Positions 1 to 42,736 of a DNA stretch of 42,736 nt are shown piece after piece. Position numbers and translations under genes: made by a program. Origin of the DNA: a virus. The notes below the pieces were generated by a model that had not been told where the DNA came from, did not search any database, and was given only the letters and a program-made list of their open reading frames with translations. Numbering within the stretch: position 1 is the stretch's first letter; every line of letters starts with the position of its first letter. The stretch is taken from positions 1-42,736 of IMG/VR virus record IMGVR_UViG_3300032087_003052; one strand, 5' to 3'.

Positions 1-91
1 CCACACTCTTCCGCACCGAGGGTGAAGCTGGTGTTAGCACTCGCAGCTCGTCGCATGACGTTGAAGCCTGCGTCGAGGAGGTTACCAGACT
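1..91. repeat. Terminal direct repeat, left copy (identical to 42646-42736)
   Basis: The first 91 bases equal the last 91 exactly, and a gene runs in frame through the joint. This is most simply an assembly overlap marking a circular (circularly permuted or circularised) genome rather than a physical terminal repeat, because its ends coincide with the contig ends and it lies inside a gene. Confidence 0.92.
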
Positions 92-1058
92 GATCTTCTA
101 GCTGCAGAGAGGTTGTCTCGCCTGTACCTAGTGAAGTTGACTGTATGAGTGCTTGGCCAGACGCTAGCGTGACTTGTAAGTCAGTAGCCGTAACTGTCTC
201 CGCACTAAAGTCCGTGTCACAGAACCACGCGTTGGTCGAGAAGCTGTGGCCGAAGCCTAGAGTCGCTGTTCCACCGGGTCTCATCTCCCATAAAGTGCCG
301 GACATGAATACTCGCAGCAAGTCAGCGGTAGTTGTGTTTCTGAACTCCAAGAAGTTGGAATTGCTTGTCCCATCGAGGTCTAATCTAGATGTATGGGTCC
401 ACACACCACTAATAGATTCGACGGCTGTTTTGTCTACGAGGTTCGCTTCGAGAATGCCACCGTAGCTCGTTGCGGTGATCGCATCGAAGTCAGCATCAAC
501 TGCACCGGCTTGAATAGCAGTGATGCCCGAGATATTCCAATCAGTGGTATTCGCAAACACTGTGTTGAAGTCTGTACCGTCATGCGTGAACGTAGCTGTG
601 TCTGTAGCAACACCTGACGCTTGAATCTCAAGCCTGTCGATGTTGTCTAGCCCGAAGCCTGCGCCATCTATGTCGCTGGCCCACGGCGTAAGTGCCGTAC
701 TAGCGGGGGCTTTCCAACTAGCTGTAGTTGCCGTGTCTGCTGAGAGTACCCACCCTGCTGTAAGACCCGATAGGTCGAGCAAGTTTATCTCTGCTGCTGT
801 AGCAGTGAGACTGCTGGTGAATGCGTATGCTGTATCCCAGTTTGTGCTGTTGTCTGTAAAGTCTGTTACGTCTGCTATGACGTGCGTATGCGACGCTGCC
901 GCATAGTTTGAATCTGGGTAGTTGACCCATGCACTTCCGTTCCAGCGGAGTACATCTCCCGTCGTGGGAGAGGGGGCCGTTACATCTGTCAGGCCATTTA
1001 GTGCTAGGCTAGACGATGCGTGGGTGTGCCCGATCAGGGCGTATCTGCGATCTGCCAT
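1..1058 (-). CDS. Tail fibre/appendage-like protein, 5' part of a gene crossing the contig joint
   Basis: This is the first 352 codons of a 446-aa protein whose remainder lies at 42363-42736; the frame is continuous once the 91-bp terminal repeat is collapsed. The start is the ATG at 1058, preceded by GGGAG. Near the N-terminus are two HTH-containing motifs, GHTHASS and ASHTHV. HxH motifs of this sort are typical of trimeric phage tail fibres, where they bind metal ions. The rest is low-charge, rich in Thr, Ala, Ser and Asp, and predicted to be beta-structured. It is the first gene after the major capsid gene in the leftward late operon, so a virion surface fibre or appendage is likely. A head fibre is an alternative, given its place next to the capsid gene. 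The receptor is unknown. Confidence 0.72.
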   Translation of the reverse strand, partial: MADRRYALIGHTHASSSLALNGLTDVTAPSPTTGDVLRWNGSAWVNYPDSNYAAASHTHVIADVTDFTDNSTNWDTAYAFTSSLTATAAEINLLDLSGLTAGWVLSADTATTASWKAPASTALTPWASDIDGAGFGLDNIDRLEIQASGVATDTATFTHDGTDFNTVFANTTDWNISGITAIQAGAVDADFDAITATSYGGILEANLVDKTAVESISGVWTHTSRLDLDGTSNSNFLEFRNTTTADLLRVFMSGTLWEMRPGGTATLGFGHSFSTNAWFCDTDFSAETVTATDLQVTLASGQALIQSTSLGTGETTSLQLEDQSGNLLDAGFNVMRRAASANTSFTLGAEEC

Positions 1059-1079
1059 GAGGGCTCCCTTAAAAGGTAG

Positions 1080-1097
1080 AGCCCCCCGAAGGGGGCT
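1080..1097 (-). terminator. UUCG-loop hairpin after the capsid gene (partial terminator or mRNA 3' end)
   Basis: The minus strand reads AGCCCCC-TTCG-GGGGGCT, a 7-bp GC stem closed by a UUCG tetraloop and followed by a short CTACCTTTT. It lies between the capsid stop (1111) and the fibre start (1058). The T-run is short, so it probably attenuates rather than stops transcription, or protects the 3' end of capsid mRNA. Confidence 0.65.
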
Positions 1098-1110
1098 ATA
1101 CCATTACTGC

Positions 1111-2094
1111 TTAAGCAGGTACAACGATTGCTACACCAGCTTCAGGACGGAGGACACCAGATCCGTAGATCGTGTCAGCGGTGAACAAGTCACCCAGCCA
1201 TTCCTGTTTGTACTGCGTCTGTACACGCGGACGAAGTTGCTCGATGAAGACAAAAGCCTCCTTCTGGAACAACAAGCAAGCGCGCTGATCGACAGCCGAA
1301 GCGCCGTCAGCTACAGTCGGACAGTTCGTCGAAACGAACACGTCTACGCCGTACAGGTTTCCGATCATGCCGTTGCGAATCGTGTTCGCACCGCCGACTT
1401 CGCCGACAAAGGCCTGCTCAGTGAACCGAGCAATACCCGTCAGAGACTTCTTCTCGACAGGCGGAATAACAAGAACACGACCTGCATTAGGTGTGTCGTT
1501 GTCATCCAACTGACGGATGATCTCGCGGATGCCAGCGTCTGCCAGAGCGGCAGCGTTACCAGCGTTGGTGTTAGCAGCCGGGTTCCAGACCGTGCTACCG
1601 TCAGAGCCGATAACGGCCTTCGAGTAAGCTGATCCTTCAACCGTCGGAGATGCGTCAGCACCTGCCAACTTAGCGCCTTCGCTGTGAAGCGCGGTATCAA
1701 CCTGCTTCGCGAGGGCGTAACCAGCGTCGTCCGTGTAGAACGCACGCAGGCTGTCGTCTGCCTGAATCGCAGCGATGTCTTCGATCAAACGAGAGTACTC
1801 GTAGTGCTGATCGATGAGGTACTGCTTCTGTGTCTCTTGATTTGCAATCAAGGTTACTTGGGTTTCCGCACCCTTGGACGTAGCAGAGCCACGAACAGGA
1901 TTCGGTACATGGAAAGTGTCACCCTTCCGGCCACTGAACGGCATGTTAACTACCAACTGCGGCATAACAAGATTGCTCTTGTAAGCAGCGATAATTTCAT
2001 CCGTCCACAACTCACGTACAAATGCGGAATTGGAACGCGTACGTGAAGCTGCAGTGACTTCGGTTAGTGCGACATGGTTTGTGCCTAAAGCCAT
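1111..2094 (-). CDS. Major capsid protein
   Basis: 327 aa. The N-terminus (MALGTNHVALTEVTAASRT), followed by a segment containing ELWTDEIIAAY and then a GDTFHVPNP motif, resembles major capsid proteins of short-tailed phages with the HK97 fold. Length fits the family. The gene lies directly downstream of a coiled-coil scaffold-like gene, 23 nt away, and is followed by a strong UUCG hairpin before the next gene. That is the usual arrangement for the most highly expressed late gene. The ATG at 2094 is kept: it follows an A-rich leader, and the encoded N-terminus is conventional. The call rests on overall resemblance and gene order. Confidence 0.85.
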   Translation of the reverse strand: MALGTNHVALTEVTAASRTRSNSAFVRELWTDEIIAAYKSNLVMPQLVVNMPFSGRKGDTFHVPNPVRGSATSKGAETQVTLIANQETQKQYLIDQHYEYSRLIEDIAAIQADDSLRAFYTDDAGYALAKQVDTALHSEGAKLAGADASPTVEGSAYSKAVIGSDGSTVWNPAANTNAGNAAALADAGIREIIRQLDDNDTPNAGRVLVIPPVEKKSLTGIARFTEQAFVGEVGGANTIRNGMIGNLYGVDVFVSTNCPTVADGASAVDQRACLLFQKEAFVFIEQLRPRVQTQYKQEWLGDLFTADTIYGSGVLRPEAGVAIVVPA

Positions 2095-2117
2095 TATATC
2101 ACCTATTGAAGTTTGAG

Positions 2118-2930
2118 TTAGTCAACAATACGACCTTCCTCATAGGCTCTGGCAATAGAATCAGCGTGCGCCTTTAACCAACGATCTGCTTTGAGGTCCC
2201 CTCTCTTTGCAGAGAGACGTGCCTCCATCAGGTCATTACGAGAGTATGTCTCGTCCATTGCTGGGGCTGCTGGCGAACCAGATTCGAGTATGGCGTCAGC
2301 TAGCTGTTGCTGCTGTACTACCTGCTCTTGTCTTTGTGAGTCTTGTGCCTCTTGCCTACGATTCGTTTCGTAGTACATTCCGAGGATTTCCTCGGCAGCA
2401 TCGAAATCACCACTGTCTGCTTCTTGAAACATCCGCTGGCGGTAGGGGCTTTCTTGCACCCACGCACCAAAGTCTGCTTCTTGCACACGCTCACGCCAGT
2501 CTGGAAACTTCCCTTCCAGTTGAGAGAGTTTTCTCTCCAACTTCAGTTGGTCTAGCTCTGACTTGAGTGTAGTTAATTCGTTAGAGGACTCTTCCCTCAC
2601 AACGCGACGTAATACTTCGTCCGCGTTCTCGTAAAGATCATCAACCGACACAGGTTTGCTGGTTTCCTGTGCGGGGCTGGAAGCCTGTTGCTGTTGGATA
2701 TCGAGCAGTTGATCTACTGTCTTCCTCATAGAACCCAGATCTTGGGCCTGTCGGGAGTTCAGTTTCTCCAGTTCCTCGTAGGACTTGATCACATCTGTGA
2801 TGTCCTTGTTAGCGAACCGTTCAGGGATATAACGTCCCGTCTCTGCGTCTCTGGCTCTCTGATCGCTCTGCTTTGCTGCTTCGCCAATCTCGCCTTCGAT
2901 ACCACCTACATAGTCTTCGTACTTAGCCAT
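2118..2930 (-). CDS. Putative capsid scaffolding protein
   Basis: 270 aa, highly charged, rich in Glu, Gln and Asp, with long predicted coiled-coil segments (roughly residues 60-215) and Gln runs. It sits just upstream of the major capsid gene. Scaffolds are poorly conserved but share this composition and position: they bind the coat protein during procapsid assembly and then leave or are cleaved. The ATG at 2930 is preceded on the minus strand by CAGGAG. No protease domain is visible. An internal head protein is the alternative. Confidence 0.72.
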   Translation of the reverse strand: MAKYEDYVGGIEGEIGEAAKQSDQRARDAETGRYIPERFANKDITDVIKSYEELEKLNSRQAQDLGSMRKTVDQLLDIQQQQASSPAQETSKPVSVDDLYENADEVLRRVVREESSNELTTLKSELDQLKLERKLSQLEGKFPDWRERVQEADFGAWVQESPYRQRMFQEADSGDFDAAEEILGMYYETNRRQEAQDSQRQEQVVQQQQLADAILESGSPAAPAMDETYSRNDLMEARLSAKRGDLKADRWLKAHADSIARAYEEGRIVD

Positions 2931-2954
2931 ATTGTCAACTCCTGTTGATTTAGG

Positions 2955-2970
2955 TACCTCAATAGAGGTA
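2955..2970. other. Small inverted repeat upstream of the scaffold gene
   Basis: TACCTC-AATA-GAGGTA, a 6-bp stem in the 84-nt gap before the scaffold start. The gap (2931-3014) is the longest within this part of the late operon and could hold an internal late promoter or an RNA processing site. No recognisable -35/-10 pair is visible. Confidence 0.3.
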
Positions 2971-3014
2971 TTGTCCTAGTGGAATAGGGTAGTGGAGTGG
3001 ATCTATTACCCCTA

Positions 3015-3278
3015 TTATTTGATGGAACCATGCTCTCGTATGGCTTTCTCTTCCTTGGCCTTCTTGTCTCGGCGCATCTTATCGAAACGCTTGATAGCTT
3101 CAGGTCCGGCGGAATCGCCCATCGCTAGTGATGTCCAGTGTGGTTGAGCGGGTGTACGGATTACCTGCTTGGTAGCAGTCCCACATTCGCTGCATATCTG
3201 ATCCTTTCGGATCGATGCTTTACACCAGATGTCTTCTTCATGTCCGCATGACGGACACGTATATTCATACGTCGGCAT
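3015..3278 (-). CDS. Small zinc-ribbon protein (FmdB-like)
   Basis: 87 aa. The N-terminus MPTYEYTCPSCGHEEDIW followed by CSECG is the pattern of the FmdB-type regulatory zinc ribbon: two CxxC knuckles at residues 8-11 and 29-32. The C-terminal half is basic and Lys/Arg-rich. The gene overlaps the end of the upstream 88-aa gene by 14 nt. FmdB-like ribbons are common in phage late regions without an assigned role. A virion assembly cofactor or a nucleic-acid-binding protein are both possible. Confidence 0.65.
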   Translation of the reverse strand: MPTYEYTCPSCGHEEDIWCKASIRKDQICSECGTATKQVIRTPAQPHWTSLAMGDSAGPEAIKRFDKMRRDKKAKEEKAIREHGSIK

Positions 3279-3531
3279 CTTCTAGATCCTCTTCTAGCAA
3301 AGCACGCTGCATGAGCGTCACTTCTTCAAGGTTCTTGATCTCTGCTAACTGTAATGCCTTGCCTCTCAGGACGTTAACGTGATCCCATGACGGCTGCTCT
3401 AGGGCATCTGCTTGACATTGGTATATCATTGCCGTGGCTTCCTCGACAAATGTCTTCCACCCTTGGGTAGCGAACATTTCTTCGAGTGCGTCAAAGTACT
3501 CTGTTTGTTCCTGTGTTATTGCCTTGCTCAT
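3265..3531 (-). CDS. Hypothetical protein
   Basis: 88 aa from the ATG at 3531, chosen because AAGGAGG lies 6 nt upstream; a longer reading from 3576 would add a basic tail inside the previous gene. Helical and acidic, with a core around residues 15-70 (DALEEMFATQGWKTFVEEA). It overlaps the sulfotransferase-like gene by 41 nt. Small proteins of this kind, between portal and scaffold genes of podoviruses, are usually of unknown function. No motif gives a function. Confidence 0.6.
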   Translation of the reverse strand: MSKAITQEQTEYFDALEEMFATQGWKTFVEEATAMIYQCQADALEQPSWDHVNVLRGKALQLAEIKNLEEVTLMQRALLEEDLEDADV

Positions 3532-4057
3532 TTGTCGCCTCCTTATACATCTCGACGTCCTCTTTGTAGATCTCATTAACGAGAGCTAGAAGACCGTCGT
3601 CGTAATATTGCTCCCACGTATTGTCGGAGCGTAGTTTCTTCTCATGTCCCCAGCCCAGCTTGTGCAGGTCTGTTATGGGAATGAGTTCGAACTCTCGCCA
3701 GCGTGGGTGTATCGTAGTCTGGGGTACCCAGTGTTCATTACAGTTCTGGACCGCTGTCTCGACCCATCCCTTGAACTCCGTGTCCTTATCCAGCAGATAC
3801 CTGCTGACGTGTTCTGGGACTTCGGGTATGTACGAATTGTGAGGGCCGGTGAACCACCGCCACGCACTTACCAGTCTGTCCCGAGGATCACGCACTATCA
3901 TACGTACGTGGTCCCCCGTTTGTAGCTCGGTGTACATCACAGGCTTAGGTAAAGCCTTCTGCATGGATGTGCTTGCTACTTTAAGCGTCTGAGCCCATAC
4001 CTCTTCTGTACCGCGTATGCGAATGTACTTACTTGTTGGACCGCTTTGCTTGATCAT
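3491..4057 (-). CDS. Sulfotransferase-like protein
   Basis: 188 aa. Two signature elements of PAPS-dependent sulfotransferases can be read. KVASTSMQKAL near residues 27-37 matches the 5'-phosphosulfate loop (K.AsTsm form). IVRDPRDRLVSAWRWF near residues 54-69 matches the 3'-phosphate site (RDPRDRLVSAW). The C-terminal YKEDVEMYKE resembles the closing helix of the Sulfotransfer_2 type. Such enzymes move sulfate from PAPS to a hydroxyl or amine on a glycan or protein. The protein is short for the family (usually 230-300 aa), so part of the acceptor domain may be missing. It lies between portal and capsid genes, overlapping the portal end by 29 nt, so it is made late. The acceptor is unknown. 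Confidence 0.68.
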   Translation of the reverse strand: MIKQSGPTSKYIRIRGTEEVWAQTLKVASTSMQKALPKPVMYTELQTGDHVRMIVRDPRDRLVSAWRWFTGPHNSYIPEVPEHVSRYLLDKDTEFKGWVETAVQNCNEHWVPQTTIHPRWREFELIPITDLHKLGWGHEKKLRSDNTWEQYYDDGLLALVNEIYKEDVEMYKEATNEQGNNTGTNRVL

Positions 4058-5936
4058 TGCGCGCCTTCATAGCCTCTACCTGAACCTTCTGCATATTGAC
4101 TTGATTCTGCAATGCTGCTTGGCGTGCTTTCTCCGCACCAGTTGCGGCGTTTGCAGCGCTGATCTCCAGACGGTCGTCTTCGAGATCGGCGTCAATGTAC
4201 TCGTGTACCGTCTTGGCTTCTGCGAGCTTCGCGTCAGCTTCCAGCTTCGCGACCTTGGCAGCCATCTCGGCTACCTGTAGCTCTGCCATCTGCATCTGCA
4301 ACTGCTGTTGCTTCTGCTGCATAGCCTGCTCTTCTTCTGAAGGAGGCTGGTTCATCTGCTGTATAGCTTGCTTCAGGGTATCCTTGTCCGCACTGTTGGT
4401 GTTCTCGAACAGGGCCTGAATGATCAGTCCGTGAGCAGGGCTCTCGGGTGGTACGAAGCCTAGCATCTGTACTAACTGCTGGTTCTCGACTTCGCGTGCC
4501 ATGATACCGATGGTACCACTGACCTTGAACTTGATGTCCTGCGGGTAGCGGGGCTTGTCGAACTGCATGTACCGCCACAAGGACTTGGTTACGAGGGCAT
4601 CGAGATACTTCTCAACCCTGCGCATCGTGCGTTTGCTGCGCTTCAAGAACCCAGCTTGCTGCATTGACATGCCGCTGGAGGTCTCGTTCCGTCGGTTCTG
4701 ACCGATAGGAATAGCGCTGTCCATTGCGCCCGTGGACATAGATACCATACGTTCTAGGTCACTGGCGTTCTGGAAGGTAGCTTGTAAGCCCGGAGCGTTG
4801 AATCCCACTGGCTCGATGATCTCGCTCGGGCGACCCCGCGTCAAGAAGAATCTGCCCGGCCTCGTACGTAGATCCGGATTCCGTGGCATACGGGTTATGT
4901 CGGCCCCCATCATCGGGGCTGTCATGAGGGCGAGGGCATCTATGCGCGCTCGCAACTCTGCATCCAGTGCCTTCTGAGGGTTGTATCCCTTCTCGACCAC
5001 ACCACGTCCCCAGAACTGTCCGGGTACGCTGTCGTGCTGGTAGGCTACAATGGGCCGGTCTTTCATAGTGAACGGAGACTTGACAGCCTTGAGGACTGTG
5101 GTCTCGTTCGCAATCACGACAATGGCTTCCACCATGTCGAAATCATCATCTTTAGCATCCGGAAGGAGGTATGCTGGTACCTTGCCGTAGTACTCGGTAA
5201 GCAATACGCCATCATCCCGCGAGTCTACTGACCCACCGTTGATACCGTCCGTGCTACCTTTCTGGCTGCCACTGTAGGATTCTACAGCGCCCTTCAAGTA
5301 TAGCCCTGACTTCTGCTTTGCTTTGACCGTGTGCTTGGGTTTAACGATCTCATGCGCACAAAAGAGGGCATCCTCTATGGAACATGCCGACGGGTCTATT
5401 ACAAACTCGTCTGGTCTTACTGCCTCGACGGTCACCTTGAACTTCTGGGCTTCTACGCCAGTGAAGTCCCTCTCCCTCTCAACGCGTACGTTGACCTTGG
5501 AGATGCCAGTACCGTAGACACAACCGAGGAGGTACGTGTCAGCGATCCCTTCGGGTACACCGCATAGCTCGAAGTCTTCGAGTAGCTGGTCCCGATATAC
5601 AATAGCGTCGTCCTTGTCTTGGTCTTGGATGTCGTCTTTGATGTCCAGCCAAGCTGTACGCCCAAATGTGGCCTCTTCCATCTCGGAAGCGGTCATTTCT
5701 ACCGCCTGCTGTGTAGCAGGGGAGATGAGCTTGGAACGCTCGCTATCAGTAGTCTTGTCTTTCTGTGTGTGGAATCCACGCCAGATGCGTGTAAATTCCT
5801 GCCATAGCTCTCCATACGCAGCATCCCGAACGTCACGTCCGTGCTGTACCTTGTCCATCACATAATGGACTAGGCCCTTCATTGGGCTACCCAGAGGCTT
5901 TTCTGAGTCGTTATTTCCGAATTGGTTGGGGATCAT
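4029..5936 (-). CDS. Portal protein
   Basis: 635 aa, the right size for podovirus portals. It follows the large terminase by 3 nt, the standard order. The N-terminal part contains the typical helical wing and stem sequence, and the segment around residues 370-410 (TRPGRFFLTRGRPSEIIEP region) resembles P22-like head-tail connector proteins. The C-terminal 110 residues are Gln-, Ala- and Glu-rich and coiled-coil-like, consistent with a barrel or crown extension. It forms the dodecameric ring through which DNA enters and leaves the head. The start at 5936 is the only good in-frame start after the terminase stop. Confidence 0.85.
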   Translation of the reverse strand: MIPNQFGNNDSEKPLGSPMKGLVHYVMDKVQHGRDVRDAAYGELWQEFTRIWRGFHTQKDKTTDSERSKLISPATQQAVEMTASEMEEATFGRTAWLDIKDDIQDQDKDDAIVYRDQLLEDFELCGVPEGIADTYLLGCVYGTGISKVNVRVERERDFTGVEAQKFKVTVEAVRPDEFVIDPSACSIEDALFCAHEIVKPKHTVKAKQKSGLYLKGAVESYSGSQKGSTDGINGGSVDSRDDGVLLTEYYGKVPAYLLPDAKDDDFDMVEAIVVIANETTVLKAVKSPFTMKDRPIVAYQHDSVPGQFWGRGVVEKGYNPQKALDAELRARIDALALMTAPMMGADITRMPRNPDLRTRPGRFFLTRGRPSEIIEPVGFNAPGLQATFQNASDLERMVSMSTGAMDSAIPIGQNRRNETSSGMSMQQAGFLKRSKRTMRRVEKYLDALVTKSLWRYMQFDKPRYPQDIKFKVSGTIGIMAREVENQQLVQMLGFVPPESPAHGLIIQALFENTNSADKDTLKQAIQQMNQPPSEEEQAMQQKQQQLQMQMAELQVAEMAAKVAKLEADAKLAEAKTVHEYIDADLEDDRLEISAANAATGAEKARQAALQNQVNMQKVQVEAMKARNDQAKRSNK

Positions 5937-5939
5937 GCG

Positions 5940-7217
5940 TTAGTATCCTGATAGATCGTCAAGTGGCTCCCAGTCGTCTACGAAGTCCGGGCCTTCCCAC
6001 CAAGGGTCGGCCAGTTGGTCAATGTATGCGACTGCATCGACGAGGTCGTCGTGCGCCAGTTTTGAGGGGAAGTCCTGCGCTTGAGATAGGAACTCACGAT
6101 TCCACTCTCCTCGTAGCAACGAGACCCGGCCTTTTTCAGCACGGCCCTGTAGCGCCCATGCGATTCTGTCTGTCTTGTGCTGGTTACCATGCGTTAGGTC
6201 TGTCACCATGAAGAATGTACCGAGTCGGTTCTGCTCGTCCTCTAGGTACGGCATTACCGCGTTCTTGGACATGCCCTTCTCGATGCCAAACTTCCGGGGT
6301 CTGTAGTCCCGATAAGCCTTCACAAGGCGTAGCGCGGTCTCCCGCGTGTCCCACTGCCCATATATGATGTCTACTATACACCACCCCTTGGCGTGGTTGG
6401 CGACAACCGCTATAGCGTGGTCATCCAGCTTCTTAATCTTTCTGCCTCCCTCCGTGGACTGGAAGCCCGCGAGGTCAGCCGCTATGTAGTAGTCGCACGG
6501 GTATGGCACCGCATCCACTATGTGGAACATATCCGCCGTGAGGATCAGTCCTGCTCCGCCTTCGAAGCTAGCCTCAGCCTCCTGAGCGAAGCGCTCGGCG
6601 GACATACGGTCCCTCATCTCCTCAATCTCGGTAGAGGGCAGGTATGGGTTATCTATAGACCCAAAGTGCCACGACTTCCAAGTGGGGAACCCTTCGTCGT
6701 ATCCGCGCTGGAAGAGCTCGTAGAAGTGATTCTTGCCGTCTGGGGTACCAATAAATAGGGCACCACCCTCACTCCGTGATAGCTGTGGAGAGATTATCAT
6801 CTCCCACACCTCTTCCTTCATAAACGCGTATTCGTCTAGTACGACGTAACTCAGGCCCGTACCGCGCAGGGAGTTCGGTCGATCTGCTCCCTTAATGTGG
6901 ATAGTCCTACCGTTCAGGAGCCTCAGAGAGGCCTCATTCTCGTATGCCTGTGCTATGAGATCCTGCCCCAGTTCCTTCAGAACGGGCCATAGAATCTCCT
7001 TACCCTGTGTGAACGTAGGCGCAACGTAGTACACCTTCTCCAGAGCTAGGTCGATCTCCTCGCCGTCCGAGCGGACCTTGTGGGTCTTGCTCGTCTCGAC
7101 GAATAGAGTGACAGCAGCAAGGAACGATTTCCCGAACCGACGTCCCGCAGCCACTACCTTGTAGCGTGCGTCGTCGTAGAAGACCTCCTCCTGCCTACTA
7201 TGTAGGCTTACTTCCAT
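5940..7217 (-). CDS. terL: Terminase large subunit
   Basis: 425 aa. The ATPase domain has Walker A AAGRRFGKS (residues 23-31) and Walker B VVLDE (125-129) with the catalytic Glu. The nuclease domain has an Asp in AADLAG (about 248), a Glu in FGIEKG (about 313) and Asp residues in AHDDLVDAVAYID (about 389-400), the RNase H-like metal triad. It pumps DNA into the prohead and cuts it. Located directly before the portal gene. Length is at the short end for the family but both domains are whole. Packaging mode (cos, pac or terminal repeats) cannot be told from the sequence alone. Confidence 0.93.
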   Translation of the reverse strand: MEVSLHSRQEEVFYDDARYKVVAAGRRFGKSFLAAVTLFVETSKTHKVRSDGEEIDLALEKVYYVAPTFTQGKEILWPVLKELGQDLIAQAYENEASLRLLNGRTIHIKGADRPNSLRGTGLSYVVLDEYAFMKEEVWEMIISPQLSRSEGGALFIGTPDGKNHFYELFQRGYDEGFPTWKSWHFGSIDNPYLPSTEIEEMRDRMSAERFAQEAEASFEGGAGLILTADMFHIVDAVPYPCDYYIAADLAGFQSTEGGRKIKKLDDHAIAVVANHAKGWCIVDIIYGQWDTRETALRLVKAYRDYRPRKFGIEKGMSKNAVMPYLEDEQNRLGTFFMVTDLTHGNQHKTDRIAWALQGRAEKGRVSLLRGEWNREFLSQAQDFPSKLAHDDLVDAVAYIDQLADPWWEGPDFVDDWEPLDDLSGY

Positions 7218-7223
7218 GACGTA

Positions 7224-7397
7224 TTACTGGCTCCGACGTGTGCCGTTCTTGTTCTCGTCCGAAATTTCCTTAGCCCACTCTGTGATGGACTTGCCCGCCT
7301 CGGCGCGTGCGCCGGGCGTACGAGGACCGCCGGGCTTACCTTTTCCGGTGATCTTCTTTGGTTTTCCGCCCGACTCGGGCTTCTTCATTTCACTCAT
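7224..7397 (-). CDS. Small basic hypothetical protein
   Basis: 57 aa, rich in Lys, Gly, Pro and Ser over residues 1-33, with a short helical tail (SITEWAKEISDENK). The ATG at 7397 overlaps the stop of the upstream gene (ATGA), which supports coupled translation, and the stop lies 6 nt before the terminase start. The function is unknown. Its composition suggests nucleic-acid binding or an unstructured linker. Confidence 0.6.
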   Translation of the reverse strand: MSEMKKPESGGKPKKITGKGKPGGPRTPGARAEAGKSITEWAKEISDENKNGTRRSQ

Positions 7398-7705
7398 GTC
7401 AGTTCCTCAAGTTGCTTCATCCGCGCACGGATCTCAGCCGCTTTGGCCTTGTTACCTTGGCTCTCCGCAGCTTTAGCTCTGGCTTCCATCTCCTTGAGGA
7501 GCCTTTGCTTATTGGTCTCAGAGTCGTCCCGGCCTACGCCAGCCTTCTCTTTGACCCGCTTGGCCTCTTTGGCCGCAGCCTCAGCAGCCGCACGCTGCTG
7601 GGCAGCACGGGAATCACGCTCTTGGTTCGAGCCCTCAGCGGCCTCAACGGCGCTGTCGATTACTTCTCCGCGATTGCGGAGGATGTCTGCTGTACTATTA
7701 GGCAT
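7394..7705 (-). CDS. Hypothetical coiled-coil protein
   Basis: 103 aa, almost entirely Ala, Glu, Lys and Arg helix with heptad character over residues 30-103. No catalytic motif. It sits between the small-terminase candidate and the large terminase, and overlaps the next gene by 4 nt. It may be an accessory packaging or head protein. Confidence concerns the gene, not a function. Confidence 0.62.
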   Translation of the reverse strand: MPNSTADILRNRGEVIDSAVEAAEGSNQERDSRAAQQRAAAEAAAKEAKRVKEKAGVGRDDSETNKQRLLKEMEARAKAAESQGNKAKAAEIRARMKQLEELT

Positions 7706-7709
7706 AGCT

Positions 7710-7856
7710 CTAGCTCTTGCCGTCTTTGCCGCGAGATTCGCTCTGCGAACTGCCGTTAGAGCCAGTCTGCGGAGACGGAGCGCTTTCTTGACGTGGAGCC
7801 GATTTGGGTACAGACGTACCTACGCCGCTCTGCGTTGGGGATTGCTTGTCACTCAT
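7710..7856 (-). CDS. Ser/Gln-rich small hypothetical protein
   Basis: 48 aa, composed mostly of Ser, Gly, Gln and Pro, with no hydrophobic core and likely disordered. Support comes from its interlocked position: the ATG at 7856 overlaps the end of the 125-aa gene by 8 nt, and its stop is 4 nt before the next start. It could be a spurious frame, but it closes an otherwise empty 144-nt gap in a tightly packed operon. Confidence 0.5.
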   Translation of the reverse strand: MSDKQSPTQSGVGTSVPKSAPRQESAPSPQTGSNGSSQSESRGKDGKS

Positions 7857-8226
7857 TGTTAGATTCCTCTGGTTCGATATCGATTGGGGTCCGGACCTCT
7901 TTTACTTCAGCCTGTCCGGGGTGGCTGTTAATCTGGATCGCCACCCTCTCGGAGGCTTTGGCGTCATCGTTGGTGGATTTGCTCATATGGAGCTCTACCA
8001 ACATCTTAATCATTCCGGGGTGTCCCTCAAGTGCGAGCTCAACAGCTTTATCCAGAACTGCGCTAATATCTGCGCTGGCCTGCTCTCTAAGCTGGAGTTC
8101 AAGCGACTGTTTGAGGAGCGTGATGGCGTTTTTACTGCCTTTCGGCCTCCCAGCCGGGTTACCACTGACCCCCTTGGGGAAAGTGCCAGCCTCCGTGCGC
8201 TTGAGTTCTTTGACTTCCGCACTCAT
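7849..8226 (-). CDS. Putative small terminase subunit (DUF5681-like)
   Basis: 125 aa. The N-terminal segment GTFPKGVSGNPAGRPKGSKN is the DUF5681-type GNPAGRPKGS motif, followed by a helical region (residues 33-90) and an acidic tail. Proteins of this kind occur just upstream of phage large terminases and are often proposed as small terminases, which recognise DNA and control packaging. Position (second gene of the late operon, three small genes before terL) supports this. Its start ATG overlaps the previous stop (ATGA). Homology to a characterised small terminase cannot be shown by eye. Confidence 0.55.
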   Translation of the reverse strand: MSAEVKELKRTEAGTFPKGVSGNPAGRPKGSKNAITLLKQSLELQLREQASADISAVLDKAVELALEGHPGMIKMLVELHMSKSTNDDAKASERVAIQINSHPGQAEVKEVRTPIDIEPEESNNE

Positions 8227-8411
8227 ACGGGGTCGAGATCGCCCAACCTACGGCGATACTCGCGATTCCTGTTCTTCATGCTACGGGTGCGATAGTTTAC
8301 TGGTGTCTTGGGGGATGATTCCGGCTGTATGGAGAGTTCCGCAGCCTCTTGGATGGTTTTCGCGCTCGTCGCAGCAATCTTATCAAGGGTGGTTTCAAGT
8401 TTATCTGACAT
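8223..8411 (-). CDS. Small hypothetical protein, first gene of the late operon
   Basis: 62 aa, with an acidic helical N-terminal half and a basic C-terminal half (RTRSMKNRNREYRRRLGD). The ATG at 8411 is preceded on the minus strand by AAGGAAA. It overlaps the next gene by 4 nt. As the first leftward late gene, its leader (8412 onward) should contain the late promoter. Function unknown; the basic tail suggests DNA or RNA contact. Confidence 0.6.
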   Translation of the reverse strand: MSDKLETTLDKIAATSAKTIQEAAELSIQPESSPKTPVNYRTRSMKNRNREYRRRLGDLDPV

Positions 8412-8637
8412 AAATCTATGATTTCCTTAGTAAAAATGCCCCAGACCCCCCGGGAAGAGGGTCGATTGGGGCTGCGTCTGGAGGAACGCTATGAATTTTG
8501 TGCTTATTTCAGGCGCAATGCCTTCAAGAGTAGTAACATGCTCGCTCACGCCTTTGCGATCGAGCTGTGTCAGCAAGCTCTTTCGCTCGCTTATACTACA
8601 TTAGACGTAATAAACTCTAAATTCTCACCATACCAGC

Positions 8638-8655
8638 CGCACTTTTTTTAGTGCG
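8638..8655. other. Hairpin in the late leader
   Basis: CGCACT, six T, AGTGCG: a 6-bp stem with an all-T loop (all-A on the minus strand). The run is in the loop rather than after the stem, so it does not look like an intrinsic terminator. It may be a leader structure or an origin element. Confidence 0.35.
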
Positions 8656-9026
8656 CCTGTAAATCGCCTGTATTTTATGAGGGCGTCAGCCCGACCATCC
8701 GTGGTCTGTCGCGCTTTCCTGCGCTCTCAGCCGCCCTCTCTATAGCCGAGGCTAGCGGCCTTGGCGGCCTTAAGCATCTGCACCCTGACTAGGCCACTAT
8801 CCGCATATCCCGCCTTGGGCTTGAAGGCTGTCGCACTGCCGCTGGCGCAGCCATGGGCCGATTTTTGCTCCTGATCAGCTAGAGCGGGTGATCCCGACCG
8901 CCGCCGTATCCCACAGGGGGGCACCCCCCATCGTTCGCGCTTCAAACGTGGCAGCTTTCGGAATAATCGTGGGCGAAAATGGCCGCGAAGCACCCGTCAA
9001 AGCAATGTCCGATTGTGGCTACTTCC

Positions 9027-9085
9027 GCACCAATTCGCGCACCAATTCGCGCATGATATTGGGCACAATTCGCGCACCAATTCGC
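9027..9085 (+). repeat. Four iteron-like direct repeats (GCACCAATTCGC)
   Basis: GCACCAATTCGC occurs at 9027-9038, 9039-9050 and 9074-9085, with a one-base-shorter copy GCACAATTCGC at 9063-9073. Two copies are directly adjacent, and copies 3 and 4 are adjacent after a 12-nt gap, so the units are phased at about one helical turn. Such arrays bind initiator or regulator proteins. Three GGGGTA repeats at 12-13-bp spacing follow at 9097, 9110 and 9122. Confidence 0.7.
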
Positions 9086-9096
9086 GTTGTAATCAC

Positions 9097-9127
9097 GGGG
9101 TAATTCAATGGGGTATATGCCGGGGTA
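9097..9127 (+). repeat. Three phased GGGGTA repeats
   Basis: GGGGTA at 9097-9102, 9110-9115 and 9122-9127, spaced 13 and 12 bp, immediately after the iteron-like array and 14 bp before a full palindrome. The regular helical spacing suggests a protein-binding array. The function is unknown. Confidence 0.45.
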
Positions 9128-9140
9128 TCGTGTACCTAAT

Positions 9141-9160
9141 CACGTTGTACGTACAACGTG
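9141..9160. promoter_or_regulatory. Dispersed palindrome, site 1
   Basis: CACGTTGTACGTACAACGTG, a perfect 20-bp palindrome preceded by TAAT. It lies just downstream of the terminator of the leftward 198-aa gene. The TTGTACGTACAA centre is the same as the core of the operator of the GntR-type repressor AraR of Bacillus subtilis (family knowledge), which suggests binding by a dimeric winged-helix-like protein. Confidence 0.75.
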
Positions 9161-9204
9161 AAAGCGTACGCGAATAACGAAGTAATCACGTAAACAATGG
9201 GCAT

Positions 9205-9239
9205 AAAAAAACCCCGCTATCCTTTCGGATAACGGGGCT
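9205..9239 (-). terminator. Rho-independent terminator of the 198-aa gene
   Basis: On the minus strand the gene ends at 9254 and is followed by a GC-rich stem (arms 9212-9222 and 9227-9237, one mismatch) with a GAAA-type loop and then seven T (9205-9211). This is a textbook intrinsic terminator. It makes the 198-aa gene a single-gene unit, isolated from the late operon further left. Confidence 0.9.
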
Positions 9240-9253
9240 TGTAATCGCGGCGA

Positions 9254-9850
9254 TTACGCCGCTTGTTTCTCTATTGCACTTGCCAGTTCTTGTACCAGTT
9301 TCAGACTAGCAGTTAATGCGCGCTTGCCTTCAACACTATCAAGTGAAGATGCGATGTTACCGAGGACTTCGCGGATTACATCCCGCGCTTCGTCATCTGG
9401 TGTACGCTCCGCTTTCGCCGCTTCTTCTTGTGCTGCTGCACAAGCTGCGCGGACTACACTGAACGGTGTAGGTTTAGATGCGGTGCCGAAATCAACTCCG
9501 TACTTAAACCCCTTTAAAACCCATGTTTTCATAGTGCGTAGCGAACTAGGCACAATGTAAATCGGGTTCCCGTCTTTATCAGTCTTAGCCTTGCCAGTCT
9601 TAGGCATTTTGGCTTGCGGTACGTTGTACTTTTCAGCGATACCGCGACGATTAAAGCGGAAATCATTTTCGAGCGTTTCGAGTACTTCCGTAAAAGTATC
9701 CGCGCTCTTAGCCGCTATCGCCGCTTTGATCCCGCACGTATACATACCGTCGCGTTTCTGATTCAGAATTGCTTCTGCTTCGTTAACGCCCGCTTGTGCT
9801 GCTACGCCAGATACCAGTGCATTGCGTACTACTGTTTTAATGTTAGCCAT
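9254..9850 (-). CDS. Hypothetical protein, single-gene unit between the two operons (candidate regulator)
   Basis: 198 aa from the ATG at 9850, chosen because AAGGAAA lies 7 nt upstream; a longer reading would run into the palindrome at 9889-9904. No family is recognised. It is mostly helical, Ala-rich and basic in the middle. Residues around 70-90 (RRGIAEKYNVPQAKM) could form a helix-turn-helix, but weakly. Its context is telling. It stands alone with its own terminator between divergent late and early operons, and copies of the dispersed palindrome lie in its leader and just beyond its terminator. That is how autoregulated phage repressors or master regulators are often placed. A replication initiator binding the neighbouring iterons is the other option. 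The function is inference only. Confidence 0.7.
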   Translation of the reverse strand: MANIKTVVRNALVSGVAAQAGVNEAEAILNQKRDGMYTCGIKAAIAAKSADTFTEVLETLENDFRFNRRGIAEKYNVPQAKMPKTGKAKTDKDGNPIYIVPSSLRTMKTWVLKGFKYGVDFGTASKPTPFSVVRAACAAAQEEAAKAERTPDDEARDVIREVLGNIASSLDSVEGKRALTASLKLVQELASAIEKQAA

Positions 9851-9888
9851 TAGATTGTTTCCTTGAATTGAAAAAGAGTAGGTAATCA

Positions 9889-9904
9889 CGTTGTACATAC
9901 AACG
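9889..9904. promoter_or_regulatory. Dispersed palindrome, site 2 (one centre change)
   Basis: CGTTGTACATACAACG flanked by AATCA and CGATT. It lies 39 nt upstream of the start of the leftward 198-aa gene, within its probable promoter or leader. A protein bound here would control that gene. Confidence 0.7.
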
Positions 9905-10060
9905 CGATTGTTCGCGATTACGTTACGATGGCCGCCGCGATTCCTTGCGGGGTATCTACTGATATACGTGGTATCAGCACCAGAACAATTCCTGCTAGTA
10001 CGTTTCCATACGGGTATTGCCAGATTACCGTTATACGCCCATCAATCAAGGATTGCAATA

Positions 10061-10078
10061 GCGTTGTACGTACAACGC
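10061..10078. promoter_or_regulatory. Dispersed palindrome, site 3
   Basis: GCGTTGTACGTACAACGC, a perfect 18-bp palindrome in the intergenic region between the leftward gene and the early promoter. Confidence 0.72.
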
Positions 10079-10206
10079 AATATATCGTGAACGCGATTGA
10101 CTGGTGTAATCATGTGTGTGGGCGCGTGACACATACGCGGCCAGTCTCCCTGCACGTAACGTAGGGACACCACAAGAAAAGCGGGACGGTCACTCGTACT
10201 CGTATT

Positions 10207-10224
10207 GCGTTGTACGTACAACGC
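10207..10224. promoter_or_regulatory. Dispersed palindrome, site 4
   Basis: GCGTTGTACGTACAACGC, perfect over 18 bp and identical to site 3, 146 bp further right in the same non-coding region. Confidence 0.72.
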
Positions 10225-10263
10225 GATAGCGTACCGTGACACGCCACGTAACGTGTACGTGCA

Positions 10264-10280
10264 ACGTACATGATGTACGT
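10264..10280. other. Hyphenated palindrome ACGTACAT-G-ATGTACGT
   Basis: A perfect 17-bp inverted repeat with a one-base centre. It shares GTAC/ACGT words with the dispersed palindrome but has a different sequence, and could be a related site or a decayed double copy. Confidence 0.4.
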
Positions 10281-10375
10281 GCCCGCGCATACGTGTGTGC
10301 CCGTGTGTAAGAGGAATCTCAGAGCAGAGTCATGATAGATGCTACTATATGCGGGACGGGTGTTGCACCTGTACG

Positions 10376-10391
10376 CCGCCCGTGAGGGCGG
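10376..10391. other. GC hairpin with GTGA loop
   Basis: CCGCCC-GTGA-GGGCGG, a 6-bp GC stem closed by a GNRA-type tetraloop, about 100 nt upstream of the early promoter. There is no T-run on either side, so a terminator is not supported. Confidence 0.4.
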
Positions 10392-10490
10392 GGATATGCG
10401 TACGTATGGGGGGTATGTACGTACACGTAGGTGCATGATGCGCACCGTACGTGATTGACCCGAAATATTTTGGACGACACCGGGTTAGCC

Positions 10491-10519
10491 TTGACAACAG
10501 GGTATTGCTTCATTATAAT
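10491..10519 (+). promoter_or_regulatory. Consensus sigma-70 early promoter
   Basis: TTGACA (10491-10496), exactly 17 bp, TATAAT (10514-10519): a perfect match to the bacterial housekeeping promoter. It points into the rightward operon, whose first gene starts at 10633. Two copies of the palindrome (10546 and 10600) lie in the first transcribed 100 nt. Recognition by host RNA polymerase fits the lack of a phage polymerase gene. Confidence 0.88.
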
Positions 10520-10545
10520 ACGGGGACAGTGGTAGAACTGTATTT

Positions 10546-10563
10546 GCGTTGTATGTGAAACGC
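10546..10563. promoter_or_regulatory. Dispersed palindrome, site 5 (degenerate)
   Basis: GCGTTGTATGTGAAACGC: the left arm is intact and the right arm has two changes. It lies just after the early transcription start region. Confidence 0.5.
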
Positions 10564-10599
10564 AATTGCAGCACTCCACTTGGGACGATTCTTTTATCA

Positions 10600-10615
10600 C
10601 GTTGTATGTACAACG
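10600..10615. promoter_or_regulatory. Dispersed palindrome, site 6
   Basis: CGTTGTATGTACAACG with an ATCA left flank and CAATT right flank, 18 nt before the first early gene. Bound protein would block elongation or initiation from the early promoter; alternatively the RNA hairpin would affect the leader. Confidence 0.68.
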
Positions 10616-10632
10616 CAATTGGAGCAAGCAAC

Positions 10633-10812
10633 ATGAACAAGCCAATATGGAATACGTTCTCTGGTGATCCGCGCAACATGATGGGTGAGTCAATCATCAC
10701 TGGTCGTGAGTCGCTCTACCGTAACCGCGCTATTGAGTGCGCTCGTGTAGGCAACGACTGCGTATCACACGTTACGATCACACGGTACATCGTACCAGTG
10801 AGGCTGTCGTGA
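10633..10812 (+). CDS. Small hypothetical protein, first early gene
   Basis: 59 aa, start ATG at 10633 with GGAG 8 nt upstream. It has no recognisable family. As the first gene behind a consensus host promoter it is expected to be expressed immediately after infection, where phages often place host-takeover proteins. The stop overlaps the next start (GTGA). Confidence 0.62.
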   Translation: MNKPIWNTFSGDPRNMMGESIITGRESLYRNRAIECARVGNDCVSHVTITRYIVPVRLS

Positions 10813-11024
10813 CAGAGAATGAACTGGAACAGATGCTGGAACGCAAACGTGCAGGATACACACGCCGCTTGCGTCAGGTACGTGACAGGTACGACCTGCC
10901 AGCACTGACAAACGTGCAGCGTCATCACCTGCTTGATATGCTTATGCGTATCGAGGGTGACGCTGTTGTTGATCCTGATCTGCGAGTCCTGCATGGGCTG
11001 GCATCGAGGGGCTTATGTGGTTAA
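10809..11024 (+). CDS. Small basic helical hypothetical protein
   Basis: 71 aa from the GTG at 10809, which overlaps the previous stop as GTGA and has GTGAGG upstream. Arg-rich in the first half (ERKRAGYTRRLRQVRDRY), suggesting nucleic-acid binding or a short coiled coil. No family is recognised. The stop overlaps the next small gene by 10 nt. Confidence 0.6.
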   Translation: MTENELEQMLERKRAGYTRRLRQVRDRYDLPALTNVQRHHLLDMLMRIEGDAVVDPDLRVLHGLASRGLCG

Positions 11025-11164
11025 TTGAAACAAAGATAGAACTAGAGGAGAGGGTGTATGTCTTGGGTAACGAAGACGTTACACGTATCCCCGACGGGCA
11101 GGGCGAAGCCGCGTGGCACGACTACGCGGAAGAGCCTGTCTGTGAGGCAGACGAAGTACGCTAG
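11015..11164 (+). CDS. Small acidic hypothetical protein
   Basis: 49 aa, strongly acidic (about a third Asp/Glu). The ATG at 11015 has GAGGGG 3 nt upstream and overlaps the end of the previous gene. It lies out of frame over the first 107 nt of the 138-aa gene at 11058, so one of the two may start elsewhere. Small acidic early proteins in phages often mimic DNA or inhibit host enzymes; this is only a possibility here. Confidence 0.5.
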   Translation: MWLIETKIELEERVYVLGNEDVTRIPDGQGEAAWHDYAEEPVCEADEVR

Positions 11165-11474
11165 TGGGAAGGGTTCGGATCGACCACTTGGTTTCGACCA
11201 TATGTGTCATCCGCAACCACTCACTCGTACTCCGCAGCATCCGGGATGCGCGACAGATTTGAGCAGTTTCAACGTCCATCAATGGGCGGAGTTGACTGTG
11301 GAGGACTTCACCGAGGGGTGGGGCTTGATTCACATTCCGTATGCGGGATTGTGGGAGGTCAAGTGGCCTAGCGGTGAGCACTTGGGATGGGCTGATGCGA
11401 GTACGGCTATGTCGTACAAGAAGGCGGCAGCCCGCGTAGGTGTAAGGCTGAACGTCTACCAGCCGGAAGCGTAG
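11058..11474 (+). CDS. Hypothetical protein, start uncertain
   Basis: 138 aa if started at 11058, where GGAGAGGG precedes the ATG. Residues 1-40 are Ser/Thr/Arg-rich and overlap the acidic 49-aa gene, so the true start may be downstream, for example an in-frame GTG at 11142 or the ATG near residue 49. The C-terminal 80 residues look like a real small domain (VEDFTEGWGLIHIPYAGLW; then a Gly-rich turn and helix). No family recognised. Confidence 0.55.
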   Translation: MSWVTKTLHVSPTGRAKPRGTTTRKSLSVRQTKYASGKGSDRPLGFDHMCHPQPLTRTPQHPGCATDLSSFNVHQWAELTVEDFTEGWGLIHIPYAGLWEVKWPSGEHLGWADASTAMSYKKAAARVGVRLNVYQPEA

Positions 11475-11486
11475 ACGGTTGAATCA

Positions 11487-11502
11487 CGTTGTATGTACAA
11501 CG
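11487..11502. promoter_or_regulatory. Dispersed palindrome, site 7
   Basis: CGTTGTATGTACAACG flanked on the left by AATCA. It fills the 38-nt gap before the 51-aa membrane protein, its right arm merging with that gene's ribosome site (CGAGGGA). RNA pairing of the palindrome could hide that site. Confidence 0.68.
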
Positions 11503-11512
11503 AGGGATAGTT

Positions 11513-11668
11513 ATGTCTGTGATATTTGTATTAGGTTTGATCGTTGCATGGGGCTGTGTTCTCATGTTCGCCGTGACCGCGTTCGGTCGCATCGCATGGG
11601 AGGTCGTTAAGCTGGGCGCAGTCATCGCGTTCGGGTACGCGGTCCTTCTATTAACCGGGAGCATCTGA
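11513..11668 (+). CDS. Small membrane protein
   Basis: 51 aa with two hydrophobic segments (about residues 3-22 and 32-48) separated by a short polar loop. Start ATG at 11513, with GAGGGA upstream partly overlapping the palindrome. The stop overlaps the next start (TGATG). Small early membrane proteins can alter the host envelope or inhibit defences; the function here is unknown. Confidence 0.6.
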   Translation: MSVIFVLGLIVAWGCVLMFAVTAFGRIAWEVVKLGAVIAFGYAVLLLTGSI

Positions 11669-11853
11669 TGTTCTTGAGAGAGAGTAGTGAAAAGCGGGCT
11701 ATTCGCGTTGCACGTACAACGCAAAAGTCCGAGAAGCGGGGCGAGCATCATGCTCGTCCGTATCAGCGCGAGTCGTATCGCGTGAACCTTACCAAAGCTA
11801 TTGAGGAGTGGGCTGCGGATTATGAGGGAACACACTCCGTATTTGAGGATTGA
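11668..11853 (+). CDS. Small basic hypothetical protein with in-frame palindrome
   Basis: 61 aa, start ATG overlapping the previous stop (TGATG). Residues 13-18 (RVARTT) are encoded by a copy of the dispersed palindrome (11705-11722). The N-terminal half is basic; the C-terminal half (YRVNLTKAIEEWAADYEG) is helical and acidic. No family recognised. Confidence 0.55.
   Translation: MFLRESSEKRAIRVARTTQKSEKRGEHHARPYQRESYRVNLTKAIEEWAADYEGTHSVFED
11705..11722. promoter_or_regulatory. Dispersed palindrome, site 8 (intragenic)
   Basis: GCGTTGCACGTACAACGC, one mismatch to a perfect 18-bp palindrome. It is inside the 61-aa gene and read in frame as RVARTT. Confidence 0.68.
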
Positions 11854-11854
11854 T

Positions 11855-12298
11855 ATGGCAGATGAAAAAGCAAACAAAGTCCGAGTGTTCGTGTACGGTA
11901 CACTCAAAGATGGACACGGCAACCACGGCTATTACTTGGCAGGAAACCCTGCGGTCAGTAAGCTGGGGCGCTGTTACATCTCTGGCGATTACCGTATGTA
12001 TTCTAACGGTGCTTTCCCTATGGTTACTCGCGGCTCCGATCAGGATCGCGTGTCGCATATTGTCGGGGAGGTGTACGAGATAGACGAGCATACGCTCGAC
12101 TCGCTCGACGCACTTGAGGGGCATCCTGACTGGTACTGCCGTGAGAAGGTAGAGACTCCGTTCAAGAAGGCATGGGTGTACCTCATGCCCGAGGACGGGC
12201 GGTTCGCATCCGACTCACTGGTGAAGTCCGGTTGTTTTGCAATGACTGAGGAGGAGGCAGAGTGGATCAATGGCAGCGAAATCAAAGCAGCCGTATAA
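11855..12298 (+). CDS. Gamma-glutamylcyclotransferase-like protein (AIG2/GGCT family)
   Basis: 147 aa. VFVYGTLKDGHGNHGYYL at residues 10-27 is the YGTL substrate-loop signature of the GGCT/AIG2 fold, and GEVYEI (about 70-75) followed by DALEGHPDWYCRE carries the conserved Glu and the DxxEG..Y pattern. Family members release 5-oxoproline from gamma-glutamyl peptides or amines; in amidoligase clusters they are thought to trim or reverse gamma-glutamyl links. Start ATG at 11855 with GAGG upstream. It is the first recognisable enzyme of the peptide-ligase-like block ending at 18331, and overlaps the next gene by 29 nt. Confidence 0.85.
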   Translation: MADEKANKVRVFVYGTLKDGHGNHGYYLAGNPAVSKLGRCYISGDYRMYSNGAFPMVTRGSDQDRVSHIVGEVYEIDEHTLDSLDALEGHPDWYCREKVETPFKKAWVYLMPEDGRFASDSLVKSGCFAMTEEEAEWINGSEIKAAV

Positions 12299-12611
12299 CT
12301 ACGTCGCTCATATTCAGCGTGAAGGCAGGGTCACTGAGCTTGCTGGTACGCGGGAGGATTATTCGATGAAGAAGGTCTACCAGTTCTTGCTTGAGCTAGC
12401 TACCGAGATGGGTGGCTGGCTCCTGGCAGAGCAGATCACTGACGCTGACGATAATCAATCCCGTTGTACGTACAACGAGAAAGAGATTGAACCTATCGCT
12501 GAGGATGAGGTCAAAGATGAGGGAATCACACTGGGCGCAGATGGTGTGTGGAACTCTTACACAAAGAGGTATGCTGGGGCGCAACGGCTTACCTTCAAGG
12601 AAGGATCATGA
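12270..12611 (+). CDS. Hypothetical protein with in-frame palindrome
   Basis: 113 aa, with a helical middle (KKVYQFLLELATEMGGWLL) and acidic C-terminal half. Residues 65-70 (RCTYN region) are encoded by a copy of the dispersed palindrome at 12462-12477, between the helical and acidic parts. It overlaps both neighbours (29 nt and 4 nt). Position ties it to the ligase block. No family is recognised. Confidence 0.58.
   Translation: MAAKSKQPYNYVAHIQREGRVTELAGTREDYSMKKVYQFLLELATEMGGWLLAEQITDADDNQSRCTYNEKEIEPIAEDEVKDEGITLGADGVWNSYTKRYAGAQRLTFKEGS
12462..12477. promoter_or_regulatory. Dispersed palindrome, site 9 (intragenic)
   Basis: A perfect CGTTGTACGTACAACG core with AATC on the left, inside the 113-aa gene, read in frame as RCTYN. 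Confidence 0.72.
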
Positions 12612-13567
12612 AAAGTTATGAGCAATTCATACCGCTAGTATCGTACAGGTACGCACCAAGCGGGGATCGTTGGCAGATCAATGAGGAGCGCAAGGTAGAG
12701 ACGCGCTCCCGTCATTGGGGCATGGCGTATTGGGAAGATGCGGCGGGCAGGCATAGTGCCGAGTTCGGTGTCATTACCGAGTCCATGCCTGACTTCTGCG
12801 GAGGACTGATGGTCTACTCTCCGTTCGTCAATACCTATGACGAGAAGGGTAGCTGGTCTGACTCGTGGTGTAATCCGGGCACGATGCCCAACAACGAGGA
12901 GTTCAATACTAAGTGGTCAACATTCGATGACAGCTTGGCAATTAACCTCAACACCATACTTGAGTGGGACAAGGATACCGTCAGCATCAGGCGAGTGGTC
13001 GAGGACTACTTGTGGAAGTGCATAGCTGCACAGGTAGCAGGTGAACTCCTGCACCACGGCAAGCGTGGTTGGATGGGTGCGGATCACACTAGCGGACGTA
13101 TAACCAAGCTCGCTAAGGTGATGCGCGGCATGGGCACATTCGTTGCAACCCCGGTGCATGACTGGAAGATAGACAAGATAGGCGACCCTATCTCTACGTC
13201 TACGCGGGACTCAACCAATGCCTCTGTTGTGGGGTGGTGGTGTGAAGATGGTACGGAGTGGCACAACTCAAACTCTGGGAATACAGTACGCTGGGTATCT
13301 GGCGGGCTGCAGCCCACCGAGGATGAGGGACTGATCCGCGATGATAGCGGGTACGTCAGGTGTTCTTCGTGTGATGAGGAGTACAGCAGGGAGTATCACA
13401 GTGACTGTCCGTCGTGTTGCTGTGACGAGTTCTACAACGACGATTACTACGACGAGGATGAAGGCCCTAGATTCCTGAGCGGGGACTTTAACTATACGCA
13501 GGAAGTCAGGAAGATCAACACCGAGTTCGCGCATAGGGCGCGGCGATTCTTTTGGAGGAACGGATAG
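12608..13567 (+). CDS. Hypothetical protein with C-terminal zinc-ribbon-like Cys cluster
   Basis: 319 aa from the ATG at 12608, preceded by AAGGAAGG. The first 230 residues have no recognised motif but look folded. Near residues 255-275 there are CSSC and CPSCCC knuckles, a likely zinc ribbon, followed by an Asp/Tyr/Glu run (about 275-287). It lies between GGCT and the first amidoligase in the same interlocked unit, ending one base before the next ATG. It could be a substrate, carrier or scaffold of the ligase pathway; that is inference. Confidence 0.65.
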   Translation: MKSYEQFIPLVSYRYAPSGDRWQINEERKVETRSRHWGMAYWEDAAGRHSAEFGVITESMPDFCGGLMVYSPFVNTYDEKGSWSDSWCNPGTMPNNEEFNTKWSTFDDSLAINLNTILEWDKDTVSIRRVVEDYLWKCIAAQVAGELLHHGKRGWMGADHTSGRITKLAKVMRGMGTFVATPVHDWKIDKIGDPISTSTRDSTNASVVGWWCEDGTEWHNSNSGNTVRWVSGGLQPTEDEGLIRDDSGYVRCSSCDEEYSREYHSDCPSCCCDEFYNDDYYDEDEGPRFLSGDFNYTQEVRKINTEFAHRARRFFWRNG

Positions 13568-14398
13568 ATGATCACACTAGGTACAGACCCTGAGCTGTTT
13601 CTCAGGGACACACGGACGGGTGGGGTGTACTCAGCCGTAGGTCTGATCGGTGGCACAAAGGACAAGCCTATTCCTATGGAGGGCATGGCCGAGGGCTTCG
13701 CGATTCAGGAGGACAACGTGATGGTGGAGTTCAACATACCACACGCCAGTAGTGGGCAGAGGTTTGCCCGGCGGGTGCGTGAAGGACTGCTGCATATCAA
13801 TCACGTTGTACGTACAACGGGATTGCCTCTCGATCTTGATATCGGAGCGTGTGCCCGGCTGTTCACTCACGAACAGTTGAACAACAGACAGGCTCAGATG
13901 TTCGGGTGCAGCCCCGACTTCAACGCCCATCAGCAGGGGCAGCCATGCCCTCCCATCAAGCCAGAGGCATTGGTCGAGGAGGCAGGGGCGTGGCGCTTCA
14001 GCGGAGGACACGTACACCTAGGCTATGAGTCGGCAGCGCCCGACTTCGTGGCCGCAGCGTTGGCCGACGTGTTCCTCGGACTACCATCAGTGTCGCTCGA
14101 CCAGCAGGGCGTGCGGCGCAGCCTCTACGGACAGGCGGGAAGGTATCGGCCTACTCCCTACGGTATTGAGTACCGTAGCTTGTCCAACTTCTGGATCTGG
14201 GATGAACAACTGTCCCGCCAGATAGGGGATCGAGCCTACACGTTGGGCACATATCTCGAAGGGGATGCGGCTGAGTTGCAGCGCATCTACGCAGAGATAC
14301 CGTGGCACGATGTGCAGGATGCCATTAACACGGAGAATGAGGAGAAGGCAGCAGACCTCCTCACGTACCTCCGTACTGACCTGAACTTGGAGGTGTAA
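13568..14398 (+). CDS. COOH-NH2 ligase type 2 (amidoligase, glutamine synthetase-like fold)
   Basis: 276 aa. LGTDPELFL at residues 4-12 is the first metal-binding strand (D.E) of the COOH-NH2 ligase type 2 family. NVMVEFNIPHA (about 49-59) and FSGGHVHLGY (about 143-152) give the further Glu and His ligands, and GIEYRSLSNFW (about 198-208) the ATP-contacting Arg. Such enzymes join a carboxyl to an amine with ATP through an acyl-phosphate. Residues 79-84 (HVVRTT) are encoded by a copy of the dispersed palindrome. The gene directly abuts the one before it and is followed, 4 nt later, by an unknown partner. Confidence 0.85.
   Translation: MITLGTDPELFLRDTRTGGVYSAVGLIGGTKDKPIPMEGMAEGFAIQEDNVMVEFNIPHASSGQRFARRVREGLLHINHVVRTTGLPLDLDIGACARLFTHEQLNNRQAQMFGCSPDFNAHQQGQPCPPIKPEALVEEAGAWRFSGGHVHLGYESAAPDFVAAALADVFLGLPSVSLDQQGVRRSLYGQAGRYRPTPYGIEYRSLSNFWIWDEQLSRQIGDRAYTLGTYLEGDAAELQRIYAEIPWHDVQDAINTENEEKAADLLTYLRTDLNLEV
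13804..13819. promoter_or_regulatory. Dispersed palindrome, site 10 (intragenic)
   Basis: A perfect CGTTGTACGTACAACG core with AATCA left and GGATT right flanks, inside the COOH-NH2 ligase gene and read as HVVRTT. Confidence 0.74.
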
Positions 14399-14402
14399 TA
14401 CA

Positions 14403-15044
14403 ATGCCTTGCATACCACCAGAAGTCACGCCGATGGACGTATGGCAATGGCTCGGACGCGGTTGGTTCTTCTATGACAGAGACGGGACAAAGGTTCCGGC
14501 TACCATAGAACAGATCGACCGTCACGACTATGCCGTACGCACTGTAGACGGTGACGAGTATGCGTTCTCACGGGACAGGTGCTATCCGCACTGGCCTGAT
14601 TGTGGGGCGGTGAATCTACAGGGGTTCGCCGTTATAGTGGAGCGACAGCAGGCACGCCAGTACCGTCGGACATACAACGATCGTTGTCTGTCGCTCAACA
14701 TACCCCGCAAGTGGGACGTGATGAAACGTCACGCATACGTAGTGAATCTAACGCCAGCCTCGGCTGAGGTAGTGGAGTCAGTATTCAATCCTGAGTACTA
14801 CTCATACGACAAGGCGCTAGAGCTATTGGATACAGGATGGGTGAGCGTAGCCCTGAACCAGTATCTTGTGATAGCAGGTGAGAGTAACGAGCAACTCATC
14901 TATTACAGGGGCAAGCTACTCGCCCGTGTGAATGATGGAGTGCTTGAGCCTCTTGATCTTAAGAACCCGAGGAACTTACGCATCCTCAAATGGTTTAACG
15001 GGAGAGTACGATATGCCAACAACGATATCAGATGTAGTGCATAA
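14403..15044 (+). CDS. Hypothetical protein of the ligase block
   Basis: 213 aa, no recognised family. The N-terminal 60 residues (DVWQWLGRGWFFYDRDGTKV and following strands) resemble a small beta-barrel; the remainder is mixed. It sits between two amidoligases, overlapping the second by 32 nt, so it probably works with them. An imperfect inverted half-site (14674-14687) lies within it. It could be a substrate-binding partner. Confidence 0.65.
   Translation: MPCIPPEVTPMDVWQWLGRGWFFYDRDGTKVPATIEQIDRHDYAVRTVDGDEYAFSRDRCYPHWPDCGAVNLQGFAVIVERQQARQYRRTYNDRCLSLNIPRKWDVMKRHAYVVNLTPASAEVVESVFNPEYYSYDKALELLDTGWVSVALNQYLVIAGESNEQLIYYRGKLLARVNDGVLEPLDLKNPRNLRILKWFNGRVRYANNDIRCSA
14674..14687. other. 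Inverted half-sites ACAACGATCGTTGT
   Basis: A perfect 14-bp palindrome made of the same arms as the dispersed palindrome but in the opposite order (ACAACG then CGTTGT). It is intragenic, encoding part of a TYND motif. It may be a rearranged copy or chance. Confidence 0.35.
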
Positions 15045-15981
15045 CGCACATGGCATCGACGTTGACACCCTGCACTTCGGCATTGAGATCGAGGTAGAGA
15101 ACGCACGTCAGCCTCGCGATCTGGAGGCTAGCCTGTGGACTACGGTACACGACGGTAGCCTACGTGATGGTGGCTGTGAGTTCCTATCTCAGCGACCTAT
15201 GACAAAGGCAGAGGTGGAGGAACAGGTGCCGTGGTTCTACCGCTGGTTCGATCAGCATAGCTTTACGAACGGGATACGTACCAGTACTCACGTTCATGCG
15301 AATGTGATGGGCAAGACAGGGCCGCAGGTAGCTGCGATCTGTACGCTGTACACATTGGTCGAGCCGCTACTGTTCCGCTACTGCGGGCCAGTGCGTGAGC
15401 AGAACATCTACTGCGTACCGTGGTACAGGGCGACGGATGAGTTAGAGTACGTCAAGTATATTGCGGAGGGTAGCTGGTCTTACCTGCATAACCCCTGCAA
15501 ATACAGTGCCTTATACCTTGAGCCACTCATGAGATTCGGAACTCTAGAATTTAGAATGGCTCCGGTGTTTGACAACGCAGGTGCGCTGCTCACATGGGTA
15601 GATATCATTGAGCGTGTGGTCGAGAATGGTTTCGAGACTAGCGAGGAAGTTCTCGCTGCGTTCAGGGAACTACCGTCGGATGAATTTGTCGAAGGAATAT
15701 TCGGTGAACAGTTGGCAGGTGTCCTGCGGGGTGCGTGTCAAGCTGACTTCGATGAGTTGTTCGAGCAGTATGATGTGGAAACAAACGCCGAACTTTCTTG
15801 TTGTACGTACAACGAGAATGCGGTGGTCAATGGATGGTTTACTCCATCCTTTACAACGGAGGGTACGGGAACGACGGGCTATCACCGAGAGGTGAGGCGC
15901 CCACGAATGAGGATTGAACCAGACTATGAGCCGGACTATGATCCGGGTGAAGAATACTATGATGATGAGGAGGATTACTAG
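15013..15981 (+). CDS. Amidoligase (Amidoligase_2-type, glutamine synthetase-like fold)
   Basis: 322 aa from the ATG at 15013, with GGAGAG upstream. FGIEIEVE near residues 21-28 is the metal-binding Glu strand of the Amidoligase_2 family; DGGCEFLSQRP (about 54-64), THVHANV (about 92-98) and TLEFRMAP (about 177-184) give the remaining Glu, His and Arg residues. It should form ATP-dependent amide bonds. The C-terminal 20 residues are nearly all Asp, Glu, Tyr and Pro. Residues 263-268 (CCTYNE) are encoded by a copy of the dispersed palindrome, beyond the catalytic core. Two distinct amidoligases in one operon suggest two linked coupling steps. Confidence 0.85.
   Translation: MPTTISDVVHNAHGIDVDTLHFGIEIEVENARQPRDLEASLWTTVHDGSLRDGGCEFLSQRPMTKAEVEEQVPWFYRWFDQHSFTNGIRTSTHVHANVMGKTGPQVAAICTLYTLVEPLLFRYCGPVREQNIYCVPWYRATDELEYVKYIAEGSWSYLHNPCKYSALYLEPLMRFGTLEFRMAPVFDNAGALLTWVDIIERVVENGFETSEEVLAAFRELPSDEFVEGIFGEQLAGVLRGACQADFDELFEQYDVETNAELSCCTYNENAVVNGWFTPSFTTEGTGTTGYHREVRRPRMRIEPDYEPDYDPGEEYYDDEEDY
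15799..15814. promoter_or_regulatory. Dispersed palindrome, site 11 (intragenic)
   Basis: TGTTGTACGTACAACG: one arm base differs from the 16-bp core; the inner 14 bp are perfect. It is inside the second amidoligase gene, read as CCTYNE. Confidence 0.7.
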
Positions 15982-17499
15982 ATGTGTGGAATTGTAGGTT
16001 TCATAACTAACGCAACCAAAGTAAGTGAGATGGATCGGAGCAGGTTCTTGAAGCAGGCTCTTATCATCGACACCTTACGAGGTGATGACAGTACGGGTGT
16101 ATTCGGGGTAGGACATGAGCCTATGTTCGACGACGGATCAGCGTACTGGTTCAAACAGCTAGGAGGCGGCGAGGCTTTCACTGATACCAAAGAGTATTGG
16201 GAGAACTTCGTAGATGTCTCAAACTACAGGTGTGTGGTCGGGCACAATCGTGCCGCTACTATCGGCGGGGTTACTGCTGATACAGCGCATCCCTTCCAAG
16301 AAGGGCCGATCACATTGGTACATAACGGGACGCTGACCAGCACACACGGTATGCCTAACCCAATGGCAGGTCTGCCTGATGTAGAGGTGGACAGTCATGC
16401 TATCTGCCACAACCTAGCCCTCCACTCGGTGGATGAGGTGGTGTCTACACTACATGGTGCGTTCGCACTGGTATGGCATGATGCCCGTGACGACAGCGTG
16501 AACATCGTGCGCAACTCGAAGCGGCCATTGCACTTCGGGATGAATAAGCAGGGCAACACCCTGTACTTCATGTCCGAGGGCGAGATGCTGTCCCTGTTGG
16601 ACACTCGCATCAGGCTGGGCATCAGCAGTATCTACTACCCGTCGGAGGGACAGTACCTCAAGTGGCTGTCTAATACCCCGTTGGATCGCCCGATCACACG
16701 GGAGCTAGACCTGTATGAGGATACATGGTACACGACGTACAACACCAACAGGTACGGTGGGTACGGCGGTGCGTACAACACAGGGTATGGTGCTGATGGG
16801 TACAGCGGCTACGATTGGGACGAGGAGGACGACGACGATCCTCTGGGAAAACAGCTAGCCCACAACGAGAAAGACGATTGGATATTCGTAGGTGGGCGGA
16901 AGAAAGAGGTTCCTATGCTGATACAAGAAGGGCTTTTATCGCACGACGTAGTGGTCGAGGACAGGTGGGAGTTCACACCGAGTCAGTTGGGGATGAACCC
17001 GCAGGACACGGACAGAATGTACGTGCACGGGGAGATACACGGTCTGGGGAAGGGAGTAATATACTCTATCTCCCCGGGAACCGCGAACCAGACTGGGACT
17101 GGTAGTTGCTGGACGGTACGCATCATCGGGATGAAGTTGGACACTAACGGGGAGCCGTGGTTTATCTGTCGGCTGGTGTCTACCTTCGTCAATCCTAAAA
17201 CAATATCCAATCACGTTGTACGTACAACGCAAAAGGATGATGAGGATACTCCGGTAGATGCGGGCGTACCATTCGACGATGAGATACCATTCGGCAAGAG
17301 TGCCATTGCGTACGATGCAGTGCCCGGGCCGGGAGGTATCCTGTTAAATGAGCATGACTTCTACCGGGAGGTAGCAGATGGGTGTGTGATGTGCACCAAG
17401 CCTATCAGCATACGTGACTCATATGATTTGATATGGACTGGTGAGGGTGCGATCTGTCCTAACTGTGACGATCGCTTGTATGAATCAATCGAGAAATAA
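15982..17499 (+). CDS. Class II glutamine amidotransferase with C-terminal zinc ribbon
   Basis: 505 aa. MCGIVGF gives the N-terminal nucleophile Cys (position 2) of Ntn-type glutaminases. RGDDSTGVFG (about 34-43), VVGHNRAATIGG (about 85-96) and VHNGTL (about 114-119) are the conserved glutamine-binding and oxyanion motifs. It should release ammonia from glutamine for an amide-forming partner. Residues 252-287 are a Tyr/Gly/Asn segment ending in an acidic run. Residues 411-416 (HVVRTT) come from the dispersed palindrome and lie in a polar linker before a C-terminal CVMC...CPNC ribbon. It abuts the amidoligase stop exactly. No synthase domain is fused, so the ammonia acceptor is one of the neighbouring ligases (inference). 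Confidence 0.88.
   Translation: MCGIVGFITNATKVSEMDRSRFLKQALIIDTLRGDDSTGVFGVGHEPMFDDGSAYWFKQLGGGEAFTDTKEYWENFVDVSNYRCVVGHNRAATIGGVTADTAHPFQEGPITLVHNGTLTSTHGMPNPMAGLPDVEVDSHAICHNLALHSVDEVVSTLHGAFALVWHDARDDSVNIVRNSKRPLHFGMNKQGNTLYFMSEGEMLSLLDTRIRLGISSIYYPSEGQYLKWLSNTPLDRPITRELDLYEDTWYTTYNTNRYGGYGGAYNTGYGADGYSGYDWDEEDDDDPLGKQLAHNEKDDWIFVGGRKKEVPMLIQEGLLSHDVVVEDRWEFTPSQLGMNPQDTDRMYVHGEIHGLGKGVIYSISPGTANQTGTGSCWTVRIIGMKLDTNGEPWFICRLVSTFVNPKTISNHVVRTTQKDDEDTPVDAGVPFDDEIPFGKSAIAYDAVPGPGGILLNEHDFYREVADGCVMCTKPISIRDSYDLIWTGEGAICPNCDDRLYESIEK
17214..17229. promoter_or_regulatory. Dispersed palindrome, site 12 (intragenic)
   Basis: A perfect CGTTGTACGTACAACG core with AATCA left and CAAAA right flanks, inside the glutamine amidotransferase gene, read as HVVRTT. 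Confidence 0.74.
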
Positions 17500-17500
17500 T

Positions 17501-18331
17501 ATGACTAGACTATTCGTTAGACCACCCCGACGTGCGAGCCAATCGGCACGGGACATTGCGTTCCGTACCGGGGCACGCCTGATCCGACGCAACAACAGTC
17601 GGTACAGGTTCCGCACTGGAGACAGGGTGATAAACTGGGGCAACCCAGCACCAATAGATGTGCCAAACTATGCGGTGTACAACCACCCCGCAGCAGTAGC
17701 ACTGGCTATTGATAAGTCGAGGACGTGGGACTGCTTGCAGTTGCATGGTGTACCCACGGTAGACGTGACGTACAATTGGGGAGACGCACGGCACTGGCTG
17801 CACGAGGGTCAGCGAGTGATGGTGCGTACTGCGCTACAGTCGTCACAGGGCAGAGGGATAACCGTCTACTCAGAATACGGGACGGAACACACCCTGCCTT
17901 CGGGTAACTACGAGGCTGCGTACCATGACGGTGCGGCCTACGTCCTTGTGTTTGGACGCAACCCCGCTCATGTGACCGAGTATCGTGTCGCAGTATGTGG
18001 CGGGCAAGTCATTGATTGTTCACAGAAAAAGAGGAGAAGGGACTATGAGGGAAGGATTGATCCGTATATTAGAAGCTACGGGAACGGTTGGATCTTTGCG
18101 AGGGAGGGCGTCGAGTGCCCAGAAAGCGGGGCTATCGCGGCCATCGACGCTGTCGAAGCGCTTGAACTTGACTTCGGCGCAGTCGATATCGGAGTGCACA
18201 GACATGGACATGCCTGTGTCTACGAGGTTAACACCGCTCCCGGGATCGAGGGCACCAGTCATGAACGATGGGCCGAGGCCCTCGCTTCACTCACTGCTCC
18301 ACGAGAGACTGGACATACTGACGTTATTTGA
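17501..18331 (+). CDS. ATP-grasp ligase
   Basis: 276 aa from the ATG at 17501, 1 nt after the previous stop. VMVRTALQSSQGRGI (about 107-121) resembles the phosphate-binding lid of ATP-grasp enzymes. DIGVHRHGHACVYEVNTAPG (about 229-248) carries the metal-binding Asp, Glu and Asn (EVNTAPG) of the catalytic end. These enzymes couple a carboxylate to an amine or thiol through acyl-phosphate. Phage-type members of this shape occur beside amidoligases. It ends the ligase block and overlaps the next small gene by 71 nt. Confidence 0.82.
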   Translation: MTRLFVRPPRRASQSARDIAFRTGARLIRRNNSRYRFRTGDRVINWGNPAPIDVPNYAVYNHPAAVALAIDKSRTWDCLQLHGVPTVDVTYNWGDARHWLHEGQRVMVRTALQSSQGRGITVYSEYGTEHTLPSGNYEAAYHDGAAYVLVFGRNPAHVTEYRVAVCGGQVIDCSQKKRRRDYEGRIDPYIRSYGNGWIFAREGVECPESGAIAAIDAVEALELDFGAVDIGVHRHGHACVYEVNTAPGIEGTSHERWAEALASLTAPRETGHTDVI

Positions 18332-18392
18332 TGTGCAGGAGATCCAGAGCGAGATGTTCGATGAACAAACGGAGGAGGATAGAGATGAGTAA
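18261..18392 (+). CDS. Small acidic hypothetical protein
   Basis: 43 aa, Asp/Glu-rich helical protein from the ATG at 18261, with GAGGG 9 nt upstream. It overlaps the ATP-grasp gene by 71 nt in another frame and the next gene by 8 nt. Overlaps of both ends with supported genes favour a real gene, but it is short and without homologues known to me. Confidence 0.45.
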   Translation: MNDGPRPSLHSLLHERLDILTLFDVQEIQSEMFDEQTEEDRDE

Positions 18393-18579
18393 ACCAGAAG
18401 AAGGGCAAGTGGTTGAGATTAACGCAGACCCTACAGGTATAGCGTTCGTGCCAATCAAGGCAAAGGTAGCGGCGGTGTTGAGCGTACAGTTCACGGCGCA
18501 CTACATGGACGGAACAGATACACTGACGTATCAGTTCTACAACGATGAAGGTGGAACATGGAGGCATACAGATGGGTAG
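18385..18579 (+). CDS. Small hypothetical protein, beta-rich
   Basis: 64 aa from the ATG at 18385, preceded by GGAGGAGG. Alternating hydrophobic residues suggest a small beta-domain. It overlaps both neighbours by 8 nt. No family recognised. Confidence 0.58.
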   Translation: MSKPEEGQVVEINADPTGIAFVPIKAKVAAVLSVQFTAHYMDGTDTLTYQFYNDEGGTWRHTDG

Positions 18580-18721
18580 AAAATACAAGGACGATCTGGA
18601 GATCAGAGAGGAAGAACTGGAACTTAAGGAACTGCGGGACATTACAGGCGACGAGCTACACGAGGCGTTGCGTTGCGTCCCCAATTGGGATGAACTAGAA
18701 GAGGGGTACGATTATGACTAG
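18572..18721 (+). CDS. Small acidic helical hypothetical protein
   Basis: 49 aa, with a Glu/Leu-rich helix (residues 8-35). The ATG at 18572 and TAG at 18721 overlap both neighbours by 8 nt, a pattern shared with the genes around it. It directly precedes the sigma factor; an anti-sigma or adaptor role is conceivable but has no sequence support. Confidence 0.55.
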   Translation: MGRKYKDDLEIREEELELKELRDITGDELHEALRCVPNWDELEEGYDYD

Positions 18722-19481
18722 ACAAGAAATGTGGGAACGTGCATACAAGAGTGATCGCAATGCGGTACGGAAGATGCTGCTCAAGTACGAGGATGACTAC
18801 GATCTGGTAGACGACCTCACGCAAGATACCTATATACGGGCGCTTGAGCATCTCGACCAATGGGACGAGGAGGCTACCTTCCTTACGTGGTTGGTGACCA
18901 TCGCTGAGAACATAGCGAAGGATCATGTGCGTAAGCAGACAGCGGAGAAGCGTGCCAACGAGGTACTGTCCAACTCCATCACGCCAGCATATGCCAGCGA
19001 GGAGGACGAGGATGCAGGGCACGCCATACCGTGGCATGACCGCACCGACTTGAGCCGAGAGCTGGCCCATGAGTGCGCCATGCAAGATCCGTACTATGCG
19101 TACGAGGCCGAGCAATCTGCGGAGTATGCGTTCGCCAAGCTCCCGGGTGCAGCGAGGCAACCAATGCGGCTGCGGGCTGAGGGTTTCACCAACCCTGAGA
19201 TCGCAGAAATGCTAGGGTTATCAGTTAGTTACGTAGAGAATCTCATATCTCGTGCAAGAAAGTTGCTTGCCGATGGTGAGAATCGGGAAGCTATTACGTC
19301 TAATAGCGTATACAGCGAGCGAAAGCAGCGACCCGTGGAGCGGTTCGCAACGCAAGCGGAGCTAGAGCGAGCTGTTGCACGGCGCTTTGCACGAAGGAAT
19401 TTCGCCTTCGTTGCGCGCCAAGCACGGATGCGTAATCCTGATGCAACACTAGCTGAATGGAAGGAGACGTACGATGTTTAA
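18714..19481 (+). CDS. ECF-type RNA polymerase sigma factor
   Basis: 255 aa. Region 2 spans about residues 8-75: YDLVDDLTQDTYIRALEHLD is the core-binding helix, and ATFLTWLVTIAENIAKDHVRK the -10-binding helix. Region 4 spans about 140-190, where FTNPEIAEMLGLSVSYVENL is the -35-binding helix-turn-helix followed by SRARKLL. An acidic linker separates them, and a basic 60-residue C-terminal extension is unusual for ECF factors. Start ATG at 18714 with GAGGGG upstream. No RNA polymerase gene is seen in the genome, so this factor probably directs host polymerase to middle or late promoters (inference). It is the only transcription factor clearly recognised here. Confidence 0.85.
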   Translation: MTRQEMWERAYKSDRNAVRKMLLKYEDDYDLVDDLTQDTYIRALEHLDQWDEEATFLTWLVTIAENIAKDHVRKQTAEKRANEVLSNSITPAYASEEDEDAGHAIPWHDRTDLSRELAHECAMQDPYYAYEAEQSAEYAFAKLPGAARQPMRLRAEGFTNPEIAEMLGLSVSYVENLISRARKLLADGENREAITSNSVYSERKQRPVERFATQAELERAVARRFARRNFAFVARQARMRNPDATLAEWKETYDV

Positions 19482-19683
19482 GGTAATCATGGCGGGAGTA
19501 GTTCTGCCGTTCTTCCTAGCAGTAGGTGCGCTGATGCTAGGTATGTGGCTCGCACTCACCTCAGTAGAGGTCGTTAAGATTGAGCAGCCACCGAAACCCA
19601 CGAGGGTTATGGAGTGCCGCCAGTTCTATGATCAAGGAAAGAACAAAGAGTGGGCGGAGTGTATGGGTGTACCATACCGATGA
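19474..19683 (+). CDS. Small single-span membrane protein
   Basis: 69 aa. Residues 4-32 form one long hydrophobic segment; the remaining C-terminal part is polar with two Cys and would lie on one side of the membrane. The start overlaps the sigma-factor end by 8 nt, and its stop overlaps the primase start (ATGA). Function unknown. Confidence 0.62.
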   Translation: MFKVIMAGVVLPFFLAVGALMLGMWLALTSVEVVKIEQPPKPTRVMECRQFYDQGKNKEWAECMGVPYR

Positions 19684-20465
19684 GCGTAGCTGAGGTTAGA
19701 CTTATAGCCGCAGCACTGGAGGAGGGCGAGCAGACAAGGGAGGTCTGCCCCTTCTGTCAAGGCGGGAGTAAAGGCGAGCGGTCACTCAACGTGACCATCA
19801 CGGACGGACTCACCCTTTACAACTGCCACCGTGCGTCATGCGAGGAAGGTCGCGGCGCGATTGGTACAGGTAATCGCGTTGTACGTACAACGAGAAAGGA
19901 GCGAGTAAGAAAGATAACCCCTTACGAGGGAGAGTTGGAATACCTTGACGATGAATGGGTAGCATACTTGCGGAAGACTATCGGGTGGCACGAGGGACAC
20001 CTTGATATCGGTCGTCCGTTCTTTGCACCCGAAGAACATCGAGTGGCGTTCCCTATCTTCTCTCCGATGGGGATGCGGCGAGGGTGGGTGCTTCGTTCAT
20101 ATCAACCATTCGATAAGTACAAGACACTTACACGGATGGACGTGGACGAGCCCCACCTGAGTTGGTACAGACCTAACAACAGTCCTCATGTTGTAGTCGT
20201 AGAAGATATCCCTTCAGCCGTAAGGGTGGCGCAGTACACCGACTGCGTTGCCCTATGTGGCTCGGGATGCTCGCTGGACTATGCCATGGAGATAGCTGCG
20301 CACTACAGGAACGTAGTGTGGGCACTGGATGCAGACGCAACGGCTCACGCCTTGCGACTGATGAGGCAACACGCCATGCTCTTTGATACTTCAAGGGTGA
20401 TTGTATTAGAGAGGGATTTCAAAGATGAGAAAGAGGAGAGACTGATGGAGATTTTATATGAGTGA
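19680..20465 (+). CDS. DNA primase (zinc ribbon plus Toprim)
   Basis: 261 aa from the ATG at 19680. The N-terminal zinc ribbon has CPFC (residues 23-26) and CHRASC (49-54). The Toprim part has VVVVEDIPSA (about 174-183, catalytic Glu) and VVWALDADATAHA (about 220-232, DxD). It should make RNA primers for the helicase-polymerase replisome encoded next. Residues 66-71 (RVVRTT), in the linker between ribbon and catalytic part, are encoded by a copy of the dispersed palindrome. Primase and helicase are separate genes here, whereas T7 has them fused. Overlaps the helicase gene by 8 nt. Confidence 0.85.
   Translation: MSVAEVRLIAAALEEGEQTREVCPFCQGGSKGERSLNVTITDGLTLYNCHRASCEEGRGAIGTGNRVVRTTRKERVRKITPYEGELEYLDDEWVAYLRKTIGWHEGHLDIGRPFFAPEEHRVAFPIFSPMGMRRGWVLRSYQPFDKYKTLTRMDVDEPHLSWYRPNNSPHVVVVEDIPSAVRVAQYTDCVALCGSGCSLDYAMEIAAHYRNVVWALDADATAHALRLMRQHAMLFDTSRVIVLERDFKDEKEERLMEILYE
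19877..19892. promoter_or_regulatory. Dispersed palindrome, site 13 (intragenic)
   Basis: A perfect CGTTGTACGTACAACG core with AATCG left and AGAAA right flanks, inside the primase gene and read as RVVRTT in the inter-domain linker. Confidence 0.74.
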
Positions 20466-21666
20466 ACGTAATCTGTTGGCATCATTTATAGCCAGCCGTG
20501 AAGCGTTCGATACTGTAGTAGACCATCTAAAGAAGGGAGACATTAGTGATCAAGGTGACATTATCCTGTCCGCTGTGCGGGAATACTATGACCGAGACAG
20601 TGAGTGCAAAACGATTGACTCTGATCTGCTGCGAGCAGACGTGGAGCGACGTGTCAGTAATCCCAAGCACAAAGAAATGTTTGGGAAGCTCATCGACACA
20701 ATCGTGGGTGAGGAAGTTTCGCCAGCCAATGTCGTACATGACTTCATCGCAGTCAAGCGGGAAGGGGCGGGAGCTAAGTTGGCGACTGCCCTCGCTGCTG
20801 GCAGGGATGCTAGTACTGTGCGCCCTTTATTGGATGAGTACGTAGAGTGGGACGTAGCAACGGAACTGGAAGCGGAGGACGACGAGATACTGAACGGGGT
20901 GACAGCCACGGATCTCACGACCTCTATCAACGAGGACGGGCTTATCGAGATTTGGCCGACCTCACTAAACTCGCGACTGGATGGAGGGTTACTCCGAGGA
21001 CACCACATGCTGATATTCGCACGACCAGAAATGGGGAAGACTATGATGGTAGTGAATATGCTTGCGGGATTCTGCGCACAAGGACTGCGCACCCTGTACA
21101 TAGGGAACGAGGAACCGATATCGGATACGATGTTGAGAGTACAGTCACGACTAACGGGATGGACGAAGGCGGAGATCATTGATGATCCTGACTTCGCAGA
21201 CCAGATACTAGAGGAGGCAGGGTACGACCTGATCTATTTCAAAGAGGCAGCGCCGGGTACACCGAAGATGATTCAGCGGTGGATGGATGCAGTAAAGCCT
21301 GATGTACTTGTGATAGACCAGCTACGTAACCTGAATGTGAATGAGGAACACTTCGTGCAAAAGCTGGAGAAGGCGGCCACTGCGGCTCGTAATCTTGGGA
21401 AGTCTAACAACGCCCTTGTGGTATCCATTACGCAGGCTGGCGACAGTGCTAGCGGAAAGGCAGTACTGGACATGGGTGACGTGGATTCATCGAACACTGG
21501 CATACCTGCTCAGGTGGACGTTATGGTTGGGCTGGGGGCTACGGCTGACGATGAGGCAAGCCTCCGACGTGTCATTTCGCTGCCAAAGAATAAGCGAAGC
21601 GGTAGACATGAGTTTTTCCCTGTTAGAATCGAACCGCAGATCAGTAACATAAGGAGTCTGCAATGA
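20458..21666 (+). CDS. Replicative DNA helicase (DnaB-like)
   Basis: 402 aa. The N-terminal 150 residues resemble the DnaB helical domain. The RecA-type core has Walker A ARPEMGKT (about 190-197) and Walker B VLVIDQLRN (about 282-290), followed by SITQAGDS (sensor) and a C-terminal NKRSGRHEFFPVRIE, the arginine-finger-like end of the DnaB family. It would unwind the fork as a hexamer, working with the neighbouring primase and polymerase. It overlaps the polymerase start (ATGA). Confidence 0.9.
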   Translation: MSERNLLASFIASREAFDTVVDHLKKGDISDQGDIILSAVREYYDRDSECKTIDSDLLRADVERRVSNPKHKEMFGKLIDTIVGEEVSPANVVHDFIAVKREGAGAKLATALAAGRDASTVRPLLDEYVEWDVATELEAEDDEILNGVTATDLTTSINEDGLIEIWPTSLNSRLDGGLLRGHHMLIFARPEMGKTMMVVNMLAGFCAQGLRTLYIGNEEPISDTMLRVQSRLTGWTKAEIIDDPDFADQILEEAGYDLIYFKEAAPGTPKMIQRWMDAVKPDVLVIDQLRNLNVNEEHFVQKLEKAATAARNLGKSNNALVVSITQAGDSASGKAVLDMGDVDSSNTGIPAQVDVMVGLGATADDEASLRRVISLPKNKRSGRHEFFPVRIEPQISNIRSLQ

Positions 21667-29138: not shown

Positions 29139-29476
29139 TATCTAATTAATCCTATGTCTTCCCGCCTCTCAATATGGCGGCAGATACTCTTAAACGTATG
29201 ATCATGATGCGGCGGAACATTGAGAATCTCCGTCTGGTATTGATGCACCATCTCATGAGCGAGCGTGCCCTCGAATTCACAACCTTCGCAGATTGTGATC
29301 GAGGCGCGATGGAGCTCCCGGCGCATTGGTCGCCAGTCTTTCCTTGCTCTGTATTCGTAGTACCCATCACTACTACTGCTCTTCTTTATGAGGATTGTAA
29401 TCTTGAGAAGTTTGTTACCGAAGTACTTCTCGTTGTAGTAATCGTGTAAGTCGTGAAGCTCAAGGATTCTGTTCAT
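29138..29476 (-). CDS. SprT-like zinc metallopeptidase
   Basis: 112 aa from the ATG at 29476, chosen because the reading from 29521 starts with a Trp/Tyr-rich stretch inside the preceding gene. LAHEMVHQYQ (about 74-83) is the HExxH zinc motif, with a further His in PPHHDHTFK (about 91-99), as in SprT/Wss1-type proteases. LHDYYNEKYFGNKL at the start also matches SprT-like domains (NxxxFxxxL). These act on DNA-bound proteins or peptidoglycan-linked proteins; the target is unknown here. Overlaps its HEMVH-bearing neighbour by 17 nt. Confidence 0.72.
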   Translation of the reverse strand: MNRILELHDLHDYYNEKYFGNKLLKITILIKKSSSSDGYYEYRARKDWRPMRRELHRASITICEGCEFEGTLAHEMVHQYQTEILNVPPHHDHTFKSICRHIERREDIGLIR

Positions 29477-29999
29477 TGGGCACCACCAGTATTGGGTCAT
29501 CACCAATATCCATGATGTCAATGTACTGCTGTATCGTTAGACTAAAGCCCTCAGTCGGCGCGTAGAATTCCCAGCAATGCGGGTACGACTTCCACCAGTC
29601 GGGTCTTGCATTCTCAGGTACGCCCTGAATTCCCCACCATACACCTTCAATGAACCATGCCTTGTCTTCGCTCCCGCATACCAGCAACGCTGGTCCCGGG
29701 ATTGGGAGGCCACCCCACATCACGTCCAAGTAGTGCACCATCTCATGTATGATGGTAGCAAACTTGTCGTTGCCTTTAAGATCTTCGTTCACATAGATGG
29801 TATCTCCACCATCGTAATAACCCTGCAGTCCATCCCTCATATCTTCGTATATGATCTTCGGGGGTGCTATGTCGTCGCATACACTATCGTCGTCTTCGTA
29901 TGCCTCGTACAGCATGCAGGTTGCTTGCCAGGGGTCCTCTGCCTCACAGGCGGACAGACCCCATATACTAATGCCGAGTATTATCAGTCCTCGTACCAT
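29460..29999 (-). CDS. Putative lipoprotein zinc metallopeptidase
   Basis: 179 aa. A signal peptide with lipobox LSAC at residues 15-18 predicts a lipid-anchored Cys18. FATIIHEMVHYLDVMWGG (about 81-98) is an HExxH zinc motif. Several Cys downstream suggest disulfides, as expected for a periplasmic protein. It lies right after the lysozyme gene, overlapping it by 16 nt. It may be a spanin-like or envelope-acting protease used in lysis, or a superinfection exclusion factor. No third zinc ligand is certain. Confidence 0.65.
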   Translation of the reverse strand: MVRGLIILGISIWGLSACEAEDPWQATCMLYEAYEDDDSVCDDIAPPKIIYEDMRDGLQGYYDGGDTIYVNEDLKGNDKFATIIHEMVHYLDVMWGGLPIPGPALLVCGSEDKAWFIEGVWWGIQGVPENARPDWWKSYPHCWEFYAPTEGFSLTIQQYIDIMDIGDDPILVVPNEQNP

Positions 30000-30415
30000 T
30001 CTCCAGTCTCCATCATAAGTGCATTCCGCCGTGCCCTTCCCTTCACTTGGGATGCGTAGCGAGAGTCCAGCATTTCTTGCGCTGCAAGCTGGTAGTCTCT
30101 CTCTTTAAGGGCAGCTAGCATCTTCCGAAACTTAAGCAGTCTAGGGATGCCGAGGTTGTATGCCATGTCTAGCAGTACAATCTTGCGGACCTGACACACG
30201 TCGATGTAGACGGGAACTCGGTCGCATAGCTCTGTTATTAATTTATGCATCCTGTGTTTCAGGATAAGCATAGACTCTTCTTTTGTGAAGCCTTCTTCTA
30301 GATTAAATCCTATCCCTATAGTAGGGATGCCTTCGCTGTCGTCATAAACGTACTGGCGATAGCCCTCGTTGCGAAGGATATACTCCCCCGCTTTCTTTCC
30401 GTCAAGGTACCTCAC
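29984..30415 (-). CDS. Endolysin, T4-type lysozyme (GH24)
   Basis: 143 aa from a GTG start at 30415 that overlaps the preceding TAG by one base. The catalytic triad of T4 lysozyme is matched exactly in spacing: Glu17, Asp26, Thr32, in RNEGYRQYVYDDSEG then IPTIGIGFN. It cleaves the glycan strands of peptidoglycan. No signal sequence or SAR domain, so it needs the holin for export. It follows the giant ejection protein gene. Confidence 0.9.
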   Translation of the reverse strand: MRYLDGKKAGEYILRNEGYRQYVYDDSEGIPTIGIGFNLEEGFTKEESMLILKHRMHKLITELCDRVPVYIDVCQVRKIVLLDMAYNLGIPRLLKFRKMLAALKERDYQLAAQEMLDSRYASQVKGRARRNALMMETGEWYED

Positions 30416-33400
30416 TACAGAGGTCCGCCTTGTGCCAGTCTTCTTAATGCTTCCTCCCTTACCTGCATGGTCTCTAGATCTGCGGGAGGATGGATGCCGT
30501 TCTCTCCAAGGATGAAGCGCAGTCCCAGTGCGTTGGCTGTAGACCAGAATGCTGCACTGTTGGGGTTTAGCTTACCAAGCTGCACGAAGCCGCGTAGCTT
30601 GTCTGGATCAGACATCAGGGAGATAGCTTTGGCTGCTCCTCGTCCGCGCATGATGCGGTTGGCCGCTGTCATAAAGCGCTGCTTACGAGACAGAGGACCG
30701 AAGACGGAACGAGTAACCTGCAACCACGCGGGAGAGACAGGCTCTGCCACGCCCCGTGCCAGATCACTTAGGTCTACCAGATCGGTAGCCCGTTGTACTG
30801 CCTTCAGATCTGCTACGAACTGCGGTCCCATGACTGCACTGATCTTGTCCTTGCTTCCTTCCAGCAGCGTACGAATGGCGTTACCATTCTTCAACTGGAC
30901 AGGGTTCTTAGCAAGCTGGCCGTACATCCACTGAGAGAACTCAGCGCGTGTAGCAGCGTGCAAGCTAGGATCAATCTGCTTCAGTCTGTTCATCAGCGTC
31001 CGTGCTTGACGGGCGGTGACGTTAGACGAGGACATGATAGTGTTAGCTACGCCGTTGGCTCCCACCTTCTGTGGGTCTACTGCGTCGCCGAATGCGTTCT
31101 TGTATGCATCCTCTACCTTCTTGGCGGTGAGGTTCACATCTTCCACGGCGCGGGCCATGCTGTCTGCGTGAGTCAGCTTGGCTGCACGTTCTGGGCCAAA
31201 CAGAATCTCTGCGTGGTCACCATACTGTTGCATGAACTTGTTGTACCCGCCGCGAGCAAACGTCCCATCTGCGTTCAGGGCCATGCCCTTGTACACAGCT
31301 TCGAGCTCGTTGGCTAGCGCAGCGCGCAGCCCCGGGTGATGCCCGGAGATATTCATTACGTCAAGGAGAGCCCCTGAGTTACCAGCTTCGAACAGCGTAT
31401 CGCGCACCTGCGCGGGCTGCATGGTGAAGCGACGGCGCTCGCCGACCCTGCGTCCTACTGCTGAGTCGAACACCTGCACTGAGTCTACCAAGTCTTGGAT
31501 GGTAGAGTTGCGGGCGATGCTGTTCATGAAGTCCGTAGACTCGCGGGCCTTGTGCCACTGGTCTAGGCCTTGGCGCTGTACCGCAGGAACCTTCTTGCCT
31601 GTGCTGATACGTACCCAATCGTTCTTGATCATGGTAGCGTCGATCGAGTCAATGAGCTCACTGATCTCGTTCTCAGTCCAGCCAGAGGTATCTGTGCCGT
31701 TGGACACCTTCCGCTTGGCGCGGAGCATATCGGAGCGCAGGCGCTGCAGTCCCATGATGTCTAGGGTCTCGCCCTTGAGGGCTTCCAGATCATTCACGAA
31801 TCCTGCCGTACGATCCCCGAGAGTCTTGCTGTAGTTGTCAGCAGCCTCGCGGTTCAGGCTACCCAGCGTCCTACGTATAGGGCTATTGGGTCCGTTGGAG
31901 ATACCGATGTTGAACTGACTGCCGGTAGCGTTAGGCTCCAGCATGTCCTTCCAGTATGCCCACTGCAGTTCTTCGTTAGCCTTAGCTATGGCTACGTCGT
32001 TGGTTGTGATCGTGTTGATGTCTTTGTAATTCGCAGTTGCTACGGCGTCATGGATCTCGTCCATAGCCCGTGCCGCCTCGTCTGTGGTCTCGGCCACATT
32101 ACGCTGTGCTGCGTTCACGCCATACTCCTGACGTGTCAGGTACAGTATGTCGTCGGCGTTGTCTGTGATTGCGTCCCTCGTCATAACGAGGCCGTTCTCG
32201 TCTAGCCCTACGCGGGACAGATTCTCTGTCTCTGCGGTTGCCTTGTTGGCAATGTAACGGAAGCCGCGTGCTAGCTTAAGGCGCGTCACGTCGTTTGCAG
32301 TAGACATGACTCGCTTGATCTTTTCGGGCAGACGCTTGAAGAAGTTGACGCTCTTGACACCGATAGACTGCCCTGTCGTAGTGTCCATCTTCTTAGATGC
32401 AGCCTCTACGAACATGAGGGGATCTTCGATAGCCTCGCCTGTGGCTAACTTAAAGTCAGCCTCAATCTTGCGAACCTCATCGAGCTCATCGACCAGTGCG
32501 GTGTAGTCGTCCTCTGTGAGAGTACGCTTTCCGCTACGATTCTTCATCCACCTACCGAATACCCACGCCTGACCCATAGCTAGGTCTAGGCCGCCGCCAA
32601 GCAACGCTTGGTTGAGGGCTTCATCAGGATCAGAGAACTTAGCCAGTTCCTCGTCCGATACGCCGTAGTACTCTTTGAGTAGCTTGTTCTTGACCGGAGT
32701 AGCCAATGCTTCGATGCCAGCAGTGATGCCAGCAGATGCAAAGATGGCTGCCTGCGGCGAGCCTACCGTACTACCAACAGCGCCAGCGGCCAAGCTGCCG
32801 CCTACTTCCAGTGCGCCAATGGTGAACGCCGGGAGGAACTCAGCCATGTCGCCTACGTCAAACCCTTCTGGGTTGACCAGCGTCAGACGTGTCTTGCCTA
32901 CATTCTCAGGGCTATCCCCACGGTTAATGTCGTCCTCGCCGATGGGACGGACGTATGCGAGCTTGCCCGTCTGCTGTTCCAGCATTACTACAGGAACATT
33001 CTCGGGCCACTCTACGCCTGCCTCGTACAGCTTCTTGCGGTAGTGGGTCTCAAGCATGTTGTACCGGAGTTGGGGGTCTTTAAGACTTGCCAATCCCTGA
33101 CCAAGACGCACGTCCATGGTCGCACCGGAGTCGATGTCGATGCCACGATCACGCGCTTGGTTGTGTAGTACCCAGTCCTCGTCGGGGCTGGGCGGTCTTA
33201 TGCGTCCGATTCCTAGCGGGCTAGGTCGTTGCTCAAGAGGATCTGGTACTGCGCTACCTATAGGATTGGTAGCCAGCGTGTTCATTGCAGCACTGACCTG
33301 CTGTATGCGCTGCTGGTTGTTCTGACGCTGCTCCTCTATGGGATCAACCTCAGCCTTCGCCGTATCCTTAGCGCCGCCAGCGGCCTGCAGTACCTTGTCG

Positions 33401-33600
33401 ATGGCCTCGTCTCTGGACGTAGCTTTTACTTGGTATGACTTGCCGTTGTGCTGGAGATGGAAGACTTCTGGTTGCTTCTCTTCCTCTTCATCCCCCACAA
33501 GGTTACGACTGGCGAGTTCTTCACTCACCATGTAACGCGGGTCACGAATGAACTCCCCGTTCTCGTCGAAGTCCGCCGCCGTGTATTGACGTTCTGCCAT
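30415..33600 (-). CDS. Large internal virion (ejection) protein
   Basis: 1061 aa, the largest gene. Residues about 250-305 are hydrophobic and Gly/Ala-rich, consistent with insertion in the host membrane during ejection; the rest is long helical sequence. Size and position (third of three large genes before the lysozyme) match T7 gp16-type ejection proteins that form the trans-envelope channel. No transglycosylase motif was recognised, unlike T7 gp16. The ATG at 33600 lies 11 nt after the previous stop. Confidence 0.72.
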   Translation of the reverse strand: MAERQYTAADFDENGEFIRDPRYMVSEELASRNLVGDEEEEKQPEVFHLQHNGKSYQVKATSRDEAIDKVLQAAGGAKDTAKAEVDPIEEQRQNNQQRIQQVSAAMNTLATNPIGSAVPDPLEQRPSPLGIGRIRPPSPDEDWVLHNQARDRGIDIDSGATMDVRLGQGLASLKDPQLRYNMLETHYRKKLYEAGVEWPENVPVVMLEQQTGKLAYVRPIGEDDINRGDSPENVGKTRLTLVNPEGFDVGDMAEFLPAFTIGALEVGGSLAAGAVGSTVGSPQAAIFASAGITAGIEALATPVKNKLLKEYYGVSDEELAKFSDPDEALNQALLGGGLDLAMGQAWVFGRWMKNRSGKRTLTEDDYTALVDELDEVRKIEADFKLATGEAIEDPLMFVEAASKKMDTTTGQSIGVKSVNFFKRLPEKIKRVMSTANDVTRLKLARGFRYIANKATAETENLSRVGLDENGLVMTRDAITDNADDILYLTRQEYGVNAAQRNVAETTDEAARAMDEIHDAVATANYKDINTITTNDVAIAKANEELQWAYWKDMLEPNATGSQFNIGISNGPNSPIRRTLGSLNREAADNYSKTLGDRTAGFVNDLEALKGETLDIMGLQRLRSDMLRAKRKVSNGTDTSGWTENEISELIDSIDATMIKNDWVRISTGKKVPAVQRQGLDQWHKARESTDFMNSIARNSTIQDLVDSVQVFDSAVGRRVGERRRFTMQPAQVRDTLFEAGNSGALLDVMNISGHHPGLRAALANELEAVYKGMALNADGTFARGGYNKFMQQYGDHAEILFGPERAAKLTHADSMARAVEDVNLTAKKVEDAYKNAFGDAVDPQKVGANGVANTIMSSSNVTARQARTLMNRLKQIDPSLHAATRAEFSQWMYGQLAKNPVQLKNGNAIRTLLEGSKDKISAVMGPQFVADLKAVQRATDLVDLSDLARGVAEPVSPAWLQVTRSVFGPLSRKQRFMTAANRIMRGRGAAKAISLMSDPDKLRGFVQLGKLNPNSAAFWSTANALGLRFILGENGIHPPADLETMQVREEALRRLAQGGPL

Positions 33601-33610
33601 TATAACCCCT

Positions 33611-35212
33611 TTATTCGATTATGATCGGGTCGTCAGGAGTACCTGAGCCGGTGATCGTGGGCGCTAATACGCCCTCTTGCTCGCGTACCTGCTGTGCGCT
33701 AAGGTCGCGGCTCTGCTCCATAACCTTCAGTTCTTCCTGCAGGTCTCCGAAGCGTGTCATGGTGAGGTTCCACCGTTCGAGTTTCTCTTCTCTGCCCTTC
33801 GTGCCGTACACGAGTGCCTTGGCCTGCTCTTCTGAGAGGCCTACCGTTGCGCCGATCTCGGCTACACGCTGCACTCCCTGCTCGACCTGCTTGGACTTGC
33901 GGGAGAAGTTGGCTAGGATCACGCGACGAAGACGCTCGGGGCTGGCTGCTGCCGTGCCGATCTCCTTCATGGCGTTCCTGAAGTCAGTATCTGAAAGCTG
34001 ACGAGCGCCCGGCTCGTTTGAGCGGGCTACTGCGTATGCTAGCTGGATGATAGAGGAGCGGTATTCTGCTGCTGCATCACCAGTCTCTGACATGCCCTCG
34101 GGCAGTTCTACCAGAGAGCCGTACTCTTCTACCAGTCCCTTATCTTTGGGTCCGTTGAACATAGCCTCGCCCTTGCCTGCAGCGATCTCCTCCGGAGAGC
34201 CCTTGGCAATCTGTACGTTCCACGTAGCGCCTACGTTCTTGGCTGCGTCAGAGAGGTCAGTAACGAACTCAGTGATACGACCTGCACCGTCGAGGAATTC
34301 ACCGGGCTGCTTGCCCGACTCGTCCATCTCAACGAACATATCTGCGATGGAGTTCATCACAGCACTCTGTGTGTCCAGTGCGTCGAACTGCATACGGAGT
34401 CCGGTCCTTTCAGATCCGGATATAGCAGAGTTGAACAGGCGTACCTTAGCGTCCCAGTCTAGGCCGCTTGGGTCCTGCACCCCACCATCTGTCATCTCTT
34501 CCTGCGCCAGTTCTCTAAGGCTGATAGCCTCTTCCAGCGTGATGAAGTTACGTATCTCAGTACCCTCGTCGTCTACGAAGAAGCCCTTCTCTGTGTCGTA
34601 CCGGCCCGTAATCATCTGACCCTCTAGGTCTTCGAGCGAGTAGCGGCCCTCACTATTGGGGGCAACGATCGTGGTAGTCTCTGCGAGCTTCTGCCGATGT
34701 GTCTGGCCTTCGCGGACACGTTTCTCTTTGGCACCCGCTGTCTCTTCCTTCAGCTTGGCAAGCTCTGCCTGCTGCTGGCGGAAGTCCATGAATCTGCGTC
34801 CTGCTTCTGCGCTGATCTCTGCGGCGAGAGTAACGTCACCAGAATCGTAGGCGAACTTGCTCATCTGCCGCATCGTCTCGATAGCGGCTAGCTGAGGATT
34901 AGCTTCCACATCTGCGCGGAACTGCTCGTCCTCTTCCATCTTCTTCTGCACGCCTATCTGAGCGAACTCTTTCATCGCTAGGTCGCGCTTCTGCTCCGGA
35001 GAGAGCTCTGGCTTCTTGAACTTGTTGACAAGCATGGCACCAAGAAATGCGCCTGCCTGCTCTAGATCATTCTCACCTGCGAAGGACTCGTTCGGGTTTA
35101 CGTTAGCCAGTGCCCCGGCCACGCGTGCTTGCTCTTTCTCTGCTAGGATCTGCTCTTGCGAGCGGTCCTCAATACCGAACTGCGAGAATAGCTTGATCTG
35201 GTCAGTTGCCAT
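33611..35212 (-). CDS. Internal virion (ejection) protein
   Basis: 533 aa, helical, charged, with a Glu/Gln/Lys-rich N-terminal third and a Pro/Ile-rich last 15 residues. It lies between the 407-aa and 1061-aa proteins, the position of T7 gp15. No enzyme motif. The assignment is by context and composition. Confidence 0.6.
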   Translation of the reverse strand: MATDQIKLFSQFGIEDRSQEQILAEKEQARVAGALANVNPNESFAGENDLEQAGAFLGAMLVNKFKKPELSPEQKRDLAMKEFAQIGVQKKMEEDEQFRADVEANPQLAAIETMRQMSKFAYDSGDVTLAAEISAEAGRRFMDFRQQQAELAKLKEETAGAKEKRVREGQTHRQKLAETTTIVAPNSEGRYSLEDLEGQMITGRYDTEKGFFVDDEGTEIRNFITLEEAISLRELAQEEMTDGGVQDPSGLDWDAKVRLFNSAISGSERTGLRMQFDALDTQSAVMNSIADMFVEMDESGKQPGEFLDGAGRITEFVTDLSDAAKNVGATWNVQIAKGSPEEIAAGKGEAMFNGPKDKGLVEEYGSLVELPEGMSETGDAAAEYRSSIIQLAYAVARSNEPGARQLSDTDFRNAMKEIGTAAASPERLRRVILANFSRKSKQVEQGVQRVAEIGATVGLSEEQAKALVYGTKGREEKLERWNLTMTRFGDLQEELKVMEQSRDLSAQQVREQEGVLAPTITGSGTPDDPIIIE

Positions 35213-35213
35213 C

Positions 35214-36437
35214 TTATCCTCCTATCGCGCCGCTGCTGAACGCGCCCATGATACCGCTCCCCATTCCTGAGAGGAAGCCGCCCATCGGGCTGCCTGCGCC
35301 CTGCATCATGAACTGTCCTTGCTGCGCACCTGCGGCTGACTGCTGTCCGCCGAGGTTTCCGCCCAGTGCTATCAGTTGACGCTGGTTGGCATTGAGTCCT
35401 TGGATACCGCCAAACAATCCCAGTGCTTGGTTGATATTGCTCTGCTGTAGGTTCTGTCCGAAGCCCAGCATCTGCGTTACGTTCTGTAGTCTCTGCTGTC
35501 CACGCGTATTCAGTAGCTCATTGAAGCCCTGCTGTGCTTGGAGTCCCTGTCCTGCGGCCTGCTGTCCGAACTGCATGAGGTTCTGACCCATGCCGCTAAA
35601 CATATTAGCTGCGCCGAGGTTGAACTGCTGGTCTTGTGCGCGTGCGCCAAAGCCCTGCCCAATGGCTCCCAGGCCAAAGGCTCGGTTCTGCTGACCAAGC
35701 TGGTTAGCGAACTGCTGCGCTCCCATAACCCGCTGGATGTCCGCCTGCTCTTGTGCGAGAGCTAGCTCACCTATCTGGCGCTCGCCTCCCGTCTGGGAGA
35801 GTACGCCCCTGTTGAACAGGTTACCAAACTTGGCGTTGACTGCACGCTCCTCGCCGGGACGGGCGAATGCCCGCTGCGCTGCGATCTGCTGATCTGCAAG
35901 CTGGGAGAAGTCTGTGTTGCCCAGAGCCTGAAGGCCCTGACCGAAGAGGTTCTGTGCCATCCCCTCGTTGATACCAGTCTGTCTGCTGCCGAAGGCGGCT
36001 GCTTGCCCGAGGGCTGCTTGTCCGCCCTGCTGCCCCATCATAGCGTTGTTCATGGAGTAGTTAGTAAACGCGTCCACTCCGCCTGCTAGGCCACTGGCGT
36101 CGCTCGACTGGAGCGCCCCCATCATGGTGCCCGGGAGCATTGCGTTGCCAAACGCGGCGGCGTTCTCAATAGACTGCTGGTTCGCAGCCCCGCCGCCCAG
36201 CAAGTTCATTGCCTGACCGCCGAACATCTCACGGAACTGCCTCGACTGTGCGTCGTCGCGTACCGTAGCCTGCCCGCCCGGGCCGAAGGTTACGCTACCA
36301 CCAGCGCCTGTGATGTTGTAGGGATTGAACGCAGCGGCGTTCGCTGCGCGCTTCGCTGCCTTGGATTGAGCACTCGCTTTCATTGCTCCGCCTACTGCGG
36401 ATGCGCCAACTGCCACTGCTGCTGTAATTGCTGCCAT
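35214..36437 (-). CDS. Internal virion protein, Gln/Gly/Ala-rich
   Basis: 407 aa. An N-terminal hydrophobic Ala/Gly segment (about residues 1-20) is followed by a Gln-, Gly- and Asn-rich body with many repeated QA/GQ words. This resembles T7 gp14-type ejection proteins, which insert into the outer membrane. It is the first of three consecutive large proteins. Function is by order and composition. Confidence 0.62.
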   Translation of the reverse strand: MAAITAAVAVGASAVGGAMKASAQSKAAKRAANAAAFNPYNITGAGGSVTFGPGGQATVRDDAQSRQFREMFGGQAMNLLGGGAANQQSIENAAAFGNAMLPGTMMGALQSSDASGLAGGVDAFTNYSMNNAMMGQQGGQAALGQAAAFGSRQTGINEGMAQNLFGQGLQALGNTDFSQLADQQIAAQRAFARPGEERAVNAKFGNLFNRGVLSQTGGERQIGELALAQEQADIQRVMGAQQFANQLGQQNRAFGLGAIGQGFGARAQDQQFNLGAANMFSGMGQNLMQFGQQAAGQGLQAQQGFNELLNTRGQQRLQNVTQMLGFGQNLQQSNINQALGLFGGIQGLNANQRQLIALGGNLGGQQSAAGAQQGQFMMQGAGSPMGGFLSGMGSGIMGAFSSGAIGG

Positions 36438-36440
36438 CGT

Positions 36441-36983
36441 TTATTCCTGTGTGTCAAAGAAGATCGTCAGTACGATCCTGCCATTAGTTGCACTCTCACC
36501 GAAGCCGTGTACTGGCTCTGCTCTGTGCATGAGCTTGCTGTCAAACATGACTGCCCGGTTGCGCGCCATATCTACTCTGTCGTATTCTTCCCACGCATCA
36601 TAGACGTTTGTGTCGCGCTCCCAGTGGGTAAGGTCGTCGCCACTTGTGTGACGTACTAGGGCTGTACCGCCCGGTCCGTTCTGCCAGTAGAGCAGGAACG
36701 TGTACTCACCCATTGCTTCATCGTTATGTGCTTGGTGCGGTGCCGTGTCTGTAGCATCGCAGGTCAGTCTTAGAAATACTGTCCGGGGCGTAACGTTCTT
36801 TCCCAGAGCCCGTGCGCACTTGGTCATACAGTACGCTATCAGGTTGCGATTCACGTTAGCCGTGACGTCAGGATACTCAACACCATCTACTGGGTTCACT
36901 GTGCCGCTGTAGTCAGCAGCCCGGACCTCTGTCTCCCACATGCGGAACAACCGCTCGGGAACGAAGTCGTTCCAGACCTTCAT
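36441..36983 (-). CDS. 2-oxoglutarate/Fe(II) oxygenase-like protein
   Basis: 180 aa. PHQAHNDEAMGEYTFLLYW gives a His-x-Asp iron pair (HND); NRAVMFDSKLMHRAEPV supplies the distal His, and GRIVLTIFF the Arg that binds 2-oxoglutarate. GGTALVRH is the usual strand between them. Together these make a prolyl-4-hydroxylase-like double-stranded beta-helix. It could hydroxylate a virion or host protein, or a small molecule. It overlaps the next gene by 4 nt and sits among late genes, which is unexpected. Confidence 0.78.
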   Translation of the reverse strand: MKVWNDFVPERLFRMWETEVRAADYSGTVNPVDGVEYPDVTANVNRNLIAYCMTKCARALGKNVTPRTVFLRLTCDATDTAPHQAHNDEAMGEYTFLLYWQNGPGGTALVRHTSGDDLTHWERDTNVYDAWEEYDRVDMARNRAVMFDSKLMHRAEPVHGFGESATNGRIVLTIFFDTQE

Positions 36984-37282
36984 CGGAACTGTCCGAATAC
37001 AAGGTAGTCGCCAGTACTACAGGCGTTCTTGAGTCTCCCCTCTTGTTTGAATCCCAGAGAGCGAGCCATCTTGATGAAGTGATCGTTGTGTTCCTCTACG
37101 AACAGTACTAGCTTCGTGAGTCCCTCTTCTTGGAATATCTCGTCGAGGTCTTCTTTTGGGTCTGATACTGGTACACCAGTAACGCCCAGAATACCAGCGC
37201 AGTCGCTAATGGGACTAACAAGATAAATGACTCCTTCATCATTCTGATACGCTATCGCGCTTCCTACTTCCTTTCTTTCCAT
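36980..37282 (-). CDS. GNAT-like acetyltransferase fragment
   Basis: 100 aa from the ATG at 37282, chosen for AAAGGAG 6 nt upstream. The C-terminal half, with FVEEHNDHFIKMARSLGFKQ and a GDYLVFGQF end, resembles the last part of GNAT acetyltransferases (N...A..LGF...G). The acetyl-CoA loop (motif A) is not clear, so it may be a reduced or non-catalytic member. It overlaps the oxygenase gene by 4 nt. Confidence 0.5.
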   Translation of the reverse strand: MERKEVGSAIAYQNDEGVIYLVSPISDCAGILGVTGVPVSDPKEDLDEIFQEEGLTKLVLFVEEHNDHFIKMARSLGFKQEGRLKNACSTGDYLVFGQFR

Positions 37283-37472
37283 CTTTGTTCTCCTTTCTCT
37301 TGTGTCGCATGTCCATAGCTCGTTCGTAATAGAACCACGCACCAAGGGTTGCCGTGGCTATGCCTATGAGGCTAGCCGCGAATGTCGTAACTTCAGTAGC
37401 ATCAGCTACCCAGCTATATGTTATAGACCCGGTTGCCATCATAAGGGTCGCTGTTGCTTTATCCACTCTCAC
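37239..37472 (-). CDS. Small membrane protein (class II holin-like)
   Basis: 77 aa with two hydrophobic segments (about 7-24 and 28-48) and a strongly basic C-terminal 25 residues. The arrangement matches class II holins of T7-like phages. It lies 9 kb upstream of the lysozyme along the operon; a second holin candidate sits at the operon end. Overlaps both neighbours. An envelope protein with no lysis role is the alternative. Confidence 0.52.
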   Translation of the reverse strand: MRVDKATATLMMATGSITYSWVADATEVTTFAASLIGIATATLGAWFYYERAMDMRHKRKENKDGKKGSRKRDSVSE

Positions 37473-37935
37473 AATTCCCTATCTCTTTGGTGTAGACCAC
37501 CTCGTTCTTCTCATACCCTAGCTTGTTGTAAATGCTAGCGGCTACCTCGGGGCTGCTGTCTTCCATGGTAATCATTGACATGAAATCGGCCCCCTGCTCC
37601 TTGGCTGTCTTCTCCATCTCCTTCAACAGTGCAACACCGTATTGTCCTCGCACCTCTGGATCGATGTAGTAAGCTAGCTCCATAGCAGACGTGAATGTGG
37701 GATCGAATATGAAGGGAGTCACAATGACTAGCCCGAATCCTCTTACCTTGTTGTCCTCATCTGCAAGTACCGTGATGAATCCGTGGTCGTGTGTAATCAA
37801 CCATAAGCACAGATCTCCTACTGCCTTGTCATTGTAGGGACGTCCTTTCTTGAAGTACGTCGTGTGCGTCCAGAACTCTTCACCGTGTTCTACTAGCGAC
37901 ACTATGTCCGCTATAACCCCCTCTCTAAACTTCAT
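37459..37935 (-). CDS. GNAT-family N-acetyltransferase
   Basis: 158 aa. The DPEVRGQYGVALLKEMEK segment (about 91-108) is GNAT motif A, with an R/QxxGxA acetyl-CoA loop, followed by SIYNKLGYEK (about 134-143), motif B with the typical Y/N..LGY. Length fits the family. It transfers acetyl from CoA to an amine on a protein or small molecule. It forms a small-enzyme group with the neighbouring GNAT-like and oxygenase genes. Target unknown. Confidence 0.78.
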   Translation of the reverse strand: MKFREGVIADIVSLVEHGEEFWTHTTYFKKGRPYNDKAVGDLCLWLITHDHGFITVLADEDNKVRGFGLVIVTPFIFDPTFTSAMELAYYIDPEVRGQYGVALLKEMEKTAKEQGADFMSMITMEDSSPEVAASIYNKLGYEKNEVVYTKEIGNCESG

Positions 37936-37944
37936 ACTGCCTCC

Positions 37945-38427
37945 TTACAACTCTGTTTCTGCATTACCTCTGTAGTAGCCAGTCGCGATGATGTTCGTAC
38001 CGCCACTGTCTGTTGCGATCTCTACTTTGACCTGACCTCTTGAGATGTTAAACCCTGTCGCGGCGGTCCAGTACCAGTAGCGTGACGCCCCCATAGAGAG
38101 CCACACACCAAGCGAGTCCGATCCTGATCCAGTAGGTGCCTCATCTAGCCCACCTTTGTCATCCCACGTTGCTCTGACATAGTACGTAACAGGAACCGGG
38201 GTCGTATGTGTAGTATCAGCAAGGTAGCCGTACCACTCGGGCTTGTCGTGCGCGCCAGTGGGGTAGGTATACTTTGTCAGATCGCCAGTAGAGTTGAATT
38301 TCCATCCAGCATCTGCGGGTGTACCAACTCCAAAGTCGTTATCCGTATGAGGAGCAGCGCTAGTACCCGACAGGTTAACGTGGGCCGTAGCGCTCTTTAT
38401 CAGGGTCGCTGTTATTAAGTTAATCAT
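37945..38427 (-). CDS. Putative tail/fibre-associated structural protein
   Basis: 160 aa, beta-rich, with many Thr, Gly, Trp and Tyr. VWLSMGASRYWYW then GFNISRGQV and TGYYRG resemble parts of the 162-aa protein at 41878, so the two may be distant relatives or have the same fold. It follows a fibre gene, overlapping it by 4 nt. It may cap or attach the fibre. Confidence 0.5.
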   Translation of the reverse strand: MINLITATLIKSATAHVNLSGTSAAPHTDNDFGVGTPADAGWKFNSTGDLTKYTYPTGAHDKPEWYGYLADTTHTTPVPVTYYVRATWDDKGGLDEAPTGSGSDSLGVWLSMGASRYWYWTAATGFNISRGQVKVEIATDSGGTNIIATGYYRGNAETEL

Positions 38428-39539
38428 GAGTCTGAGATGTCACCACCGAGTATCCACTCGTCTGCGGCGATCTTAAGTAGAACTGCTGTTCCGCCCGCCC
38501 GAACTCCGTCCGACGTGGCCGTCGTGCCGCCCGTGTTGAATACGGAGGTCAACGTGACGCCCGTAGCTGCGGTAATCGTGAGTGTCGATGCAGAACTGTT
38601 GCATAGGACAATGGCCGATCCGATAGTGAACGCAGTCGTAGCGTTAGCTGGGATAGTCCATGTACGTGCAGTCGTGCTGTTAACTTGAACCGTGTTAGCG
38701 TCTGTGAGAGCGAACGTCTGGGCTGCGTCAGTCGTAACTACCGGAAGTCCTGCCTCGTCTAGGGGCATGACCTTGGCTACGCCGCCGTCGCTCATGACTA
38801 TCCCGTCAGCAGCAACGCTGAGGCCGGTGGCCGCAATCGTGCTGAGGGTCGAAGGATCGAAGTCAATGTCGTTTGTGTTAACAGTCATACCTACGCCCGC
38901 ACCAACGTTGAATGTGCGCGAGGCTGCAATCGTACCGCCGCCCGTCAGGCCGTTACCTGCCGTGATGGTAACACCGCTGTGCGCCACATGCTCGTCTGCT
39001 ACGAAGCCTGTGATATTGTCGTGGCTCATGAGAGCTTCGAGCGCAGTAGCAAGGTTAGTGCCCGTGATGGCACGCGATCCATTTGCACTGGCGTCGAACA
39101 TGACTGCGTAGTCCGCCCCTAAGAACGTTGTCTCTGCCGTCAGGTCACCTGCGTCGAAGGAGAGTACTCCACTCGTGTGCGCCAGACCGTTGCCTGATGC
39201 CTGCGTTATTGCATCGCCCAGAGTAGCTGCAGTGATAACGCGCAGAGGGTCCGTAAGTGCATTGGCTTCTGCGGTTGTCGCCAACTCAACTGCACCAAGT
39301 GCCGTTGCTGACGCCTCCGGAAGCTGCCCGCCACCACTGAGGGGCGTGCCGCTGATACCTGCTGGTACAAGGGAGCCTGCACTGAGCGTGGCTATGCCAC
39401 TGGCTGCGCCTTCACGAGACTCATCAACCTTAGAGTTGACCGCTGTGACTAGCGCATCGAATTCAGCATCCACCTCTGCGCCCAGAATGGTCTGTCCACT
39501 CTTGGCGGAGAAGTCGTCTTGTCTTGCATAATCTGACAT
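38424..39539 (-). CDS. Tail fibre-like protein
   Basis: 371 aa. The N-terminal segment YARQDDFSAKSGQTILGAEVD with NSKVDES is typical of podovirus fibre anchoring domains. GAVELATTAEANAL (about 82-95) is the phage tail-fibre repeat motif. The C-terminal part is rich in Thr, Ala and Gly, beta-structured. It should attach to the tail tip and take part in host recognition. The start ATG lies 3 nt after the previous stop. Confidence 0.78.
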   Translation of the reverse strand: MSDYARQDDFSAKSGQTILGAEVDAEFDALVTAVNSKVDESREGAASGIATLSAGSLVPAGISGTPLSGGGQLPEASATALGAVELATTAEANALTDPLRVITAATLGDAITQASGNGLAHTSGVLSFDAGDLTAETTFLGADYAVMFDASANGSRAITGTNLATALEALMSHDNITGFVADEHVAHSGVTITAGNGLTGGGTIAASRTFNVGAGVGMTVNTNDIDFDPSTLSTIAATGLSVAADGIVMSDGGVAKVMPLDEAGLPVVTTDAAQTFALTDANTVQVNSTTARTWTIPANATTAFTIGSAIVLCNSSASTLTITAATGVTLTSVFNTGGTTATSDGVRAGGTAVLLKIAADEWILGGDISDS

Positions 39540-39542
39540 AGT

Positions 39543-41108
39543 TTATCCCATGCGTCCTAGCTTGGCGTAGAGCTCAAGCTGTTGTAATGAAAACTCATTG
39601 CCGTTGATTGTTACATCAACACCAAACTTTAAGTACTTGCCGTTGCCTGCTGGCACGACCTTGCCCTCACGCAGTTGGGTGCCTCCGCCCCACACTGCCG
39701 TATCCCAAAGACCTGCGTCCCATGCTCCGCCAGACTCCGCACCAGAGAACACTTGGGTGCGAGTACTGTACGCATCCTCGAAGTCCCACGCCCACTTGTA
39801 TGATACAGTGGTAGCTGCGTTGGAGAAGAAAACTCCGGACATTCTCTTGAGAATCTTGATAATCCCAGCCGCTCCTAGGTCAGTCCACCCAGATCTGTAC
39901 TGGAATGTGTATGACGCTAGGTCGTCCTTTTGGCTGGCGTACTTGAACAGTTCGCCTGTGTTGGCTCTGTTCGATGCTAGTATATCGAGGTTAGCCCTGC
40001 GTATGAGAACTTGCGGTATAAGACCAGTCCAGTTCCCGAGGCAGCGTCCGCTACCGTCCTGCAGTCTGCCGCGAGTATCGAATACCCACGTCGTTCCAAC
40101 CTCGTTCGATCCACTCGCCTTCGGAAGGGAAAGGAGGTAAAACCTATCCTTGGGCGAGTAGACCGATCGAAGACCTGCGACGCTAAAGCTATCGTCATTG
40201 ATGTTAGTCAGGAGTGCTGACTGTACATTGAGACTCAAGTTCTGCATCGGATTACTGCGCTCTGTTACCAAGCGCCCGAGTGACATGAGGCCTGTCTCTG
40301 ATAGGAACCAGAGGTCGCCGTCCACGTTCTGGATGCTCTCCTGAGAGATACATCCTACACCCGATATTACATCTGCTACGTATGCCTGCGTAGGATCGAT
40401 ACCAAGTACCGCACCAGCCCCGTCCGTAAGGAACAGGATGTTGCGCTTGCCGAACACTACGAGTGCACCGTTATGAGGGACTACCGCTTGGATAGTATCA
40501 GTGCCTTTCCATACGTTCTGGAAGTTCCAGCTACCTGCGTCTGCACTAGACCAGTCGGTCTCGTCGAGCAGGGCGGAGTACTTCAGGGTGCTGCCGTCGG
40601 AGTCAGAGATCCACAGGCGTCCTGCGAATGCTGCTCCTGCGCCACCAGTGGGCTCGTTGGAGGTATCACTGATGTGCGAGAATGTTGTGCCTGAGTATAC
40701 GATGGGCTGCTTACCAGCCTGTACACCAACGATCTTGTCTGCGAAGTTGATGAAGTGCCAGTTACCATCTGTAAAACTAGCCGTGCCAGTTACTGCCGAG
40801 AAAGACACACCATCGTTTGTCGATGCTACAACCGTTGTGTCTGTAGTGAGGATGAGCTCTGTCGTTCCGTTGGCCTTCTCGTACTCGTGGCCTGAGACGA
40901 ACGCCGCCCCGTTGGGCGTAGTCGTCTGATCGCTCCAGCCCATCCGGGCTGCGAGCCTGCCTGCAGAATCAACTACGGCATTCTTGAGAAGCGTGGCCCA
41001 CTCTGGTCCCAGAAGAGAGCCGTCGTTCTCGCTGTTTAATCCTTGGAAGCCCGGTACAGCCAGCGGTATATGCTGAAGTGCCGCACCACCGTGTGTGCGC
41101 TGCGCCAT
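39543..41108 (-). CDS. Putative tail nozzle / head-tail stabilisation protein
   Basis: 521 aa, beta-rich with repeated Trp/Gly-aromatic strand patterns that look like a beta-propeller. The N-terminus (LAVPGFQGLNSENDGSLLGP) is like phage tail nozzle or packaged-DNA stabilisation proteins. It follows the 249-aa adaptor-like protein, overlapping by 1 nt, the place of T7 gp12 or P22 gp10. It would form the tail tube end. Confidence 0.65.
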   Translation of the reverse strand: MAQRTHGGAALQHIPLAVPGFQGLNSENDGSLLGPEWATLLKNAVVDSAGRLAARMGWSDQTTTPNGAAFVSGHEYEKANGTTELILTTDTTVVASTNDGVSFSAVTGTASFTDGNWHFINFADKIVGVQAGKQPIVYSGTTFSHISDTSNEPTGGAGAAFAGRLWISDSDGSTLKYSALLDETDWSSADAGSWNFQNVWKGTDTIQAVVPHNGALVVFGKRNILFLTDGAGAVLGIDPTQAYVADVISGVGCISQESIQNVDGDLWFLSETGLMSLGRLVTERSNPMQNLSLNVQSALLTNINDDSFSVAGLRSVYSPKDRFYLLSLPKASGSNEVGTTWVFDTRGRLQDGSGRCLGNWTGLIPQVLIRRANLDILASNRANTGELFKYASQKDDLASYTFQYRSGWTDLGAAGIIKILKRMSGVFFSNAATTVSYKWAWDFEDAYSTRTQVFSGAESGGAWDAGLWDTAVWGGGTQLREGKVVPAGNGKYLKFGVDVTINGNEFSLQQLELYAKLGRMG

Positions 41109-41857
41109 TAATCTCTCCAGCTTTCGTAGCGGTTCGTCTTGATATTAGAGTCTGCTTCTGTCTCGATTGCTTGCTGAAGGAAGTTGATCCACCTGCGCTC
41201 CAAGAGGTTACCCGGCTCGCCGATCTCTTCGCCGCGCTCGTTGGCGGCTACCATGTGAGCATACGCCTCCAGCACGCGTGACGGCAATACAATGTCCGTC
41301 GCGTCATCTGTGCCATCTATGGCTAGAGCTTGTTGGGGGGTCCATATGGTGAGCCGAACCAGCCGGACGGCGTTCGGTGTGGGGTAGAGGCGTACCTCGT
41401 ACCCGTCTCCGTCGGCGCGCATACGCCACGAGAAGACACTCGGGTCCTCGGTGTAGTCCCGGTCATTGGCATACATCCGCGCACGATCTTCCTCGTTGAC
41501 TAGGCGGAGCCTGTTGAGAGGCGAGTCGTCGCTCGCGTCCTCATAGAGATCCACGATTGGGCGTATGCTAGAGTCTACAACTAGGAAGGAGTCCGAGTTG
41601 GTTACCGTGTCGGCATCATAGATTGCGCCGCCACCTGATACGTTGGCGCTGAGGTCATACGTTACTTGGGAGGCAACAGTGTCGAATCTGTTCTCCGTCA
41701 TGTAGGCGCTCCATAGGTATGCGCCGTTCAGATCCTCTAGGCCGTCATTGACAAACATGGCAATTAGCTGTGCGTATGCGTTGTCGGCTACCGAAGATAC
41801 CGTGTCCTCACGCAGCCTGCGTAGCACATTGTTTACTATTGTAAGTTGTGTTGCCAT
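41108..41857 (-). CDS. Head-tail adaptor (T7 gp11/P22 gp4-like)
   Basis: 249 aa. The start LTIVNNVLRRLRED is the adaptor N-terminal helix pattern; the segment with MFVNDGLEDLNGAYLWSA follows, then a beta-sandwich and a C-terminal amphipathic helix (LLERRWINFLQQAIETEAD). This layout matches head-to-tail adaptor proteins that bind below the portal. Confidence is based on sequence pattern and gene order. Confidence 0.72.
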   Translation of the reverse strand: MATQLTIVNNVLRRLREDTVSSVADNAYAQLIAMFVNDGLEDLNGAYLWSAYMTENRFDTVASQVTYDLSANVSGGGAIYDADTVTNSDSFLVVDSSIRPIVDLYEDASDDSPLNRLRLVNEEDRARMYANDRDYTEDPSVFSWRMRADGDGYEVRLYPTPNAVRLVRLTIWTPQQALAIDGTDDATDIVLPSRVLEAYAHMVAANERGEEIGEPGNLLERRWINFLQQAIETEADSNIKTNRYESWRD

Positions 41858-41877
41858 TATATTCCTTACCTAAATGT

Positions 41878-42366
41878 TTATGGGCCCGCGCCGCCAAGTA
41901 CTGTAGCCGTGGCTTTCCACTCTACTGTGCTACCTGTCCATAGGACGTTACCGCCAGAGGCTGCGTCGTGCATACGAAAGTAGCCTGTTATAGTCTTGAC
42001 GCTTGATCCTTCTGGAAAGCGTGTTATTGACAGATTGAAGTTCCGGTCTACGTTAAGCTGGTAGCGAGTCGAGCTTGAGTGTGAATCCCACGCTGTAGCG
42101 CCTGCTGTGCGTACGAACTCTACCCATACATCTGATGCGCTGCCTGAGTCAAGCCATACAGTACTGTTGGTTCTACCACCAGTAGTAGCTAGTACTTCGT
42201 ATTCGTTGCCGTCGCTAGCAAACTCACATCCCTGATAGCATGTAACTGGGCCGGGATCATCCGCGTTGACGTTGATGTCGCCATCTGCGCGAGGGGACAC
42301 CGTAGGTGCTGCTGCGGCTGCTCCTGCTGCGGCAGTAGTCCCATGTGGGAATGCACTCATGCTCAT
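41878..42366 (-). CDS. Small beta-rich structural protein
   Basis: 162 aa. A Ser/Ala-rich N-terminus (residues 1-25) precedes a beta-sandwich-like body with RYQLNVDRNFNLSITRFPEG and ITGYFRM. The start overlaps the fibre stop (ATGA). The likeness to the 160-aa protein at 37945 suggests a shared fibre-associated fold. Virion function is inferred from neighbours. Confidence 0.52.
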   Translation of the reverse strand: MSMSAFPHGTTAAAGAAAAAPTVSPRADGDINVNADDPGPVTCYQGCEFASDGNEYEVLATTGGRTNSTVWLDSGSASDVWVEFVRTAGATAWDSHSSSTRYQLNVDRNFNLSITRFPEGSSVKTITGYFRMHDAASGGNVLWTGSTVEWKATATVLGGAGP

Positions 42367-42736
42367 GCTGTTATACCGCTTCCCCAGATGTAGTACGAGG
42401 TAGATGCTGCTCTGTGGACGGTAGCTACGCCGCCGGGGGCAATCGTGCAGCCACCTGCCGTGTCTACTCGCCCGTTAACAGGGTCCATGTAGTACAGTGT
42501 CGTTCCTGAGCCTTCTGTCACTGTGACATCACCAGATGTGAATTTGTTCATTAGAGTTACTACGCCGTACACTGGGAAGTCTAAGTCTGTACTGGCAGCC
42601 AAGGTTACGGTGTAGGCTGTCGAGCTGGTTTTATCCCAGTACTGTCCACACTCTTCCGCACCGAGGGTGAAGCTGGTGTTAGCACTCGCAGCTCGTCGCA
42701 TGACGTTGAAGCCTGCGTCGAGGAGGTTACCAGACT
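42363..42736 (-). CDS. Tail fibre/appendage-like protein, 3' part of the gene starting at 1058
   Basis: This is the C-terminal part of the 446-aa fibre-like protein. Its last 112 residues run from the internal Met at 42701 (the same codon as position 56 in the first copy of the repeat) to the TGA at 42363. The segment is beta-rich and ends GSGITA. The stop overlaps the next start (ATGA at 42363-42366), indicating translational coupling with the following 162-aa gene. Bases 42646-42736 duplicate 1-91, so the gene should be annotated once on a circular map. Confidence 0.7.
   Translation of the reverse strand, partial: SGNLLDAGFNVMRRAASANTSFTLGAEECGQYWDKTSSTAYTVTLAASTDLDFPVYGVVTLMNKFTSGDVTVTEGSGTTLYYMDPVNGRVDTAGGCTIAPGGVATVHRAASTSYYIWGSGITA
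42646..42736. repeat. Terminal direct repeat, right copy (identical to 1-91)
   Basis: Exact copy of positions 1-91. Removing it leaves a circle of 42,645 bp. Confidence 0.92.

Follow-up and report, generated by a model that had tools for sequence, protein, structure and literature searches.

A divergent phage amidoligase module and its possible gamma-glutamyl chemistry

The window analysed here, the whole 42,736-nucleotide stretch of IMG/VR virus record IMGVR_UViG_3300032087_003052, carries a 91-bp direct terminal repeat and is therefore probably a complete genome. About 15% of it is taken up by a 6.5-kb block in which eight ORFs lie head to tail on one strand (Table 1), neighbouring ORFs overlapping by 29, 4 and 32 nt or being separated by gaps of 0-4 nt. 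The original prediction of five amide-bond enzymes and three further ORFs between 11855 and 18331 is borne out in its ORFs, their sizes and their spacing, and its coordinates hold overall, with two starts corrected to ATG. The genes are joined as it had proposed; however, the block does not end at 18331, where the start of an 82-aa ORF overlaps the ATP-grasp stop. No relatives of this ORF were found among the module loci described below. Small ORFs lie 3' of it, followed by an ECF-like sigma factor gene and that of the DNA primase. The window consists of two convergent gene arms, with DNA polymerase, primase and helicase genes downstream of the block and the structural genes on the opposite strand, and a predicted sigma-70 promoter that matches the consensus at 12 of 12 positions lies about 1.3 kb 5' of the block. 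The promoter, the downstream replication genes and the opposite-strand structural genes support the claim that the block is early, and from them we infer the timing itself. Megablast with the block as query revealed no close phage, and PADLOC anti-phage defence models gave no match at E <= 0.01 for any of the eight block proteins. The palindrome GTTGTACGTACAAC inside the 113-aa ORF recurs as exact copies at 13805, 15800 and 17215, within block genes; repeated perfect palindromes, specific to each phage and in some cases within module genes, are seen in the clade of the window.

Table 1. Genes and features of the amide-ligase block and its surroundings
Feature	Position	Strand	Basis
Predicted sigma-70 consensus promoter, TTGACA-17-TATAAT	10491..10519	+	12/12 consensus match
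GGCT/GGACT-like gamma-glutamyl(amine) cyclotransferase, 147 aa	11855..12298	+	PF06094, phrog_2520
113-aa protein, no family assigned	12270..12611	+	phmmer to L017 only
Palindrome GTTGTACGTACAAC	12463..12476		inside 113-aa ORF
319-aa protein, no family assigned	12608..13567	+	family in L017-L028
COOH-NH2 ligase, 276 aa	13568..14398	+	PF14395; AlphaFold model
213-aa conserved module protein	14403..15044	+	hhalign vs syntenic ORFs; AlphaFold model
Second amidoligase (PF12224-like), 322 aa	15013..15981	+	phrog_7469; ATG at 15013
Class II glutamine amidotransferase (Ntn), 505 aa	15982..17499	+	PF13522
ATP-grasp ligase, RimK-like, 276 aa	17501..18331	+	phrog_2599, PF18299; ATG at 17501
82-aa ORF, start overlaps ATP-grasp stop	18331..18579	+	ATG at 18331
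ECF-like sigma factor, downstream of block	18714..19481	+	PF04542 9.1e-15, PF08281 4.9e-11

The COOH-NH2 ligase scores above the Pfam gathering cut-off for PF14395 (7.9e-8; 32.3 against 25 bits), and the 23 columns that are invariant over 70 sequences, acidic, histidine and arginine residues among them, are kept in the window. Comparison of its AlphaFold model (pLDDT 97.1, pTM 0.93) with GS, YbdK, GCL and Dop/PafA by Foldseek and VIA gave Z-scores of 11-13.8 over 176-235 residues, and the predicted structure has the glutamine synthetase/GCS/YbdK/PafA-Dop fold over the whole domain. The top VIA scores are those of Dop (Z 13.8) and YbdK (Z 13.4), Dop and PafA together ranging from Z 12.7 to 13.8. 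Given that the matches to Dop, YbdK and GS differ by no more than about 2 Z, the acceptor is not given by the fold; characterised enzymes of the GS/GCS fold mainly activate the gamma-carboxylate of glutamate. Profiles of this ligase, of the second amidoligase and of the 213-aa protein gave no useful match to PDB sequences.

The second amidoligase falls below the cut-off of Pfam PF12224 (Amidoligase_2; 15.2 against 22 bits) and is clearly homologous to phage amidoligases through phrog_7469 ('amidoligase enzyme', 1.6e-36). Its conserved residues E26/E28/E30, D48, R52, E57, H94, H96, R129, E180 and R182, counted from codon 15010, three bases upstream of the ATG at 15013, are all present. The two ligases are not claimed as paralogues, profile-profile comparison giving a non-significant probability of 3. 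The class II GATase exceeds the cut-off of PF13522 (3.1e-15; 56.8 against 27 bits) and starts MCGIVG, with the nucleophile Cys2 behind Met and with R90, N115, G116 and D137 present. Its conserved C-terminal region, which holds four near-invariant cysteines (C468, C471, C492 and C495), matches none of the synthase domains normally served by class II glutaminases, and an identity as GlmS, PurF or AsnB was rejected on NCBIfam scores far under the cut-offs and covering essentially the N-terminal domain only.

The ATP-grasp protein scores marginally above the cut-off of PF18299 (R2K_2; 7.1e-6, 26.4 against 26.2 bits) and matches phrog_2599 at 1.7e-57, and among PDB sequences its family profile finds RimK-type L-glutamate ligases (E ~4e-10). 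The conserved K/R/ExR/D/ExN residues are present. The R2K_2 family is defined by two conserved RAGNYA lysines and the absence of the linker lysine (PMC4431377); the invariant residues here are K73 upstream and R110 in the RAGNYA region, and this two-lysine pattern is not clearly matched. Membership of the RimK subfamily (TIGR00768) was rejected at 29.4 against an NCBIfam cut-off of 143.4 bits, the homology being distant only. The GGCT protein exceeds its cut-off (PF06094, 6.6e-23, 82 against 22.8 bits; phrog_2520, 5.8e-24) and has G15 and a catalytic-type E88 that is invariant in the family. In all five enzymes the window keeps the residues at alignment columns that vary little or not at all among the 9-70 relatives compared per enzyme. 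Neither mutated catalytic residues nor membership of other families, the two outcomes that were to count against the original prediction, was found, Pfam and PHROGs searches upholding the enzyme calls.

The three proteins originally listed as unknown differ in how far they are shared. Sequence search alone was not enough to recognise the family of the 213-aa protein, tblastn of this and the 319-aa protein against phage records giving no match; it was recognised from synteny together with profile comparison. Against a profile of 13 syntenic phage proteins, hhalign gave a probability of 95.2 (E 2.5e-8), while ten shuffled controls remained below 1% and other module families at or below 2%, and the protein is found in 76 loci among the matches listed. 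It is a conserved and previously overlooked sixth partner of the module, encoded between the two ligases. Its AlphaFold model, built from 54 sequences (pLDDT 92.8, pTM 0.88), has ten significant matches in the viral structure library BFVD, including the syntenic CW02 and Vp_R1 proteins, and no match in the PDB by Foldseek at E <= 0.001. The model predicts a Tudor/SH3-like barrel in the N-terminal ~65 residues followed by a C-terminal alpha/beta part. The best VIA score of the model was Z 7.5, against Tudor-like barrels and covering roughly residues 1-65; this may be a widespread arrangement, and the remainder of the chain had no clear PDB match. The protein is probably a binding or scaffold partner. 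The 319-aa protein, directly upstream of the ligase, has an FCGG motif, CxxC pairs and an acidic stretch near its C-terminus; among the matches listed its family is confined to the clade of the window (L017-L028), and the ORFs that precede the ligase in other lineages are not homologous to it. The 113-aa protein matches, among the matches listed, nothing but the closest relative of the window, L017 (phmmer 1.5e-27). ORFs of about 70 aa beside the ATP-grasp gene in other phages were considered as peptide substrates and rejected: by eye they resemble at least two unrelated small families, and none is obvious in the window.

A search with the ligase profile confirmed at least 577 relatives among viral contigs, from which 80 viral loci were kept for comparison. 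An alignment query and not a single protein recovered these relatives: single-protein scans of viral contigs found none with the ATP-grasp and one locus with the amidoligase. Only 14 module loci were found among 84,980 prokaryote genomes, all of them on MAG contigs, including at least one that is clearly phage-like (L104, with a divergent RNA polymerase gene) and one in bacterial surroundings (L110). All four core enzymes (ligase, amidoligase, glutaminase and ATP-grasp) occur, among the matches listed, in 30 of 30 uncut loci, meaning loci flanked on each side by 8.5 kb or more. In all 82 complete-core, non-duplicate loci, again among the matches listed, the core genes share a strand; 54 of these have the order COOH-NH2 ligase, 213-aa protein, amidoligase, GATase, ATP-grasp, and 18 have another arrangement that lacks the 213-aa protein. 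The comparison with phages holding the same set, for which the original prediction had called, found the set in many phages with its core conserved, and judged by its sequence the window is a divergent new member of the phage amidoligase module and not a new system.

Many relatives without GGCT instead carry a Peptidase_C26 (PF07722) protein; gamma-Glu-GABA hydrolase and gamma-glutamyl-CDP-amidate hydrolase are among its best NCBIfam neighbours, which score below cut-off. Among the matches listed, loci with the 213-aa protein have GGCT only in 26 cases, C26 only in 38, both in two and neither in three; 81 of the 85 loci in the ligase tree have GGCT and/or C26, and in 94 of 100 cases such a gene is no more than 2 kb away from the core. 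In the four loci of the tree with neither (L058, L062, L079 and L106), the sequence ends 0.1-2.2 kb upstream of the ligase. Given this distribution, and given that the exceptions are cut upstream, the module may be read as adding and removing gamma-glutamyl groups, and on the simplest reading removal would be a required step. The GGCT and C26 labels are strongly clustered on the ligase tree, and exchange between lineages is suggested; an independent-pair test yielded three supported pairs only and was not significant. Enzymes of the Peptidase_C26-like and class II GATase types also use plain glutamine as a hydrolysis substrate, so the C26 protein could be a second glutaminase.

It is suggested, with a probability of roughly 0.55, that the block is an intact, divergent phage amidoligase module whose shared chemistry is the addition and removal of gamma-glutamyl amides. 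Using ATP, the COOH-NH2 ligase and the second amidoligase would activate a side-chain carboxylate of the glutamate type and couple it to an amine, one or both of them performing gamma-glutamyl ligation, and the RimK-like ATP-grasp may add a further amino acid onto a carboxylate. The class II glutaminase would release ammonia or glutamate from glutamine, GGCT would take the gamma-glutamyl group off, as a Peptidase_C26 gamma-glutamyl hydrolase would in many related phages, and the 213-aa protein would serve as a binding or scaffold partner. Both the substrates and the order of these steps are what we infer. A cell-wall precursor, a small metabolite and a protein are all compatible as the target. 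Given that characterised GGCT and C26 enzymes have small molecules as their main substrates, we lean slightly towards a small gamma-glutamylated intermediate as the product, which may then be incorporated into a host cell-wall precursor.

The gene set itself is already published: PSA-HP1 and relatives (PMC5498523) and the LUZ24-like phage U17 (PMC11945000) are described as carrying a 'peptidoglycan modification cassette', and the set appears in the gene lists of UFV-P2 (PMC3890496) and TC6 (PMC6209634). Iyer et al. 2009 are named as the source of the cell-wall and superinfection idea in the passage quoted in PMC10580990. The comparative-genomics background of the original prediction holds, as does its statement that no function had been worked out, a literature search for a functional test or biochemistry for any module member having found none; what its interpretation missed was this cassette and the standing hypothesis attached to it (PMC5498523, PMC11945000, PMC10580990). 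That hypothesis, which we regard as a possible but tentative reading, is that the peptide stem of cytosolic wall precursors is rebuilt so that superinfecting phages are excluded or lysis is prepared, and it combines the same gamma-glutamyl chemistry as our preferred explanation with a defined target. Such a role has been proposed for PSA-HP1, CW02, RIO-1 and LUZ24-like phages (PMC5498523, PMC11945000), as in the part of the Iyer proposal that is quoted. It is consistent with Gram-negative genera being the commonest annotated hosts of 309 records with the ATP-grasp, and with block proteins that, by eye, have no evident export signal, like precursor enzymes. However, experimental support was sought in the literature and none was found, the block has no wall-specific domain, and six or more genes would, in our own judgement, be a heavy cost for superinfection exclusion.

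Rather doubtful is the proposal that glutamate or a short peptide is put on a host or phage protein, such as the ribosome, RNA polymerase or a translation factor, thereby aiding takeover. The resemblance of the ATP-grasp to RimK, which glutamylates ribosomal protein S6, and the match of the ligase model to the Pup ligase and deligase PafA and Dop point in this direction, and phage R2K ATP-grasps have been proposed as modifiers of host proteins (PMC4431377, PMC7824862). However, YbdK and small-molecule ligases score equally well and no Pup-like substrate was identified in the block. The small-molecule preference of known GGCT and C26 enzymes also argues against a protein target. We consider it unlikely, if conceivable, that a virus-specific pathway makes a diffusible gamma-glutamyl-protected compound that is freed by GGCT or C26 and hits the host or its defences, with the Tudor-like 213-aa protein as an obligatory carrier or scaffold between the ligases in most lineages. 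Auxiliary nitrogen or amino-acid metabolism, raising glutamate, glutamine or glutathione in the infected cell, has been proposed for the ZRK32 phage, a carrier of the same genes (PMC10945688), but is improbable for three reasons: orthology of the enzymes to GS, GlmS or GshB is contradicted by NCBIfam scores that are far under cut-offs or absent; the GATase C-terminus matches no known synthase partner; and two unusual ligases so constantly linked to a glutaminase are more readily explained by a dedicated product than by bulk supply. The block adjoins replication genes, and DNA hypermodifications bearing amino acids or amines exist in other phages; nevertheless, modification of phage DNA through amide-linked side chains is highly improbable, as no thymidylate/hydroxymethylase, base kinase, glycosyltransferase or similar enzyme was found among the window proteins scanned.

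New here are the definition of the module, its 213-aa component and the argument from gamma-glutamyl removal. Hundreds of phages that infect Pseudomonas, E. coli, Vibrio and other Gram-negative hosts have the gene set. The module can be tested directly, having a specific chemistry and a defined core: the pair of amidoligases, the ATP-grasp, the glutaminase, an enzyme that removes gamma-glutamyl groups and, in most lineages, the 213-aa protein. Should a modified cell-wall precursor or anti-host metabolite prove to be the product, this would account for a large outlay that many lytic podoviruses share.

Among the closest known systems is the phage cassette of PSA-HP1, RIO-1, phiEco32, 7-11, PA11, tf, LUZ24, PaP3, CW02 and UFV-P2 (ORF20-29), which has the same five enzymes on one strand in the non-structural arm. 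The order in UFV-P2, a ~287-aa protein, COOH-NH2_lig, a 186-aa protein, Amidoligase_2, GATase and ATP-grasp, is that of the window (PMC3890496). The window differs in having GGCT first and not last, in protein identities of only ~13-38% to annotated phages, and in upstream 319-aa and 113-aa proteins that are specific to its own clade. The fold of the COOH-NH2 ligase is shared with the Pup ligase PafA and the depupylase Dop (to Dop, 3.2 A over 215 residues at the VIA score given above), whereas identity is 11%, the block has no identified Pup-like protein, and YbdK and others tie in structure score. RimK, the ribosomal protein S6 L-glutamate ligase, is of the type of the closest solved relatives of the ATP-grasp by profile, while the ATP-grasp itself scores far below the RimK subfamily cut-off. 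EgtA/EgtC, PuuA/PuuD and BtrJ/BtrG are known pathways in which a gamma-glutamyl group is added and later removed, and they resemble the module in pairing an ATP-dependent gamma-glutamyl ligase with a remover that is class II GATase-like, class I GATase-like (as C26 is) or GGCT-like. These pathways have defined small-molecule substrates, whereas the phage module brings two GS-like ligases, an ATP-grasp, a glutaminase and the 213-aa protein together in viruses.

A perfect 14-bp palindrome, GTTGTACGTACAAC, occurs in nine exact copies between positions 9144 and 28151 of the window, many copies lying within genes, and when up to three mismatches are allowed there are 17 matches in the window against 1.3 expected. 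Close relatives of the window carry repeated palindromes of their own, with a half-site that is often unlike that of the window (for example CTTAGTACGTACTAAG, TGTCATACGTATGACA and CCTTAACATGTTAAGG). Such repeats were found in only 8 of the approximately 100 loci compared, seven of which belong to the window's clade; those named for them besides the window are L017, its closest relative, L018, L021, L023, L025 and L026. The repeated palindromes look like operator sites for a dimeric phage regulator that evolves fast.

Positions of features in the window
Feature	Position	Strand	Remark
GTTGTACGTACAAC, exact copies	9144, 10063, 10209, 12463, 13805, 15800, 17215, 19878, 28138
Class II glutaminase	15982-17499
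ECF-like sigma factor	18714-19481	+	shortly after the ligase block
DNA polymerase ORF	21663-23519		matches a full polymerase family, phrog_17
DNA polymerase ORF	26681-27442		matches an exonuclease-subunit family, phrog_403

The C-terminal region of the glutaminase, approximately 300 residues with a four-cysteine site, is conserved across phages and matches no known synthase domain. In two viral-like MAG contigs, L104 (4439-15924) and L102, the ligase is accompanied by the putative gamma-glutamyl hydrolase C26 and GGCT, and no amidoligase, glutaminase or ATP-grasp was detected in the stretches examined; this gene set is possibly a pared-down form of the module.

The record OP650935, named 'Poriferisphaera phage ZRK32', shows 80-95% nucleotide identity to Pseudomonas phage SCYZ1 across most of the module region. 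Such closeness is unexpected if the ZRK32 phage infects a planctomycete, and the host given for this record may be worth checking.

The window's two separate DNA polymerase-family ORFs are reminiscent of phages with split polymerases. As in the window, an annotated sigma factor lies downstream of the module in the Zobellviridae phages CW02 and O4.
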